From the NCBI GenBank assembly GCA_021776095.1, contig JAJFGO010000110.1, forward strand, positions 1 to 44,841: 44,841 nt of DNA. The letters run 5' to 3'. Position numbers and translations under genes: made by a program. The stretch comes from Kiloniellaceae bacterium (GTDB lineage Bacteria; Pseudomonadota; Alphaproteobacteria; Kiloniellales; J153). The notes under the pieces are model-generated. The model was not told the DNA's origin, ran no database searches, and was given only the letters and a program-made list of their open reading frames with translations. Position 1 is the stretch's first letter. Each line of letters starts with the position of its first letter. Positions 1 to 44,841 of this stretch are shown piece by piece.

Positions 1-17
1 TGAAATCGGGGGTGCGC

Positions 18-143
18 GCCTAGTGGTCCGATCCTAACGCTTGGTTCCCAAGCGTTAGGTGAATCGGCCCACCAAGCCGTTGATCTTGTGGGGCGACTTA
101 TCCAAACGGATGGGAACCATCCGTTTGGGTCGCACCACTAGGC
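18..143. repeat. Cloverleaf-like nested inverted repeats
   Basis: Four stems can be drawn. An outer 10-bp perfect stem pairs 18-27 with 134-143. Inside it, 33-44 pairs perfectly with 48-59 (12 bp, loop TTC) and 102-113 pairs perfectly with 117-128 (12 bp, loop GAA). Between them a weaker stem pairs 64-76 with 85-96, with one bulge and one mismatch. The tips of the two perfect hairpins are complementary to each other (TGGTTCCCA at 42-50 and TGGGAACCA at 111-119), so they could kiss as RNA or recombine as DNA. No T-run follows, so it is not an ordinary terminator. It lies 3' of the minus-strand operon ending at 238. I see nothing recognisable in 144-237. Confidence 0.7.
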
Positions 144-237
144 CCGGTCCAACGCGCGTTCAAGGCTCAATTGGCGATAAAGCGAACAGTGACCGCGAAC
201 ATCTGAGTGCTGTTCATGCTCGGGCCATTACCACAAT

Positions 238-1023
238 TCAGGCGCGCGGGAAGCTCGGCTTCCGCTTGTCGAAAAACGCGGCAATGCCTTCCCGAGCCTC
301 GGCTCCGCCCAGAGCGCGGGCGATGGCGTCTGCTTCCTGGTCGAGCTGTGCGTCGAGGCTGTGGTGCTGCGCCCCATCAACCAGGCGCTTGATCTCCGCC
401 AAGGCGTGCGGCGGGCCCTCAGCAAGGATAGTGGCGCGTGCGATTGCGTCGTCGAGGGCCTGGCCCGGCGTGCTGAGGTGATTGATAAGACCCAGCGCGT
501 GCAAGCGCTCGACCCCGATGCGGTCGCCGGTCATGGCCATCTCGTTGAGCAATTGACGCGGCAGGGCCCGGCCCAGGAACGCTGTTGCGCCGCCGTCGGG
601 GGTCAGGCCGATCTTCACATAGGCGACCGAAAGATAGGCATCGCGCGCCGCCACGATTAAATCGCAGGCCAGCGCCAAGGAGGCGCCGGCACCGGCCGCG
701 CCGCCCTCGATCGCCGCGATGATGGGCTTGGGGCAGGCGCGCATGGCGCGGATCATGGTGTGCAAACGGTCGACCCCGGCCTTGCGGTCGTTCAGCTCCA
801 TGGCGGCGCGTTCGCGCAAGCCCACGACGTTGCCGCCGGAGGAGAAAAAACCCTCGGCGCCGGTGACCACGATGCCGCCAACACCATCGTCGGCGCCGGC
901 CAGGGTGATGACATTCGCAAAGTCCTCGTAGAAGTCCCAGCCCAAGGCGTTGCGGGTGGCGGGATCGTCGTTGACGGCGATCAGGATCCTGCCGTCGCGC
1001 CGGGTGCTCAGGTGACTGGTCAT
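238..1023 (-). CDS. Crotonase-fold enoyl-CoA isomerase/hydratase, PaaG-like
   Basis: The 261-aa protein has the length and fold signature of the crotonase superfamily, with the oxyanion-hole region at residues 60-66 and the GAGASLALACD segment at 111-121. The two glutamates of true enoyl-CoA hydratases are absent: Ser115 and Tyr135 sit in their places. It instead carries a TPDGG motif with Asp143, as in PaaG-type and related isomerases that use one Asp. I therefore favour a double-bond isomerase or a related reaction on an acyl-CoA over simple hydration. It is the last gene of the nine-gene minus-strand operon and starts 1 bp after the stop of the upstream acyl-CoA dehydrogenase gene, so translational coupling is likely. 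Family assignment is firm; the reaction is inferred. Confidence 0.85.
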   Translation of the reverse strand: MTSHLSTRRDGRILIAVNDDPATRNALGWDFYEDFANVITLAGADDGVGGIVVTGAEGFFSSGGNVVGLRERAAMELNDRKAGVDRLHTMIRAMRACPKPIIAAIEGGAAGAGASLALACDLIVAARDAYLSVAYVKIGLTPDGGATAFLGRALPRQLLNEMAMTGDRIGVERLHALGLINHLSTPGQALDDAIARATILAEGPPHALAEIKRLVDGAQHHSLDAQLDQEADAIARALGGAEAREGIAAFFDKRKPSFPRA

Positions 1024-1024
1024 G

Positions 1025-2161
1025 TCAGGCGGCTTTCGAGAATGCGATAAAACGTTCCAGGTGATGGTCGGCGTCGCCTAGTTGATGGTCGATCATGGTC
1101 AGGCGCTTCGCGTAGTGCGGCAGCGCGTAGTCCCAGGTCATGGCGATGCCGCCGTGCAGTTGGATCGAGTCCTCGGCGACCAGGCGGCCGACCCGTCCGA
1201 TCAGGTTCTTGGCGGCCGAGAGGGTCCGTTCGCGCTCCGCGCGCGGTGCGTCCAATTTTCCGGCGGCGAGCATGGTGGCGGACCGCGCCTGCTCGATCTC
1301 CAGGCACATATCGACCATGCGGTGTTGCAGGGCTTGGAACTTTCCCAGGGGCACGCCGAACTGCGTGCGTGTGCGCAGATAGTCCAGGGTCGTGTCGCGG
1401 CACACCTCCATGATGCCGAGGGCCTCCGCGCACAGGGCCAGGACACCGCGTCCGATAACGCGCTCGATGGCGGGATAGGCGGTCCCCGCCGTGCCGAGGC
1501 ACGTTTCGGCGGAAACCCGCGCGCCGACCAGGTCGATCTCCGCGGCGCGCCCGCCATCGACGGTCCCATAGCCGCGCCGGGTCACGCCCTCGGGGTCGCC
1601 GGCGACCAGGAACAGGCTCAGGCCGTCTGGGTCCGCCGCGTCGCCGCCGGTGCGCGCGGAGACAATCAGGGCGTCCGCCGTATCGCCGTTGAGCACCACC
1701 GATTTGCGTCCGTCCAGGATCCAGCCGCCGGCGTCCTCGCGCGCACGGGTGCGAACCTCCGATAGGGCATAGCGGCTGTCCGGCTCGCCATGGGCGAAGG
1801 CCAGCAAGCGGGTGCCGGCGATGACCTCGGCGATCTGCGCCTGTTGCGCCGCGGTTCCAGCCTCGGCGAGAAGGCCCGCGCCCAAGACCGCGCTGGCCAG
1901 GAACGGTTCGACCGCCAAGCCGCGGCCGACTTCTTCCATCACCACCATGATGTCCACGCCGGCGCCGCCTAAGCCGCCCATTTCCGCGGGCACAAGTGCG
2001 CCGATCAGACCCAAGTCCGCGAAGTCGGTCCAAAGTGCGCGGCTGAAGCCGTCGTCACTAGCGGCGAAATCGTGGCGCGCCTGGATCGGGTAACGCTCGC
2101 GGAACAGGCGCGCGGCGGTGTCGCGCAGGATGCGGCGCTCTTCCGAAAGTTCGAAGTCCAT
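1025..2161 (-). CDS. Acyl-CoA dehydrogenase, probable non-catalytic partner subunit
   Basis: This 378-aa flavoprotein-family protein spans the N-terminal helical, middle beta and C-terminal helical acyl-CoA dehydrogenase domains. It keeps the FAD/partner-contact elements RTQFGVPLGKFQ and QLHGGIAMTWDY. The C-terminal stretch after the latter reads LTMIDHQLGDADHHL, so the usual YEGT-type segment carrying the catalytic Glu is missing, and no obvious alternative Glu follows the FGxP helix. The adjacent upstream gene encodes a second dehydrogenase that does retain a candidate base. Such side-by-side pairs form alpha2beta2 enzymes in actinobacterial steroid side-chain catabolism, with one subunit catalytic. 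The start has a strong GGGGAGAGGA ribosome-binding site 6 nt upstream. The heteromer is inference. Confidence 0.85.
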   Translation of the reverse strand: MDFELSEERRILRDTAARLFRERYPIQARHDFAASDDGFSRALWTDFADLGLIGALVPAEMGGLGGAGVDIMVVMEEVGRGLAVEPFLASAVLGAGLLAEAGTAAQQAQIAEVIAGTRLLAFAHGEPDSRYALSEVRTRAREDAGGWILDGRKSVVLNGDTADALIVSARTGGDAADPDGLSLFLVAGDPEGVTRRGYGTVDGGRAAEIDLVGARVSAETCLGTAGTAYPAIERVIGRGVLALCAEALGIMEVCRDTTLDYLRTRTQFGVPLGKFQALQHRMVDMCLEIEQARSATMLAAGKLDAPRAERERTLSAAKNLIGRVGRLVAEDSIQLHGGIAMTWDYALPHYAKRLTMIDHQLGDADHHLERFIAFSKAA

Positions 2162-2176
2162 GGGCGTCCTCTCCCC

Positions 2177-3373
2177 CTAGAGGCGCAGCATCTGTTTGGC
2201 GACGATGTTGCGCTGAATTTCGTTCGAGCCACCATAGATCGAAAGCTTACGCATGTTGAAATACTGGCGTGCCAGGGGCATGGCGTAGTCCGGCCCGATC
2301 GGCGCCTCGTTATAGCCTTCGTCGAAGGCCTCGGGCACGAAGGGCAAGGCATAGGGGCCGATCGCCCGGCGCAACAGGTCCGTGATCTCCTGGCGGATCA
2401 TTGTGCCCTTAATTTTCAGCATGGAGCTTTCAAGGCCCGGCGCGGTACCCGCCGCCGCGGCGCAGAGCGTGCGCAGATTGAGGGTCGCCATGGCCATGAG
2501 GTCGATCTCGACCTGCGCCACGCGGGCGGCGAACAGGGGGTTCTCGGCCAGGGGCCGGCCGTCACTCTTTTGATCGCGTGCGACTTGTTTCAGATGGTCC
2601 AGGCTCTGCAATGAGAAGGCGACCCCGGCGATGCCCGTGCGCTCGTGAGTGAGCAGGTACTTGGCGTAGGTCCAGCCCTTGTTCTCTTCGCCGACCAGGT
2701 TCGCCGCCGGAACCCGCACGTCTTCGAGAAAGACCTCGTTGATCTCGTGCTCGCCTTCCAAGGTGACGATCGGCCGCACGGTGATGCCAGGGCTGTCCAT
2801 GTCGATCAGCAGGAAGGAGATGCCTTCTTGCGGTTTAACCTGGGTATCTGTCTTGACCAGGCAAAACATCTTGTCGGCAAAGTGACCGAGCGTGGTCCAG
2901 GTTTTCTGTCCGTTGACGATGTAGTGGTCGCCGTCGCGCACCGCCCGGGTTTTGAGGGAAGCTAGGTCCGAGCCCGCGCCCGGCTCGCTATAGCCCTGGC
3001 ACCACCAGTCCTGGTCATTGAGGATACGCGGCAGGTAGGTACGTTTCTGCGCCTCGGTGCCGAACTTGATCAGCACCGGGCCCAGCATGTTCAGACCGAA
3101 GGGCACGATGCGCGGCGCGCCGGCGGCGATGCATTCCTCGTCGAAGATATGCTTTTGCACCGGCGTCCAGCCGGTGCCGCCGTGTTCGACCGGCCAATGC
3201 CAGGCGAGCCAGCCCCGCGCATTGAGCACGGCGTGCCAGGTCAGGTAGTCCCGCTTGTCGAGGCGCTTGCCATCCCGGACCTTGGCGGCCAGGGCGTGCG
3301 GCAAGTCCTCTTTCAAAAAGGCGCGCACCGATTCGCGAAACGCGGATTCCTCGGCGCTGAAGTTCATGTCCAT
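2177..3373 (-). CDS. Acyl-CoA dehydrogenase, probable catalytic subunit
   Basis: The 398-aa acyl-CoA dehydrogenase starts at MDMNFSAEES. The open frame extends 40 codons further upstream into the previous gene, but a GAGGGAA ribosome-binding site precedes 3373 and homologues begin here. The flavin-binding segment CQGYSEPGAGSDLASL lies at 125-140 and WTTLGHFAD near 159-167. At the C-terminus YGGSNEIQRN (380-389) replaces the classical YEGT, so the MCAD-position Glu is Gly381. Glu244 in LTHERTG (241-247) is the likely catalytic base, as in isovaleryl-CoA-type and ChsE2-type enzymes. It sits between the thiolase and the Glu-less dehydrogenase, spaced 16 and 15 bp. It should form the alpha-beta double bond of the pathway acyl-CoA, passing electrons to ETF. 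Confidence 0.88.
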   Translation of the reverse strand: MDMNFSAEESAFRESVRAFLKEDLPHALAAKVRDGKRLDKRDYLTWHAVLNARGWLAWHWPVEHGGTGWTPVQKHIFDEECIAAGAPRIVPFGLNMLGPVLIKFGTEAQKRTYLPRILNDQDWWCQGYSEPGAGSDLASLKTRAVRDGDHYIVNGQKTWTTLGHFADKMFCLVKTDTQVKPQEGISFLLIDMDSPGITVRPIVTLEGEHEINEVFLEDVRVPAANLVGEENKGWTYAKYLLTHERTGIAGVAFSLQSLDHLKQVARDQKSDGRPLAENPLFAARVAQVEIDLMAMATLNLRTLCAAAAGTAPGLESSMLKIKGTMIRQEITDLLRRAIGPYALPFVPEAFDEGYNEAPIGPDYAMPLARQYFNMRKLSIYGGSNEIQRNIVAKQMLRL

Positions 3374-3389
3374 GAGTTCTGCGTTCCCT

Positions 3390-4538
3390 CTAAAGCGTCG
3401 CCTCACTGCCCCAGATCGAGGTGACCTGCGACGACAACACGCCGCCGTTGCCGTGAGCCAGGGCGACCTTTGCGTTCTTGACCTGCCGGGCACCGGCCTC
3501 GCCGCGAATCTGCGTGACCGCCTCGATCATGGTGTAGAGGCCGTACATGCCTGGATGCACGCACGACAGCCCGCCGCCGGAGGTGTTGACCGGCAACGGG
3601 CCACCGGGCGCGATCCGCCCGCCGGAGACGAAAGGCCCGCCTTCGCCCTTGGCGCAAAAGCCTAGATCCTCCAAAAACAGAATCGTGTTGATGGTGAAGG
3701 CGTCGTAGAGCATCAGCAGGTCGATGTCCTTCCGCGCGACGCCGGCCATCTCGAAGGCGCGCGGCCCGCTATCCACGGCCGCCGAAACCGTAAGCGCCGG
3801 CATACACGAAATCATGCGGTGGTGATGCGCCATGGCCGCGCCCAGCAGGTAAACCGGCGCCTTGGGCCGGTCCTTGGCGCGATCGGCGCGGGTCATCACC
3901 ATGGCCGCGCCGCCGTCGGTGACCAGGCAGCAATCCAGCTTGCCCAGGGGATCGTTGATTATGCGGGCGTTCAAGACATCGTCGATACTCAACGGCCCCC
4001 GGGCGAAGGCATCCGGGTTGAGATTGGCCCATTGCCGCGCGGCCACCGCCACTTCCGCCATGTGGGTGCGAGTGGTGCCGAATTCGTGCATGTGGCGCGC
4101 GGCGGCCAGGGCATAGGCCGTGATCGGGTTGCGCGGCTTGAACGCGGCCTCGTAGGGCATGGGCTCCGAGATCGACGTAAAGCCCCCGGCGGAGCGCTGG
4201 TTCGAGCCGTAGGCGATAACCGCGACGTCGCACAGGCCTGCCTCCAAGGCCAGGGCGGCATTGAGTGCGTGGGCCTGAAACGACGATCCGCCGATGTTCG
4301 AACCGTTGGAGAACCTTGGCCGGACGCCCAGGTATTCCGCGACCGACATGGCGGGCATGGAATGCACCGCCGTTGCCGCGAAGACGCCGTCCACGTCGGC
4401 GATATTCAGACCGGCCTCAGCCAAGGCGATATGCACCGATTCGGCCAAAAGCTCCATGGCGCTGCGCCCCGGCGCCTCGCCACATCCCACCATGCCGACG
4501 CCGACGCAGGCGGCCGTGCCTCTCAAACTCTTGCTCAT
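3390..4538 (-). CDS. Ltp2/SCP2-type thiolase-like protein lacking the nucleophilic Cys
   Basis: The 382-aa protein has the thiolase fold of the lipid-transfer-protein clade. The segment that carries the acylated Cys in true thiolases reads NIGGSSFQAH (81-90), so Ser85/Ser86 replace it. The usual HDAF motif is YDAF (Tyr278), the GHP motif is VHPGMYG (His328, Tyr332), and the C-terminal CxG loop is AHGNGG (His362). This set matches the Ltp2-type retro-aldolases that use tyrosines and need a DUF35 partner, and a DUF35 protein is encoded 13 bp upstream in the same operon. I infer C-C cleavage of a beta-hydroxy- or beta-keto-acyl-CoA by a thiol-independent route. A degenerate thiolase with another substrate remains possible. 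The fold is certain, the chemistry is not. Confidence 0.85.
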   Translation of the reverse strand: MSKSLRGTAACVGVGMVGCGEAPGRSAMELLAESVHIALAEAGLNIADVDGVFAATAVHSMPAMSVAEYLGVRPRFSNGSNIGGSSFQAHALNAALALEAGLCDVAVIAYGSNQRSAGGFTSISEPMPYEAAFKPRNPITAYALAAARHMHEFGTTRTHMAEVAVAARQWANLNPDAFARGPLSIDDVLNARIINDPLGKLDCCLVTDGGAAMVMTRADRAKDRPKAPVYLLGAAMAHHHRMISCMPALTVSAAVDSGPRAFEMAGVARKDIDLLMLYDAFTINTILFLEDLGFCAKGEGGPFVSGGRIAPGGPLPVNTSGGGLSCVHPGMYGLYTMIEAVTQIRGEAGARQVKNAKVALAHGNGGVLSSQVTSIWGSEATL

Positions 4539-4551
4539 GCGGCGGGCTCTC

Positions 4552-4929
4552 TCACAGCGGGGTGAACAGGACTTGCGGCTGTCCGTCCAGGGCGGCCACG
4601 CGCGCGCGCACCTTCATACCGATCTTGACCGCCGTGGGTTCGACGTCGACCACCCGGCTCATCATGCGGGGCCCCTCGGCCAGATCGATCAAGGCGACGT
4701 TGTAGTCGCCGCCCTTTTCCGGGCGGTTGCGCACCACGGTGGTGGAATAGACCACGCCGTCGCCGCTGGCCTCGACCCAGTCCAGACCGGTTTCGCCGGT
4801 GCCGGGCACGGCGACGCGTGGATAGAACACATAGCGGCCGCTGTCCTTAGCGCGCTGGATCATAAACTTGCCCTCGGCCAGAAAGGCCCGGAATTGGGCC
4901 TCCGGCCCCAGGGTCGCGGTTTTACTCAT
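4552..4929 (-). CDS. DUF35 OB-fold protein without zinc-ribbon cysteines
   Basis: This 125-aa protein matches the DUF35/OB-fold family that partners Ltp2-like thiolases and HMG-CoA-synthase-like enzymes. The N-terminal helix (about 8-22) is followed by the position of the rubredoxin-like zinc ribbon, then an OB-fold from about residue 55 to the end (VVYSTTVVRN, YNVALIDLAEG, KVRARVAAL). The normal CxxC pairs are gone: the segment reads RAKDSGRYVFYPRVAVPGTG and the whole protein has no cysteine. The zinc site is therefore lost while the fold is probably kept. It overlaps the flavoprotein gene stop by 8 bp and has a GAGGGAGA ribosome-binding site. Its likely role is to complete the active site or acyl-CoA tunnel of the neighbouring thiolase-like protein. 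Confidence 0.85.
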   Translation of the reverse strand: MSKTATLGPEAQFRAFLAEGKFMIQRAKDSGRYVFYPRVAVPGTGETGLDWVEASGDGVVYSTTVVRNRPEKGGDYNVALIDLAEGPRMMSRVVDVEPTAVKIGMKVRARVAALDGQPQVLFTPL

Positions 4930-5914
4930 GCACCAAATCTCCCTCGTCCATCGTCGCGCTCAGACCCAAGCGGGCCCGTGCCGCGTTGTATTCCTGTTTA
5001 AGTCGCGCGATGAACACGGCCGTGTCGGCAATCTCCTTAACCGCCCCCACACCTTGCCCGGCGCTCCAGACATCCTTCCAGGCCTTGGCCTTGGAGCTGC
5101 CGCCCTCGAAGTTCATTTTCGAGGCATCGCTTTGCGGCAGATCGTTCGGGTCCATGCCGGCCGCTACGACGGACGGTTTCAGGTAATTACCCAGCACGCC
5201 GGAAAAGAAGTTCGTATAGACGATGTCGTTGGCCGCGCTCTCCACGATCATCTGTTTGTAGCCTTCGGGCGCGCGGGCCTCGTGGGTCGCGATAAAGGCG
5301 GAGCCGATATAGGCCAGGTCCGCGCCCATGGCCTGGGCCGCTAGCACCGCGCCGCCGGTCGCGATGGCGCCGGACAGCAACAGGGGGCCGTCGAACCAGG
5401 CCCGGATTTCCTGGATCAGCGCGAAGGGCGAGGTGATGCCGGCATGGCCGCCGGCCCCGGCCGCCACCGCGATCAAACCGTCCGCGCCTTTCTCGATGGC
5501 TTTGTGCGCGAAACGATTGTTGATGATGTCGTGCAGGGTGATCCCGCCATAGGAATGGGCGGCTTGGTTGACCTCCTCGCGCGCGCCGAGCGAGGTGATC
5601 AGGATCGGAACCTTGTGCTTCACGCAGACGTCCAAATCCTGCATCAAGCGCGGGTTGGAGCGGTGCACGATCTGGTTCACCGCATAGGGCGCGGCGGGCC
5701 GGTCCGGGTTCTTCTGGTTGTGCCGGTCGAGCGCCTCGGTGATGGTCTTAAGCCAGACCGCAAGTTCTTCCTGCGGGCGCGCGTTCAGGGCCGGAAAGGC
5801 GCCGACGATGCCCGCCGTGCATTGGGCGATCACCAGGTCCGGGTTGGAGACAATGAACAAGGGCGCGCCCACTGCGGGCAGCGACAGTCCCTGAAGGATC
5901 GGCGGCAAGGCCAT
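4922..5914 (-). CDS. Nitronate-monooxygenase-family FMN protein
   Basis: The 330-aa TIM-barrel protein has the NMO/2-nitropropane-dioxygenase pattern: an N-terminal PLFIVSNPDL strand, ITSLGAREEV, a GADGLIAVAAGAGGHAG phosphate/FMN-binding segment with the conserved His, GAIATGGAVLAAQAMGADLAYIGSAFI for the FMN phosphate, and an extended C-terminal lid. Within an acyl-CoA operon a nitroalkane oxidase makes little sense. Some NMO-like proteins of this kind act as flavin-dependent acyl-CoA oxidoreductases; IpdC of actinobacterial steroid-ring catabolism is the best-known case. I suggest a redox step on an acyl-CoA intermediate, unproven. A GAGGAG ribosome-binding site sits 8 nt before the ATG, just after the stop of the ligase gene. 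Confidence 0.85.
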   Translation of the reverse strand: MALPPILQGLSLPAVGAPLFIVSNPDLVIAQCTAGIVGAFPALNARPQEELAVWLKTITEALDRHNQKNPDRPAAPYAVNQIVHRSNPRLMQDLDVCVKHKVPILITSLGAREEVNQAAHSYGGITLHDIINNRFAHKAIEKGADGLIAVAAGAGGHAGITSPFALIQEIRAWFDGPLLLSGAIATGGAVLAAQAMGADLAYIGSAFIATHEARAPEGYKQMIVESAANDIVYTNFFSGVLGNYLKPSVVAAGMDPNDLPQSDASKMNFEGGSSKAKAWKDVWSAGQGVGAVKEIADTAVFIARLKQEYNAARARLGLSATMDEGDLVHE

Positions 5915-5927
5915 CAGCTAATTCTCC

Positions 5928-8030
5928 TCATGGCGCGCCTGTACGCTTGAGTATGAGGGCGTCGAGCGCGACGGCGCGATCGGGGAGCGCCCGCAGCGGA
6001 TTGAGCTCGACACTCTCAATGGTCTCAGCCTGCCCGGCGGCGAAACGCGATAGGAGTGAGATGGCTTCGGCCAGGGCGTCGAGATTGGCCGGTGGCGCGC
6101 CGCGCGCGCCCTTCAATAAGACCGCGCCCTTCAAATCCTCGATCATGGTTCGCGCCTCGGCCACGCCGATGGGCGCGCGGCGGAACGAAACGTCTTTCAA
6201 GACTTCGGTGAAAACGCCGCCCAGGCCGAACATGACCACCGGGCCGAAGACTGGATCGTTGCGCGCGCCCAGAATGCATTCCACCCCGCCCTCGACCATG
6301 GGCGAGACAAGGACGCCATCGATCCGGGCATTGGGCGCCTGTGCTTTCGCGCGTGTGACAATTTTCTCGAATTCGGCCGCTGCTCCCGATGGCGCGACAT
6401 CGAGGGCGACCCCGCCAATTTCGGTTTTGTGCGCGATATCGGGCGAGGCGATTTTCAGGGCGACGGGACCGCCAAAAGCCTGGGCAGCTGCGGTCGCGTT
6501 CTGCGCGTCGCGCGCCAGGGCATCCTCGACCATCGGCAGGCCGGCGGCTGCCAGGATCGTCTTGGCCTCGCGCTCGCCAAGAGAGCCCTCGGGCAAGGCC
6601 GTTGCCGGCAAGGGGGGCGGTGTTTCGTCGGGCCCGCGCGCGAAAGCCTGACCGAAATGCATCAGGGCCGCGATTGCCGCGACCGCGCGGGTTGGGTCTT
6701 CGAACACCAGGTGGCCCTCGGCCTCATAACGGTCGATAATTTCTTGTGTCGCGACCAGCGAATGCACCAACAGGCGATCTTCGAACCCGGCGATGCCCTT
6801 TTTCACCGCGCGTATAAGATTATCGGCGATGCTGGGGGCGCCCGCGACCGAGGTCCAGAATCCCAGGATCACGTCGTAGCCGCCCTGTTCCAACATGATC
6901 CGCATGTTGGTCTCGACCAAACTCATGTCGTTAAAGGCTTGTGCGGTCACATCGACCGGATTGCGCGGCGCGGCGAAGGGGAGCCGGGCCTTCAATTCCT
7001 TCTGTGCCGCTTCCGGCATGGGCGGAGTCTCAACCCCGTGATCTTCCGCGGCGTCGGCCATCAGGACGCCCGCGCCGCCGGAGATGGTGACCAGGCCAAG
7101 GCGATTGTTAACCGGAAAGATACGAGGCCGGCAGGCGTAAGCGATATCCAGCATTTCTTCGGTCGAGCGCGCCCGCCGGGCACCGTATTGGCGCAGGATG
7201 GCGTCGTAGACCGCGTCTTCGCCGGCCAGGGCGGCGGTATGAGAGCCGGCCGCTGCCGCGCCGGCTTTGGAACGGCCGACCTTCATGACGATGATCGGCT
7301 TGCGCGCCGCGCGCGCGATCTCCAAGGCCGCGATTAATCCAGGTCCGTCTTGTGCGCCCTCGATATAGGCCGCAATGGTATGCACGTCTTCGTCCTGCGC
7401 GAATAGACGGATGGTCTCCGCGACGTCGACATCGACCTCGTTGCCGGTGGTGATCAGTTTGCCGACTTTCAGTCCGCGCTGACGCGCGACCATATAGATG
7501 TGACTGCCGTAAGCGCCTGATTGGCTGGCGACGGCGAGGGGCCCCGGCTCCGGCGCATAGCGATCTATGGTGGCTGTGAAACTGGCCAGGAACCTGCTAC
7601 CCGCGTCGAAAGCACCCAGGCAGTTTGGCCCGATAATGCGTATGCCGGTTTCCCGTGCGATCTCTGCCATCTCGGCTTGCAAGGCGGCGCCGGCCGCGTC
7701 CGTTTCGGCGAAGCCGGAAGAGAAAACCAAGCATGCCTTGGCGCCCTTGTGCGCGGCCTCGCGGATCGCTTGGTTCACCGCCAGCGCGGGGACCGCGACG
7801 ATGGCATAGTCGATGGCCTGGTCGATCTCCGAAACCGAGGGAAAGCTGCGCAGACCCTGCACGCGGTCACGCTTTGGATTGACCGGCAGGATCGTGCCGG
7901 CAAAACCGTGCCTTAGCATGTAAGCGATCGGCCGGCCGCCGATCCGGGTCGGGTCGTCCGACGCGCCGACGACCGCGACCGCGCGCGGGCTCAAAAGATC
8001 GCTCAGGGTCGTCGCGTCGCGATGCGTCAT
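5928..8030 (-). CDS. Acyl-CoA synthetase, ADP-forming (acetate-CoA ligase) family
   Basis: The 700-aa single-chain ligase has the fused NDP-forming architecture: a CoA-binding Rossmann domain (about 10-140, VVGASDDPTRIGG and NPKRD), two succinyl-CoA-ligase-like flavodoxin domains (about 160-450) and a C-terminal ATP-grasp domain (about 480-695). His264 in GSHTAALAG is the phosphohistidine of the family. ATP-grasp features are LKIASPDIAHKTEIGGV and VMFGLGGVFTEVLKDVSFRRAP. It should activate a carboxylic acid to its CoA thioester from ATP and CoA, providing the entry step for the operon. It is separated from the upstream SDR by 10 bp and from the downstream flavoprotein by 13 bp. The ribosome-binding site is weak. 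The substrate cannot be read from the sequence. Confidence 0.9.
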   Translation of the reverse strand: MTHRDATTLSDLLSPRAVAVVGASDDPTRIGGRPIAYMLRHGFAGTILPVNPKRDRVQGLRSFPSVSEIDQAIDYAIVAVPALAVNQAIREAAHKGAKACLVFSSGFAETDAAGAALQAEMAEIARETGIRIIGPNCLGAFDAGSRFLASFTATIDRYAPEPGPLAVASQSGAYGSHIYMVARQRGLKVGKLITTGNEVDVDVAETIRLFAQDEDVHTIAAYIEGAQDGPGLIAALEIARAARKPIIVMKVGRSKAGAAAAGSHTAALAGEDAVYDAILRQYGARRARSTEEMLDIAYACRPRIFPVNNRLGLVTISGGAGVLMADAAEDHGVETPPMPEAAQKELKARLPFAAPRNPVDVTAQAFNDMSLVETNMRIMLEQGGYDVILGFWTSVAGAPSIADNLIRAVKKGIAGFEDRLLVHSLVATQEIIDRYEAEGHLVFEDPTRAVAAIAALMHFGQAFARGPDETPPPLPATALPEGSLGEREAKTILAAAGLPMVEDALARDAQNATAAAQAFGGPVALKIASPDIAHKTEIGGVALDVAPSGAAAEFEKIVTRAKAQAPNARIDGVLVSPMVEGGVECILGARNDPVFGPVVMFGLGGVFTEVLKDVSFRRAPIGVAEARTMIEDLKGAVLLKGARGAPPANLDALAEAISLLSRFAAGQAETIESVELNPLRALPDRAVALDALILKRTGAP

Positions 8031-8040
8031 GGATGACGGC

Positions 8041-8757
8041 TCATGCCGGGCCGGTCACGCTTAGGCCGCCGCAGACATACATCGTTTGCCCGGTGGTGAA
8101 GCCGGCCTCGTCGGACACGAAATATGCGGCCGCCGCCGCGACTTCCTGCGGCTGCCCCATGCGGTGCATCGGCACATTGGCGACGAAGGCCTCGCGCTCC
8201 GGCGATCCCGGCGGCAGGTTAGCGGCGAACAATTCGGTTTCGATCGGCCCCGGTGCGACGTTGTTGACGGTAATGCCGTGACTCGCCAGCTCGAGCGCCG
8301 CGCTACGGGTCAGGCCCAGGATTGCCGCCTTGGAGGCGGAATAGATCAACCTTGTCGCCTTGCCCAGGCCGGCGCGGCTGCCGATCATGACGACCCGGCC
8401 GAAACTTGCCGCCTTCATGTTGGGTATCGTGGCCTGCAGGGCCCAAATACCTGCCTGCACGTTCAGGCGCATGGTGGCGTCGAACTCGGCGTCCGTGGCA
8501 TCCTCGATCGACGCGGGCGCGACCAGGCCGGCATTGTGAACCAGACGCAGGACCTTGAATTCGTCGGCGATCTCCGCCAGGACGGCCTTAGCAGTCTTTT
8601 CTTCGGACAGATCGGCGGCATAAAAGCGGCCGGGGAAATCCTTCGGCTCGCTGCGCGACACGCCGATGACCTGGTAGCCTTGGCCGGCCAGTTGGGTCGC
8701 GATGGCCGCGCCGATGCCGCGGCTGACGCCGGTGATCAGGACATTCTTGTTTGCCAT
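8041..8757 (-). CDS. Short-chain dehydrogenase/reductase (3-oxoacyl reductase-like)
   Basis: The 238-aa SDR starts at MANKNVLITG; the frame stays open for 13 more codons but these overlap the upstream gene, and a GAGGGCGG site precedes 8757. The nucleotide-binding loop GVSRGIG lies at 10-16, NAG at 75-77, and the catalytic residues are Ser127, Tyr139 and Lys143 in YSASK. The C-terminal Q(E)VAAAAAYFVSDEAGFTTGQTMYVCGG pattern is typical of FabG-like enzymes. Its place next to a 3-hydroxyacyl-CoA dehydrogenase suggests oxidation of a different hydroxyacyl-CoA or ring alcohol in the same pathway. NADP versus NAD preference is not obvious; an Arg after the second strand (SRSE) could fit NADP. Confidence 0.88.
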   Translation of the reverse strand: MANKNVLITGVSRGIGAAIATQLAGQGYQVIGVSRSEPKDFPGRFYAADLSEEKTAKAVLAEIADEFKVLRLVHNAGLVAPASIEDATDAEFDATMRLNVQAGIWALQATIPNMKAASFGRVVMIGSRAGLGKATRLIYSASKAAILGLTRSAALELASHGITVNNVAPGPIETELFAANLPPGSPEREAFVANVPMHRMGQPQEVAAAAAYFVSDEAGFTTGQTMYVCGGLSVTGPA

Positions 8758-8767
8758 CGCGCCGCCC

Positions 8768-10276
8768 TCAAGCCGGGGTATGGGCTGGCAGGCCAAGCGC
8801 GGCGCGCCGCGCCAGCCACGGGGTCGGCCGGTAGCGGTCGTCGCCGGTGATGGCCTGCAGGCGCTCCAGGATGCGCAAGGTCCGTGCCGTGCCCAGATCC
8901 TCGGCCAACTCCAAGGGGCCCAGCGGGTAATTGAGGCCCAGCTTCATGGCCACGTCGATGTCTTGGGGCGTCGCCAATCCGATCTCCGCCATGAAGCAGC
9001 CCAGGTTGGCGATCATGGCGGAGACGCGCTGGGCGACGAATCCGGGCGAGTCCTTGATCGCGGTGACCTTGCGTCCGGTGGCGGCGATGGCGGCGGCCAG
9101 GGCGTCGCGCGCACTGGGGTCCGCGCCGGGCGCGGTCATGACCGTAACCCGCTTGCTCGTATCGCAGGTCAGGTCGATGGCCACCAGGCGGCGGAAATCG
9201 GCGCCGGTGCGCAGGGCCGTTTGGGTCGCATCGTCGCCGATCGGGGCAGCCAGGATCGGCGCGGTGCCGTCGTCGGGCGTGACCTTCAGGCCCAGCGCCT
9301 CGCAAAATTCGGCTAGGGCGTCGTCCGGCTCGGCTAGGGCGACCTGATGGGCCGGTGCCGCGCCGCTCTCGTGATCGGGCGAGGGCGGGTCGATCGCCCG
9401 GCCCTTATCGTCGTAGCCGTACCAGCCGGCGCCGGTCTTGCGCCCAAAGCGCCCGGCGTCGAACAGCGCCTTGTGAATGGCCGAGGTCTTGAGGCGCGGG
9501 TCGTGCATATAGCCGTCGTAGACGATCTGGCTGACCGGGTAGTTCACGTCGATGCCGGTCAGGTCCATCAGTTCGAAGGGGCCCATGCGGAAATGGCGCC
9601 CGTCGCGCATGATGGCGTCGATCTGGGCCGGTGTGGCGATGTTGTCTTGGGAGATGCGCAGGCCTTCGGTGGTGAAGGCGCGCCCGCCCAGGTTGACCAG
9701 GAAGCCGGGCGCATCCTTGACCGTGACCGGCACCCGGCCCATGCGCGTGCCTAAGGCCGCCAAGACTTCGGCGGTGGCGCCGTCGGTTTCCGGACCGACG
9801 ATGACCTCGACCAGCTTCATTAGGGGCACCGGGTTGAAGAAATGCAGCCCGGCGATGCGCCCGCGCCGGTCGCAGCCCCGGGCGATCGAGGCAATGGGAA
9901 TGGAGGAGGTGTTGGAGGCGATCAGGCAGCCCGGGCCGACCGCCGCCTCGATGTCCCTGAACAGCGCGCGCTTGACCTCCAGGTCCTCGAAGACCGCCTC
10001 GACCACGCAGTCGCAGTCCGCCAGGCCGCTCACCGCGTCGATCGCTTCCAGGCGCGCGCCCGCGGCTTCCGCTTCGGCGGCGCTCATGCGCTCTTTCTCC
10101 ACCAGGCGCGCGAAGCGGCCCCGGATGGTCTCGATGGCGGCTTGCGCGGCGCCGGGATTGGCGTCGAGCAGCACCACGCGCAGCCCGCCGGCGGCCGAAA
10201 CCTGGGCGATTCCCTGGCCCATGGCGCCGGCGCCGGCAACCCCGACCAGGTAGTCCTGCGCGTCGGGTCGCTTCAT
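8768..10276 (-). CDS. 3-hydroxyacyl-CoA dehydrogenase, two-domain PaaH-like
   Basis: The 502-aa protein starts at MKRPDAQDYL, with a clear TTGGAGG ribosome-binding site; the reading frame is open far upstream but overlaps the divergent gene. A Rossmann NAD domain with VAGAGAMGQGIAQ (about 13-25) is followed by IAGLHFFNPVPLMKLVEVI, containing the catalytic His and downstream Glu, and VTVKDAPGFLVN. Two C-terminal helical 3HCDH domains follow, the second including IKDSPGFVAQRVSAMIAN and a LGLNYPLGPLELAEDLG stretch. The duplicated C-terminus and length match PaaH/PaaC-type enzymes. It is the promoter-proximal gene of the operon and should oxidise a 3-hydroxyacyl-CoA with NAD+. The divergent hydratase gene at 10425 would supply its substrate. 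Confidence 0.9.
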   Translation of the reverse strand: MKRPDAQDYLVGVAGAGAMGQGIAQVSAAGGLRVVLLDANPGAAQAAIETIRGRFARLVEKERMSAAEAEAAGARLEAIDAVSGLADCDCVVEAVFEDLEVKRALFRDIEAAVGPGCLIASNTSSIPIASIARGCDRRGRIAGLHFFNPVPLMKLVEVIVGPETDGATAEVLAALGTRMGRVPVTVKDAPGFLVNLGGRAFTTEGLRISQDNIATPAQIDAIMRDGRHFRMGPFELMDLTGIDVNYPVSQIVYDGYMHDPRLKTSAIHKALFDAGRFGRKTGAGWYGYDDKGRAIDPPSPDHESGAAPAHQVALAEPDDALAEFCEALGLKVTPDDGTAPILAAPIGDDATQTALRTGADFRRLVAIDLTCDTSKRVTVMTAPGADPSARDALAAAIAATGRKVTAIKDSPGFVAQRVSAMIANLGCFMAEIGLATPQDIDVAMKLGLNYPLGPLELAEDLGTARTLRILERLQAITGDDRYRPTPWLARRAALGLPAHTPA

Positions 10277-10385
10277 TCTTGCCTCCAAATCTGATTTGCC
10301 GGCCCTATGGCGGCGCACGGTATTTTGCTTTTCTTCGGCTCGCGGCCGACTTAGCCTCGTGAGTAGGGTAGAATATGAAATAGAC

Positions 10386-10400
10386 TTTCGCCAGGCGAAA
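10386..10400. promoter_or_regulatory. Candidate operator, perfect 7-1-7 palindrome
   Basis: TTTCGCCAGGCGAAA lies in the 148-bp intergenic region between the divergent 3-hydroxyacyl-CoA dehydrogenase (start 10276) and enoyl-CoA hydratase (start 10425) genes, 24 bp before the latter. The TTTCGC half-site recurs in palindromes at 13066-13096 and, with one change, at 19393-19407 beside the IclR gene. Binding by that regulator is inference. No convincing -35/-10 pair could be fixed, although TAGAAT at about 10368 is a possible -10 for the plus-strand gene. Confidence 0.5.
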
Positions 10401-10424
10401 CGAATCTGAAAAGAGGAGAGTGTG

Positions 10425-11204
10425 ATGTCGGACTCAGCGCCGGTGGTGTGGGAAAAGCGTGCGGACGGCGTCGCCACGGTGCGCATCGCGCGGCCGGAGG
10501 CGCTGAACGCCCTGAATCTGGCGACCCGCAAGGCTCTGGCGGAGGCATTCTCCGCCCTGCAGGACGACCCCGAAGTTCGCTGCATCGTTTTGATCGGCGA
10601 CGAAAAGGCCTTCGCGGCCGGGGCCGATCTGAAGGAGTTCGTCGAGGCCGATACGGTCGAGATCATGAAGCGGCGCTCCGAACGCTATTGGCAGACCGTC
10701 GCGCGGACGTCGCAGCCGGTGATCGCGGCGATCCAGGGTTATGCCCTGGGCGGGGGCCTGGAACTGGCCATGATCTGCGACATCATGGTGGTTGGCGAGG
10801 GAGCCCAACTGGGCCAGCCGGAGGTGCGCGTCGGCATCATGCCCGGCGCCGGCGGGACCCAGCGCCTGACCCGCGCGGTCGGCAAGTTCCACGCCATGCG
10901 TCTGTGCCTGACCGGCAAGCCGATCTCGGGCCGCGAAGCCTACGAGATCGGCCTGGCCAGCCTGGTCGTGCCGGACGGCGAGGTCTTGGACACGGCACTG
11001 AAGATGGCTGCGGGTATCGCCAAGCTGCCGCCGCTCGCTGTGACCACCATCAAGGAAGCGATCCTGCAGGGCGAGAACGCGCCGCTCGAGACCGCCCTAA
11101 CCCTAGAGCGTAAAGCCTTTCACACCTTGTTCGCGACCGAGGATCGGCGCGAAGGCATGACCGCCTTCATCGAAAAGCGCAAACCGGACTTCAAGGGCCG
11201 CTAG
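10425..11204 (+). CDS. Enoyl-CoA hydratase, canonical
   Basis: The 259-aa crotonase starts at the ATG at 10425, 6 nt after a GAGGAG ribosome-binding site; a GTG one codon earlier is an alternative. It has the oxyanion-hole motif AFAAGADLKE (about 62-71), GGGLELAMICD with Glu113, and GQPEVRVGIMPGAGGTQRL with Glu133, so both hydratase glutamates are present, unlike the operon-end crotonase at 238. The C-terminus EGMTAFIEKRKPDFKGR is the classic trimerisation/CoA-contact tail. It adds water to a 2-enoyl-CoA and resembles PaaF-type hydratases. It is transcribed divergently from the nine-gene operon across a shared palindrome and probably belongs to the same pathway. Confidence 0.92.
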   Translation: MSDSAPVVWEKRADGVATVRIARPEALNALNLATRKALAEAFSALQDDPEVRCIVLIGDEKAFAAGADLKEFVEADTVEIMKRRSERYWQTVARTSQPVIAAIQGYALGGGLELAMICDIMVVGEGAQLGQPEVRVGIMPGAGGTQRLTRAVGKFHAMRLCLTGKPISGREAYEIGLASLVVPDGEVLDTALKMAAGIAKLPPLAVTTIKEAILQGENAPLETALTLERKAFHTLFATEDRREGMTAFIEKRKPDFKGR

Positions 11205-11225
11205 AGAGTCTTGATTTAGACGGCG

Positions 11226-11297
11226 CCGGCCCACGCCCCCACCCGGCCACCCACAGCGTACGATTCCGTTGGGTGGCCGGGTGGGGGCGTGGGCCGG
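11226..11297. repeat. Perfect 28-bp-arm inverted repeat (giant hairpin)
   Basis: Positions 11226-11253 are the exact reverse complement of 11270-11297, with a 16-nt loop (11254-11269) containing CGTACG. A further 5-bp stem (11217-11221 with 11303-11307) flanks it. It sits between the converging enoyl-CoA hydratase (stop 11204) and ThDP-enzyme (stop 11325) genes. No T-run follows on either side, so it is not a textbook intrinsic terminator, though it may stop transcription from both directions. The perfection over 28 bp implies a recent or maintained structure. Confidence 0.85.
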
Positions 11298-11324
11298 TGC
11301 GAGTCTACGTGAGTGGACCTAGAA

Positions 11325-12995
11325 TTAAGCTTCCCCGCGCAGCTTGGTAATGGTGATGTAGGCGGAGATCGCCTCCAGGCTGCTGCGCACGTCGACCACC
11401 ACCGCGCGCGGGCAGGCTAGGGCTTGGGCGGCGACGTCTTCCGCCTGTTCCGGCGTTTCGACCGTCAGGCCCTCGGCGCCGAAGGCTCGGCCCCAGGCGG
11501 CGAAGTCGGGATTGGCCAGGTCGGTCGCCACGGTGCGGCGCGGATAATCGCGTTCCTGGTGCAGGCGAATGGTGCCGTAGGACCCGTTGTTGGAGACGAA
11601 TATCTTTGGGGTCGCGCCCTGGGCGATGCCGGTCGCCAGTTCGTTGCCGGTCATCATCACGCCGCCGTCGCCGACGAAGGCCAGGACCGTACGCCCTGGA
11701 AAACGTAACGAGGCCGCGACCGCCCCGGGCACGCCCAGGCCCATGGCGCCGCCGACCGCGCCCATGCAAAGCTGGGTTCCATCCCAAGGCCAAATCCGGT
11801 GCACCCAGCTGGCGAAATTGCCCGCGTCGGTGACCACGATTGCATCCCGCGGCGCGCCTTTGGCCAGGGGCGCGACAACCGCGCCAAAATCTACCCCGTC
11901 AGGCCAGTTTCGCGGCGCATAGCGCCTCATCGCAGCCGCCTTTTCGCCAAGTTTTGCCGTCCACGCCCGTCTTTCGTCGTCGATTTGGGCGTTGCGCGCC
12001 GCCAATCCGGTCAAAAAAGCGGCCGGCGCGCAGGCCAAACCCAAATCGGTACGGAAGATGCCGCCGATCTTCGCCGGGTCCGGGTAAACGTGGATCAGCG
12101 GCTGTGTCGGGCACGGCGCCTTGGGGAAACTATAGCCCTGGGTCGGCACGTCACCCAGGCGGGTGCCAACCGCGATCACCAGATCGGCTTCGGCCAGGGC
12201 CTCGACCTGGGGCTTGGGGATCTTGAATCCCAGGTGACCAGCGAATAGCGGCGATGCGTTATCGAAGATCTCCTGATGCTTGAAGGTCAAGGCGACTGGC
12301 AGGTGATGTGCCTCGGCAGCGCGGGCCAAGGCTTGCCGGCCGGCCGGGTCGCTCAAGGCGCCGCCGGCCACTAGCAAGGGGCGCTTGGCCCGGTTCAGCA
12401 AGGTCATGACCTGGTCGAGGTCGCTGTCCCCCGGCGCGACTGTTGCGATCGGCAGGGGCGGAACCAATGGGGCGGTGCAGTCGTCGCTCAGCATGTCTTC
12501 GGGCAGGGCTATGACCACGGCGCCCGGGGTGCCGCTCATAGCCAGATGATAGGCGCGCGCCAAGGTTTCGCTCAGGCGGTTCGCGTCATGCACCTCCCAC
12601 ACCGCCTTGGCCATGTCGGAGAAGGTCTTGGCGTAGTCGACCTCCTGAAAGGCGCCGCGACCGCGCTCGTTCCGCGCCACCTGGCCGATCAGCACGATCA
12701 GCGGCGCCGCATCCTGGTCCGCCGAATGGATCGCGATGGATACGTTGGTCGCGCCCGGCCCCCGACTGACCGCGACCACCCCGGGCCGGCCGGTCATCTT
12801 GGCGTCGGCCAGGGCCATGAAACCGGCGCCCCCCTCGTGACGGCAGGTGACCACGTGGATTCCGCCCTCTTTGCCGCCGTTTTGCCCGGCTAAGGCGTCG
12901 AGTAGGGCTAGATAGCTTTCGCCTGGCACGCAGAAAATTCGGTCCGTGCCCTGGGCGACCAGGGCCTCCACCAGGGCGTCCGCGCCACGTGTCAT
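11325..12995 (-). CDS. ThDP-dependent enzyme of the acetolactate-synthase family
   Basis: The 556-aa protein starts at MTRGADALVE, 7 nt after a GGAAGGAA site. It has the Pyr domain with the cofactor-activating Glu54 (RHEGGAGFMA), a central domain (about 190-320) and a PP domain with the GDG...NN ThDP motif (GDGGVMMTGNELATG ending in VSNNGSYG). The family includes acetolactate synthase, sulfoacetaldehyde acetyltransferase, benzoylformate decarboxylase and oxalyl-CoA decarboxylase. No regulatory small subunit is encoded beside it, arguing against biosynthetic acetolactate synthase. It is divergent from a TAXI-TRAP importer across a large palindrome, so it may act on the imported 2-oxo acid or related substrate. 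The substrate is unknown. Confidence 0.85.
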   Translation of the reverse strand: MTRGADALVEALVAQGTDRIFCVPGESYLALLDALAGQNGGKEGGIHVVTCRHEGGAGFMALADAKMTGRPGVVAVSRGPGATNVSIAIHSADQDAAPLIVLIGQVARNERGRGAFQEVDYAKTFSDMAKAVWEVHDANRLSETLARAYHLAMSGTPGAVVIALPEDMLSDDCTAPLVPPLPIATVAPGDSDLDQVMTLLNRAKRPLLVAGGALSDPAGRQALARAAEAHHLPVALTFKHQEIFDNASPLFAGHLGFKIPKPQVEALAEADLVIAVGTRLGDVPTQGYSFPKAPCPTQPLIHVYPDPAKIGGIFRTDLGLACAPAAFLTGLAARNAQIDDERRAWTAKLGEKAAAMRRYAPRNWPDGVDFGAVVAPLAKGAPRDAIVVTDAGNFASWVHRIWPWDGTQLCMGAVGGAMGLGVPGAVAASLRFPGRTVLAFVGDGGVMMTGNELATGIAQGATPKIFVSNNGSYGTIRLHQERDYPRRTVATDLANPDFAAWGRAFGAEGLTVETPEQAEDVAAQALACPRAVVVDVRSSLEAISAYITITKLRGEA

Positions 12996-13065
12996 GCTGT
13001 GTTCCTTCCGATCGTCAAATGGTTCCGCCACCGCCCGCTTGCCGGGCTGGCTAACTTGGACTAGC

Positions 13066-13096
13066 TTGTTTTGCGAAACGCAGTTTCGCAAAACAA
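13066..13096. promoter_or_regulatory. Perfect 13-5-13 palindrome, candidate operator
   Basis: TTGTTTTGCGAAA (13066-13078), spacer CGCAG, then TTTCGCAAAACAA (13084-13096) form a flawless dyad in the 150-bp divergent gap between the ThDP-enzyme gene (start 12995) and the TAXI binding-protein gene (start 13146). It lies 49 bp before the latter. Its size and symmetry suit a dimeric or tetrameric repressor such as IclR or GntR. A hairpin function is possible but no T-run follows. Confidence 0.65.
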
Positions 13097-13145
13097 TAAT
13101 TCCTGGCTGGGCCAAAGGTCCGCCGAAAACTATGGGAGGATTGCA

Positions 13146-14300
13146 ATGTTGAGGACTTTCAAGCTCCTCGCCTTGGTGGGTCTAGGCGGTGTCATGGTCG
13201 CCGGGCATGCACTGGCCGGGGATATCAAGCTGCCGAGCCAGATCGCCTGGACCGCTTACGGGACCGGATCGGCCGGATACAACCAGTCGGTTGCCGTCGG
13301 TTCGGCGCTGAAATCCGCGTTGGGCATCGATCTGCGCGTCCTGCCCGGCAAGAACGATATTGCGCGGACCGAACCGCTGCGGCAAGGCAAGGTCGAGTTT
13401 TCCGCGACCGGCGTCGGCGGTTCCTTCATGGCGCAAGAAGGCGCCTTCGCCTTCGGCAAGCCCAATTGGGGGCCGCAGCCGGTGCGGGTGCTGCTGGCCA
13501 ACAACGGCGGCGCCATCAACCTCGCGGTCGGCGTTGCCGGCGATATCGGGGTCAAGGAATATGCGGATCTCAAGGGCAAGCGCGTTGCCTGGGTCAAGGG
13601 TGCTCCGGCGCTCAACGTCAATACCACGGCCTATTTGGCCTATGCCGGCCTGACCTGGGACGACGTCATCAAGGTCGAGTTCGGCGGCTTTGGCGCGTCC
13701 TGGAAGGGCCTGGTCAACAATCAGGTCGACGCGGCCTTTGCCTCGACCAACTCGGGCAAAGCCTACGAGGCGGCGGCCTCGCCGCGTGGCCTGGTTTGGC
13801 CCAAAATCCATCACGACGACAAGGACGGTATCGCGCGAATGCAGGCGATCGCGCCGTTCTTCACGCCTAACAAGGCCCGGGTCGGCGCCAACATCGACGG
13901 TGGAGAGCCTTACGAAGGCGCCGGTTATGCCTATCCGGTTCTGGTCGCCATGGCCGCGCAGGACGCGGACTTGGTCTACAACATGACCAAGGCCATGGTC
14001 GAGCTGTTCGACCAATACGACGGCAAGGCGCCCGGAATCGGCGGCTGGGCCCTGGCCAAGCAGAACTTCGAATGGGTCGCCCCCTTCCACGACGGTGCGA
14101 TTCGATATTACAAGGAAACCGGCTCCTGGACGGACAAGGCCCAGGCCCATAACGACAGTCTGCTCGCCCGCCAGGCGGCCCTGGCCGGCGCTTGGAAAGC
14201 CTTGAAGGCCCAGGGGCTCGCGGACGACGCCTGGGGCGCGGCCTGGACCGAGGTGCGCCGCAAGACGCTCAAAGACGGCGGTTTCGAAGTCGTCTTCTAG
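13146..14300 (+). CDS. TAXI family TRAP transporter substrate-binding protein
   Basis: The 384-aa protein begins at MLRTFKLLALVGLGG after a strong GGGAGG site at 13134-13139. A signal peptide (about 1-24, cleavage near GHALAG) exports it to the periplasm. The mature part begins with IAWTAYGTGSAGYNQSVAVGSAL, the TAXI pattern for two-lobed binding proteins of the NMT1/THI5-like type, and contains ATGVGGSFMAQEG and VDAAFASTNSGKAYE. It presents an unknown solute, in known cases often a dicarboxylate or amino acid such as glutamate, to the fused permease encoded next. A hairpin between the two genes probably lowers permease expression. The protein is longer than many TAXI members (about 320 aa) because of a longer C-terminal helical section. 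Confidence 0.9.
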   Translation: MLRTFKLLALVGLGGVMVAGHALAGDIKLPSQIAWTAYGTGSAGYNQSVAVGSALKSALGIDLRVLPGKNDIARTEPLRQGKVEFSATGVGGSFMAQEGAFAFGKPNWGPQPVRVLLANNGGAINLAVGVAGDIGVKEYADLKGKRVAWVKGAPALNVNTTAYLAYAGLTWDDVIKVEFGGFGASWKGLVNNQVDAAFASTNSGKAYEAAASPRGLVWPKIHHDDKDGIARMQAIAPFFTPNKARVGANIDGGEPYEGAGYAYPVLVAMAAQDADLVYNMTKAMVELFDQYDGKAPGIGGWALAKQNFEWVAPFHDGAIRYYKETGSWTDKAQAHNDSLLARQAALAGAWKALKAQGLADDAWGAAWTEVRRKTLKDGGFEVVF

Positions 14301-14313
14301 TCGGGGTTCCCGT

Positions 14314-14345
14314 GCGCCGCGCCGGTCTGCGAGCCGGCGCGGCGC
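14314..14345 (+). terminator. Intercistronic GC hairpin after the TAXI gene
   Basis: GCGCCGCGCCGG (14314-14325) pairs perfectly with CCGGCGCGGCGC (14334-14345) over an 8-nt loop. There is no T-run. It lies 13 bp after the binding-protein stop and 33 bp before the permease start, a position where hairpins protect the upstream mRNA and partly attenuate transcription. Confidence 0.6.
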
Positions 14346-14378
14346 CGTTATTCACCTAGACCGGCGCGAGAGCGAAAA

Positions 14379-16364
14379 ATGACCCAAGGCCGGGCGCCGA
14401 CGCCCCTCGTCGAGGACGCCGGCAACCGCCGAGAATTCGGCGCGTTGGCCCGCACCACCGTCATCGTCGGCACCCTGGCCGCCATCGCAATCTCGATCCA
14501 CCAGCTTTTCAATCTGCAACTTTTCGGCCTCGTGGTGTTGGAGGGCCGCTATCTCTATATTCTGGGCGGGATCTTCCTGGCCCTGACCTTCCTTTGTTTT
14601 CGCGGCACGGCACGCGGGCATCGCGGCGTGCCCTGGTGGGACGCGCTTTTGGCGCTAGTCGCGGCGATCGGCTGCGGCTACTTCGCCTGGACCGCGGATA
14701 TCAGCCTCGAACTGGGTTGGGAGTACGCGCCGCCGGAGGTGGCGCAATGGGTGTCGGTCCTGATGTGGCTGTTGATCCTCGAGGCGACGCGGCGCGCCGG
14801 CGGCACCACGATCTTTGTGATCGTCCTGGTGTTTTCGCTCTACCCGACTTTCGCGGACAAGCTGCCGGGCCCGATCTCCGGCTTCGCGCAGCCGTTCTGG
14901 GACGCGATTCCCTATCACATGATCTCCTCGGAAAGTTCGTTCGGGATTCCGATGCGCGCCTTCGGCAATCTGGTGATCGGTTTCATCCTGTTCGGCGCCG
15001 TGTTGCAGCGTACCGGCGGCGGTCAGTTTTTCAACGACTTGGCGCTCGCCTTGGTCGGCAAGTATCGCGGCGGCGCGGCCAAGGTCGCGATCTTCGCCAG
15101 CGGCTTCATGGGCTCCATGTCCGGTTCAGTCATATCCAATGTGCTGACCACCGGCTCGGTCTCGATCCCGGCCATGAAGCGCACCGGATTTTCCGCGCGT
15201 TACGCCGCCGCGACCGAGGCCTGCGCCTCGACCGGCGGGGTGCTGATGCCGCCGATCATGGGCGCGACCGCCTTCGTCATGGCCTCGTTCCTGTCGCGCC
15301 CCTATATCGAGATCGCGCTCGCCGCGGCGATTCCATCCCTGCTGTATTATTTCGGCTTGTTCGCGCAGATTGATGCCTATGCCGCGCGGCGCGGCCTCAA
15401 GGGCTTGGAGCCTCACGAGGTGCCGTCTTTGCGGGGCGCCATGCGGGAGGGTTGGATATACCTCTTCGTTTTCGCCCTGTTGATTTTCATGATGGTTGCC
15501 CTTCGCCAGGATACGCTGGCGCCGTTCTATGCCACCGGCCTGTTGCTGGTCATCAATCAGCTGGTCAAGAAATACCGCTTCACTTGGCGTACGGCTGGCG
15601 ACCTGGTGGTCGCGGTCGGCCGCGCCTTGGCGGAGTTGGTCGCCGTCCTGATCGGCGTCGGTCTGATCGTGGGCGCGTTCTCGGCGACCGGTTTGGCTGG
15701 GACCTTGGTCAACGACCTGATCTTCCTGGCCGGCGGCTCGACCGTCATGTTGCTGATCATGGGCGCGATCACCGCCTTCATCTTCGGCATGGGGATGACG
15801 GTTACCGCCTGTTACATCTTCTTGGCCGTGGTCCTGGCCCCCGCCTTGGTGCAGGCCGGTCTGAACACCTTGGCGGTGCATCTCTTCATTCTCTATTGGG
15901 GCATGGTCAGCTACATCACGCCGCCGGTCGCGCTGGGCGCCTTCGCGGCGGCTACCATGGCCAATACCGGCGCGCTCAAGGTCGGGCTCGAGGCCATGCG
16001 CTTAGGCGGCGTGATTTACATCGCGCCCTTCTTCTTCGTGCTCAATCCGGCACTGGTCGGCGAAGCCGGCACGGCCGAGGTCATGGCCGCCTTGGTGACC
16101 GCCTTGATCGGGGTGTGGTTCATAAGCGCCGCCTTGCAAGGGCATCTCAGCTTCATCGGCGGTTTCGATGACCGCTTGGCCGGTTGGCTCATGCGGGGCG
16201 TATTGCTGGCGGCCGGATTGTGTTTCGCCTATCCCGGCGGTGGCGGGACCGGTCTTTCCCATTGGGCCTTTAGCGCCATCGGATTGGTTCTCGCCGTGCC
16301 GTCCTTTCTCTATGCCAGGCGCTTCGCTCAGCGCGAAGCCGCCGCGCTCACAGATAATCTTTGA
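14379..16364 (+). CDS. TRAP transporter fused permease (4TM/12TM)
   Basis: The 661-aa integral membrane protein combines the small DctQ-like and large DctM-like TRAP subunits, as usual for TAXI systems. The N-terminal part (about 20-150) has four hydrophobic segments; the remainder carries the large-subunit segments. Conserved stretches include GSVISNVLTTGSVSIPAMKRTGFSA, GGVLMPPIMGATAFVMASFL and MVSYITPPVALGAFAAATMA, which line the substrate and Na+ path. It works with the TAXI protein encoded upstream as a sodium-coupled secondary importer. Its last 17 bp overlap the 3' end of the convergent acyl-CoA synthetase gene. The ribosome-binding site is weak (AGAGCGAAAA). Confidence 0.92.
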   Translation: MTQGRAPTPLVEDAGNRREFGALARTTVIVGTLAAIAISIHQLFNLQLFGLVVLEGRYLYILGGIFLALTFLCFRGTARGHRGVPWWDALLALVAAIGCGYFAWTADISLELGWEYAPPEVAQWVSVLMWLLILEATRRAGGTTIFVIVLVFSLYPTFADKLPGPISGFAQPFWDAIPYHMISSESSFGIPMRAFGNLVIGFILFGAVLQRTGGGQFFNDLALALVGKYRGGAAKVAIFASGFMGSMSGSVISNVLTTGSVSIPAMKRTGFSARYAAATEACASTGGVLMPPIMGATAFVMASFLSRPYIEIALAAAIPSLLYYFGLFAQIDAYAARRGLKGLEPHEVPSLRGAMREGWIYLFVFALLIFMMVALRQDTLAPFYATGLLLVINQLVKKYRFTWRTAGDLVVAVGRALAELVAVLIGVGLIVGAFSATGLAGTLVNDLIFLAGGSTVMLLIMGAITAFIFGMGMTVTACYIFLAVVLAPALVQAGLNTLAVHLFILYWGMVSYITPPVALGAFAAATMANTGALKVGLEAMRLGGVIYIAPFFFVLNPALVGEAGTAEVMAALVTALIGVWFISAALQGHLSFIGGFDDRLAGWLMRGVLLAAGLCFAYPGGGGTGLSHWAFSAIGLVLAVPSFLYARRFAQREAAALTDNL

Positions 16365-17904
16365 GCTTGTTCTTCAGGATCTTGCCGGTGGGCGCCGCCG
16401 GCAACTCCGCCATCACGCGGTAGTCGCTCGGCCGCTTGTAGGGGGCCAGGCATCCGGCGGCATGGGCCCGCAGGCCGGCCAGGTCGATTTCGCGGCCGGG
16501 CCTGGGTTGCAGGAAGGCGACAACTTCCTCGTTGCCGTCCTCGGTCTTGCGCCCGATAACGGCCGCCATGGCGACATCGGGATGGGCGCTTAGCACGCCT
16601 TCCACCTCCGGCGGATAAACATTGAAGCCGGAGCGGATGATGAGTTCCTTGACCCGGCCTTCCACATAAAGCCGCCCCTGCGCGTCCAGGCGGCCCAGAT
16701 CGCCGGACTTGAAGAATCCGTCCGGCGTCATCCGCGCCGCGGTATCTTCCGGCGCCCGGTAATAGCCCGTCATGACCAAGCGGCCGCGAATTTCGATCTC
16801 GCCGACCTCATCGGGCGCGGCCGGGGTTCCATCCGGCCGGGCGATTCGCAGGGTGACGCCAGGCAGGGCCGGGCCGGTGCTTTGATCCGTGGCCGGGGCC
16901 TCGATCCGGGTCGTGGTCGCCGTCGGCGAGGTTTCGGTCAGGCCGTAGCCGTTGTGTAGCGGCAGCCCCCACAGCGCTTCGACCCGGGACTTGAGCGCCG
17001 GGTCGAGGGGCGCGCCGCCGGCCGAGATGTAGCGTAAGCGCGGCGCCGGCAGACCGCCGCGCGATTGGGCCAAGGCGGCCAGGCGCGCGTACATTTGCGG
17101 GACGCCTTGAAATACCGTGATGCCGTCTTTGGCCAGTGCGCGGGCCACGGCGTCGACGTCGAAACGCGGCACCAAATCCAGGCGCGCGCCCTGATATAGC
17201 GTGCCGTTCAGGACCGAGGCCAAGCCGAAGACGTGGCTGATCGGCAGCACCGCGTAAATCCGGTCGGACGGTGTCAGGCACCGCAGCTCGGAACTGCGGC
17301 CGGCGATAAACATGAGATTGTCGTGACTCAGCATGACGCCCTTGGGCGCACCGGTGGTGCCGGTCGTATAGATCAGCGCCGCGACCTGCCGCACCGCATC
17401 TTGCGACACGGCCTCGGGCGCGCCGGGCGCGGGGCCTTCGGCTAGACGCGCGCCAAACTTGTCGAGCGTCCCGCCCGCTGCCGCGTGCCAGCGCACGCCA
17501 TGGGCGGAGGCATCGCGCGAGGCGCCGTCGGTCGTGACGATCAGGCGCGGCGTGCAATGCGCGACAATCGCCTCGACCTCTGGGGCCGATAGCCTGGCAT
17601 TGAGGGGAACCGCCCAGGCGCGCAACCTCTGCGCCGCGAAGATCGCCAAGGCGGCCGCGATCGAATTCTCGCACAGGATCAGCAGGCGGTCGCCGGCCGC
17701 GAGGCCGCGTGTCGAAAACGCGTCGGCCGTGGCCCCGATCGCCACTTCCAGGGCGCCGTAGCTCAGGCAGCCGTTTGCATCCGCGATCGCCACGGCGTCC
17801 GGCTGGCGTTCGGCCCAATAGGCGATGCTGTCGCCGCACCAGGCGAAGCGATCGCAAGGCAAGGCGGCGGCTCCCGGCGGTTCGTCTCTCAAATCGCGTT
17901 CCAT
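16348..17904 (-). CDS. AMP-forming acyl-CoA synthetase
   Basis: The 518-aa adenylating enzyme carries the ANL-family motifs: P-loop YTTGTTGAPKG (179-189), NGYGLTETSPT, the SGDLGRLDAQG hinge, GRVKELIIRSGFNVYP, and the C-terminal PTGKILKNKL with catalytic Lys508. It converts a carboxylic acid, ATP and CoA to acyl-CoA, AMP and pyrophosphate. It follows a polytopic membrane protein gene by 28 bp on the same strand, suggesting uptake and activation of one acid. The start lacks a clear ribosome-binding site; translation may couple to the upstream gene. It differs mechanistically from the ADP-forming ligase at 5928, so the window has two acid-activation routes. The substrate is unknown. Confidence 0.9.
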   Translation of the reverse strand: MERDLRDEPPGAAALPCDRFAWCGDSIAYWAERQPDAVAIADANGCLSYGALEVAIGATADAFSTRGLAAGDRLLILCENSIAAALAIFAAQRLRAWAVPLNARLSAPEVEAIVAHCTPRLIVTTDGASRDASAHGVRWHAAAGGTLDKFGARLAEGPAPGAPEAVSQDAVRQVAALIYTTGTTGAPKGVMLSHDNLMFIAGRSSELRCLTPSDRIYAVLPISHVFGLASVLNGTLYQGARLDLVPRFDVDAVARALAKDGITVFQGVPQMYARLAALAQSRGGLPAPRLRYISAGGAPLDPALKSRVEALWGLPLHNGYGLTETSPTATTTRIEAPATDQSTGPALPGVTLRIARPDGTPAAPDEVGEIEIRGRLVMTGYYRAPEDTAARMTPDGFFKSGDLGRLDAQGRLYVEGRVKELIIRSGFNVYPPEVEGVLSAHPDVAMAAVIGRKTEDGNEEVVAFLQPRPGREIDLAGLRAHAAGCLAPYKRPSDYRVMAELPAAPTGKILKNKLKDYL

Positions 17905-17932
17905 TTACAAAATTCGGTTTTGATCTGCGAAA

Positions 17933-19384
17933 CTACCACAACCGCGTGAGCAGCGTGAATACAACCGCGAGCAGGCCGTAGGCCAGCAGCGAGTAGCGCA
18001 GGTTCCAGCGCCAGGTCAGCTCAATGGTGGTGCGCCCGGTGACCCGGGCCATGATCAAGGCACCGGCCGCGTTGGGCGCGGACGTCATGGTAATGGCCCA
18101 TCCGCACGACAGCGCAAAGGCGGTCAAGGTCATGTCGGCCGGCGGTGTCGGTAGGGCCGAAATGATGGAACCTACGAACACCACCATCATGATCGGGCTA
18201 AGGGCGAATTGCGCGGCCAGGACTATGATGAGGGGCAGGGCGATCAGGAAAAGCGCCGGCTCTGGGTGGAGTGCGGCGGCCCAAACGGCGGCGGTTTCGC
18301 CCGGCACCAGCGCGGCGGCCGCAACACCGATGAAGCCGGAGGCACCCAGGGTCGCGCACTCCCGCGCGCCGCTTGGGACCGCGTGGCCGGCGACATCCTT
18401 GAGGTCCCGGCCGGCGCGCCGGAGCGCGCTAGCCACACCGGCGCGCGCGTGTTGCAAAAGGGTCCAGGTTATCAATCCTAAGATGCCGGTCAGCATCAGG
18501 GCCTGAACCGTCGAAACCTCGGCCGCCCATCGGATCGCCAGCATGCCGCCGATCAGCAGTCCGCAGATGCCGGCCAAATTGAGCGCCGCGCCGCGCGGCA
18601 GGGGCATGGCGGACTGGGTCAGGCGGCCGCTGGAGCGCAAGCGGGCCCCGGTGGAGCGCCAAGTCGCGTAGTCTTCGCCCCAAGCCAAGGCAATCATGAG
18701 TAAGGTTGTTGTCAGGCCCAGGCCGAGGAGCACCGCACCGTCGATGCCGGGCAGGGTTTCGGCCAGAAGCGCTTGGGTAACCGTGGTCGGCGCCCAAACC
18801 ACGACCCAGGAAAAGCCGCGCAGCAACGCCGAAAGCTGCCGTTGCTCGCGGATCCTGGCGATCTCCGGATCCGGCGTGGTCTCACGAACCCCTCTTTGGA
18901 TCAAGGGTGCCAGAAGGCTGATAGACCCGAAATTCAGGAGCACGGCGAAGGCGTGGCCGCCCAGCAGGACAGCCAGGTTGCGCCGCTTGGGCGGCTGACG
19001 GGTCAGGTAGGCGCCGACATCGCGAATCGCAGCGGAGCGCACGGCGGCTTCGCGCAGGAGGCCCATGGTCTGTAGGAAAGCGACCAGGAACGCGGCCTGA
19101 TCCAGGGACCGCCAAAAGGCGCCGGGGTTGCCCTGCCACACCAAGCCGGTCGCCAGGGTCAGGCACACGGCGAGCAGTAATCTCTCGCGCAATCCCAAGC
19201 CTGAGATCGCGACTGCGTAGAACGCCAAAGTCGCGCCGCGCGCCAGCAGTTGGGCCGGGGCGGAGCCGCTATAGAGATAGACAAGCTCAAAGGCGATCAA
19301 CGCCAGGAGGCTCAACGCGACCGCTTGCCTTTGCCAGTTGGCGGCAAAGAGGTGTGCAGGCGCCGGAGCGCACTTCGAGACCAC
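17933..19384 (-). CDS. Polytopic membrane protein, possible ion-transporter-superfamily permease
   Basis: The 483-aa protein has about 12 hydrophobic segments across its whole length and no soluble domain. Two segments resemble the inverted hairpin repeats of ion-transporter-superfamily anion permeases: FGSISLLAPLIQRGVRE with WVVVWAPTTVTQALLAE, and ALSPIMMVVFVGSIISALP with TMTSAPNAAGALIMARVTG. I do not recognise a characterised family. It reads from a GTG at 19384, the only reasonable start, with a poor ribosome-binding site. It precedes an acyl-CoA synthetase gene by 28 bp and is divergent from an IclR regulator gene, so uptake of an organic acid activated by that synthetase is a fair guess. 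Efflux or ion antiport is not excluded. Confidence 0.75.
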   Translation of the reverse strand: MVSKCAPAPAHLFAANWQRQAVALSLLALIAFELVYLYSGSAPAQLLARGATLAFYAVAISGLGLRERLLLAVCLTLATGLVWQGNPGAFWRSLDQAAFLVAFLQTMGLLREAAVRSAAIRDVGAYLTRQPPKRRNLAVLLGGHAFAVLLNFGSISLLAPLIQRGVRETTPDPEIARIREQRQLSALLRGFSWVVVWAPTTVTQALLAETLPGIDGAVLLGLGLTTTLLMIALAWGEDYATWRSTGARLRSSGRLTQSAMPLPRGAALNLAGICGLLIGGMLAIRWAAEVSTVQALMLTGILGLITWTLLQHARAGVASALRRAGRDLKDVAGHAVPSGARECATLGASGFIGVAAAALVPGETAAVWAAALHPEPALFLIALPLIIVLAAQFALSPIMMVVFVGSIISALPTPPADMTLTAFALSCGWAITMTSAPNAAGALIMARVTGRTTIELTWRWNLRYSLLAYGLLAVVFTLLTRLW

Positions 19385-19392
19385 GATGGGAG

Positions 19393-19407
19393 TTCCGCAC
19401 AGCGAAA
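19393..19407. promoter_or_regulatory. Candidate IclR autoregulatory operator
   Basis: TTCCGCACAGCGAAA is a 6-3-6 palindrome with one mismatch, in the 73-bp gap between the divergent membrane-protein (start 19384) and IclR (start 19458) genes. It resembles TTTCGCCAGGCGAAA at 10386. IclR regulators often repress their own promoter from such sites. Assignment rests on position and similarity only. Confidence 0.45.
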
Positions 19408-19457
19408 GATACTTTTACAAACTTGCGCCCGATCCGGCCGCAAGGCAAGCTGGCGAC

Positions 19458-20291
19458 ATGACCAGACGTAAGCTGGAAACCGCCGCGTCGCGGGCTACCG
19501 ACCCAGGCGTTTCCCCCGATACCCAGGATCGGCAGTTCGTGACCTCGCTCGCGCGCGGGCTCGAGGTCCTGCGGGCCTTCGGTCCGGGCGAGGCGACGCT
19601 TGGCAATCAAGAGATCGCGGAGCGCACGGGCCTGTCCAAGCCGACCATTTCGCGCTTGACCCATACCCTGGTCGATCTCGGCTATTTAAGCTATTCGGCG
19701 CGCAACGGGCGCTATCAACTGGGTCCCGGCGTTCTCGCCCTGGGCTACGCCATGATCGCCGGGTTGGAGGTGCGGGAGCGCGCCCGGCCCATGTTGGAGG
19801 ATTTGGCGGCGTCGGCCAATGTGACCGTCGCAATCGGCGAACGCGATCGTTTGAACATTGTCTATCTGGATTGTTGCCGGGGGTCGCAGACCGTGGCGCT
19901 GAGCCTTAATGTCGGGTCGCGGATCCCGCTGGGCTCCACGGCCTTGGGCCGGGCGATCCTGGCCAAGCTGCCGGCGGGCGAGCGCGAATACCTACTGCGC
20001 GCCATGCGCGAACGCATGCCCGAGGATTACCCGAAGATTGAGCACGGCGTCGAACAGGCGATCCGCGAGCTGGAAACTCAGGGCTTCTGTACGTCCTTCG
20101 GCGATTGGCGAAATGACGTCAATGCCGTCGGCGTCCCGGTCGCGTCCTTGGACGGGGAGCGGCTGTTCGGCCTGATCTGTGGCGGGCCGTCGTTCACGCT
20201 TTCGACCGAGACCCTGATGCAAGACCTGGGACCCCGGCTGGTCGAGATCGCCGGGCGCCTGAGCGCTCCCCGACAGGTGACCGCCGATTGA
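19458..20291 (+). CDS. IclR-family transcriptional regulator
   Basis: The 277-aa protein has an N-terminal winged helix-turn-helix (about 25-95: VTSLARGLEVLRAFGPGE, NQEIAERTGLSKPTISRLTHTLVDLGYL) and a C-terminal GAF-like effector domain (about 105-270: LDCCRGSQTVALSLNVGSRIPLGSTALGRAIL, FCTSFGDWRNDVNAVGVPV). I chose the ATG at 19458. Upstream starts at 19338 (TTG) and 19386 would overlap the divergent gene or the palindrome, and 277 aa is a normal IclR length. IclR members usually bind aromatic or short carboxylic acids and control adjacent catabolic genes. Here the divergent transporter-synthetase pair is the most direct target. Confidence 0.9.
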   Translation: MTRRKLETAASRATDPGVSPDTQDRQFVTSLARGLEVLRAFGPGEATLGNQEIAERTGLSKPTISRLTHTLVDLGYLSYSARNGRYQLGPGVLALGYAMIAGLEVRERARPMLEDLAASANVTVAIGERDRLNIVYLDCCRGSQTVALSLNVGSRIPLGSTALGRAILAKLPAGEREYLLRAMRERMPEDYPKIEHGVEQAIRELETQGFCTSFGDWRNDVNAVGVPVASLDGERLFGLICGGPSFTLSTETLMQDLGPRLVEIAGRLSAPRQVTAD

Positions 20292-20317
20292 CCCAGCGGT
20301 CCGGCCGCGGCGAGGCC

Positions 20318-20788
20318 CTATTCCGGCGTGAAATGCACCCGCGACAGCCATTCGGCGACCAGGGCCGGGCGCGCGCCGTGCTCGATCTCGACCGTGACCC
20401 CGTATTTCAAGGTCAACTCGCCGGCTGCGCGCGCCTCCGCCGCCAAGAGACGGAAGTGCGCACGGATCCGCGCCCCGGCCGGAACCGGCGCCAGAAAGCG
20501 GATCTTGTCGAAGCCGTAATTTACCCGCGCGCGCAGGCCCCGGGTTTGCGGCAGGACCGCGCGTGCCATGACCGGCAGCATCGATAGGGTGAGGAAGCCG
20601 TGTGCCACGGTGCCGCCATAGGGTGATTCGGCCTTGGCGCGCACCGGGTCGACATGAATGAACTGGTCGTCGCCGGTGACCTGTGCGAAGGCATCGATCA
20701 AGCCTTGATCCAGCGCGACCCAGGGCGACGTGCCCAACTCCTGCCCGATCAAGGCCATCCAATCCTGGGCCGCGATTTCCCGTGTCAC
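20318..20788 (-). CDS. MaoC-like (R)-hydratase / dehydratase
   Basis: The 156-aa hot-dog-fold protein carries the hydratase-2 signature: Asp40 and His45 in GDDQFIHVDP, then SPYGGTVAHGFLTLSMLP. It begins at a GTG preceded by GAGGGGGA. Single-domain MaoC/NodN-like proteins hydrate trans-2-enoyl-CoA to the (R)-3-hydroxy product as dimers. It converges on the IclR gene with a 26-bp gap and has no co-directional partner, so it is a single transcription unit. It would give the window a second stereochemical route beside the crotonase-type hydratase. Some relatives act on mesaconyl- or methylmalyl-type CoA esters, so the substrate stays open. Confidence 0.88.
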   Translation of the reverse strand: MTREIAAQDWMALIGQELGTSPWVALDQGLIDAFAQVTGDDQFIHVDPVRAKAESPYGGTVAHGFLTLSMLPVMARAVLPQTRGLRARVNYGFDKIRFLAPVPAGARIRAHFRLLAAEARAAGELTLKYGVTVEIEHGARPALVAEWLSRVHFTPE

Positions 20789-20885
20789 CGAAATCCCCCT
20801 CTTTAGCTGCCTAGCGGTTCGGCTGGGTTCAAGACTGGCGCGGGCACAATCGGTTCGCGATCGGGGCTATAAGGAGGAATGCTGG

Positions 20886-21107
20886 GTGCAGATTTCGCCC
20901 ATCCTTAGCGGGATCGATGCCGGCGGATCAAGCAACTTGGCTCTCGCCCGGTTCAACACGCCAAAGGGCCAGGCCTTTGACTTGCGTCAATTGCCCTTGG
21001 CCCACGCTGGCCTAGCATCCGGCAACGACATCTTTGCAGGCCCGAATTTGGCCGTGGGAAAAAGGTCGGTTAGACTGAATTCGGTGACACATGGCCTTGC
21101 GCATTAA
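20886..21107 (+). CDS. Possible 73-aa small protein, unrecognised
   Basis: A GTG at 20886 lies 8 nt after AAGGAGG (20871-20877), the best Shine-Dalgarno sequence in this part of the window, and opens a frame of 73 codons ending inside the first codons of the flavin transferase gene. The product starts VQISPILSGIDAGG and has no family I recognise. Third-position GC is about 66 percent, lower than in the confident genes, and an FNR-type box falls inside it, so it may not be a gene. An ATG at 20879 in another frame gives only nine codons. Confidence 0.25.
   Translation: MQISPILSGIDAGGSSNLALARFNTPKGQAFDLRQLPLAHAGLASGNDIFAGPNLAVGKRSVRLNSVTHGLAH
20977..20990. promoter_or_regulatory. FNR/FnrL-type box TTGA-N6-TCAA
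   Basis: TTGACTTGCGTCAA is a perfect TTGAC-N4-GTCAA dyad matching the FNR/FixK/FnrL consensus. Its centre is about 107 bp before the flavin transferase start. If it sits at -41.5, transcription would start near 21025 and leave a 66-nt leader. ApbE serves flavinylated anaerobic-respiration proteins, so oxygen control would make sense. The rest of 20789-21090 shows no other clear element. Confidence 0.5.
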
Positions 21108-22107
21108 TAAAACCGGTGTGAACCGGCGCCGCGCCCTGTCTCTATTCGCGGCGGCGGCGGGCTTGCCGATTCTGGGTCCCGGGCGCGCCTATGGGGCGGC
21201 CAGCGCCTTACGATGGCGGGGTACGGCCCTCGGCGCCCAGGCAAGCCTGACCCTCTACCATTGGGACCGGGCCGAGGCCCGGCGTTTGATCGGCCTGGCC
21301 TTGGCGGAACTCGCGCGCTTAGAGGCCATTTTCAGCCTGTATCGCCCCGATTCCGCCCTGACCCGGTTGAACCTGGACGGCGAATTGCGCGGCCCGCCGA
21401 TCGATTTGGTCCGCCTACTGGGTCAGGCCCGGCGTTGGAGCCAGCGCACCCAGGGAGCCTTCGATGTCACGGTGCAGCCGCTTTGGCGCCTTTTGGCCAT
21501 GCATTTTTCCCAGACTGGCGCCGATCCGGCAGGCCCGCCGGCCGAGGCGGTCGCCGCCGCCCGCGCTCTGATCGACTATCGCGGGGTCGAACTTGCGCCC
21601 GGCCGCATTGCTTTTGCCCGGCCAGGCATGGCGCTGACCCTGAACGGGATTGCCCAGGGCTACATCACCGATCGGGTGGCCGAGCTTTTGCGCGCCGAAG
21701 GCTTGAGCAATGTGTTGGTCGATCTGGGCGAGATCCAGGCGCTCGGCCACGGCGGCGCCGGGCGGCCTTGGCGCGTCGGCTTGGCCGATCCAGGGGCGCC
21801 GGGTACCGTGCTCGATACCCTCCAGGTTACCGACCGGGCCGTCGCAACCTCGGCCGCGACGGGGCCCGTGCTGGACCCGCGCGGGCGGACCGGGCACATC
21901 CTCAATCCTCCCATGGGCGTGACCGGGACGGGTTTCGTGTCCGCCACGGTCGTGGCGCGCTGGGCCGCCGATGCGGACGCGCTTTCGACCGCCCTGGTAT
22001 CCGATGCCGGGGTCGTAGACGCGTTGCCGGAGATGCGACACCTGGAAATCGACCGGGTGATCGGTCTGGACCGCAATCGCGCTCTACGGCGCTTCAATTT
22101 AGCGTGA
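21091..22107 (+). CDS. apbE: FAD:protein FMN transferase, exported
   Basis: The 338-aa protein begins with a twin-arginine-like signal (NRRRALSLFAAAAGL at 11-25, cleavage near AYGA). The ApbE fold follows: FSLYRPDSALTRLN, GAFDVTVQPLW, ALTLNGIAQGYITDRVAELL with the FAD-contacting segment, VLVDLGEIQALG and AVATSAATG. Enzymes of this family move FMN from FAD onto a Ser/Thr of periplasmic or membrane proteins such as RnfG, NqrC, NosR or flavocytochromes, with Mg2+. No such client, Rnf/Nqr or Nos gene lies within the window, so it is an orphan here. The ribosome-binding site is weak. An FNR-type box lies upstream. Confidence 0.92.
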   Translation: MALRINKTGVNRRRALSLFAAAAGLPILGPGRAYGAASALRWRGTALGAQASLTLYHWDRAEARRLIGLALAELARLEAIFSLYRPDSALTRLNLDGELRGPPIDLVRLLGQARRWSQRTQGAFDVTVQPLWRLLAMHFSQTGADPAGPPAEAVAAARALIDYRGVELAPGRIAFARPGMALTLNGIAQGYITDRVAELLRAEGLSNVLVDLGEIQALGHGGAGRPWRVGLADPGAPGTVLDTLQVTDRAVATSAATGPVLDPRGRTGHILNPPMGVTGTGFVSATVVARWAADADALSTALVSDAGVVDALPEMRHLEIDRVIGLDRNRALRRFNLA

Positions 22108-22453
22108 AATCCCAGGCTGGGCCGGCATAACCGCCGGCAAGAGGGTGGCACCGCACAACCGGCGGTCGGTGGCGAAATGACCTCACCCGACCATATCTAA
22201 GCAGCCTTCGAACCTGCCGTGCGGGCTAGAAATATTGCGCTGCAATATATTTGAGTGCTGCGAAAGTATTACTAAGCGGTACGCGATGAAGTTGTGCTTG
22301 GATTAAAGGCGTACATCGCCTTGCGAAGTAACCCGCTTCCACCTAGTGTATGGCCAACGGTGGCCCTGAATGCCGCCGGAACTTCTGTGCTGTGGTCTCA
22401 TAGCGTCGCGGATAGGCCGCGTGTTTGGACCGGGCAATGACAGGGAGCACACG
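22108..22453. promoter_or_regulatory. Intergenic leader of the oligopeptide operon
   Basis: No gene is seen. GCCGGC at 22121-22126 pairs with 22133-22138 as a small stem after apbE. ATATTGC-GCT-GCAATAT at 22232-22248 is a perfect 7-3-7 palindrome in an AT-richer stretch and is the best operator candidate for the downstream ABC operon. AAGGCG/CGCCTT at 22306-22322 forms another small hairpin in the leader. AGGGAG at 22442-22447 is the ribosome-binding site for the binding-protein gene at 22454. Confidence 0.45.
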
Positions 22454-24052
22454 ATGCGACTAACGAGATTTATTCCAGTAGCCGCGGCTGCGATCGCCGC
22501 GGTTCTTGCCACCGGTGTTGACGCCAACGCGAAAACCTTCCGTTACGCGACCACCGGCGACATTTTGGGCCTTGATCCACACGCGAACAACGAGGGCCCG
22601 ACCAACACCATGAAGGCCAATATTTACGGCCGCTTGATTCACCGCAAACCCGACCTCACGCTGGCCCCGGACCTGGCCACAAGCTGGGAACGTAAGAGCG
22701 ATACGGTTTGGCGCTTTAAGCTGCGTAGCGGCGTGACCTTCCACAACGGCAATTCCTTCAATGCCGACGACGTCGTCTATTCGTTCAAGCGTCAATCCCA
22801 ACCAGCCTCTTCCATGGCTTTTGCCCTGTCTTCGGTCGAGGATCTGCGCAAGGTCGATGATTTGACCGTTGAAATCGTCACTAAGGGGCCGGATCCGATC
22901 CTGCTTCTGAATATGCCGATCTTCTACATCGTCGATAAAGAGTACATGGAGGCAAACAACGCCACCGAGGTCTTGGACGTGGCGGGTTCGACCAACTATG
23001 CCAACCTGAACGCGAACGGCACCGGTCCCTTCAAACTGGTCGAGTGGGTGCAAGACAACAGGATCGTGCTTGAGCCTTTCGACAAGTATTGGGACAAGGC
23101 CAACCTCGAGACCAACGTCACCAAGGCGGTCTTCACCCCGATTCCCAATAATGCCACCCGCGTGGCCGCACTGCTGTCGGGCGAGATCGACCTGATGTAC
23201 CCGGTTCCGCTACAGGACGTTCCGCGATTGAACGGTGATCCGAACGTTGAAGTCCTGCAGGGGCCGGAGCTTCGCACTATTTTCCTGGGCTTCGATCATT
23301 GGCGCGACGAGCTGCTCGATATGCCGGGCACGGGTAAGAACCCATTTAAGGACGTGCGTGTCCGCAAGGCTTTCGCCCATGCCATCGATACCAAGGCCAT
23401 TCAGCGGGTTGTCATGCGTGGCGCCTCGACGCCGACCGGGCTGATGATCGCCCCGGGCATCAACGGCTTTGCCGAAGATATGAATACGCCCTATGCCTTC
23501 AATCCGGATATGTCCAAGAAACTTCTGGCCGATGCGGGTTATGGCGATGGCTTCCCGATCACCTTCGATTGCCCGAATGACCGTTATGTCAACGACGAGG
23601 CGATTTGTACCTCGATCGTCCCGATGCTCGAGCGTATCGGCATCAAGGTGACTCTGAATGCTCAAACGAAGTCCCTGCACTTCAACAAGATCGGCAAGCC
23701 GGAAGGCAACAATACGAGCTTCTATATGCTCGGTTGGACGCCGGGTTCCTATGACGCCTACAACCCGCTGCAAAATCTCATGACCATGGAAGGCGCCGGA
23801 CACGGTACCTGGAACAGCGGGCGCTATAGCAACCCGGAAGTCGAGAAACTGACTGGCATGATCGCGGTCACGGTGGATGATGCCAAGCGGAACGAATTGA
23901 TCCGCAAGGCCTTCAAGATCCATCAGGACGATGTCGGGCATATCACGCTGCATCAGCAGGCGCTGGCTTGGGGCAGTCGCTCCGACACCGTCGCGAAGGT
24001 GTGGCAGCGGCCCTTCAATGATGTGGACTTGCGTTACGTCACCATGAAGTGA
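22454..24052 (+). CDS. ABC transporter substrate-binding protein, peptide/nickel (SBP_bac_5) family
   Basis: The 532-aa protein starts at MRLTRFIPVAAAAIAAV, with AGGGAG 7 nt upstream; the frame is open 28 codons further but without a signal. A signal peptide of about 27 residues (cleavage near ANAKT) is followed by the cluster-C binding-protein fold: LGLDPHANNEGPTNTMKANIYGRL, TSWERKSDTVWRFKLRSGVTFHNGNSFNADDVVYSF and VRKAFAHAIDTKAI. Members bind peptides, nickel, glutathione or opines. The next four genes complete the importer, so the unit is self-contained. Ligand class cannot be set from sequence alone. It is separated from the permease genes by a hairpin. Confidence 0.92.
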   Translation: MRLTRFIPVAAAAIAAVLATGVDANAKTFRYATTGDILGLDPHANNEGPTNTMKANIYGRLIHRKPDLTLAPDLATSWERKSDTVWRFKLRSGVTFHNGNSFNADDVVYSFKRQSQPASSMAFALSSVEDLRKVDDLTVEIVTKGPDPILLLNMPIFYIVDKEYMEANNATEVLDVAGSTNYANLNANGTGPFKLVEWVQDNRIVLEPFDKYWDKANLETNVTKAVFTPIPNNATRVAALLSGEIDLMYPVPLQDVPRLNGDPNVEVLQGPELRTIFLGFDHWRDELLDMPGTGKNPFKDVRVRKAFAHAIDTKAIQRVVMRGASTPTGLMIAPGINGFAEDMNTPYAFNPDMSKKLLADAGYGDGFPITFDCPNDRYVNDEAICTSIVPMLERIGIKVTLNAQTKSLHFNKIGKPEGNNTSFYMLGWTPGSYDAYNPLQNLMTMEGAGHGTWNSGRYSNPEVEKLTGMIAVTVDDAKRNELIRKAFKIHQDDVGHITLHQQALAWGSRSDTVAKVWQRPFNDVDLRYVTMK

Positions 24053-24068
24053 TGCCTTAAGATTCTGG

Positions 24069-24102
24069 CGGCGGCCCGCGTTTTATCGATCGTGGGCCGC
24101 CG
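24069..24102 (+). terminator. Intercistronic hairpin after the binding-protein gene
   Basis: The stem 24069-24080 pairs with 24091-24102 (12 bp with one G-T wobble) over a TTTTATCGAT loop, 16 bp after the binding-protein stop. A short TTTT follows a few bases later, so it may act as a leaky terminator, allowing more binding protein than permease. Confidence 0.6.
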
Positions 24103-24142
24103 TTAGTTTTCGCACTAGGTCTTCACGTTAGGTTCACAGGCC

Positions 24143-25129
24143 ATGCTTGCCTTTATCGTTCAGCGCTTGCTTCAGGCCATTGTCGTCATGTTCGTCGTGG
24201 CCTTGATTTCCTTTTCGTTGTTTCGCTATGTCGGCGATCCGGTCAACAACATGTTGGGCCAGGATAGTTCGACCGAACAGCGCGAGCTTCTGCGCGAACG
24301 TCTGGGGCTTAACGACCCAGTCCCTGTTCAATTCTTCCACTATGTCGGAAACGCCTTGCAGGGCGACTTCGGCTTGTCCTACCGCATGGGCAAGCCGGTG
24401 GACGAGTTGATCGCCAAACGCTTGCCGGCAACCATTGAATTGGTCGCGGTGTCCGCCGTGCTTGCCTTGTTATTCGGCGTCCCCATGGGCGTCTATACCG
24501 GTTTGAACCGCAATTCCTGGCTTAGTCGATCTCTCCTGACCGTATCCCTGGTCGGCATATCCCTGCCAACCTTCGTGATCGGTATCTTAATGATCTTGGT
24601 ATTCGGGGTTTGGCTCGGTTGGTTGCCGACCTTCGGACGCGGCGGTGTGGTCGATCTGGGTGTTTGGCAAACCAGTCTTTTGACCCTGCAGGGATGGTCG
24701 CACATTCTCATGCCGGCGATTACGCTGGCCCTTTTCCAATTGACCTTGATCATGCGCCTGGTGCGCGCCGAGATGCTTGAAGTGCTGCGTACCGATTACA
24801 TAAAATTCGCCCGCGCCCGCGGCTTGCGCAATCAGGCGATCAACTATGGTCACGCCCTGAAGAATACCCTGGTGCCGGTGATCACCATCATGGGTCTGCA
24901 GATCGGCTCGCTTCTGGCTTTTTCGATCATTACCGAAACGGTCTTTGCCTGGCCGGGCATGGGGCTTTTGTTTCTCCAAGGCATCCAATTCGTCGATATT
25001 CCGGTGATGTCCAGCTATTTGGTCTTGATGGCCTTGTTCTTCGTGATCATCAACCTAACCGTTGACCTGCTATATTATGCGGTTGATCCGAGGCTGCGCT
25101 CGCAGCACGTCGGCGGCGCGGCCCACTAG
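24143..25129 (+). CDS. ABC transporter permease, DppB/OppB type
   Basis: The 328-aa protein has a first transmembrane helix at about 9-30, a periplasmic loop, then five further helices. The typical DppB N-terminus is seen: VGDPVNNMLGQDSSTEQRELLRERLGLNDPVPVQFF. The EAA loop that docks to the ATPases is RTDYIKFARARGLRNQAINYGHALKNTLVPV (about 216-246). It forms the translocation channel with the DppC-type permease encoded 11 bp downstream. The start codon has only a weak upstream AGGTT site, and it comes after the hairpin following the binding-protein gene, consistent with lower expression. Confidence 0.93.
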   Translation: MLAFIVQRLLQAIVVMFVVALISFSLFRYVGDPVNNMLGQDSSTEQRELLRERLGLNDPVPVQFFHYVGNALQGDFGLSYRMGKPVDELIAKRLPATIELVAVSAVLALLFGVPMGVYTGLNRNSWLSRSLLTVSLVGISLPTFVIGILMILVFGVWLGWLPTFGRGGVVDLGVWQTSLLTLQGWSHILMPAITLALFQLTLIMRLVRAEMLEVLRTDYIKFARARGLRNQAINYGHALKNTLVPVITIMGLQIGSLLAFSIITETVFAWPGMGLLFLQGIQFVDIPVMSSYLVLMALFFVIINLTVDLLYYAVDPRLRSQHVGGAAH

Positions 25130-25140
25130 GAGGCCCGATC

Positions 25141-26121
25141 ATGGCAGTTCAGGTTCATCCCAACGAAATCGTTCCCTCCTTCGGGCGGCGAGTCGTGGAC
25201 AGCGTGCATCGGTTCTTCGATGGCGACGTATTTCATTCGTTCCGGAGTTCGCCGGTGGCCATGATCGCTTTCGCGGTCACGATGCTGCTTTTTTTTCTTG
25301 CCGCCTTCGCGCCTTGGATCGCGCCCCATAACACGGATGACGTCTCGACCCTCAATCTCATGAATGCGCGCCTGCCTCCCTTCGGCGTAACGGACGACTT
25401 TGGCACCGAAGGGGTGGCGGATTTTCTTCTGGGCACCGACGACCAGGGCCGGGATATTCTCTCGGCGATCATGTTCGGTCTGCTGGTATCGCTTGAGGTC
25501 GGATTTGCATCCGTGATTCTGGCCGCGGTAGTGGGGACGGTGCTTGGCCTGATCAGCGGCTATGTCGGCGGCAAGCTGGACAGCGTGATCATGCGTATCG
25601 CCGACGTGCAATTGACGTTTCCGGCGATCTTGATTGCCCTGTTGATTGACGGCATCGTTGCCGGACTCCTGCCCCGTGCGTTGCACGAGGAACTCAAGAT
25701 CTACGTCTTGGTTTTGGCCATTGCCGCCTCGCAATGGGTCAACTTCGCCCGCACCGTTCGTGGCTCAACCTTGGTGGAAAAAGGTAAGGAGTACGTTCAG
25801 GCAGCCAAGGTGATCGGCGTGCATCCGGCACTGATCATGATCCGCCACGTTCTCCCCAATGTCACCGGCCCGGTCTTGGTGATCGGCACCTTGAGCCTGG
25901 CTCTGGCAGTTTTGACAGAGGCCACCCTGTCCTTCCTGGGTGTCGGGCTTCCGGTCACGCGGCCCTCGCTTGGCACGCTGATTCGAATTGGCCAGCAGTA
26001 CATATTTTCCGGGGAATGGTGGATGACCATTTACCCCAGCCTTGCGCTGGTCATCCTCGTCCTGGCGGTCAATCTGTTGGGTGATTGGCTGCGCGATGCT
26101 TTGAATCCGAAGCTGCGCTAA
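25141..26121 (+). CDS. ABC transporter permease, DppC/OppC type
   Basis: The 326-aa partner permease has an N-terminal helix at about 38-58 (FRSSPVAMIAFAVTMLLFFLAAFAPWIAP begins at about 35; OppC_N domain), then FLLGTDDQGRDILSAIMFGLLVSLEVG, a hallmark of this family, and five more helices. The EAA loop reads EKGKEYVQAAKVIGVHPALIMIRHVLPNV (about 208-236). AGGAGG overlaps the end of the preceding gene and serves as its ribosome-binding site. Its TAA stop shares one base with the ATG of the next gene. It pairs with the preceding DppB-type subunit. Confidence 0.93.
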   Translation: MAVQVHPNEIVPSFGRRVVDSVHRFFDGDVFHSFRSSPVAMIAFAVTMLLFFLAAFAPWIAPHNTDDVSTLNLMNARLPPFGVTDDFGTEGVADFLLGTDDQGRDILSAIMFGLLVSLEVGFASVILAAVVGTVLGLISGYVGGKLDSVIMRIADVQLTFPAILIALLIDGIVAGLLPRALHEELKIYVLVLAIAASQWVNFARTVRGSTLVEKGKEYVQAAKVIGVHPALIMIRHVLPNVTGPVLVIGTLSLALAVLTEATLSFLGVGLPVTRPSLGTLIRIGQQYIFSGEWWMTIYPSLALVILVLAVNLLGDWLRDALNPKLR

Positions 26122-27125
26122 TGGCCGACATCAAGAACCGCCCGCTACTGGAAGTTAGGGACCTGCGGATCGAGTTTCCGACCCGCCGCGGAACCTTGGT
26201 CGCGGTCGACGGTGTGTCTTTCGATATCGCCGAAGGTGAAGTCCTGGGTGTGGTCGGAGAATCGGGCGCCGGCAAGTCCCTGACGGGCGCCTCGATCATT
26301 GGCCTGTTGGAGCCGCCCGGGCGGATCGCCAGTGGACAGGTCATTCTCAACGGACGTCGGATCGACAACCTGCCTTACGAAGAGATGCGCCATGTTCGTG
26401 GCCACGACATCGGAATGGTGTTTCAAGATCCTCTGACTAGTCTTAATCCTTTGTATTCGGTTGGCCGGCAACTCATCGAGACCATTCAGACGCATTCCGA
26501 CCTATCCGATCAAGCGGCGCGGAAACGTGCTATCGAGCTTTTGGGCGAAGTCGGCATCCCTTCGCCCAAGGTGCGCATTGACCAGTATCCGCACCAGTTC
26601 TCCGGCGGCATGCGACAGCGGGTGGTTATCGCGCTGGCGCTCTGCGTCAACCCGCGTCTCATCATCGCCGACGAGCCGACGACGGCGCTGGACGTTTCGA
26701 TCCAGGCCCAGATTATCACTTTGCTCAAACGCCTATGCAGCGAGCACGGCGCGGCGGTGATGCTGATTACTCACGACATGGGCGTGATCGCGGAAACCGC
26801 GAACCGGGTCGCGGTCATGTACGCCGGACGCCTGGCCGAAATCGGCCCGGTCGACGAAGTGATCAAGCGCGCCAAGCATCCCTACACCGACGGTCTCATG
26901 GGATCGATCCCGAAGTTGAGTGGCGCCACCGAACGTCTGGTTCAGATCGAGGGGTCCATGCCACGCCTGACAGAGATTCCCAATGGCTGCGCCTTCAACC
27001 CGCGTTGTCCCAAGGTCTTTGCGCGCTGCATGGATGAACGGCCCGACCTTACGCACGTCGGACGCTCGGAAGTTGCGTGCTGGCTTTATGACCAGCAAAT
27101 GGAGCGGACAGGTAGCGATGGCTGA
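26121..27125 (+). CDS. Oligopeptide/dipeptide ABC transporter ATPase, DppD type
   Basis: The 334-aa ATPase starts at the ATG overlapping the permease stop (TAATG). Walker A is GESGAGKS (46-53), the signature is FSGGMRQR at about 160, Walker B is [12 protein letters not shown] at about 185, and the switch His lies in LITHDMG. The C-terminal oligopeptide-transporter extension (about 240-330) includes [22 protein letters not shown], with cysteines that bind a 4Fe-4S cluster in some family members. It powers uptake together with the DppF-type ATPase, whose start overlaps its stop by 8 bp. Confidence 0.93.
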
Positions 27126-28173
27126 CGCGGCACGGGCAACGCAAGTGACCGGTCTGGACAACGCGGCCCCGCATTTGCGGGTGCGCGATCTGGCGAAGTA
27201 TTTCGACGTTTCGCCGCCGTTTATCACACGCGCACTACAGGGCAGCGGCCGATCCACCTTGCGGGCGGTTGACGGCATCGATTTCCAAATCGAGACCGGC
27301 AAGACCTTCAGTCTGGTTGGTGAATCCGGCTGCGGCAAATCGACGGTCGCGCGTTTGGTTGTCGGACTCTATACACCAACCAAGGGCCAGGTTGAATTCG
27401 ATGGCGTGGATATCGCCGGCCTGACCACGCGCCGCGCGATGGAGCCGGTGCGCAGGCGTATGCAGATGATTTTCCAAGACCCCTACGCCAGCCTCAATCC
27501 GCGCTGGCGGGTCGCGGACATTGTCGCGGAGCCGATCCGTACCCACGGCCTGATTGACGACAACCGCGCGGTGTTGCGCCGGGTTGGCGAGCTCCTGGAG
27601 CAAGTCCGGCTCTCGCCGCAGGATGGAGAGAAGTTTCCGCACGAGTTCTCCGGCGGTCAGAGGCAACGGATCTCGATCGCCCGGGCGCTGGCCAGCAACC
27701 CGGAGTTTCTGGTTTGCGACGAACCAACCAGTGCGCTCGACGTTTCAGTGCAGGCGCAGATCCTGAACCTGATGAAGGATCTGCAGCGCGAGCTGGGCCT
27801 GACCTATTTGTTCATCAGCCACGATTTGGCGGTCGTTTACCACATCTCGGACTATGTCGGGGTCATGTACCTGGGCCGCCTTGTCGAATGGGCGCCGGCG
27901 GAGGAGGTGTTCCACAATCCGCAACACCCCTATACCCGCATGCTGCTGGATGCCATTCCCGATTTGGAGATGTCTGGTCGGCCGCGCCAGGCCGTCGCCG
28001 GCGAGGTTCCGAGCCCGATCCACCCGCCCAGCGGCTGTCACTTTCATCCGCGTTGCCCGCTGGCGAACGATCGCTGCCGGGCGGAGGTACCCAAGGCTTT
28101 GCCGCGAACCGGCGGCCAAGTTGCCTGCCACGCGGTCGAGGAAAACCGGCTTCCGGCTCGCGTGCAGCCATAG
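27118..28173 (+). CDS. Oligopeptide/dipeptide ABC transporter ATPase, DppF type
   Basis: The 351-aa ATPase begins at [10 protein letters not shown]; the frame is open upstream but overlaps the preceding ATPase gene. Walker A is GESGCGKS (68-75), the Q-loop is [14 protein letters not shown], the signature is [15 protein letters not shown], and Walker B is [12 protein letters not shown]. The DppF-like C-terminal extension has [16 protein letters not shown]. An insert between residues 32 and 48 ([16 protein letters not shown]) lengthens the first strands relative to the common form. It is the last gene of the five-gene importer; 229 bp separate it from the tripartite tricarboxylate genes. Confidence 0.92.
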
Positions 28174-28352
28174 AGCAAGCCCCGCCTAGGTCATCAAGGC
28201 GGTCCAATGGGCATGTGACCCAGTGCCGGATCCTACAATCAATTCCGATTGACGCGCTGGCGCCAATGCCGGACCGAGCCCCCAAGAAGGCGAGGCGCGA
28301 CAGGCCCCATTCGGCTTGCTATGGTTTGAACAAGACACGGACCAAGCCAAGA

Positions 28353-28367
28353 CGCGATCGGATCGCG
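28353..28367. promoter_or_regulatory. Candidate operator before the tctC gene
   Basis: CGCGATC-G-GATCGCG is a perfect 7-1-7 palindrome 35 bp before the tctC start, in the 229-bp gap after the oligopeptide importer. The position suits a repressor or an activator site near the promoter. No -35/-10 pair was convincing. The remainder of 28174-28402 holds only the GGGAGGAGG ribosome-binding site at 28388-28396. Confidence 0.35.
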
Positions 28368-28402
28368 ATATCAAACTGCTTTCACCTGGGAGGAGGTTCA
28401 CC

Positions 28403-29398
28403 ATGAAGCTGTTCTTGACGTGCCGCACCGCCCTGTCGGCCCTCGCGACGGCGGCCCTGGTAACTGGTGCACTGGTCGGCTCTCCGGGCGCCGCCACGGC
28501 CGCGGAACTCGATGCCATTCATTTCCTCATCCCCGGCGGCGCCGGCGGCGGTTGGGATGGAACCGCACGTGGAACCGGCGAGGCCCTAACCAAGGCTGGT
28601 CTGGTGGGCACCGCATCCTACGAGAACATGTCGGGTGGCGGCGGCGGCAAGGCCATCGCGCACTTGATCGAGACGGCGAAAAAACAGCACGGCACCATGA
28701 TGGTCAATTCCACGCCGATCGTGATCCGCTCGCTGCAAAACGTATTTCCGCAGTCGTTCCGCGACCTGACACCCATCGCGGCGGTGATCGGCGACTACGC
28801 CGCCTTGGTCGTGAACGAGGGCTCGCCGGTTCAATCCTTCGGCGACCTGCTCGATATCTATAAAGATAATCCGAGGAACCTGTCGGTCGGTGGCGGCTCG
28901 GTCGCCGGGGGCATGGATCACGTGGTCGCGGCCATGATCTTCAAGTCGGCCGGGGCGGAGCCGACCAAGGTTAAATACGTGCCCTACGACGCCGGTGGCA
29001 AAGCCATGGCGGGGCTATTGTCGGGCGAGATCAAGGCGCTCTCGACCGGTCTTGGCGAGGCCCTCGATATGGCCAAACAGGACCAGGTGCGGATTATTTG
29101 CGTAACTTCGGCCGAACGCCTTGCCGACGCGCCCGAGGTGGCGACCTGCAAGGAATCCGGAGCCGACGCGGAATTCGTCAACTGGCGCGGTTTTTTTGGC
29201 CCGCCGGACCTGCCGGCTGCGCAAAAAGCTGCCTATATCGCCGTGCTGGAAAAGATGTATGCGACCGAGGCTTGGGAGACGGTTCGCTCGCGGAACGGCT
29301 GGGCCAATATCTTTAAGCCGGGCCCCCAATTCCTGACCTTTCTGGAAGGTCAGGAAAAACAGATCGGCGATCTGATGCGGGAATTGGGTTTCCTGTAG
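28403..29398 (+). CDS. tctC: Tripartite tricarboxylate transporter binding protein (TctC family)
   Basis: The 331-aa periplasmic protein starts at MKLFLTCRTALSALA after an excellent GGGAGGAGG site 6 nt upstream. A signal peptide of about 34 residues is followed by the Bug/TctC fold: IHFLIPGGAGGGWDGTARGTGEAL, YENMSGGGGGKAIAHL, LTPIAAVIGDYAALVVNEGSPVQSFGDLL and KYVPYDAGGKAMAGLLSGEIKALSTGLGEAL. Members bind citrate and a wide range of other carboxylates by their carboxyl groups. Its genes for the small and large membrane subunits follow, so the transporter is complete. Actual ligand unknown; a link to the acyl-CoA pathways in this window is possible. Confidence 0.93.
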   Translation: MKLFLTCRTALSALATAALVTGALVGSPGAATAAELDAIHFLIPGGAGGGWDGTARGTGEALTKAGLVGTASYENMSGGGGGKAIAHLIETAKKQHGTMMVNSTPIVIRSLQNVFPQSFRDLTPIAAVIGDYAALVVNEGSPVQSFGDLLDIYKDNPRNLSVGGGSVAGGMDHVVAAMIFKSAGAEPTKVKYVPYDAGGKAMAGLLSGEIKALSTGLGEALDMAKQDQVRIICVTSAERLADAPEVATCKESGADAEFVNWRGFFGPPDLPAAQKAAYIAVLEKMYATEAWETVRSRNGWANIFKPGPQFLTFLEGQEKQIGDLMRELGFL

Positions 29399-29411
29399 AC
29401 CGAGGCGGGCA

Positions 29412-29448
29412 CCCGGCGGAGGCGCGTCACGGCGCCTCACCGCCCGGG
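29412..29448 (+). terminator. Intercistronic hairpin between tctC and tctB
   Basis: An inner 7-bp stem (GAGGCGC 29419-29425 with GCGCCTC 29432-29438) sits within an outer stem (CCCGGCGG from 29412 with CCGCCCGGG ending 29448) containing a one-base bulge. No T-run follows. Like the two hairpins after the other binding-protein genes, it may stabilise the upstream mRNA or reduce read-through. Confidence 0.55.
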
Positions 29449-29470
29449 TTTGGAACCTTGGGGGGCTGGG

Positions 29471-29926
29471 ATGGTGTCTCGCGACCGACTTGGCGCACTT
29501 CTAATGCTCGCATTCTCGCTGGGCTATGGCGTGCTGTCCTTCCGTATTCCGCTCCTCGCGTTCCAGGCCGAGGCCGCCTTTACCGCCCGTAGCATGCCGC
29601 AGGCCTTGGCGCTTCTGGGCGCTGTCCTGTCCCTCATTCTGTTGATTAAGCCGGGCAGCACCGCCGGGCCTCAGGTGGCGGGCTTTCGCTGGGGCGGCGT
29701 CGCCTTGCTGTGCGTTTTGATGGTCCTCTATGGCCTCAGCGTGCGGCCGGCGGGCTTCCTCATTTCGACGAGTCTGTTCCTCATGGGCGGTTTTGTGGTC
29801 CTAGGCGAGCGCCGGATCTGGCTGATACTGGCGGCCTCGGTTCCCATGGTCGTTTTCTTTTGGGTTCTGATGACGCAATTCCTCGGCGTCTTCATAGAGC
29901 CCTGGCCCGAATTTTTGAGGCGCTAG
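29471..29926 (+). CDS. tctB: Tripartite tricarboxylate transporter small subunit (TctB family)
   Basis: The 151-aa membrane protein starts at MVSRDRLGALLM; a start seven codons earlier lies in the hairpin tail and is less likely. Four hydrophobic segments are visible at about 6-24, 38-57, 72-90 and 103-145 (the last likely two short helices), the normal topology of the TctB subunit. Motifs are modest in this family; identification rests on length, topology and its place between the TctC and TctA genes. It associates with TctA in the inner membrane. A run of G residues just upstream is the only possible ribosome-binding site. Confidence 0.88.
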   Translation: MVSRDRLGALLMLAFSLGYGVLSFRIPLLAFQAEAAFTARSMPQALALLGAVLSLILLIKPGSTAGPQVAGFRWGGVALLCVLMVLYGLSVRPAGFLISTSLFLMGGFVVLGERRIWLILAASVPMVVFFWVLMTQFLGVFIEPWPEFLRR

Positions 29927-29930
29927 GGCC

Positions 29931-31469
29931 ATGCTTGACGGGATCCTGATCGGCCTTTCGACCGCGATCACGCCGATCAACATCCTGATGGTCATGGCCG
30001 GCTGCCTGGTCGGCACCTTTATCGGCATGTTGCCCGGCCTGGGTCCGATCTCGGCCATCGCGCTCATGATTCCGATTACCTATGGCTTCGATCCGGCCTC
30101 GGGCATGATCCTTATGGCCGGGGTCTATTACGGCGCGATTTTTGGCGGTTCGACCTCCTCGATCCTGATCAATGCGCCGGGCGTGGCCGGCACGGTCGCC
30201 ACCGCCTTCGACGGCTATCCCATGGCGCGCGCGGGCCATGCCGGCAAGGCCTTGGCGATCGCCGCCTATGCCTCATTCTCCGGCGGCAGCATCGCCGCGG
30301 TCTTTTTGCTGATCGCGGCGCCGTCGCTCGCGGTGGTGTCCCTGGCGTTTCAATCGACCGACTATTTCGCCCTCATGGTTCTGGGCTTGACTGCGGTCGC
30401 CGCCTTCGCCGGCAAGGGGCAGATCGTCAAGGCTCTGATGATGACCGTCCTTGGCCTGATGATCTCGACCGTCGGGACCGATCAGACCCAGGGCGTGCAA
30501 CGCTTCACCCTCGGCACCATGGATTTGATCGACGGGGTTTCCTTCCTGCTGCTCGCCATGGCGACCTTTGCCCTCTCCGAGGCCTTGATGGCGGTCCTCA
30601 AGCCCAAAAGCGCGGCGGACATCGCGCGCGAGCGAGACGCCCAATCCAATCTCGGCTCCATGAAGCTGTCCAAAGCCGAGGTGCGGGAAATGGCGCCGGT
30701 GGTTGGCCGCTCCTCCGTTCTGGGGTTCTTCATCGGTGTTCTGCCCGGCGCCGGCGCCACCATCGCCAGCTTCCTGGCCTACGGCATGGAGCAGCGCCTG
30801 GCCGGGCCCAAGAAAGCGGCCGAATTCGGCAAGGGATCGATCCGCGGCCTAGCGGCACCGGAAACTGCCAACAACGCGGCCTGCTCCGGGTCCTTCGTGC
30901 CCCTGCTCACGCTTGGCATTCCCGGCTCCGGCACCACGGCGATCATGCTGGGCGCGCTTCTGTCCTATGGCGTGCAGCCGGGCCCGCGCCTGTTCCTCGA
31001 CAACCCGGAAGTCTTCTGGTCGGTCATTGTGTCCATGTATATCGGCAACGTGGTTCTGCTGATTTTGAACCTGCCGCTGATCCCCTATATCGCGCGGATC
31101 CTGGCCTTGCCGCCGACCGTGTTGATTCCGATGATTCTATTTTTCTCGCTGATCGGGGTGTATTTCGTTTCCTTCAACACCTTCGACATCCACCTCATGG
31201 TGATCTTCGCGGTCGCGGCGGTGGTGCTGCGGCTGCTCGAATTTCCCATGGCGCCCATGTTGCTGGGTTTCATCCTTGGCGGAATGATGGAAGAGAATCT
31301 GCGCCGGGCGCTGATCATCAACAACGATTCCTGGTCGTTCCTTTGGGAACGTCCGCTGACCTTCGCCATCCTGTCGATCGCGGCCCTGATTCTGGTCGCG
31401 CCCATGATCGCGCCGCGCATCGCGCGTGTCCTCGCCCGGCGGCGCGAAGCGGCCGGCGAAGGCGGTTGA
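29931..31469 (+). CDS. tctA: Tripartite tricarboxylate transporter large subunit (TctA family)
   Basis: The 512-aa protein has about 12 transmembrane segments and the two TctA signature loops: GMLPGLGPISAIALMIP (about 28-44) and GVLPGAGATIASFLAYG (about 268-284). Between them lie YYGAIFGGSTSSILINAPG and later GIPGSGTTAIMLGALLSYGVQPGP. These form the Na+- or proton-coupled substrate pathway. It starts 4 bp after tctB, with GAGGCG overlapping the tctB end as ribosome-binding site, and stops 1 bp before the end of the convergent prfC gene. Together with tctC and tctB it forms a complete importer for an unidentified carboxylate. Confidence 0.94.
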   Translation: MLDGILIGLSTAITPINILMVMAGCLVGTFIGMLPGLGPISAIALMIPITYGFDPASGMILMAGVYYGAIFGGSTSSILINAPGVAGTVATAFDGYPMARAGHAGKALAIAAYASFSGGSIAAVFLLIAAPSLAVVSLAFQSTDYFALMVLGLTAVAAFAGKGQIVKALMMTVLGLMISTVGTDQTQGVQRFTLGTMDLIDGVSFLLLAMATFALSEALMAVLKPKSAADIARERDAQSNLGSMKLSKAEVREMAPVVGRSSVLGFFIGVLPGAGATIASFLAYGMEQRLAGPKKAAEFGKGSIRGLAAPETANNAACSGSFVPLLTLGIPGSGTTAIMLGALLSYGVQPGPRLFLDNPEVFWSVIVSMYIGNVVLLILNLPLIPYIARILALPPTVLIPMILFFSLIGVYFVSFNTFDIHLMVIFAVAAVVLRLLEFPMAPMLLGFILGGMMEENLRRALIINNDSWSFLWERPLTFAILSIAALILVAPMIAPRIARVLARRREAAGEGG

Positions 31470-31470
31470 G

Positions 31471-33048
31471 CTATTCCAGTTCCTTGGTCTTCAGGAATAC
31501 GATATCCTGGTTATTGCGTTGGGAGTAGTCGAGGTCCCAGTCGTTGCGGGCCAGGAATACCGGCTTGTCGTCCCGGTCCAGCACGATGCTCGAGGTGTGG
31601 CCTTTCACGAACTCATTGAGAAGTTTCGGGTCCTCGGCGCGCAGCCAGCGGGCCAGGGCAAAGGGTGTGTCCTCGAAGACAATCTCGACCCGGTATTCCT
31701 GCTTGGCGCGCGCCGCCAGCACGTCGAGTTGCAGGACGCCGACCACGCCGACAATCCATTGCGGCCCGAACGCCGGTTTGAAGACCTGGACCAGGCCTTC
31801 CTCGGCCAGATCGTCCAGGGCCCGGCGCAGTTGCTTGGCGCGCGTGGTGTCGGGCAGGTGAATGCGCCGCAGGATTTCCGGCGCGAAGGCGGGCAAGCCG
31901 GTGAAGCGGATCGCCTCGCCTTCGGTGAAGGTATCGCCGACCCTGACCGTGCCGTGGTTGGGCACACCGATCACGTCGCCCGGCCCGGCGTCGTCCACGA
32001 TTTCGCGGTCCCGCGCCATGAAGAAAATCGGGCTGTGCACCACCAGGTCCTTACCGGTACGCACCTGGCGCAGCTTCATGCCCCGGCGGAACTGGCCCGA
32101 ACATAGGCGCAAGAAGGCGACCCGATCGCGGTGGTTCGGGTCCATGTTGGCCTGGACCTTGAAGACGAAGCCGGTGACCGAGTCCTCGCCGGGCATAACC
32201 TCGCGCTGGTCGCTCGGGCTCGGCCTGGGCTCCGGCGCTTGCGTGGCGATCAGGTCGAGCAGGGCCTGCACCCCATAGCCTTTTAAGGCGCTGCCGAAGA
32301 TCGCCGGCGTCAGATGCCCGGCCCGGTAGGCTTCGCGCTCGAAGGGCTGATAGGCGGCGCGGACTAACTCGATGTTCTCGCGTGCCTGGTCCAACACCGG
32401 GGCGGGAATCGCCTCGTCTAGGCGCGGATCGTCAATGCCGTCCAGCGCGACTGTCGTGTCGCAGGGGCCGCTTGGGCCTTGCGTGGAGGTCAGGAAGCGT
32501 TCGCCCGCCAGGTCGTAGCAGCCGTGGAACTGGCCGCCCATGCCTAGGGGCCAAACCATGGGGGCGATGTCCAAGGCCAGGGTGTCCTGGATCTCGTCCA
32601 ACAACTCGAAGGGATCGCGCCCCTCCCGGTCGACCTTGTTGATCAGGGTCATGATCGGGATATCGCGCAGGCGGCACACCTCGAACAGCTTCCGCGTCTG
32701 GCTCTCGATACCCTTGGCCGCGTCGATCACCATGATCGCCGAATCGACCGCGGTCAGGGTGCGATAGGTGTCCTCGCTGAAGTCTTCGTGGCCCGGCGTG
32801 TCCAGCAGGTTGAAGACCAGGCCCTCGTGCTCGAAGGTCATGACCGAGCTGGTCACCGAGATGCCGCGTTCCTGCTCGATCTTCATCCAGTCGGATCGGG
32901 CCCGCCGCTTGTCGCCGCGCGCCTTCACGCTGCCGGCCAGGTGAATCGCGCCCCCGGCCAGCAGCAGCTTTTCGGTCAGGGTCGTCTTGCCCGCATCGGG
33001 GTGCGAGATAATGGCGAAGGTACGGCGCCGCTTGAATTCGGCCGACAT
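31471..33048 (-). CDS. prfC: Peptide chain release factor 3
   Basis: The 525-aa translational GTPase has G1 SHPDAGKT (15-22), G2 ERGISVTSS with the switch Thr, G3 DTPGHEDF, G4 NKVD and the RF3-typical GWxxxxGxGGxF-like element (PLGMGGQFHGCYDL). Domain II (about 300-380) and the C-terminal RF3 domain (TTRAKQLRRALDDLAEEGLVQVFKP, VGVLQLDVLAARAKQEYRVEIVFED) complete it. RF3 removes RF1/RF2 from the ribosome after peptide release, in the cytoplasm. It is a housekeeping gene embedded in an accessory neighbourhood. The 131 bp upstream, after recQ, hold no gene and no clear promoter that I could fix. Confidence 0.96.
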   Translation of the reverse strand: MSAEFKRRRTFAIISHPDAGKTTLTEKLLLAGGAIHLAGSVKARGDKRRARSDWMKIEQERGISVTSSVMTFEHEGLVFNLLDTPGHEDFSEDTYRTLTAVDSAIMVIDAAKGIESQTRKLFEVCRLRDIPIMTLINKVDREGRDPFELLDEIQDTLALDIAPMVWPLGMGGQFHGCYDLAGERFLTSTQGPSGPCDTTVALDGIDDPRLDEAIPAPVLDQARENIELVRAAYQPFEREAYRAGHLTPAIFGSALKGYGVQALLDLIATQAPEPRPSPSDQREVMPGEDSVTGFVFKVQANMDPNHRDRVAFLRLCSGQFRRGMKLRQVRTGKDLVVHSPIFFMARDREIVDDAGPGDVIGVPNHGTVRVGDTFTEGEAIRFTGLPAFAPEILRRIHLPDTTRAKQLRRALDDLAEEGLVQVFKPAFGPQWIVGVVGVLQLDVLAARAKQEYRVEIVFEDTPFALARWLRAEDPKLLNEFVKGHTSSIVLDRDDKPVFLARNDWDLDYSQRNNQDIVFLKTKELE

Positions 33049-33179
33049 GGTTTACTCACGAAATTCCAGGATGACGTCGATGGCGGGACGGTGGAGTGCT
33101 AAGGCTACTTCACTAGATCGAGACGGTACCGACCCAATACAACATAAGGCGCACCAATGAACCGTCTAGGCGGCCTTGT

Positions 33180-35057
33180 TTAGTCCGGGGCCCGCGCCAA
33201 GGCAAATCGCTCAAGCGTGGTCCGGGCCGTTTCGGCGTCTTCGATGGCGGTCAAGAACGGTGCCGCGAAGTCCTTTAGCTTGGCCGCGCCGACACCGTGG
33301 ACCTCGGCGAAATCAGCCGTGGTGCGCGGGCACCGCCGGGCCATGTCGGTGAGCGAGCGGTCCGAGAAGACGACGTAGGCCGGCACCCCGCGCTCCTTGG
33401 CCAGGCGCAGGCGCAATTCCTTGAGGGCGCCGAGCAGGGCCTCTTGCGCCGCCGATAGGTCTGGGAGGTGTTCATCGGTCTTGGCGCCTCGGCGCGACCC
33501 CCGCGTCGGCCGCGCCACGGGCTTGCGATACCGAAAACCGGTCTCGCCGCGCAGCAGGGCGGCGCCCTTTTCCGTCAGGCCCAATCCACCGAAGCCTTGG
33601 ATGTCGAGGCGCAGGAACCCGGCGGAAACAAGCTGGCGGATGAGAGCGTGCCAGTCCTGCTTGCCGCTTTTGGCGCCTAGGCCGAAGGTCGGCAGGCGGT
33701 CGTGACCGGCCTTGAGGATCTTCTCGTTGTGGGACCCGCGCAACACGTCGACGATGTGGGCGGCGCCGAAACGCTGCCCGGTTTTGTGAACGGTTGCCAG
33801 CGCCTGTTGCCCCTCGCGGGTGCCGTCAGTGACCTCGGGCGGGTCGATGCAAATATCGCAGTTGCCGCAGGTTTCGGTATCCTCCCCGAAGTAGGCGAGC
33901 AGAGCGCGGCGGCGGCATTCGGGCGATTCGCAATAGCCGATCAGCGCGTCCAGGCGCTTGTGCTCGCGGCGTTTGCGGTCTTCGCCGGCATCTTCCTGCG
34001 CGATGAACATGCGGCGCATGCGGATATCGTCCAGGCCATAGAGCATGTGCGCCTTGGCCGGGGCCCCGTCGCGCCCGGCGCGGCCGATTTCCTGATAATA
34101 GGCCTCGACGCTGCCGGGCAAATCGGCGTGAAAGACGAAGCGCACGTCGGGCTTGTCGATCCCCATGCCGAAGGCGATGGTCGCGACCACCACGACACTG
34201 GCTTCGGTCATGAACGCGTTCTGGTTCGCCTCGCGCGCGTCCCGGTCCATGCCGGCGTGATAGGGCAGGGCCTTGAATCCGTGTTCCGTCAGGAAGGCCG
34301 CCGTTTGCTCGGTTTTCTTACGCGACAGGCAATAGACGATGCCGCTCTCACCCGCGTGGCGCTCCAGGAAACCCAGAAGCTGACGCTTCCAGTCCCGCTT
34401 TTCTTCGACCGCCAGGCGGATATTCGGGCGGTCGAAGCCGAGCACGATGGAGTCGGCTTGGCCGCCGAACAACTTGTCCAGGATATCGTGCCGGGTCGCC
34501 GCGTCGGCGGTCGCGGTTAGGGCCGCGATGGGCACGCCGGGAAATAGATCCCGAAGCTGGGCCAGGGCTTCGTACTCGGGCCGGAAGGCCGGCCCCCACT
34601 GGGATATGCAATGGGCCTCGTCGATCGCGATCAGGCGAACCGGCAGTTTGCCCAGGGCCGCCAGCATGCGCGCGGTCATGAGCCGTTCTGGGGCCAGGTA
34701 GAGAATCTGGGTTTCGCCCGCGGCGACCCGCCGCCAAACGGCGACATTCTGCGTCCGGTCCTGCGCGGAATTGATTGCCTCGGCCGCGACGCCGCTCAGA
34801 CGCAATGCGGCGACCTGATCGCGCATCAGCGCGACCAAGGGCGAGACCACCAGGGTCAAACCGTCCAGCATGAGTGCCGGTACTTGAAAGCAGAGGGATT
34901 TGCCGGCGCCGGTGGGCATGACGCTGAGCACACCGCGCCCGGCCAGCAGGGCCTCGATGGCCGCCTCTTGACCGGGCCGGAAGCCGTCGAAGCCGAAAAC
35001 CTGTTTGAGGACCTTACGGCTCTCGGCCGACTCCGGCGCCGCGCGATTCGTCTGCAT
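33180..35057 (-). CDS. recQ: ATP-dependent DNA helicase RecQ
   Basis: The 625-aa helicase has Walker A PTGAGKS (48-54), DEAH at 146-149, TATAD motif III, AFGMGIDKPDVRFVFHADLPGS and QEIGRAGRDG. Next come the RecQ-Ct zinc-binding cysteines (YCESPECRRRALLAYFGE...CGNCDIC), a winged-helix domain (about 405-495) and one HRDC domain at the C-terminus (about 530-605, SDRSLTDMARRCPRT...GVGAAKLKDFA). It unwinds DNA 3' to 5' in recombination and fork repair. It starts 9 bp after the LysR gene stop and precedes prfC by 131 bp. Between the winged helix and HRDC a basic linker (RPTRGSRRGAK) is visible. The assignment is firm. Confidence 0.96.
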   Translation of the reverse strand: MQTNRAAPESAESRKVLKQVFGFDGFRPGQEAAIEALLAGRGVLSVMPTGAGKSLCFQVPALMLDGLTLVVSPLVALMRDQVAALRLSGVAAEAINSAQDRTQNVAVWRRVAAGETQILYLAPERLMTARMLAALGKLPVRLIAIDEAHCISQWGPAFRPEYEALAQLRDLFPGVPIAALTATADAATRHDILDKLFGGQADSIVLGFDRPNIRLAVEEKRDWKRQLLGFLERHAGESGIVYCLSRKKTEQTAAFLTEHGFKALPYHAGMDRDAREANQNAFMTEASVVVVATIAFGMGIDKPDVRFVFHADLPGSVEAYYQEIGRAGRDGAPAKAHMLYGLDDIRMRRMFIAQEDAGEDRKRREHKRLDALIGYCESPECRRRALLAYFGEDTETCGNCDICIDPPEVTDGTREGQQALATVHKTGQRFGAAHIVDVLRGSHNEKILKAGHDRLPTFGLGAKSGKQDWHALIRQLVSAGFLRLDIQGFGGLGLTEKGAALLRGETGFRYRKPVARPTRGSRRGAKTDEHLPDLSAAQEALLGALKELRLRLAKERGVPAYVVFSDRSLTDMARRCPRTTADFAEVHGVGAAKLKDFAAPFLTAIEDAETARTTLERFALARAPD

Positions 35058-35066
35058 CGCGATGGC

Positions 35067-36014
35067 TTAGCCCGCGACCAGACTCCTGACAAGCGGCACC
35101 TGGGAAACGGGCTCCGGCGGTTCCGGCACGTGGCCGGCAAGCCGCCCGGCTTCGGCCTTGAAGATATCCGCCAAGGCCGCGCTGACCGCGCGCACGGCGG
35201 GCGAGCGGCGCAGGTCTTGGTGTAGGACCAAGTGCAGATCGCGCGCGATTTCCTCCAAGGGCGGGCTCAGGCGTACCAGCGCTGGGTCCCGATCGGCGGC
35301 GAAACAGGGCAGAACCCCCAGGCCGGCGCCCTGGCGCACCGCCTCGTGCAGAATGATGCCGTTGTTCACCCGTATGGCGGGCAAGCGCCCGTTCAGGTGC
35401 GAAAGCAACCAGGTTTGATTCTGAAAATAGGCGTGGTCCTCGTCGTAACCGACCCAAGCGCAGTCGCGGTAGCGCGCCTCGCCGTAGGCGGCGGGATGGG
35501 CGGCGACATAGTCGCGCGCGCCATAGATCGCGAAGGTATAGCGGCCGATCTTGCGCGCAATTAGGCCCGGGTTGTCGGGCAGGCATTCGCGGATCAGCAA
35601 GTCAGCCTCGCGTCGCAAAAGGTCCGCTTGGATATGGGTGACCGAAATCTCGATTTCGATTTCTGGCAGGCGGGTGCGCAGCGCGGTCAGGTGACCGGCC
35701 AGGAACTGTGCGAAGGTTTCCCAGACCGAAATCCGGACCACGCCGCTGGCATCTTGGGTGAAGGCCGCTTGATGGCGGTCGACCGCCAGGGCCGATCGCT
35801 CCATGGCTTCCGCCAGGGGCAACAACTCCGCACCCGCCGTGGTCGGCACCAAGCCTTCCGGCAAGCGGTCGAACAGTCGCGCCCGCAGCGAATTCTCCAG
35901 GCCCTTCAGGCGCCGGCCGACAGTCGGCTGAGTTACCTTGAGGCTCCGCGCTGCGGCGGACAGGCTGCCCTCGCGCACGACCGCGAGGAATACGCGCAGA
36001 TCGTCCCAGTTCAT
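35067..36014 (-). CDS. LysR-family transcriptional regulator
   Basis: The 315-aa protein starts at MNWDDLRVFLAVV; a further ATG at 36026 and a TTG at 36053 are possible but add residues outside the family profile. The winged helix is at about 1-60 (GSLSAAARSLKVTQPTVGRRLKGLE), the linker helix follows, and the type-2 periplasmic-binding-like effector domain fills about 85-290. The N-terminal pattern WDDLRVFLAV...GSLSAAAR marks the clade of small regulators that often control adjacent genes. It is divergent from the large ABC exporter across a 160-bp gap with a TTAT-N9-ATAA dyad. It shares a strand with recQ, but a regulatory link to recQ is unlikely. Confidence 0.92.
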   Translation of the reverse strand: MNWDDLRVFLAVVREGSLSAAARSLKVTQPTVGRRLKGLENSLRARLFDRLPEGLVPTTAGAELLPLAEAMERSALAVDRHQAAFTQDASGVVRISVWETFAQFLAGHLTALRTRLPEIEIEISVTHIQADLLRREADLLIRECLPDNPGLIARKIGRYTFAIYGARDYVAAHPAAYGEARYRDCAWVGYDEDHAYFQNQTWLLSHLNGRLPAIRVNNGIILHEAVRQGAGLGVLPCFAADRDPALVRLSPPLEEIARDLHLVLHQDLRRSPAVRAVSAALADIFKAEAGRLAGHVPEPPEPVSQVPLVRSLVAG

Positions 36015-36070
36015 GGCTCCGTTCATGGCCCCATCATGCCGGAGCGCCGTCAAAGCCTCAACAATTATGT

Positions 36071-36087
36071 TTATACGAAATAGATAA
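36071..36087. promoter_or_regulatory. Candidate LysR box, TTAT-N9-ATAA
   Basis: TTATACGAAATAGATAA matches the LysR T-N11-A pattern with a 4-bp inverted repeat, in the AT-rich gap (36055-36175) between the LysR gene and the divergent fused ABC exporter gene. Its centre is about 65 bp from the LysR start and 95 bp from the exporter start, as expected for an autoregulatory and activation site. Confidence 0.45.
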
Positions 36088-36174
36088 TATATGATCGGAA
36101 TTCATTTTTGTTGAGCGTATACCTGAACCCTCAGATTGGTTCGAGTCGCCACGGATACAGGGAACGTCCAAGAA

Positions 36175-39100
36175 ATGTATTTCAATCCAAAGCTTTGGGG
36201 CTTTACAACCGGGGTCCGCAACCGAATTTGGGGGGCGGTGGCGCTCGGCCTCCTGTCGTCCATGCTGGGCATCCTGCGCCTCGCGCTGCTGGGTTGGCTG
36301 CTGGCGCAGGTTTTCGCTGGGGCAACCCTGGGTGAACTGGCGCTGCCAGGCGCCATCGTCGCCGTGGTGGTTCTGCTGCGCGGCGCTTTGGAGTATGCGC
36401 GGATCGCGGTCGCGCATCGTACGGCGGCGGCGGTGCAGCTCGATCTGCGGGCTCGGCTCTACGACAAAGTGGTCGAACTCGGGCCGGCCTATTTCGGGCT
36501 ACAGCGCACCGGCGACGTGCTGGTCTCCCTGATCGATGGGGTCGAGCACCTGGAGGTGTATTTCGGCAAGTATCTGCCGCAGCTCTTCGTCGCCGTCATC
36601 AGCCCGCTGCTGATTTTCGCCTTCGTCGCCTGGCTCGATCTGCCGGTGGCGGTCATATTTTTAACTGCGGCGCTGGTGACCCTGATCGCGCCGATCGCCT
36701 GGCATCGCCGGGATCAAGTCAGCTCCCTGGCCCGCGCGCGCGCCTATGGCGACTTCGCCGCCGAGTTTCTGGATTCGATCCAGGGCTTGGCCACCCTCAA
36801 GGCCTTCGGGCAAAGCACCGCCCGGGCCCGGCTGCTGGCGGACAAGGCGCACGAACTGTTCCGCACCACCATGTGGGTGCTGGCGACCAACTCCCTATCG
36901 CGCGGCATTACCGATACCGGCATTGCCGTGGGGGCGGCGGCCGCCCTTGGTCTGGGCGCCTACCGGGTCGGCCAGGGCGAGATGACCCTGGGCGCCCTGT
37001 TGATCGTTCTCATGCTGGGTATCGAGGTGTTCCGGCCTTTGCGCGATCTGCGCTCCCTGCTGCACGACGGCATGCTGGCGCAGTCTGCTGCCGGCAAGAT
37101 CCTGGCACTCTTCGACCGCAAGGCGAGCGTGTCGGACACCCGGCTATCGGGTGTGCCGGCCGCCGGTTTGCCTGCGACCTTGGAATTCCGCGATGTCCAT
37201 TTCGCCTACCCCGGCGGGCGGGGACCGACTCACGATGGGCTCAATTTTTCCGTCGCGGCCGGAGAGCGCATCGGTATTGTCGGGTCAAGCGGTTCTGGCA
37301 AATCGACCATCGTTCGTTTGCTCCTGCGCCTCTACGATCCGAAGGTTGGCGGCATTCTCCTGGGTGGGTGCGACCTGCGGGATATGAGCTTCGCGGAGTT
37401 GCGCGGCCATCTCGCCATCGTCAATCAGGACACCTATCTGTTTCACGGCACCGTCGAGGAGAACCTGCGGCTCGGCAAGCCGGCGGCGAGCCAGGAGGAC
37501 TTGGAGGCCGCGGCGCGCGCGGCCAACGCCCATGATTTCATCATGGCTTTGCCCCAAGGTTATGGCAGCGTGATCGGCGAGCGTGGCATCAAGCTTTCGG
37601 GCGGCCAGCGACAGCGCATCGCTATTGCCCGTGCCGTGCTGCGCGACGCGCCGATCCTGGTCCTCGACGAGGCCTTGTCGGCAGTCGACGCCGAGAACGA
37701 GGCCGTGATCCAAGAAGCGCTCGATCGCCTGATGGTCGGGCGCACCACCCTGATTCTGGCACACCGCCTGTCCAGCATCATCGGCGCCGACCGCATTCTG
37801 GTGCTCGGCCAAGGCCGGGTTATCGAGGAGGGTCGGCACAGCGCCTTGATGGCGAAGCGCGGCGCTTACTACCGCCTCATGGCCGAGCAAGCCAAGGACC
37901 GCGGCGGCGCGTCCCTAGCGGCCGCGGGCGACGGGGCCGCGGTTTTCCAATCGGCACCGCTTTTGGCCGCCGCGGAACCTGAGGTGTCGGGGGTGCCAGG
38001 CATGGAACCCGATACCGGCGTGCTGGCGGCCGATGGCCTGGGCTGGGCCGGCGCGCTGGCGCTCTTGCTGCGGGTGGTGCGGCCGTGGCGTGGCCGCCTG
38101 GCCCTGACTTTCCTGTTCGGTGTCTCGCGGGTCGCCGCCTTCATTTCTGTCGGTCTGGTCTCGGCCTTGGCCGTGGCGGCGGTCAAGACCGGTGAGCCGA
38201 TATTTGCGCTCATTGTCGCGCTCATGGTCTTGGCGCCCGCGGCCGGGGTTCTGCATTGGCTGGAATCTTGGATCGCCCACGACATGGCCTTCCGCTTGTT
38301 GGCGCAGATGCGCATCGATCTTTTCCGTAAAGTGGACAGCCTGGCGCCGGCCTACCTAGTGCGCCGGCGCACCGGCGACCTGGTTGCCATGGCGACCCAC
38401 GATGTGGAACTGGTCGAGTACTTCTTCGCCCATACCATTGCCCCCGCCTTTGTCGCGGTCCTGGTGCCGGGCGCGGCGATCCTCGGCCTTGCCTGGGTTT
38501 CGTCCAGCTTGGCGCTCGCGCTCCTGCCATTCCTGCTGATAGTCGGCGCCTCGCCGTTTCTTCTGCGCCGCAGGATCGATCGCCTGGCGTCGCGCGACCG
38601 CGAGGCCCTGGGTGAATTGAACGCGCACACGGTCGATACCATTCAAGGCCTGGGCGAGGTCATGGCGTTTCAGCAGGAGGCGGCCCGCAAGACAGCTTTT
38701 CTCGATCTGATTCGGCGTCACCACGCGGTGCGCCTGCCGTTTTTCGCCGATCTGACCCTGCAGACTGCCCTAGTCGAGGTCATGACCACCTGGGGCGGCT
38801 TGGCGGTGGTCTTGGTCGGCGGCAGTTTGGCGGCGTCCGGCGCGATCTCGCCGCTTTATCTGCCGCTCTTTACCTTGCTCGCCATGGCGGCTTTCCTGCC
38901 TGTGTCCGAGATCGCCGACATCGGCCGGCAATTGGCCGACACCCTGGGCGCGACCCGCCGGCTTGACGCCGTGCACCGAGAACCGGTGCCGGTGACCGAT
39001 GGGCCGCTCGCGGTAGACCCGGTCCCGGCCGATTCGCTAGGGGGCCAGGGTGTCGATATTGCCTTCGAGGGCGTGACTTTCCACTACGATGAGGTCGCCC

Positions 39101-39825
39101 GTGCTGCCCTGCACGACGTGACGCTGAAGATTTCCGCCGGGCAGACCATTGCCCTGGTTGGCTCCTCCGGTGCCGGCAAGACCACCATGGCGCATCTTAT
39201 TCTGCGCTTTTGGGACCCGGAAACAGGGCGGATCACCCTGGGCGGCCACGATCTGCGCGACTACAAGCTGGACGATTTGCGCCGTCATGTCGCCCTGGTG
39301 GCGCAGGACACCTATCTCTTCAACGCCTCGCTACGCGACAACATCGCGATCGCCAAGCCGGAGGCTACGGTGGCGGAACTCAACCAGGCAGTGCGCCGCG
39401 CCGCCTTGGAGGACTTCGTGGCGGGTCTTCCCCAGGGTCTGGAGACGCCAGTCGGCGAGCGGGGCATGGCGCTGTCCGGTGGGCAACGGCAAAGGGTCGC
39501 CATAGCCCGCGCCTTCCTGCGCGATGCCCCGGTGCTGGTCCTGGACGAGGCGACCTCCAACCTGGACGCCGAAAGCGAGCAGTTGGTCCACCGCGCCCTG
39601 CGCGATCTCATGGCCCAGCGCTCTACAATTGTCATCGCACACCGGCTGTCGAGCGTTCGCGAGGCCGACAAGATTGTGGTCATGGATCAGGGACGCGCGA
39701 TCGAGACCGGGACCCACGCCGAGCTTCTGGCGCGCGGCGGCGCCTATGCCCATCTGGTTGGGCGTCAGTTGACCGGCGGCGGTGGCGAAGGGCGTGTGGC
39801 GGTGGCCCTAGCCCCTAGCCCCTAG
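36175..39825 (+). CDS. Fused CydDC-like ABC exporter (two half-transporters in one chain)
   Basis: This 1216-aa protein holds two complete half-transporters in tandem. The first has a six-helix domain (about 10-300; EVYFGKYLPQLFVAVISPLLIF is CydD-like), then an ATPase with Walker A GSSGSGKST (about 368), signature [14 protein letters not shown] (about 473) and Walker B ILVLDEALSAVD. The second has a membrane domain (about 620-910; IAHDMAFRLLAQMRIDLF and RRRTGDLVAMATHDVELVEYFF are CydC-like) and an ATPase with GSSGAGKTT (about 994), LSGGQRQRVAIARA (about 1100) and VLVLDEATSNLD. CydDC exports cysteine/glutathione to support cytochrome bd assembly, normally from two genes. No cydAB is present here. 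I start at MYFNPKLWGF; the frame begins 13 codons earlier with TTG. Confidence 0.9.
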   Translation: MYFNPKLWGFTTGVRNRIWGAVALGLLSSMLGILRLALLGWLLAQVFAGATLGELALPGAIVAVVVLLRGALEYARIAVAHRTAAAVQLDLRARLYDKVVELGPAYFGLQRTGDVLVSLIDGVEHLEVYFGKYLPQLFVAVISPLLIFAFVAWLDLPVAVIFLTAALVTLIAPIAWHRRDQVSSLARARAYGDFAAEFLDSIQGLATLKAFGQSTARARLLADKAHELFRTTMWVLATNSLSRGITDTGIAVGAAAALGLGAYRVGQGEMTLGALLIVLMLGIEVFRPLRDLRSLLHDGMLAQSAAGKILALFDRKASVSDTRLSGVPAAGLPATLEFRDVHFAYPGGRGPTHDGLNFSVAAGERIGIVGSSGSGKSTIVRLLLRLYDPKVGGILLGGCDLRDMSFAELRGHLAIVNQDTYLFHGTVEENLRLGKPAASQEDLEAAARAANAHDFIMALPQGYGSVIGERGIKLSGGQRQRIAIARAVLRDAPILVLDEALSAVDAENEAVIQEALDRLMVGRTTLILAHRLSSIIGADRILVLGQGRVIEEGRHSALMAKRGAYYRLMAEQAKDRGGASLAAAGDGAAVFQSAPLLAAAEPEVSGVPGMEPDTGVLAADGLGWAGALALLLRVVRPWRGRLALTFLFGVSRVAAFISVGLVSALAVAAVKTGEPIFALIVALMVLAPAAGVLHWLESWIAHDMAFRLLAQMRIDLFRKVDSLAPAYLVRRRTGDLVAMATHDVELVEYFFAHTIAPAFVAVLVPGAAILGLAWVSSSLALALLPFLLIVGASPFLLRRRIDRLASRDREALGELNAHTVDTIQGLGEVMAFQQEAARKTAFLDLIRRHHAVRLPFFADLTLQTALVEVMTTWGGLAVVLVGGSLAASGAISPLYLPLFTLLAMAAFLPVSEIADIGRQLADTLGATRRLDAVHREPVPVTDGPLAVDPVPADSLGGQGVDIAFEGVTFHYDEVARAALHDVTLKISAGQTIALVGSSGAGKTTMAHLILRFWDPETGRITLGGHDLRDYKLDDLRRHVALVAQDTYLFNASLRDNIAIAKPEATVAELNQAVRRAALEDFVAGLPQGLETPVGERGMALSGGQRQRVAIARAFLRDAPVLVLDEATSNLDAESEQLVHRALRDLMAQRSTIVIAHRLSSVREADKIVVMDQGRAIETGTHAELLARGGAYAHLVGRQLTGGGGEGRVAVALAPSP

Positions 39826-40118
39826 TCGCCAAGTAGATCGCAGGTCGTACGGTTGCGTTCGATCAGCATGTCTTGGGTATCGCGCCGGTATTCCGCCATG
39901 CGCGGCGTCTCACCATGGGCGTCGAGCGCGGCCTGATCGGCGTAAACCTCGTAGAGAATCACGTGGTCGCTGGTGTCGTTCGGCACCAGGACATCGAACT
40001 GCAGGCAGCCCGGCTCGCTTTCCAGACAGATTGCACCGTGTTGACGCACCCGCGCGATGAAGCCGTCGCGCTGGCCCGGTTTCAGCTTAAATTCGACCAC
40101 CAAGGCGATCTTGCCCAT
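39822..40118 (-). CDS. ABM-domain (YgiN-like) small monooxygenase family protein
   Basis: The 98-aa ferredoxin-like alpha-beta barrel protein shows the antibiotic-biosynthesis-monooxygenase pattern: MGKIALVVEFKLKPGQ at the N-terminus, RVRQHGAICLESEPGCLQFDVLVP, then VILYEVYADQAALDAHGETPRMAEY. Members include quinol monooxygenases such as YgiN, LsrG-type isomerases and heme-degrading enzymes; they often work as dimers without cofactors. It is the last gene of the AtzG-amidase-ABM minus-strand group, 29 bp after the amidase stop. Its stop codon overlaps that of the convergent ABC exporter gene in a shared CTAG (39822-39825). The function here is unknown. Confidence 0.88.
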   Translation of the reverse strand: MGKIALVVEFKLKPGQRDGFIARVRQHGAICLESEPGCLQFDVLVPNDTSDHVILYEVYADQAALDAHGETPRMAEYRRDTQDMLIERNRTTCDLLGD

Positions 40119-40147
40119 GGGACTTTCCCTTCCGTTCGTTTGATGTG

Positions 40148-41566
40148 CTAAAGCGGCGGCGCCGCACTGGTGGAACCGGTTTCGCGTTCATAGGCCGCGG
40201 CGGCGCGCAAAAGCAGCGCCTCGTCGAAAGGCCGGCCGACAAGCTGGATCGCGCTCGGCAGGCCGTTGGCTGTGTGGCCCGCCGGCACGCTGATTGCCGG
40301 TAGCCCGGTGAAATTGAAGGGTCGGACGCAGTGCCCGGTCATGGTCAGGAACTCCATGAAACCCGGGTTTGCCGCGAGGTCGGACTCGCGGATGCTCGGT
40401 ACTGGGATGGTCCAGACCGGGGTGTGTAAGATATCGGCCTGGGCGAAAACACTTTCTTCCAGGGCCGCCATGACCGCCTGACGCATGTTCAGGGCCTCGA
40501 TATACCGGGTCGCGGGATAGAGCAGGCCGGGCAGCAGGCGGCCCAGGGTCTGCGGGCCGTAGTCGTCCGGGCGCTCGCGCAGCCACCGCGCGTGAAAGGC
40601 CGCGCCCTCGGCCGCGATAATCAGGACATTGAGCGGGTTGGCCAGCTCGATGACCTCGGGCAGGCGGACCGGCACGATCTCGGCGCCCAGCTCCTCGAAG
40701 ACCTTCAGGCTGGCGCGCGCCAGGGCCGCGACCTCCGCTTCGACCGGGTCGTAAAAATAATTTTCCGGCACGCCGACACGCAGGCCCCGCACGCCCTTGT
40801 CCAGCTCGGCCCGGTAGTTGGGCACCGGCGCATGCGCGGTTGTCGGGTCCGCCGGATCGCGGCCGGCTATGGCCTGCAGTATCAGCGCGGCATCGCTGGC
40901 GGTTCTGGTGAGCGGGCCGACGTGGTCCAGGGTAAAGGACAGGGGCATGGCCCCGGCCCGGCTGACCCGGCCATAGGTCGGCTTTAGGCCGATCAGACCG
41001 CAGCAGGCGGCGGGCAGGCGGATCGAACCGCCGGTGTCGGAGCCGAGCGCACCGTAGACCAGCCGGCCCGCCACCGCGGCGGCGGAGCCGCTCGACGAAC
41101 CGCCGGTGATGTAGTCTGTGTTCCAGGGATTGCGCGGCGTGCCGGCAATCTCGTTGTGCCCCGTGGTGCCGAGGGCGAACTCCACCATGTGGAGCTGCGC
41201 AATGTCGAGCGCGCCGGCGGCGTCGAGACGGCTCAGCGCGCTTGAGGTCTGATCCGGCACGAAATCGGCCAGAATGCGCGAGCCGCAGGCGGTAGGCCGC
41301 TCGGCGCGATAGAACATTTCTTTGTGGGCCAAGGGAACGCCGTGCAGGGGACCGCGCGGCCCGTCCTTGGCGAGGGCCGCGTCGGCCGCGTCCGCCGCGC
41401 GCAGCGCCGCTTCCGGATCGACATGGGCGATGCAGTGCAGGGCCTCGCCGTGGCGCTCGATTCGGGCCAGACACGCTTCGGTCGCCTCGCGCGCGGAGGC
41501 TTTGCGCGCCGCGATCAAATCCGCGACTTCGCTTAGGCTCGAATCCGCCAGGGAGTCGTCGCTCAT
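40148..41566 (-). CDS. Amidase-signature enzyme, AtzE/GatA-like
   Basis: The 472-aa amidase-signature hydrolase has the Ser-cisSer-Lys triad region: Lys82 in HGVPLAHKEMF, GGSSSGSAAAVAG (155-167) with the cis-Ser, and the nucleophile Ser181 in GSDTGGSIRLPA. The C-terminal half carries PFNFTGLPAISVPAG and IQLVGRPFDEALLLRAA. Such enzymes split amides; relatives are GatA, indoleacetamide hydrolase and the biuret/carboxybiuret enzyme AtzE. The gene directly upstream encodes an AtzG-like small subunit overlapping its start by 4 bp (ATGA), favouring an AtzE-type two-subunit amidase over the monomeric types. No GatB or GatC genes are near. The amide substrate is unknown. Confidence 0.9.
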   Translation of the reverse strand: MSDDSLADSSLSEVADLIAARKASAREATEACLARIERHGEALHCIAHVDPEAALRAADAADAALAKDGPRGPLHGVPLAHKEMFYRAERPTACGSRILADFVPDQTSSALSRLDAAGALDIAQLHMVEFALGTTGHNEIAGTPRNPWNTDYITGGSSSGSAAAVAGRLVYGALGSDTGGSIRLPAACCGLIGLKPTYGRVSRAGAMPLSFTLDHVGPLTRTASDAALILQAIAGRDPADPTTAHAPVPNYRAELDKGVRGLRVGVPENYFYDPVEAEVAALARASLKVFEELGAEIVPVRLPEVIELANPLNVLIIAAEGAAFHARWLRERPDDYGPQTLGRLLPGLLYPATRYIEALNMRQAVMAALEESVFAQADILHTPVWTIPVPSIRESDLAANPGFMEFLTMTGHCVRPFNFTGLPAISVPAGHTANGLPSAIQLVGRPFDEALLLRAAAAYERETGSTSAAPPL

Positions 41567-41769
41567 GTGCTATCCCCACCGCGGCTCAGGCGTGATTGGG
41601 CGAGATAGAACCCGGCGGGCTCGACACCGAAGGGGAGAACCTGGGTCGCCTGGCCGGCCAGGTCTCCCAGATGCAAGGCCGTGGCCGCCGGTTCGCGCAC
41701 CTGCGACGGTGCCAGATCGACACGTTGCGCCTCCCTCAGCCAGGCTACCATTTTATCCAGATCGTCCAT
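41563..41769 (-). CDS. AtzG-like (DUF4089) small amidase subunit
   Basis: The 68-aa protein, starting MDDLDKMVAWLREAQRVDL, has the layout of AtzG/DUF4089 proteins: an N-terminal helix, a loop (LAPSQVREPAATALHLGDLAGQA) and a tail PFGVEPAGFYL that aligns with the EPA-x-x-F-x-P end of the family. AtzG supports the transamidosome-like AtzE-AtzG complex of cyanurate catabolism; similar pairs exist for unknown amides. ATG and GTG starts at 41793 and 41799 would add about 8-10 residues. Its stop overlaps the amidase start (ATGA), so the two are translationally coupled. The fit is by pattern and context, not by a strong motif. Confidence 0.72.
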   Translation of the reverse strand: MDDLDKMVAWLREAQRVDLAPSQVREPAATALHLGDLAGQATQVLPFGVEPAGFYLAQSRLSRGGDST

Positions 41770-41877
41770 GTGCGCGGCCCCCCAAAACTCCATACTCACC
41801 AGGCGTTAAGCTTAAACGGCGGGATGCGGGCTGTCACCGCCGCCATTCGTGTGTCGTTTTCGGTCTTTTCGGCACAT

Positions 41878-41891
41878 CAGACAATCGTCTG
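41878..41891. promoter_or_regulatory. Small dyad upstream of the response-regulator gene
   Basis: CAGAC-AATC-GTCTG is a perfect 5-4-5 palindrome in the 194-bp divergent gap between the AtzG-like and response-regulator genes, 72 bp before the latter. A second palindrome, TTAAGCTTAA, lies at about 41806-41815 nearer the AtzG-like gene. Either could be an operator, including autoregulation by the NarL-type protein. There is no direct evidence. Confidence 0.3.
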
Positions 41892-41963
41892 TAAACCTTT
41901 GAAACCTAAAGTGCCGTTTTTCAACCCGCAGGAGCGGCGCCAAATTGTATGAGGCCCTTTAGA

Positions 41964-42626
41964 ATGCGCGCGCTGGTCGCGGACGATCATCCCATGGTCG
42001 TGGATGCCCTGACCCTCTATTTGCGAGAGATCGATCCCAATATCGAGGTTCTGGGCGCCGGCGATATGGAGGGTGCATTGGGCTATTTGGATGGGCCCGG
42101 CACCTTGGATCTGATCCTGCTGGATTTCGATATGCCCGGGATGGATAACCTGGAGGGCCTGCGCCTGGTGCGCGAGGAATGCCCGGGTGTGCCCACGGTG
42201 ATGATCGGCGGCACGCTTCGGGCGCAGGATATGCTGGGTGCGCTCGATCGGGGCGCCGCCGGGGTCATTCCCAAGGATTATTCCAAGATTGCGATCGTCA
42301 AGGCGCTGGAACTTATCCTCGCGGGCGAGCGTCACGTGCCGGCCCGGCTGCTTGGCGGCGCCGGCGGATTGCGTGGCGACGGCGCGCCATGCGGCGCCGC
42401 GGCGCCGGCCGGCGGGTCCGACCCCTTGGCCGTCTTAAATAGGCGTGAACGCGAGGTTCTCGCCCTCCTGGCCGAGGGTCTGTCGAACGTAGGCATTGGC
42501 CAGGCGCTCGGCATGTCGGCCAATGGCGCCAATCACCACCTGAAGAGCATCTATCGCAAGCTGGGCGTGCGTAAACGCACCCAGGCCATGGCGATCTATT
42601 TCGGGGAACACAGGCGCTCGGCCTGA
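41964..42626 (+). CDS. NarL/LuxR-type response regulator, orphan
   Basis: The 220-aa protein is a receiver plus LuxR-type helix-turn-helix. I start at MRALVADDHP, which has GAGG 8 nt upstream; an ATG five codons earlier is possible. Acidic pocket residues Asp7/Asp8, phospho-acceptor Asp54 (ILLDFDMPG) and Lys104 (IPKD) are present. The conserved Thr/Ser of the switch appears replaced by Gly82 (VMIGGT). The HTH lies at about 155-210 (LNRREREVLALLAEGLSNVGIGQALGMSANGANHHLKSIYRKLGV). No histidine kinase gene lies in the window. A Gly/Ala/Pro-rich linker separates the domains. It precedes a chemoreceptor gene after a 429-bp gap. Confidence 0.9.
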   Translation: MRALVADDHPMVVDALTLYLREIDPNIEVLGAGDMEGALGYLDGPGTLDLILLDFDMPGMDNLEGLRLVREECPGVPTVMIGGTLRAQDMLGALDRGAAGVIPKDYSKIAIVKALELILAGERHVPARLLGGAGGLRGDGAPCGAAAPAGGSDPLAVLNRREREVLALLAEGLSNVGIGQALGMSANGANHHLKSIYRKLGVRKRTQAMAIYFGEHRRSA

Positions 42627-43055
42627 CGTCGGCCCATTAAGTCTCGGGTCCGCCGGCCCCATTGGTGCGGCCTTTCCGGCAAATTTCCAACGGATTGCGA
42701 ACCGCACTGGGCACGCGCCCGGGCCGTCAACGGCCGCTGCCTTCCCACGGCCTGTATCTCCGACTATCGCGACTTTTCCCCAGGATGTGATGCCGCCCGA
42801 TATCGAGCTGTGTGGCAAATTCAAATACTAAAACGAGTAGTATCGGCGCGCAAATAAGCAATGGACAATTAATTCAAGTAGCTACATGGCACATTAGCGA
42901 TAATTTTTGGAACTAATTCTCGAAAACAGTCCTTTGTTAATTAATTTCATCATAATTAGTAGGGGGATTTCTTGAATTCTTTGCCCTTGGCTGCAATGGC
43001 CGCTGGCAAGAACCGCATATGAATTTGGTTAAACCCAGAGAGCAGGAGCAGAGAG
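42627..43055. other. 429-bp intergenic region with AT-rich core
   Basis: No gene is supported. The first 190 bp keep the high GC of the window; about 42820-43020 drops sharply in GC and contains repeated TTAATTAA/AATTAATT stretches. It ends with AGGAG at 43044-43048, the ribosome-binding site of the chemoreceptor gene. It probably holds that gene's promoter and a target for AT-binding nucleoid proteins. I tried and failed to place a convincing sigma-54 or sigma-28 promoter. Confidence 0.55.
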
Positions 43056-44841
43056 ATGCTAAAGAAAGCCAACACCAAGCTAGGGACATCGGATCCCGGC
43101 ACCAGCGCCGCATCGGGCGGGGCCCGTTTTCTCCCAAGCCTGAAGCTGTCGCAAAAACTGCCGGCCGTGATTGTCGGGGCCGCTTTTTTAACCGCAGCCG
43201 CCATCGGCAGCTGGAGTTATATCAAGGCGGCCGAGAGCCTGAGCGAATCCGCGGAGGGCAAGCTTCTGGCCCTGGCCGAAGCGCGCAAATCGCAGCTTGG
43301 GGACTATCTCGGCAGTATCGAGGCTGACCTGCGAGTCATGGCCGAAAACGCGACCATCATCGATGCCCTAAGGGATTTCCAGTCGGCCTGGTTCGAACTC
43401 GGCCCCAATCCGGGCACCCTGCTCCAGAACCTTTACATCAACGACAATCCCAATCCGCTTGGCGAAAAGCACCTGCTCGACGTCGCCAACGATGGTTCCA
43501 CCTACAGCGCGGTCCACCGCCGCTATCATCCGTGGATCCGACAATTCCTGGAGGAGCGGGGCTACTACGACGTCTTCCTGTTCAACGCGGAGGGCGATCT
43601 GGTCTACACCGTGTTCAAGGAACTCGACTACGCCACCAACGTTATGACCGGGCAATGGAAAGATACGGATCTCGGCAATGCCTTCCGGGCCGCGCGGAGC
43701 AATGCCAACAAGGGGGCATTGAATTTCTTCGATTTCCAACCCTACGCACCCAGCGCCAACGCCCCGGCCAGCTTCATGTCGACGCCGATTTTCGATGAGG
43801 CGAACCGTTTCACCGGCGTGCTGGTCTTCCAGATGCCAATCGGCCGAATCAACCAAATCATGAAGGCCTCGGCCGGCATGGGCGAAAGCGGTGAGACCTA
43901 CATCGTTGGCTCGGACTTACTGATGCGCAGCGATTCGCGCTTCAGCGAGGAGTCGACGATCCTGACCCGAAAGATCGATTCCACCACGGTCAAGGCTGCC
44001 GTGGCCGGCGAGAGCGGCGTTCAGGCTATTGAAGATTATCGCGGTATCCCCGTCGAATCGGCTTATGTGCCCTTCGAGTTCAATGGCGCCAACTGGGCCC
44101 TGATCGCCGAGATCGACACCGAGGAGGTTCTTACCCCCGTGGTCGCCTTGCGCAATGCACTGGCCATCGAATCCGCCATCGGGCTCGTGATCATCGGCCT
44201 GATCGGTACCTTCATCGCGCGCGGTATCACCCGGCCCATTTCCCGGATGACCGAGGCGATGGCCATGCTCGCCGAAGGCGACGACAGCGTGGAGGTCGAT
44301 CTGGGTGAACGGAAAGACGAACTCGGTCAGATGTGCGACGCATTGGCGAAGCTGCGACTGGCCGTGTCGGACTCTTTCCGGCTCAGCCAAATGGTCGAGT
44401 ACATGCCGAACGGTGTCATACAATGCGATCCGCACAGCTTCGAGATCACCTATCTCAACAAGTTCTCGCGCGAGACCCTGAAGAAACTGGAAGAACATCT
44501 GCCGATCAAGGCCGATCAGATGATGGGCCAGTGCATCGACGTGTTCCACAAGAACCCGGCGCACCAGCGCGGCCTTCTGGGCGACCCCAAGAACCTGCCG
44601 CACAAGGCCTTGATCACTGTTGGGGAGGACAAGTTGGACCTCCTGGCCACCGCGATCACGGACAAGCACGGCAACTACGTGGGTCCCATGCTGACCTGGT
44701 CGGTGGTGACCGATCAGATCAGCCTGGCAACTTCGGTCAAGGAAGTGGTTGAGGTCGTGGCCTCGGCCTCGACCGAGATGGAATCGACCGCCCAGTCCAT
44801 GTCGGCGACGGCGGAGGAGACCAGCCGTCAGGCGACGGCGG
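43056..44841 (+). CDS. Methyl-accepting chemotaxis protein, 3' end outside window
   Basis: The start at MLKKANTKLG has AGGAG 7 nt upstream; 595 codons are visible before the window ends. A cytoplasmic tail of about 34 residues precedes TM1 (about 35-56), then a large periplasmic dCache-like sensor (about 57-365: LGDYLGSIEADLRVMAEN, YYDVFLFNAEGDLVYTVFKE, FMSTPIFDEANRFTGVLVFQMP, GETYIVGSDLLMRSDSRF). TM2 is at about 370-390, HAMP follows (RPISRMTEAMAMLAEGD), then a PAS-like domain (about 448-555: VEYMPNGVIQCDPHSFEITYLN). The last residues (VASASTEMESTAQSMSATAEETSRQATA) enter the coiled-coil signalling domain. It senses an unknown periplasmic ligand and, through the PAS domain, perhaps redox state, and should control CheA. 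Confidence 0.92.
   Translation, partial: MLKKANTKLGTSDPGTSAASGGARFLPSLKLSQKLPAVIVGAAFLTAAAIGSWSYIKAAESLSESAEGKLLALAEARKSQLGDYLGSIEADLRVMAENATIIDALRDFQSAWFELGPNPGTLLQNLYINDNPNPLGEKHLLDVANDGSTYSAVHRRYHPWIRQFLEERGYYDVFLFNAEGDLVYTVFKELDYATNVMTGQWKDTDLGNAFRAARSNANKGALNFFDFQPYAPSANAPASFMSTPIFDEANRFTGVLVFQMPIGRINQIMKASAGMGESGETYIVGSDLLMRSDSRFSEESTILTRKIDSTTVKAAVAGESGVQAIEDYRGIPVESAYVPFEFNGANWALIAEIDTEEVLTPVVALRNALAIESAIGLVIIGLIGTFIARGITRPISRMTEAMAMLAEGDDSVEVDLGERKDELGQMCDALAKLRLAVSDSFRLSQMVEYMPNGVIQCDPHSFEITYLNKFSRETLKKLEEHLPIKADQMMGQCIDVFHKNPAHQRGLLGDPKNLPHKALITVGEDKLDLLATAITDKHGNYVGPMLTWSVVTDQISLATSVKEVVEVVASASTEMESTAQSMSATAEETSRQATA

Follow-up and report, generated by a model that had tools for sequence, protein, structure and literature searches.

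The locus described here raises the question of which reaction is catalysed by a thiolase-fold protein that is encoded directly beside a DUF35 protein and has no cysteine at its catalytic positions. The window, i.e. the whole stretch of DNA analysed, is one complete contig of 44,841 bp within a 4.98-Mb draft genome (completeness 95.4%, contamination 4.4%). Nine genes of the minus strand are arranged head to tail with short gaps from position 10267 to 238. In this order they encode a PaaH-like 3-hydroxyacyl-CoA dehydrogenase (PRK08268; 8768-10267, start picked within a longer ORF), a short-chain dehydrogenase (8041-8760, start codon picked in this analysis), an ADP-forming acyl-CoA ligase with CoA_binding_2, Succ_CoA_lig and ATP-grasp_5 domains (5928-8030), a nitronate-monooxygenase-type flavoprotein (4922-5914), a DUF35/OB_ChsH2_C protein of 125 amino acids (4552-4929), the thiolase-fold protein of 382 amino acids, predicted to be a thiol-independent acyl-CoA aldolase (3390-4538), two acyl-CoA dehydrogenases, one PimC-like of the large subunit type (2177-3373, start codon picked in this analysis) and one PimD-like of the small subunit type (1025-2161), and an enoyl-CoA hydratase family protein of the oxepin-CoA hydrolase alternative type/PRK07511 (238-1023). 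The 3' end of the flavoprotein gene extends 8 bp into the start of the DUF35 gene. The direct neighbourhood of the DUF35 and thiolase-fold genes, on which the sequence-only reading was built, was confirmed, as both ORFs are intact and lie 13 bp apart. The operon is catabolic in its make-up.

The thiolase-fold protein belongs to the family PRK06158 (626.6 bits against a cut-off of 421, residues 2-382), which bears the NCBIfam name 'acetyl-CoA acetyltransferase'. The solved structures nearest to it by sequence are 4u4e, 9myr (CtSal) and 6ok1 (TcLtp2), and the same three entries were the top structural matches of its predicted model (TMq 0.85-0.87), in which the His328 loop (residues 322-330) is of low confidence with pLDDT below 50. 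A scan of species genomes revealed at least 588 stretches encoding a relative, and the best 80 of them were nearly all titled Pseudomonadota. Within these 80, the closest relatives were L034-L036, which are Kiloniellaceae metagenome-assembled genomes with 86-90% identity in the thiolase-fold protein. No paper on the PRK06158/4u4e family was found in the literature searched, and the searches on cyclohexylacetate or naphthenic acids with DUF35 and on OB-fold/thiolase/nitronate monooxygenase operons likewise gave nothing on the PRK06158 family.

The active site was analysed in an alignment of the window protein with its homologues, solved structures and E. coli AtoB and FadA. The 140 homologue sequences contained 114 distinct ones, from which the window's own copy was dropped, and they form two sets, 36 from class-wide whole-protein searches and 77 distinct sequences from the 80 named loci (the best 80 of at least 588). 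Because DCCLVTDG and LYDAFTI[NT] served as seeds for the named scan, its counts for Tyr278 and Ala280 are biased while the class-wide counts are unbiased. Both the nucleophilic cysteine and the HDxF/NExF oxyanion residue of Cys-dependent thiolases were found to be absent from the window protein, with Gly84 (codon 4287-4289, minus strand as for all codons given here) and Tyr278 (3705-3707) in their places. The Gly84 column holds the nucleophilic cysteine in AtoB, FadA, 7yvy, 6esq, BbsB (7pxp) and the T. brucei SCP2 thiolase (TbSCP2), and it holds glycine in CtSal, TcLtp2 and 4u4e. The Tyr278 column is occupied by the His or Asn of HDxF/NExF in Cys-type thiolases, by Tyr294 in TcLtp2 and by Tyr302 in CtSal; 4yzo possesses serine in column 84 and histidine in column 278. 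The sequence-only reading had proposed Ser85 or Ser86 as the nucleophile, which is not borne out, as the cysteine column is that of Gly84 and Ser85 is variable (entropy rank 172 of 382 columns). Its term 'cysteine-less' fits the catalytic positions and not the protein as a whole, which carries eight cysteines, and the two motifs it had pointed out are present, YDAF as residues 278-281 and HPGMYG as residues 328-333.

Three more positions describe the site. Ala280 (3699-3701) occupies the column of His296 of TcLtp2 and Cys304 of CtSal. His328 (3555-3557), the first residue of HPGMYG, corresponds to Tyr344 of TcLtp2, Gln352 of CtSal and the GHP histidine of thiolases, and His362 (3453-3455), within HGNGG, lies in the loop of the second cysteine of classical thiolases, where the register is unsure. 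Gly84 and Tyr278 were conserved together in 36/36 class-wide homologues and in all 77 distinct named-scan sequences, and His328 in 35 of the 36 and all 77, respectively. Together with Asp279, Gly84 and Tyr278 are invariant in the window protein and the 36 class homologues, and in 15 aligned sequences including the window all of Gly84, Tyr278, Asp279, His328 and His362 are invariant. When the residues at columns 84, 278, 280, 328 and 362 are written as a five-letter code, of which the register near 362 is least sure, the window protein reads GYAHH, as do 73/77 named and 20/36 class homologues. The other four named homologues read GYAHN; ten class homologues and 4u4e read GYSHH, and the remaining six are GYCHS (2), GYSHS, GYCHH, GYCHT and GYDQA. 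CtSal reads GYCQS and TcLtp2 GYHYA. In the same alignment the HDAF of 4bia is artificial, the entry being a Cys337Ala mutant according to its title.

The two proven aldolases give these columns a meaning. In the part of the CtSal paper available (PMC12329534), Tyr294 of the TcLtp2 motif YDHF is described as the base, His296 as a contributor to the oxyanion hole and Tyr344 as the acid. For the YDCY motif of CtSal, the same part reports Tyr302 and Cys304 as essential and a glycine in place of the thiolase cysteine, a point made also in its Discussion, and it reports that the Cys304Ala exchange abolished activity (PMC12329534). As alanine at this position inactivates CtSal, Ala280 must be compensated by another residue if the window protein is an aldolase, and we infer that this role would most naturally fall to His328 and His362. 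GYAHH would then represent a third form of the aldolase site beside those of Ltp2 and Sal.

To place the protein among thiolase-fold enzymes, a tree of 67 rows was constructed with IQ-TREE under LG+C20, in which 20 of the 77 distinct named sequences (every fourth) were used. All the Gly/Tyr enzymes, including Sal and Ltp2, formed one group of 60 rows at 100/99, and AtoB, FadA, 7yvy, 6esq, 4yzo, TbSCP2 and BbsB were positioned outside it. The phylogeny thus sets the protein apart from Cys thiolases, which was the check suggested by the sequence-only reading. The window protein falls in its own clade of 35 rows at 100/99, with members from Alpha-, Beta- and Gammaproteobacteria, outside the Ltp2 and Sal branches. 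TcLtp2, a long branch and the sole proven Ltp2 in the tree, joins L141 (100/94) and then forms a 98/86 group with L033 and L123; CtSal forms a long branch by itself and 4u4e is positioned among class homologues. Owing to the long branches, it is unsure in which order Sal, Ltp2 and the other Gly/Tyr enzymes diverge.

Comparison with the known systems gives the same separation. The Ltp2/ChsH2-DUF35 complex of Thermomonospora curvata (6ok1), a steroid C3 side-chain aldolase, shares the glycine, the YDxF tyrosine, DUF35 and the thiolase fold with the window pair. However, YDHF is absent from the window protein, in which the tyrosine is kept, the oxyanion His296 is replaced by Ala280 and the second catalytic residue Tyr344 by His328, and its DUF35 partner is stand-alone and devoid of zinc ligands. 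The Sal/Shy-DUF35 complex of Comamonas testosteroni (9myr), a bile-acid C5 side-chain aldolase, likewise has the glycine, the catalytic tyrosine and DUF35 and also comes from Pseudomonadota, but YDCY is absent here, with Cys304 replaced by Ala280 and Gln352 by His328. According to the parts available of two papers (PMC12329534, PMC11321319), the Shy DUF35 has Cys3His1 as its zinc site and is joined to a MaoC hydratase in one protein; the window DUF35 has neither feature. Membership in Ltp2 or Sal is therefore excluded by motif and tree, and the earlier label 'Ltp2-type' is too narrow: the glycine, the base tyrosine and the DUF35 linkage agree with Ltp2, while Ala280, His328 and the position outside the Ltp2 branch do not. 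Among solved structures, the nearest in both sequence and fold is 4u4e, a 'thiolase' of Sphaerobacter thermophilus, whose five-letter code differs from that of the window protein at column 280 only (GYSHH with YDSF against GYAHH with YDAF) and which belongs to a neighbouring clade rather than to that of the window. No paper on its structure was found in the literature searched, and we know of no function for it. Our preferred reading of the protein is an acyl-CoA aldolase that works independently of a thiol and belongs to a separate clade.

The DUF35 protein was recognised by PF01796, the OB fold, with 75.8 bits (cut-off 27.1). Its pairing with the thiolase-fold gene is nearly constant. All 30 class-search loci, that of the window among them, have a DUF35 ORF adjoining the gene, and a same-strand DUF35 ORF is present in 79 of the 80 named loci (best 80 of at least 588). 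In the 108 loci of L005-L113 having DUF35 the two frames overlap or are at most 21 bp apart; in L112 the match starts at base 65 of its contig. As a control, Cys-thiolase loci were retrieved from the same 142 genomes with 7yvy as query. Loci on sufficiently long contigs were hand-picked from the upper part of each list, 20 of the 60 listed matches for the control (HDCF in 20/20) and 20 of 51 for YD[AS]F, the latter overlapping the 30 class-search loci. With one BLAST query, a stand-alone DUF35 gene was found in 20/20 YD[AS]F loci and 1/20 HDCF controls (p 3e-10). Profile searches also detected DUF35 domains in larger control ORFs, in 6/20 loci at 1e-3 and in 10/20 at E up to 1. Nine of these ten ORFs encode KAS-III-like proteins of about 480-520 residues with a C-terminal DUF35 (Pfam), situated beside or near the control thiolase gene; nine of the ten pass the PF01796 cut-off and that of L163 passes only the cut-off of zf-ChsH2. 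When fused and stand-alone forms are counted together, the difference is 20/20 against 10/20 (Fisher p 4e-4). A DUF35 domain alone is thus no mark of aldolases, since Cys thiolases also go with DUF35 (10/20 controls, BbsAB, 6esq), and the use of any DUF35 domain as a mark of Tyr-type enzymes was dropped and narrowed to the stand-alone gene. The partnership put forward in the sequence-only reading accordingly holds as a genetic linkage and is less telling than it had appeared. What is observed is the pairing of the genes, and the physical complex of the two proteins is a prediction.

The gene neighbourhood was surveyed in those 52 of the 80 named loci (best 80 of at least 588; E up to 1e-15) which have 8 kb or more on either side. 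An acyl-CoA dehydrogenase was present in 40/52 and an enoyl-CoA hydratase in 35/52, and nearby there was an ADP-forming CoA ligase in 22 and an AMP-forming one in 20 of the 52. A classical thiolase was found in only two, both times on the opposite strand, and a 3-hydroxyacyl-CoA dehydrogenase in three, plus three FadB-like ones. The setting of these loci is acid breakdown. Among near relatives, a same-strand 3-hydroxyacyl-CoA dehydrogenase occurs in L034, L036, L038, L039 and L040 and is lacking in L035 (86% identity), and a FadB-like gene is present at six SAR116-type loci (L056, L063, L066, L071, L075 and L078). Against the control loci, acyl-CoA dehydrogenase was enriched (11/20 YD[AS]F, 3/20 control, p 0.02), short-chain dehydrogenase was found in 10/20 and 5/20, and 3-hydroxyacyl-CoA dehydrogenase in 1/20 of each. 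Some short-chain dehydrogenases can replace the function of the 3-hydroxyacyl-CoA dehydrogenase. The scarcity of the latter says nothing either way because controls lack it as often, and its use as an argument for an aldolase was dropped, the window itself having one.

The genome search yielded a single DUF35 protein, in an open frame of 135 codons and therefore not fused to MaoC, a single Thiolase_C_1 protein above the cut-off and no second CtSal match at 1e-40. Sal and Ltp2 are each paired with their own DUF35-bearing hydratase, as described in the available part of PMC11321319. Because the window genome has one DUF35, one Thiolase_C_1 and no second CtSal match, steroid breakdown is unlikely in it, and the earlier description of the operon as non-steroid can be upheld as likely only. 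A non-steroid precedent by analogy for a thiolase-like/OB-fold pair is ipfDE of ibuprofen degradation in Rhizorhabdus wittichii, also of Pseudomonadota, whose products IpfD and IpfE are held, in the parts available of PMC9195938 and PMC11347016, to yield isobutylcatechol and propionyl-CoA. The likeness was drawn from these descriptions, in which the companion is an aromatic ring dioxygenase rather than acyl-CoA dehydrogenases.

Taken together, we consider it somewhat probable that the pair is a thiol-independent acyl-CoA retro-aldolase, in which the thiolase-fold protein would be the catalytic subunit and DUF35 its partner. This reading is supported by the conservation of Gly84 and Tyr278, the aldolase clade at 100/99, the stand-alone DUF35, the fold matches and the acid-catabolic loci. 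It is weakened by the 3-hydroxyacyl-CoA dehydrogenase of the operon, which would be superfluous in a pure aldolase route, and by the inactivity of the CtSal Cys304Ala variant (PMC12329534, available in part), which has the same third residue as the window protein. In the proposed route, the ADP-forming ligase would activate the acid, the acyl-CoA dehydrogenase pair would oxidise the acyl-CoA and the enoyl-CoA hydratase would then add water. Tyr278 would deprotonate the β-hydroxyl group, which Gly84 may contact as proposed for Gly89 of Sal, and the Cα-Cβ bond would break to give the enolate of an acyl-CoA together with a carbonyl product. The enolate may be protonated by His328, perhaps with His362, in the role of Tyr344 of Ltp2 or Cys304 of Sal. 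By analogy with Sal and Ltp2, the arrangement is probably DUF35-aldolase-aldolase-DUF35. From the chemistry and the PimC/PimD-like dehydrogenases, branched or ring-bearing acids giving tertiary alcohols could be guessed as substrates.

The absence of a catalytic cysteine is also compatible with other chemistry on the same fold. The enzyme could be a thiolase or Claisen-type enzyme acting on 3-ketoacyl-CoA, with the CoA thiolate attacking directly, His328 and His362 serving in acid-base catalysis and no covalent cysteine intermediate. The retained GHP histidine (His328), the 3-hydroxyacyl-CoA dehydrogenase of the operon, the NCBIfam name and the DUF35 domains near 10/20 control Cys thiolases speak for such an enzyme, and so does BbsAB, the benzoylsuccinyl-CoA thiolase (7pxp). 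It is a true DUF35 thiolase that shares the thiolase fold, the DUF35 subunit and Ala-His-His at columns 280, 328 and 362 with the window pair, but its BbsB subunit keeps cysteine and histidine at columns 84 and 278 and branches outside the Gly/Tyr clade. The change of cysteine to glycine and of the oxyanion His/Asn to tyrosine in 113/113 homologues (77 of them motif-seeded), together with the clustering of the protein with aldolases and not with Cys thiolases, makes this explanation improbable.

A different Tyr/His-dependent acyl-CoA C-C lyase, such as a decarboxylase, a retro-Claisen hydrolase or an aldol synthase working in the building direction, is likewise unlikely. It would suit the variable neighbours, as at some loci no acyl-CoA dehydrogenase or hydratase was found nearby, and there are parallels in the acylase PhlC, which appears among related thiolase folds in the structure listings, and in TbSLP, reported in the available part of PMC12329534 to decarboxylate malonyl-CoA slowly. 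Nevertheless, both proven retro-aldolases share the signature of tyrosine for the HDxF histidine together with glycine for the cysteine, and the gene content of the operon is catabolic. Loss of catalysis altogether, leaving a scaffold or regulator with DUF35, seems highly improbable. Both classical cysteine positions and the HDxF histidine are indeed altered, and inactive thiolase-fold partners such as PhlA exist (PMC2954200, available in part), but the five invariant residues of the 15-sequence comparison and the lack of a second above-cut-off copy in the window genome which could act as the active partner stand against it.

The DUF35 partner of the retro-aldolase proposed here has a feature which the sequence-only reading did not mention. 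It contains no cysteine at all, so that the four-Cys rubredoxin-like zinc ribbon is absent. In the part of PMC12329534 available, all the DUF35 homologues compared have four cysteines except Shy (Cys3His1), and a ligand-free partner is therefore a clear departure. The predicted model suggests that the fold is kept without the zinc ligands. Its mean pLDDT is 91.8 (85-87 across residues 31-50), the N-terminal helix is kept and a strand (23-27) lies in the ribbon region. Its best matches were the DUF35 chains of ChsH2 and Shy in the solved complexes of Ltp2 and Sal (TMq 0.81-0.82 over alignments of 125-131 columns), and Foldseek ranks 1-21 were all DUF35-type chains, with 9skh, 9vbo and 9vbt judged by their entry titles. 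In an alignment that took the zinc-binding residues of ChsH2 DUF35 as reference, 108 DUF35 homologues, duplicates included (L007 and L039, at the least, seem to represent a single genome), showed all four cysteine ligands in 53 cases, none in 44 and one in 11, and none had two or three. On the tree of the partner enzymes, this pattern needs eight changes, at least five of them on well-supported branches, as counted on a quick tree with Shy scored as zinc-bearing.

A wider reading is possible, and we hold it tentatively. PRK06158 would be a third widespread class of retro-aldolases with a Tyr-His(-His) site, acting on acids which give β-hydroxyacyl-CoA with a tertiary alcohol, and the DUF35 partners would have lost their zinc ligands repeatedly and each time as a whole set, with the fold preserved, so that zinc would be dispensable to the scaffold. 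Tertiary-alcohol β-hydroxyacyl-CoA, formed from branched or ring-bearing acids, is not oxidisable to a ketone. If this is true, a large family is misnamed, with hundreds of genes called thiolase or acetyl-CoA acetyltransferase, and C-C cleavage by thiolase-fold aldolases would be a general route of acid catabolism and not a steroid speciality. Acyl-CoA aldol chemistry would also gain a third natural active site, useful in biocatalysis. The occurrence of related DUF35 partners with and without zinc ligands makes the role of the DUF35 zinc testable.

The zinc-ligand pattern was also compared with the presence of an ADP-forming ligase gene in the locus. With at most three independent pairs (one on well-supported branches) and a hand-typed list of loci, this was too few to be taken as a firm link and is kept as an observation only: an ADP-forming ligase gene accompanies 32/42 rows without ligands and 0/35 rows with them.

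Zinc ligands of the DUF35 partner, scored at the four-cysteine ribbon positions, were distributed discontinuously among 108 homologues from loci L005-L113. Four ligands were found in 53 homologues, none in 44 and one in 11, and none of the 108 had two or three. Across these loci and the window gene (4552-4929), the ligands are either retained as a set or dropped nearly as a set. Among the best 80 of 588 loci of the named scan (L034-L113), a same-strand ADP-forming acyl-CoA ligase gene was present in 32 of the 42 rows with a ligand-free DUF35 and in 0 of the 35 rows whose DUF35 has zinc ligands. This association may stem from one or a few clades.

At the homologous locus L035, a flavoprotein gene (8636-9610; window counterpart 4922-5914) is joined to the DUF35 and thiolase-fold genes. 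Since the remaining genes of the window operon were not found in L035, this arrangement hints at a three-part unit of flavoprotein, DUF35 and thiolase-fold protein. The window operon also contains a PaaH-like 3-hydroxyacyl-CoA dehydrogenase gene (8768-10267), likewise present in five near relatives; this gene is hard to square with a route that relies purely on an aldolase. The catabolic region may extend upstream to 11325-17904, where a TPP enzyme (PRK08199), an AMP-forming ligase and a gene for a TRAP-type transporter (DctM) are encoded.

In control loci L151, L154, L156, L157, L158, L160, L162, L163 and L164, which carry HDCFS-type cysteine thiolases from the window's class, a KAS-III-like protein is encoded near the thiolase; it is about 500 residues long and ends in a DUF35 domain at its C-terminus. 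This arrangement recalls the archaeal thiolase/HMG-CoA synthase/DUF35 complex.

Relatives are also plasmid-borne, and some homologue occurred in 560 records of the plasmids collection (1e-10). For instance, plasmid NZ_CP010871.1 of Actibacterium sp. EMB200-NS6, from an oil-contaminated tidal flat, encodes a relative with 67.6% identity. At the homologous locus L092 there are two DUF35/thiolase-fold pairs, one on each strand, and just one of them is of the near kind.
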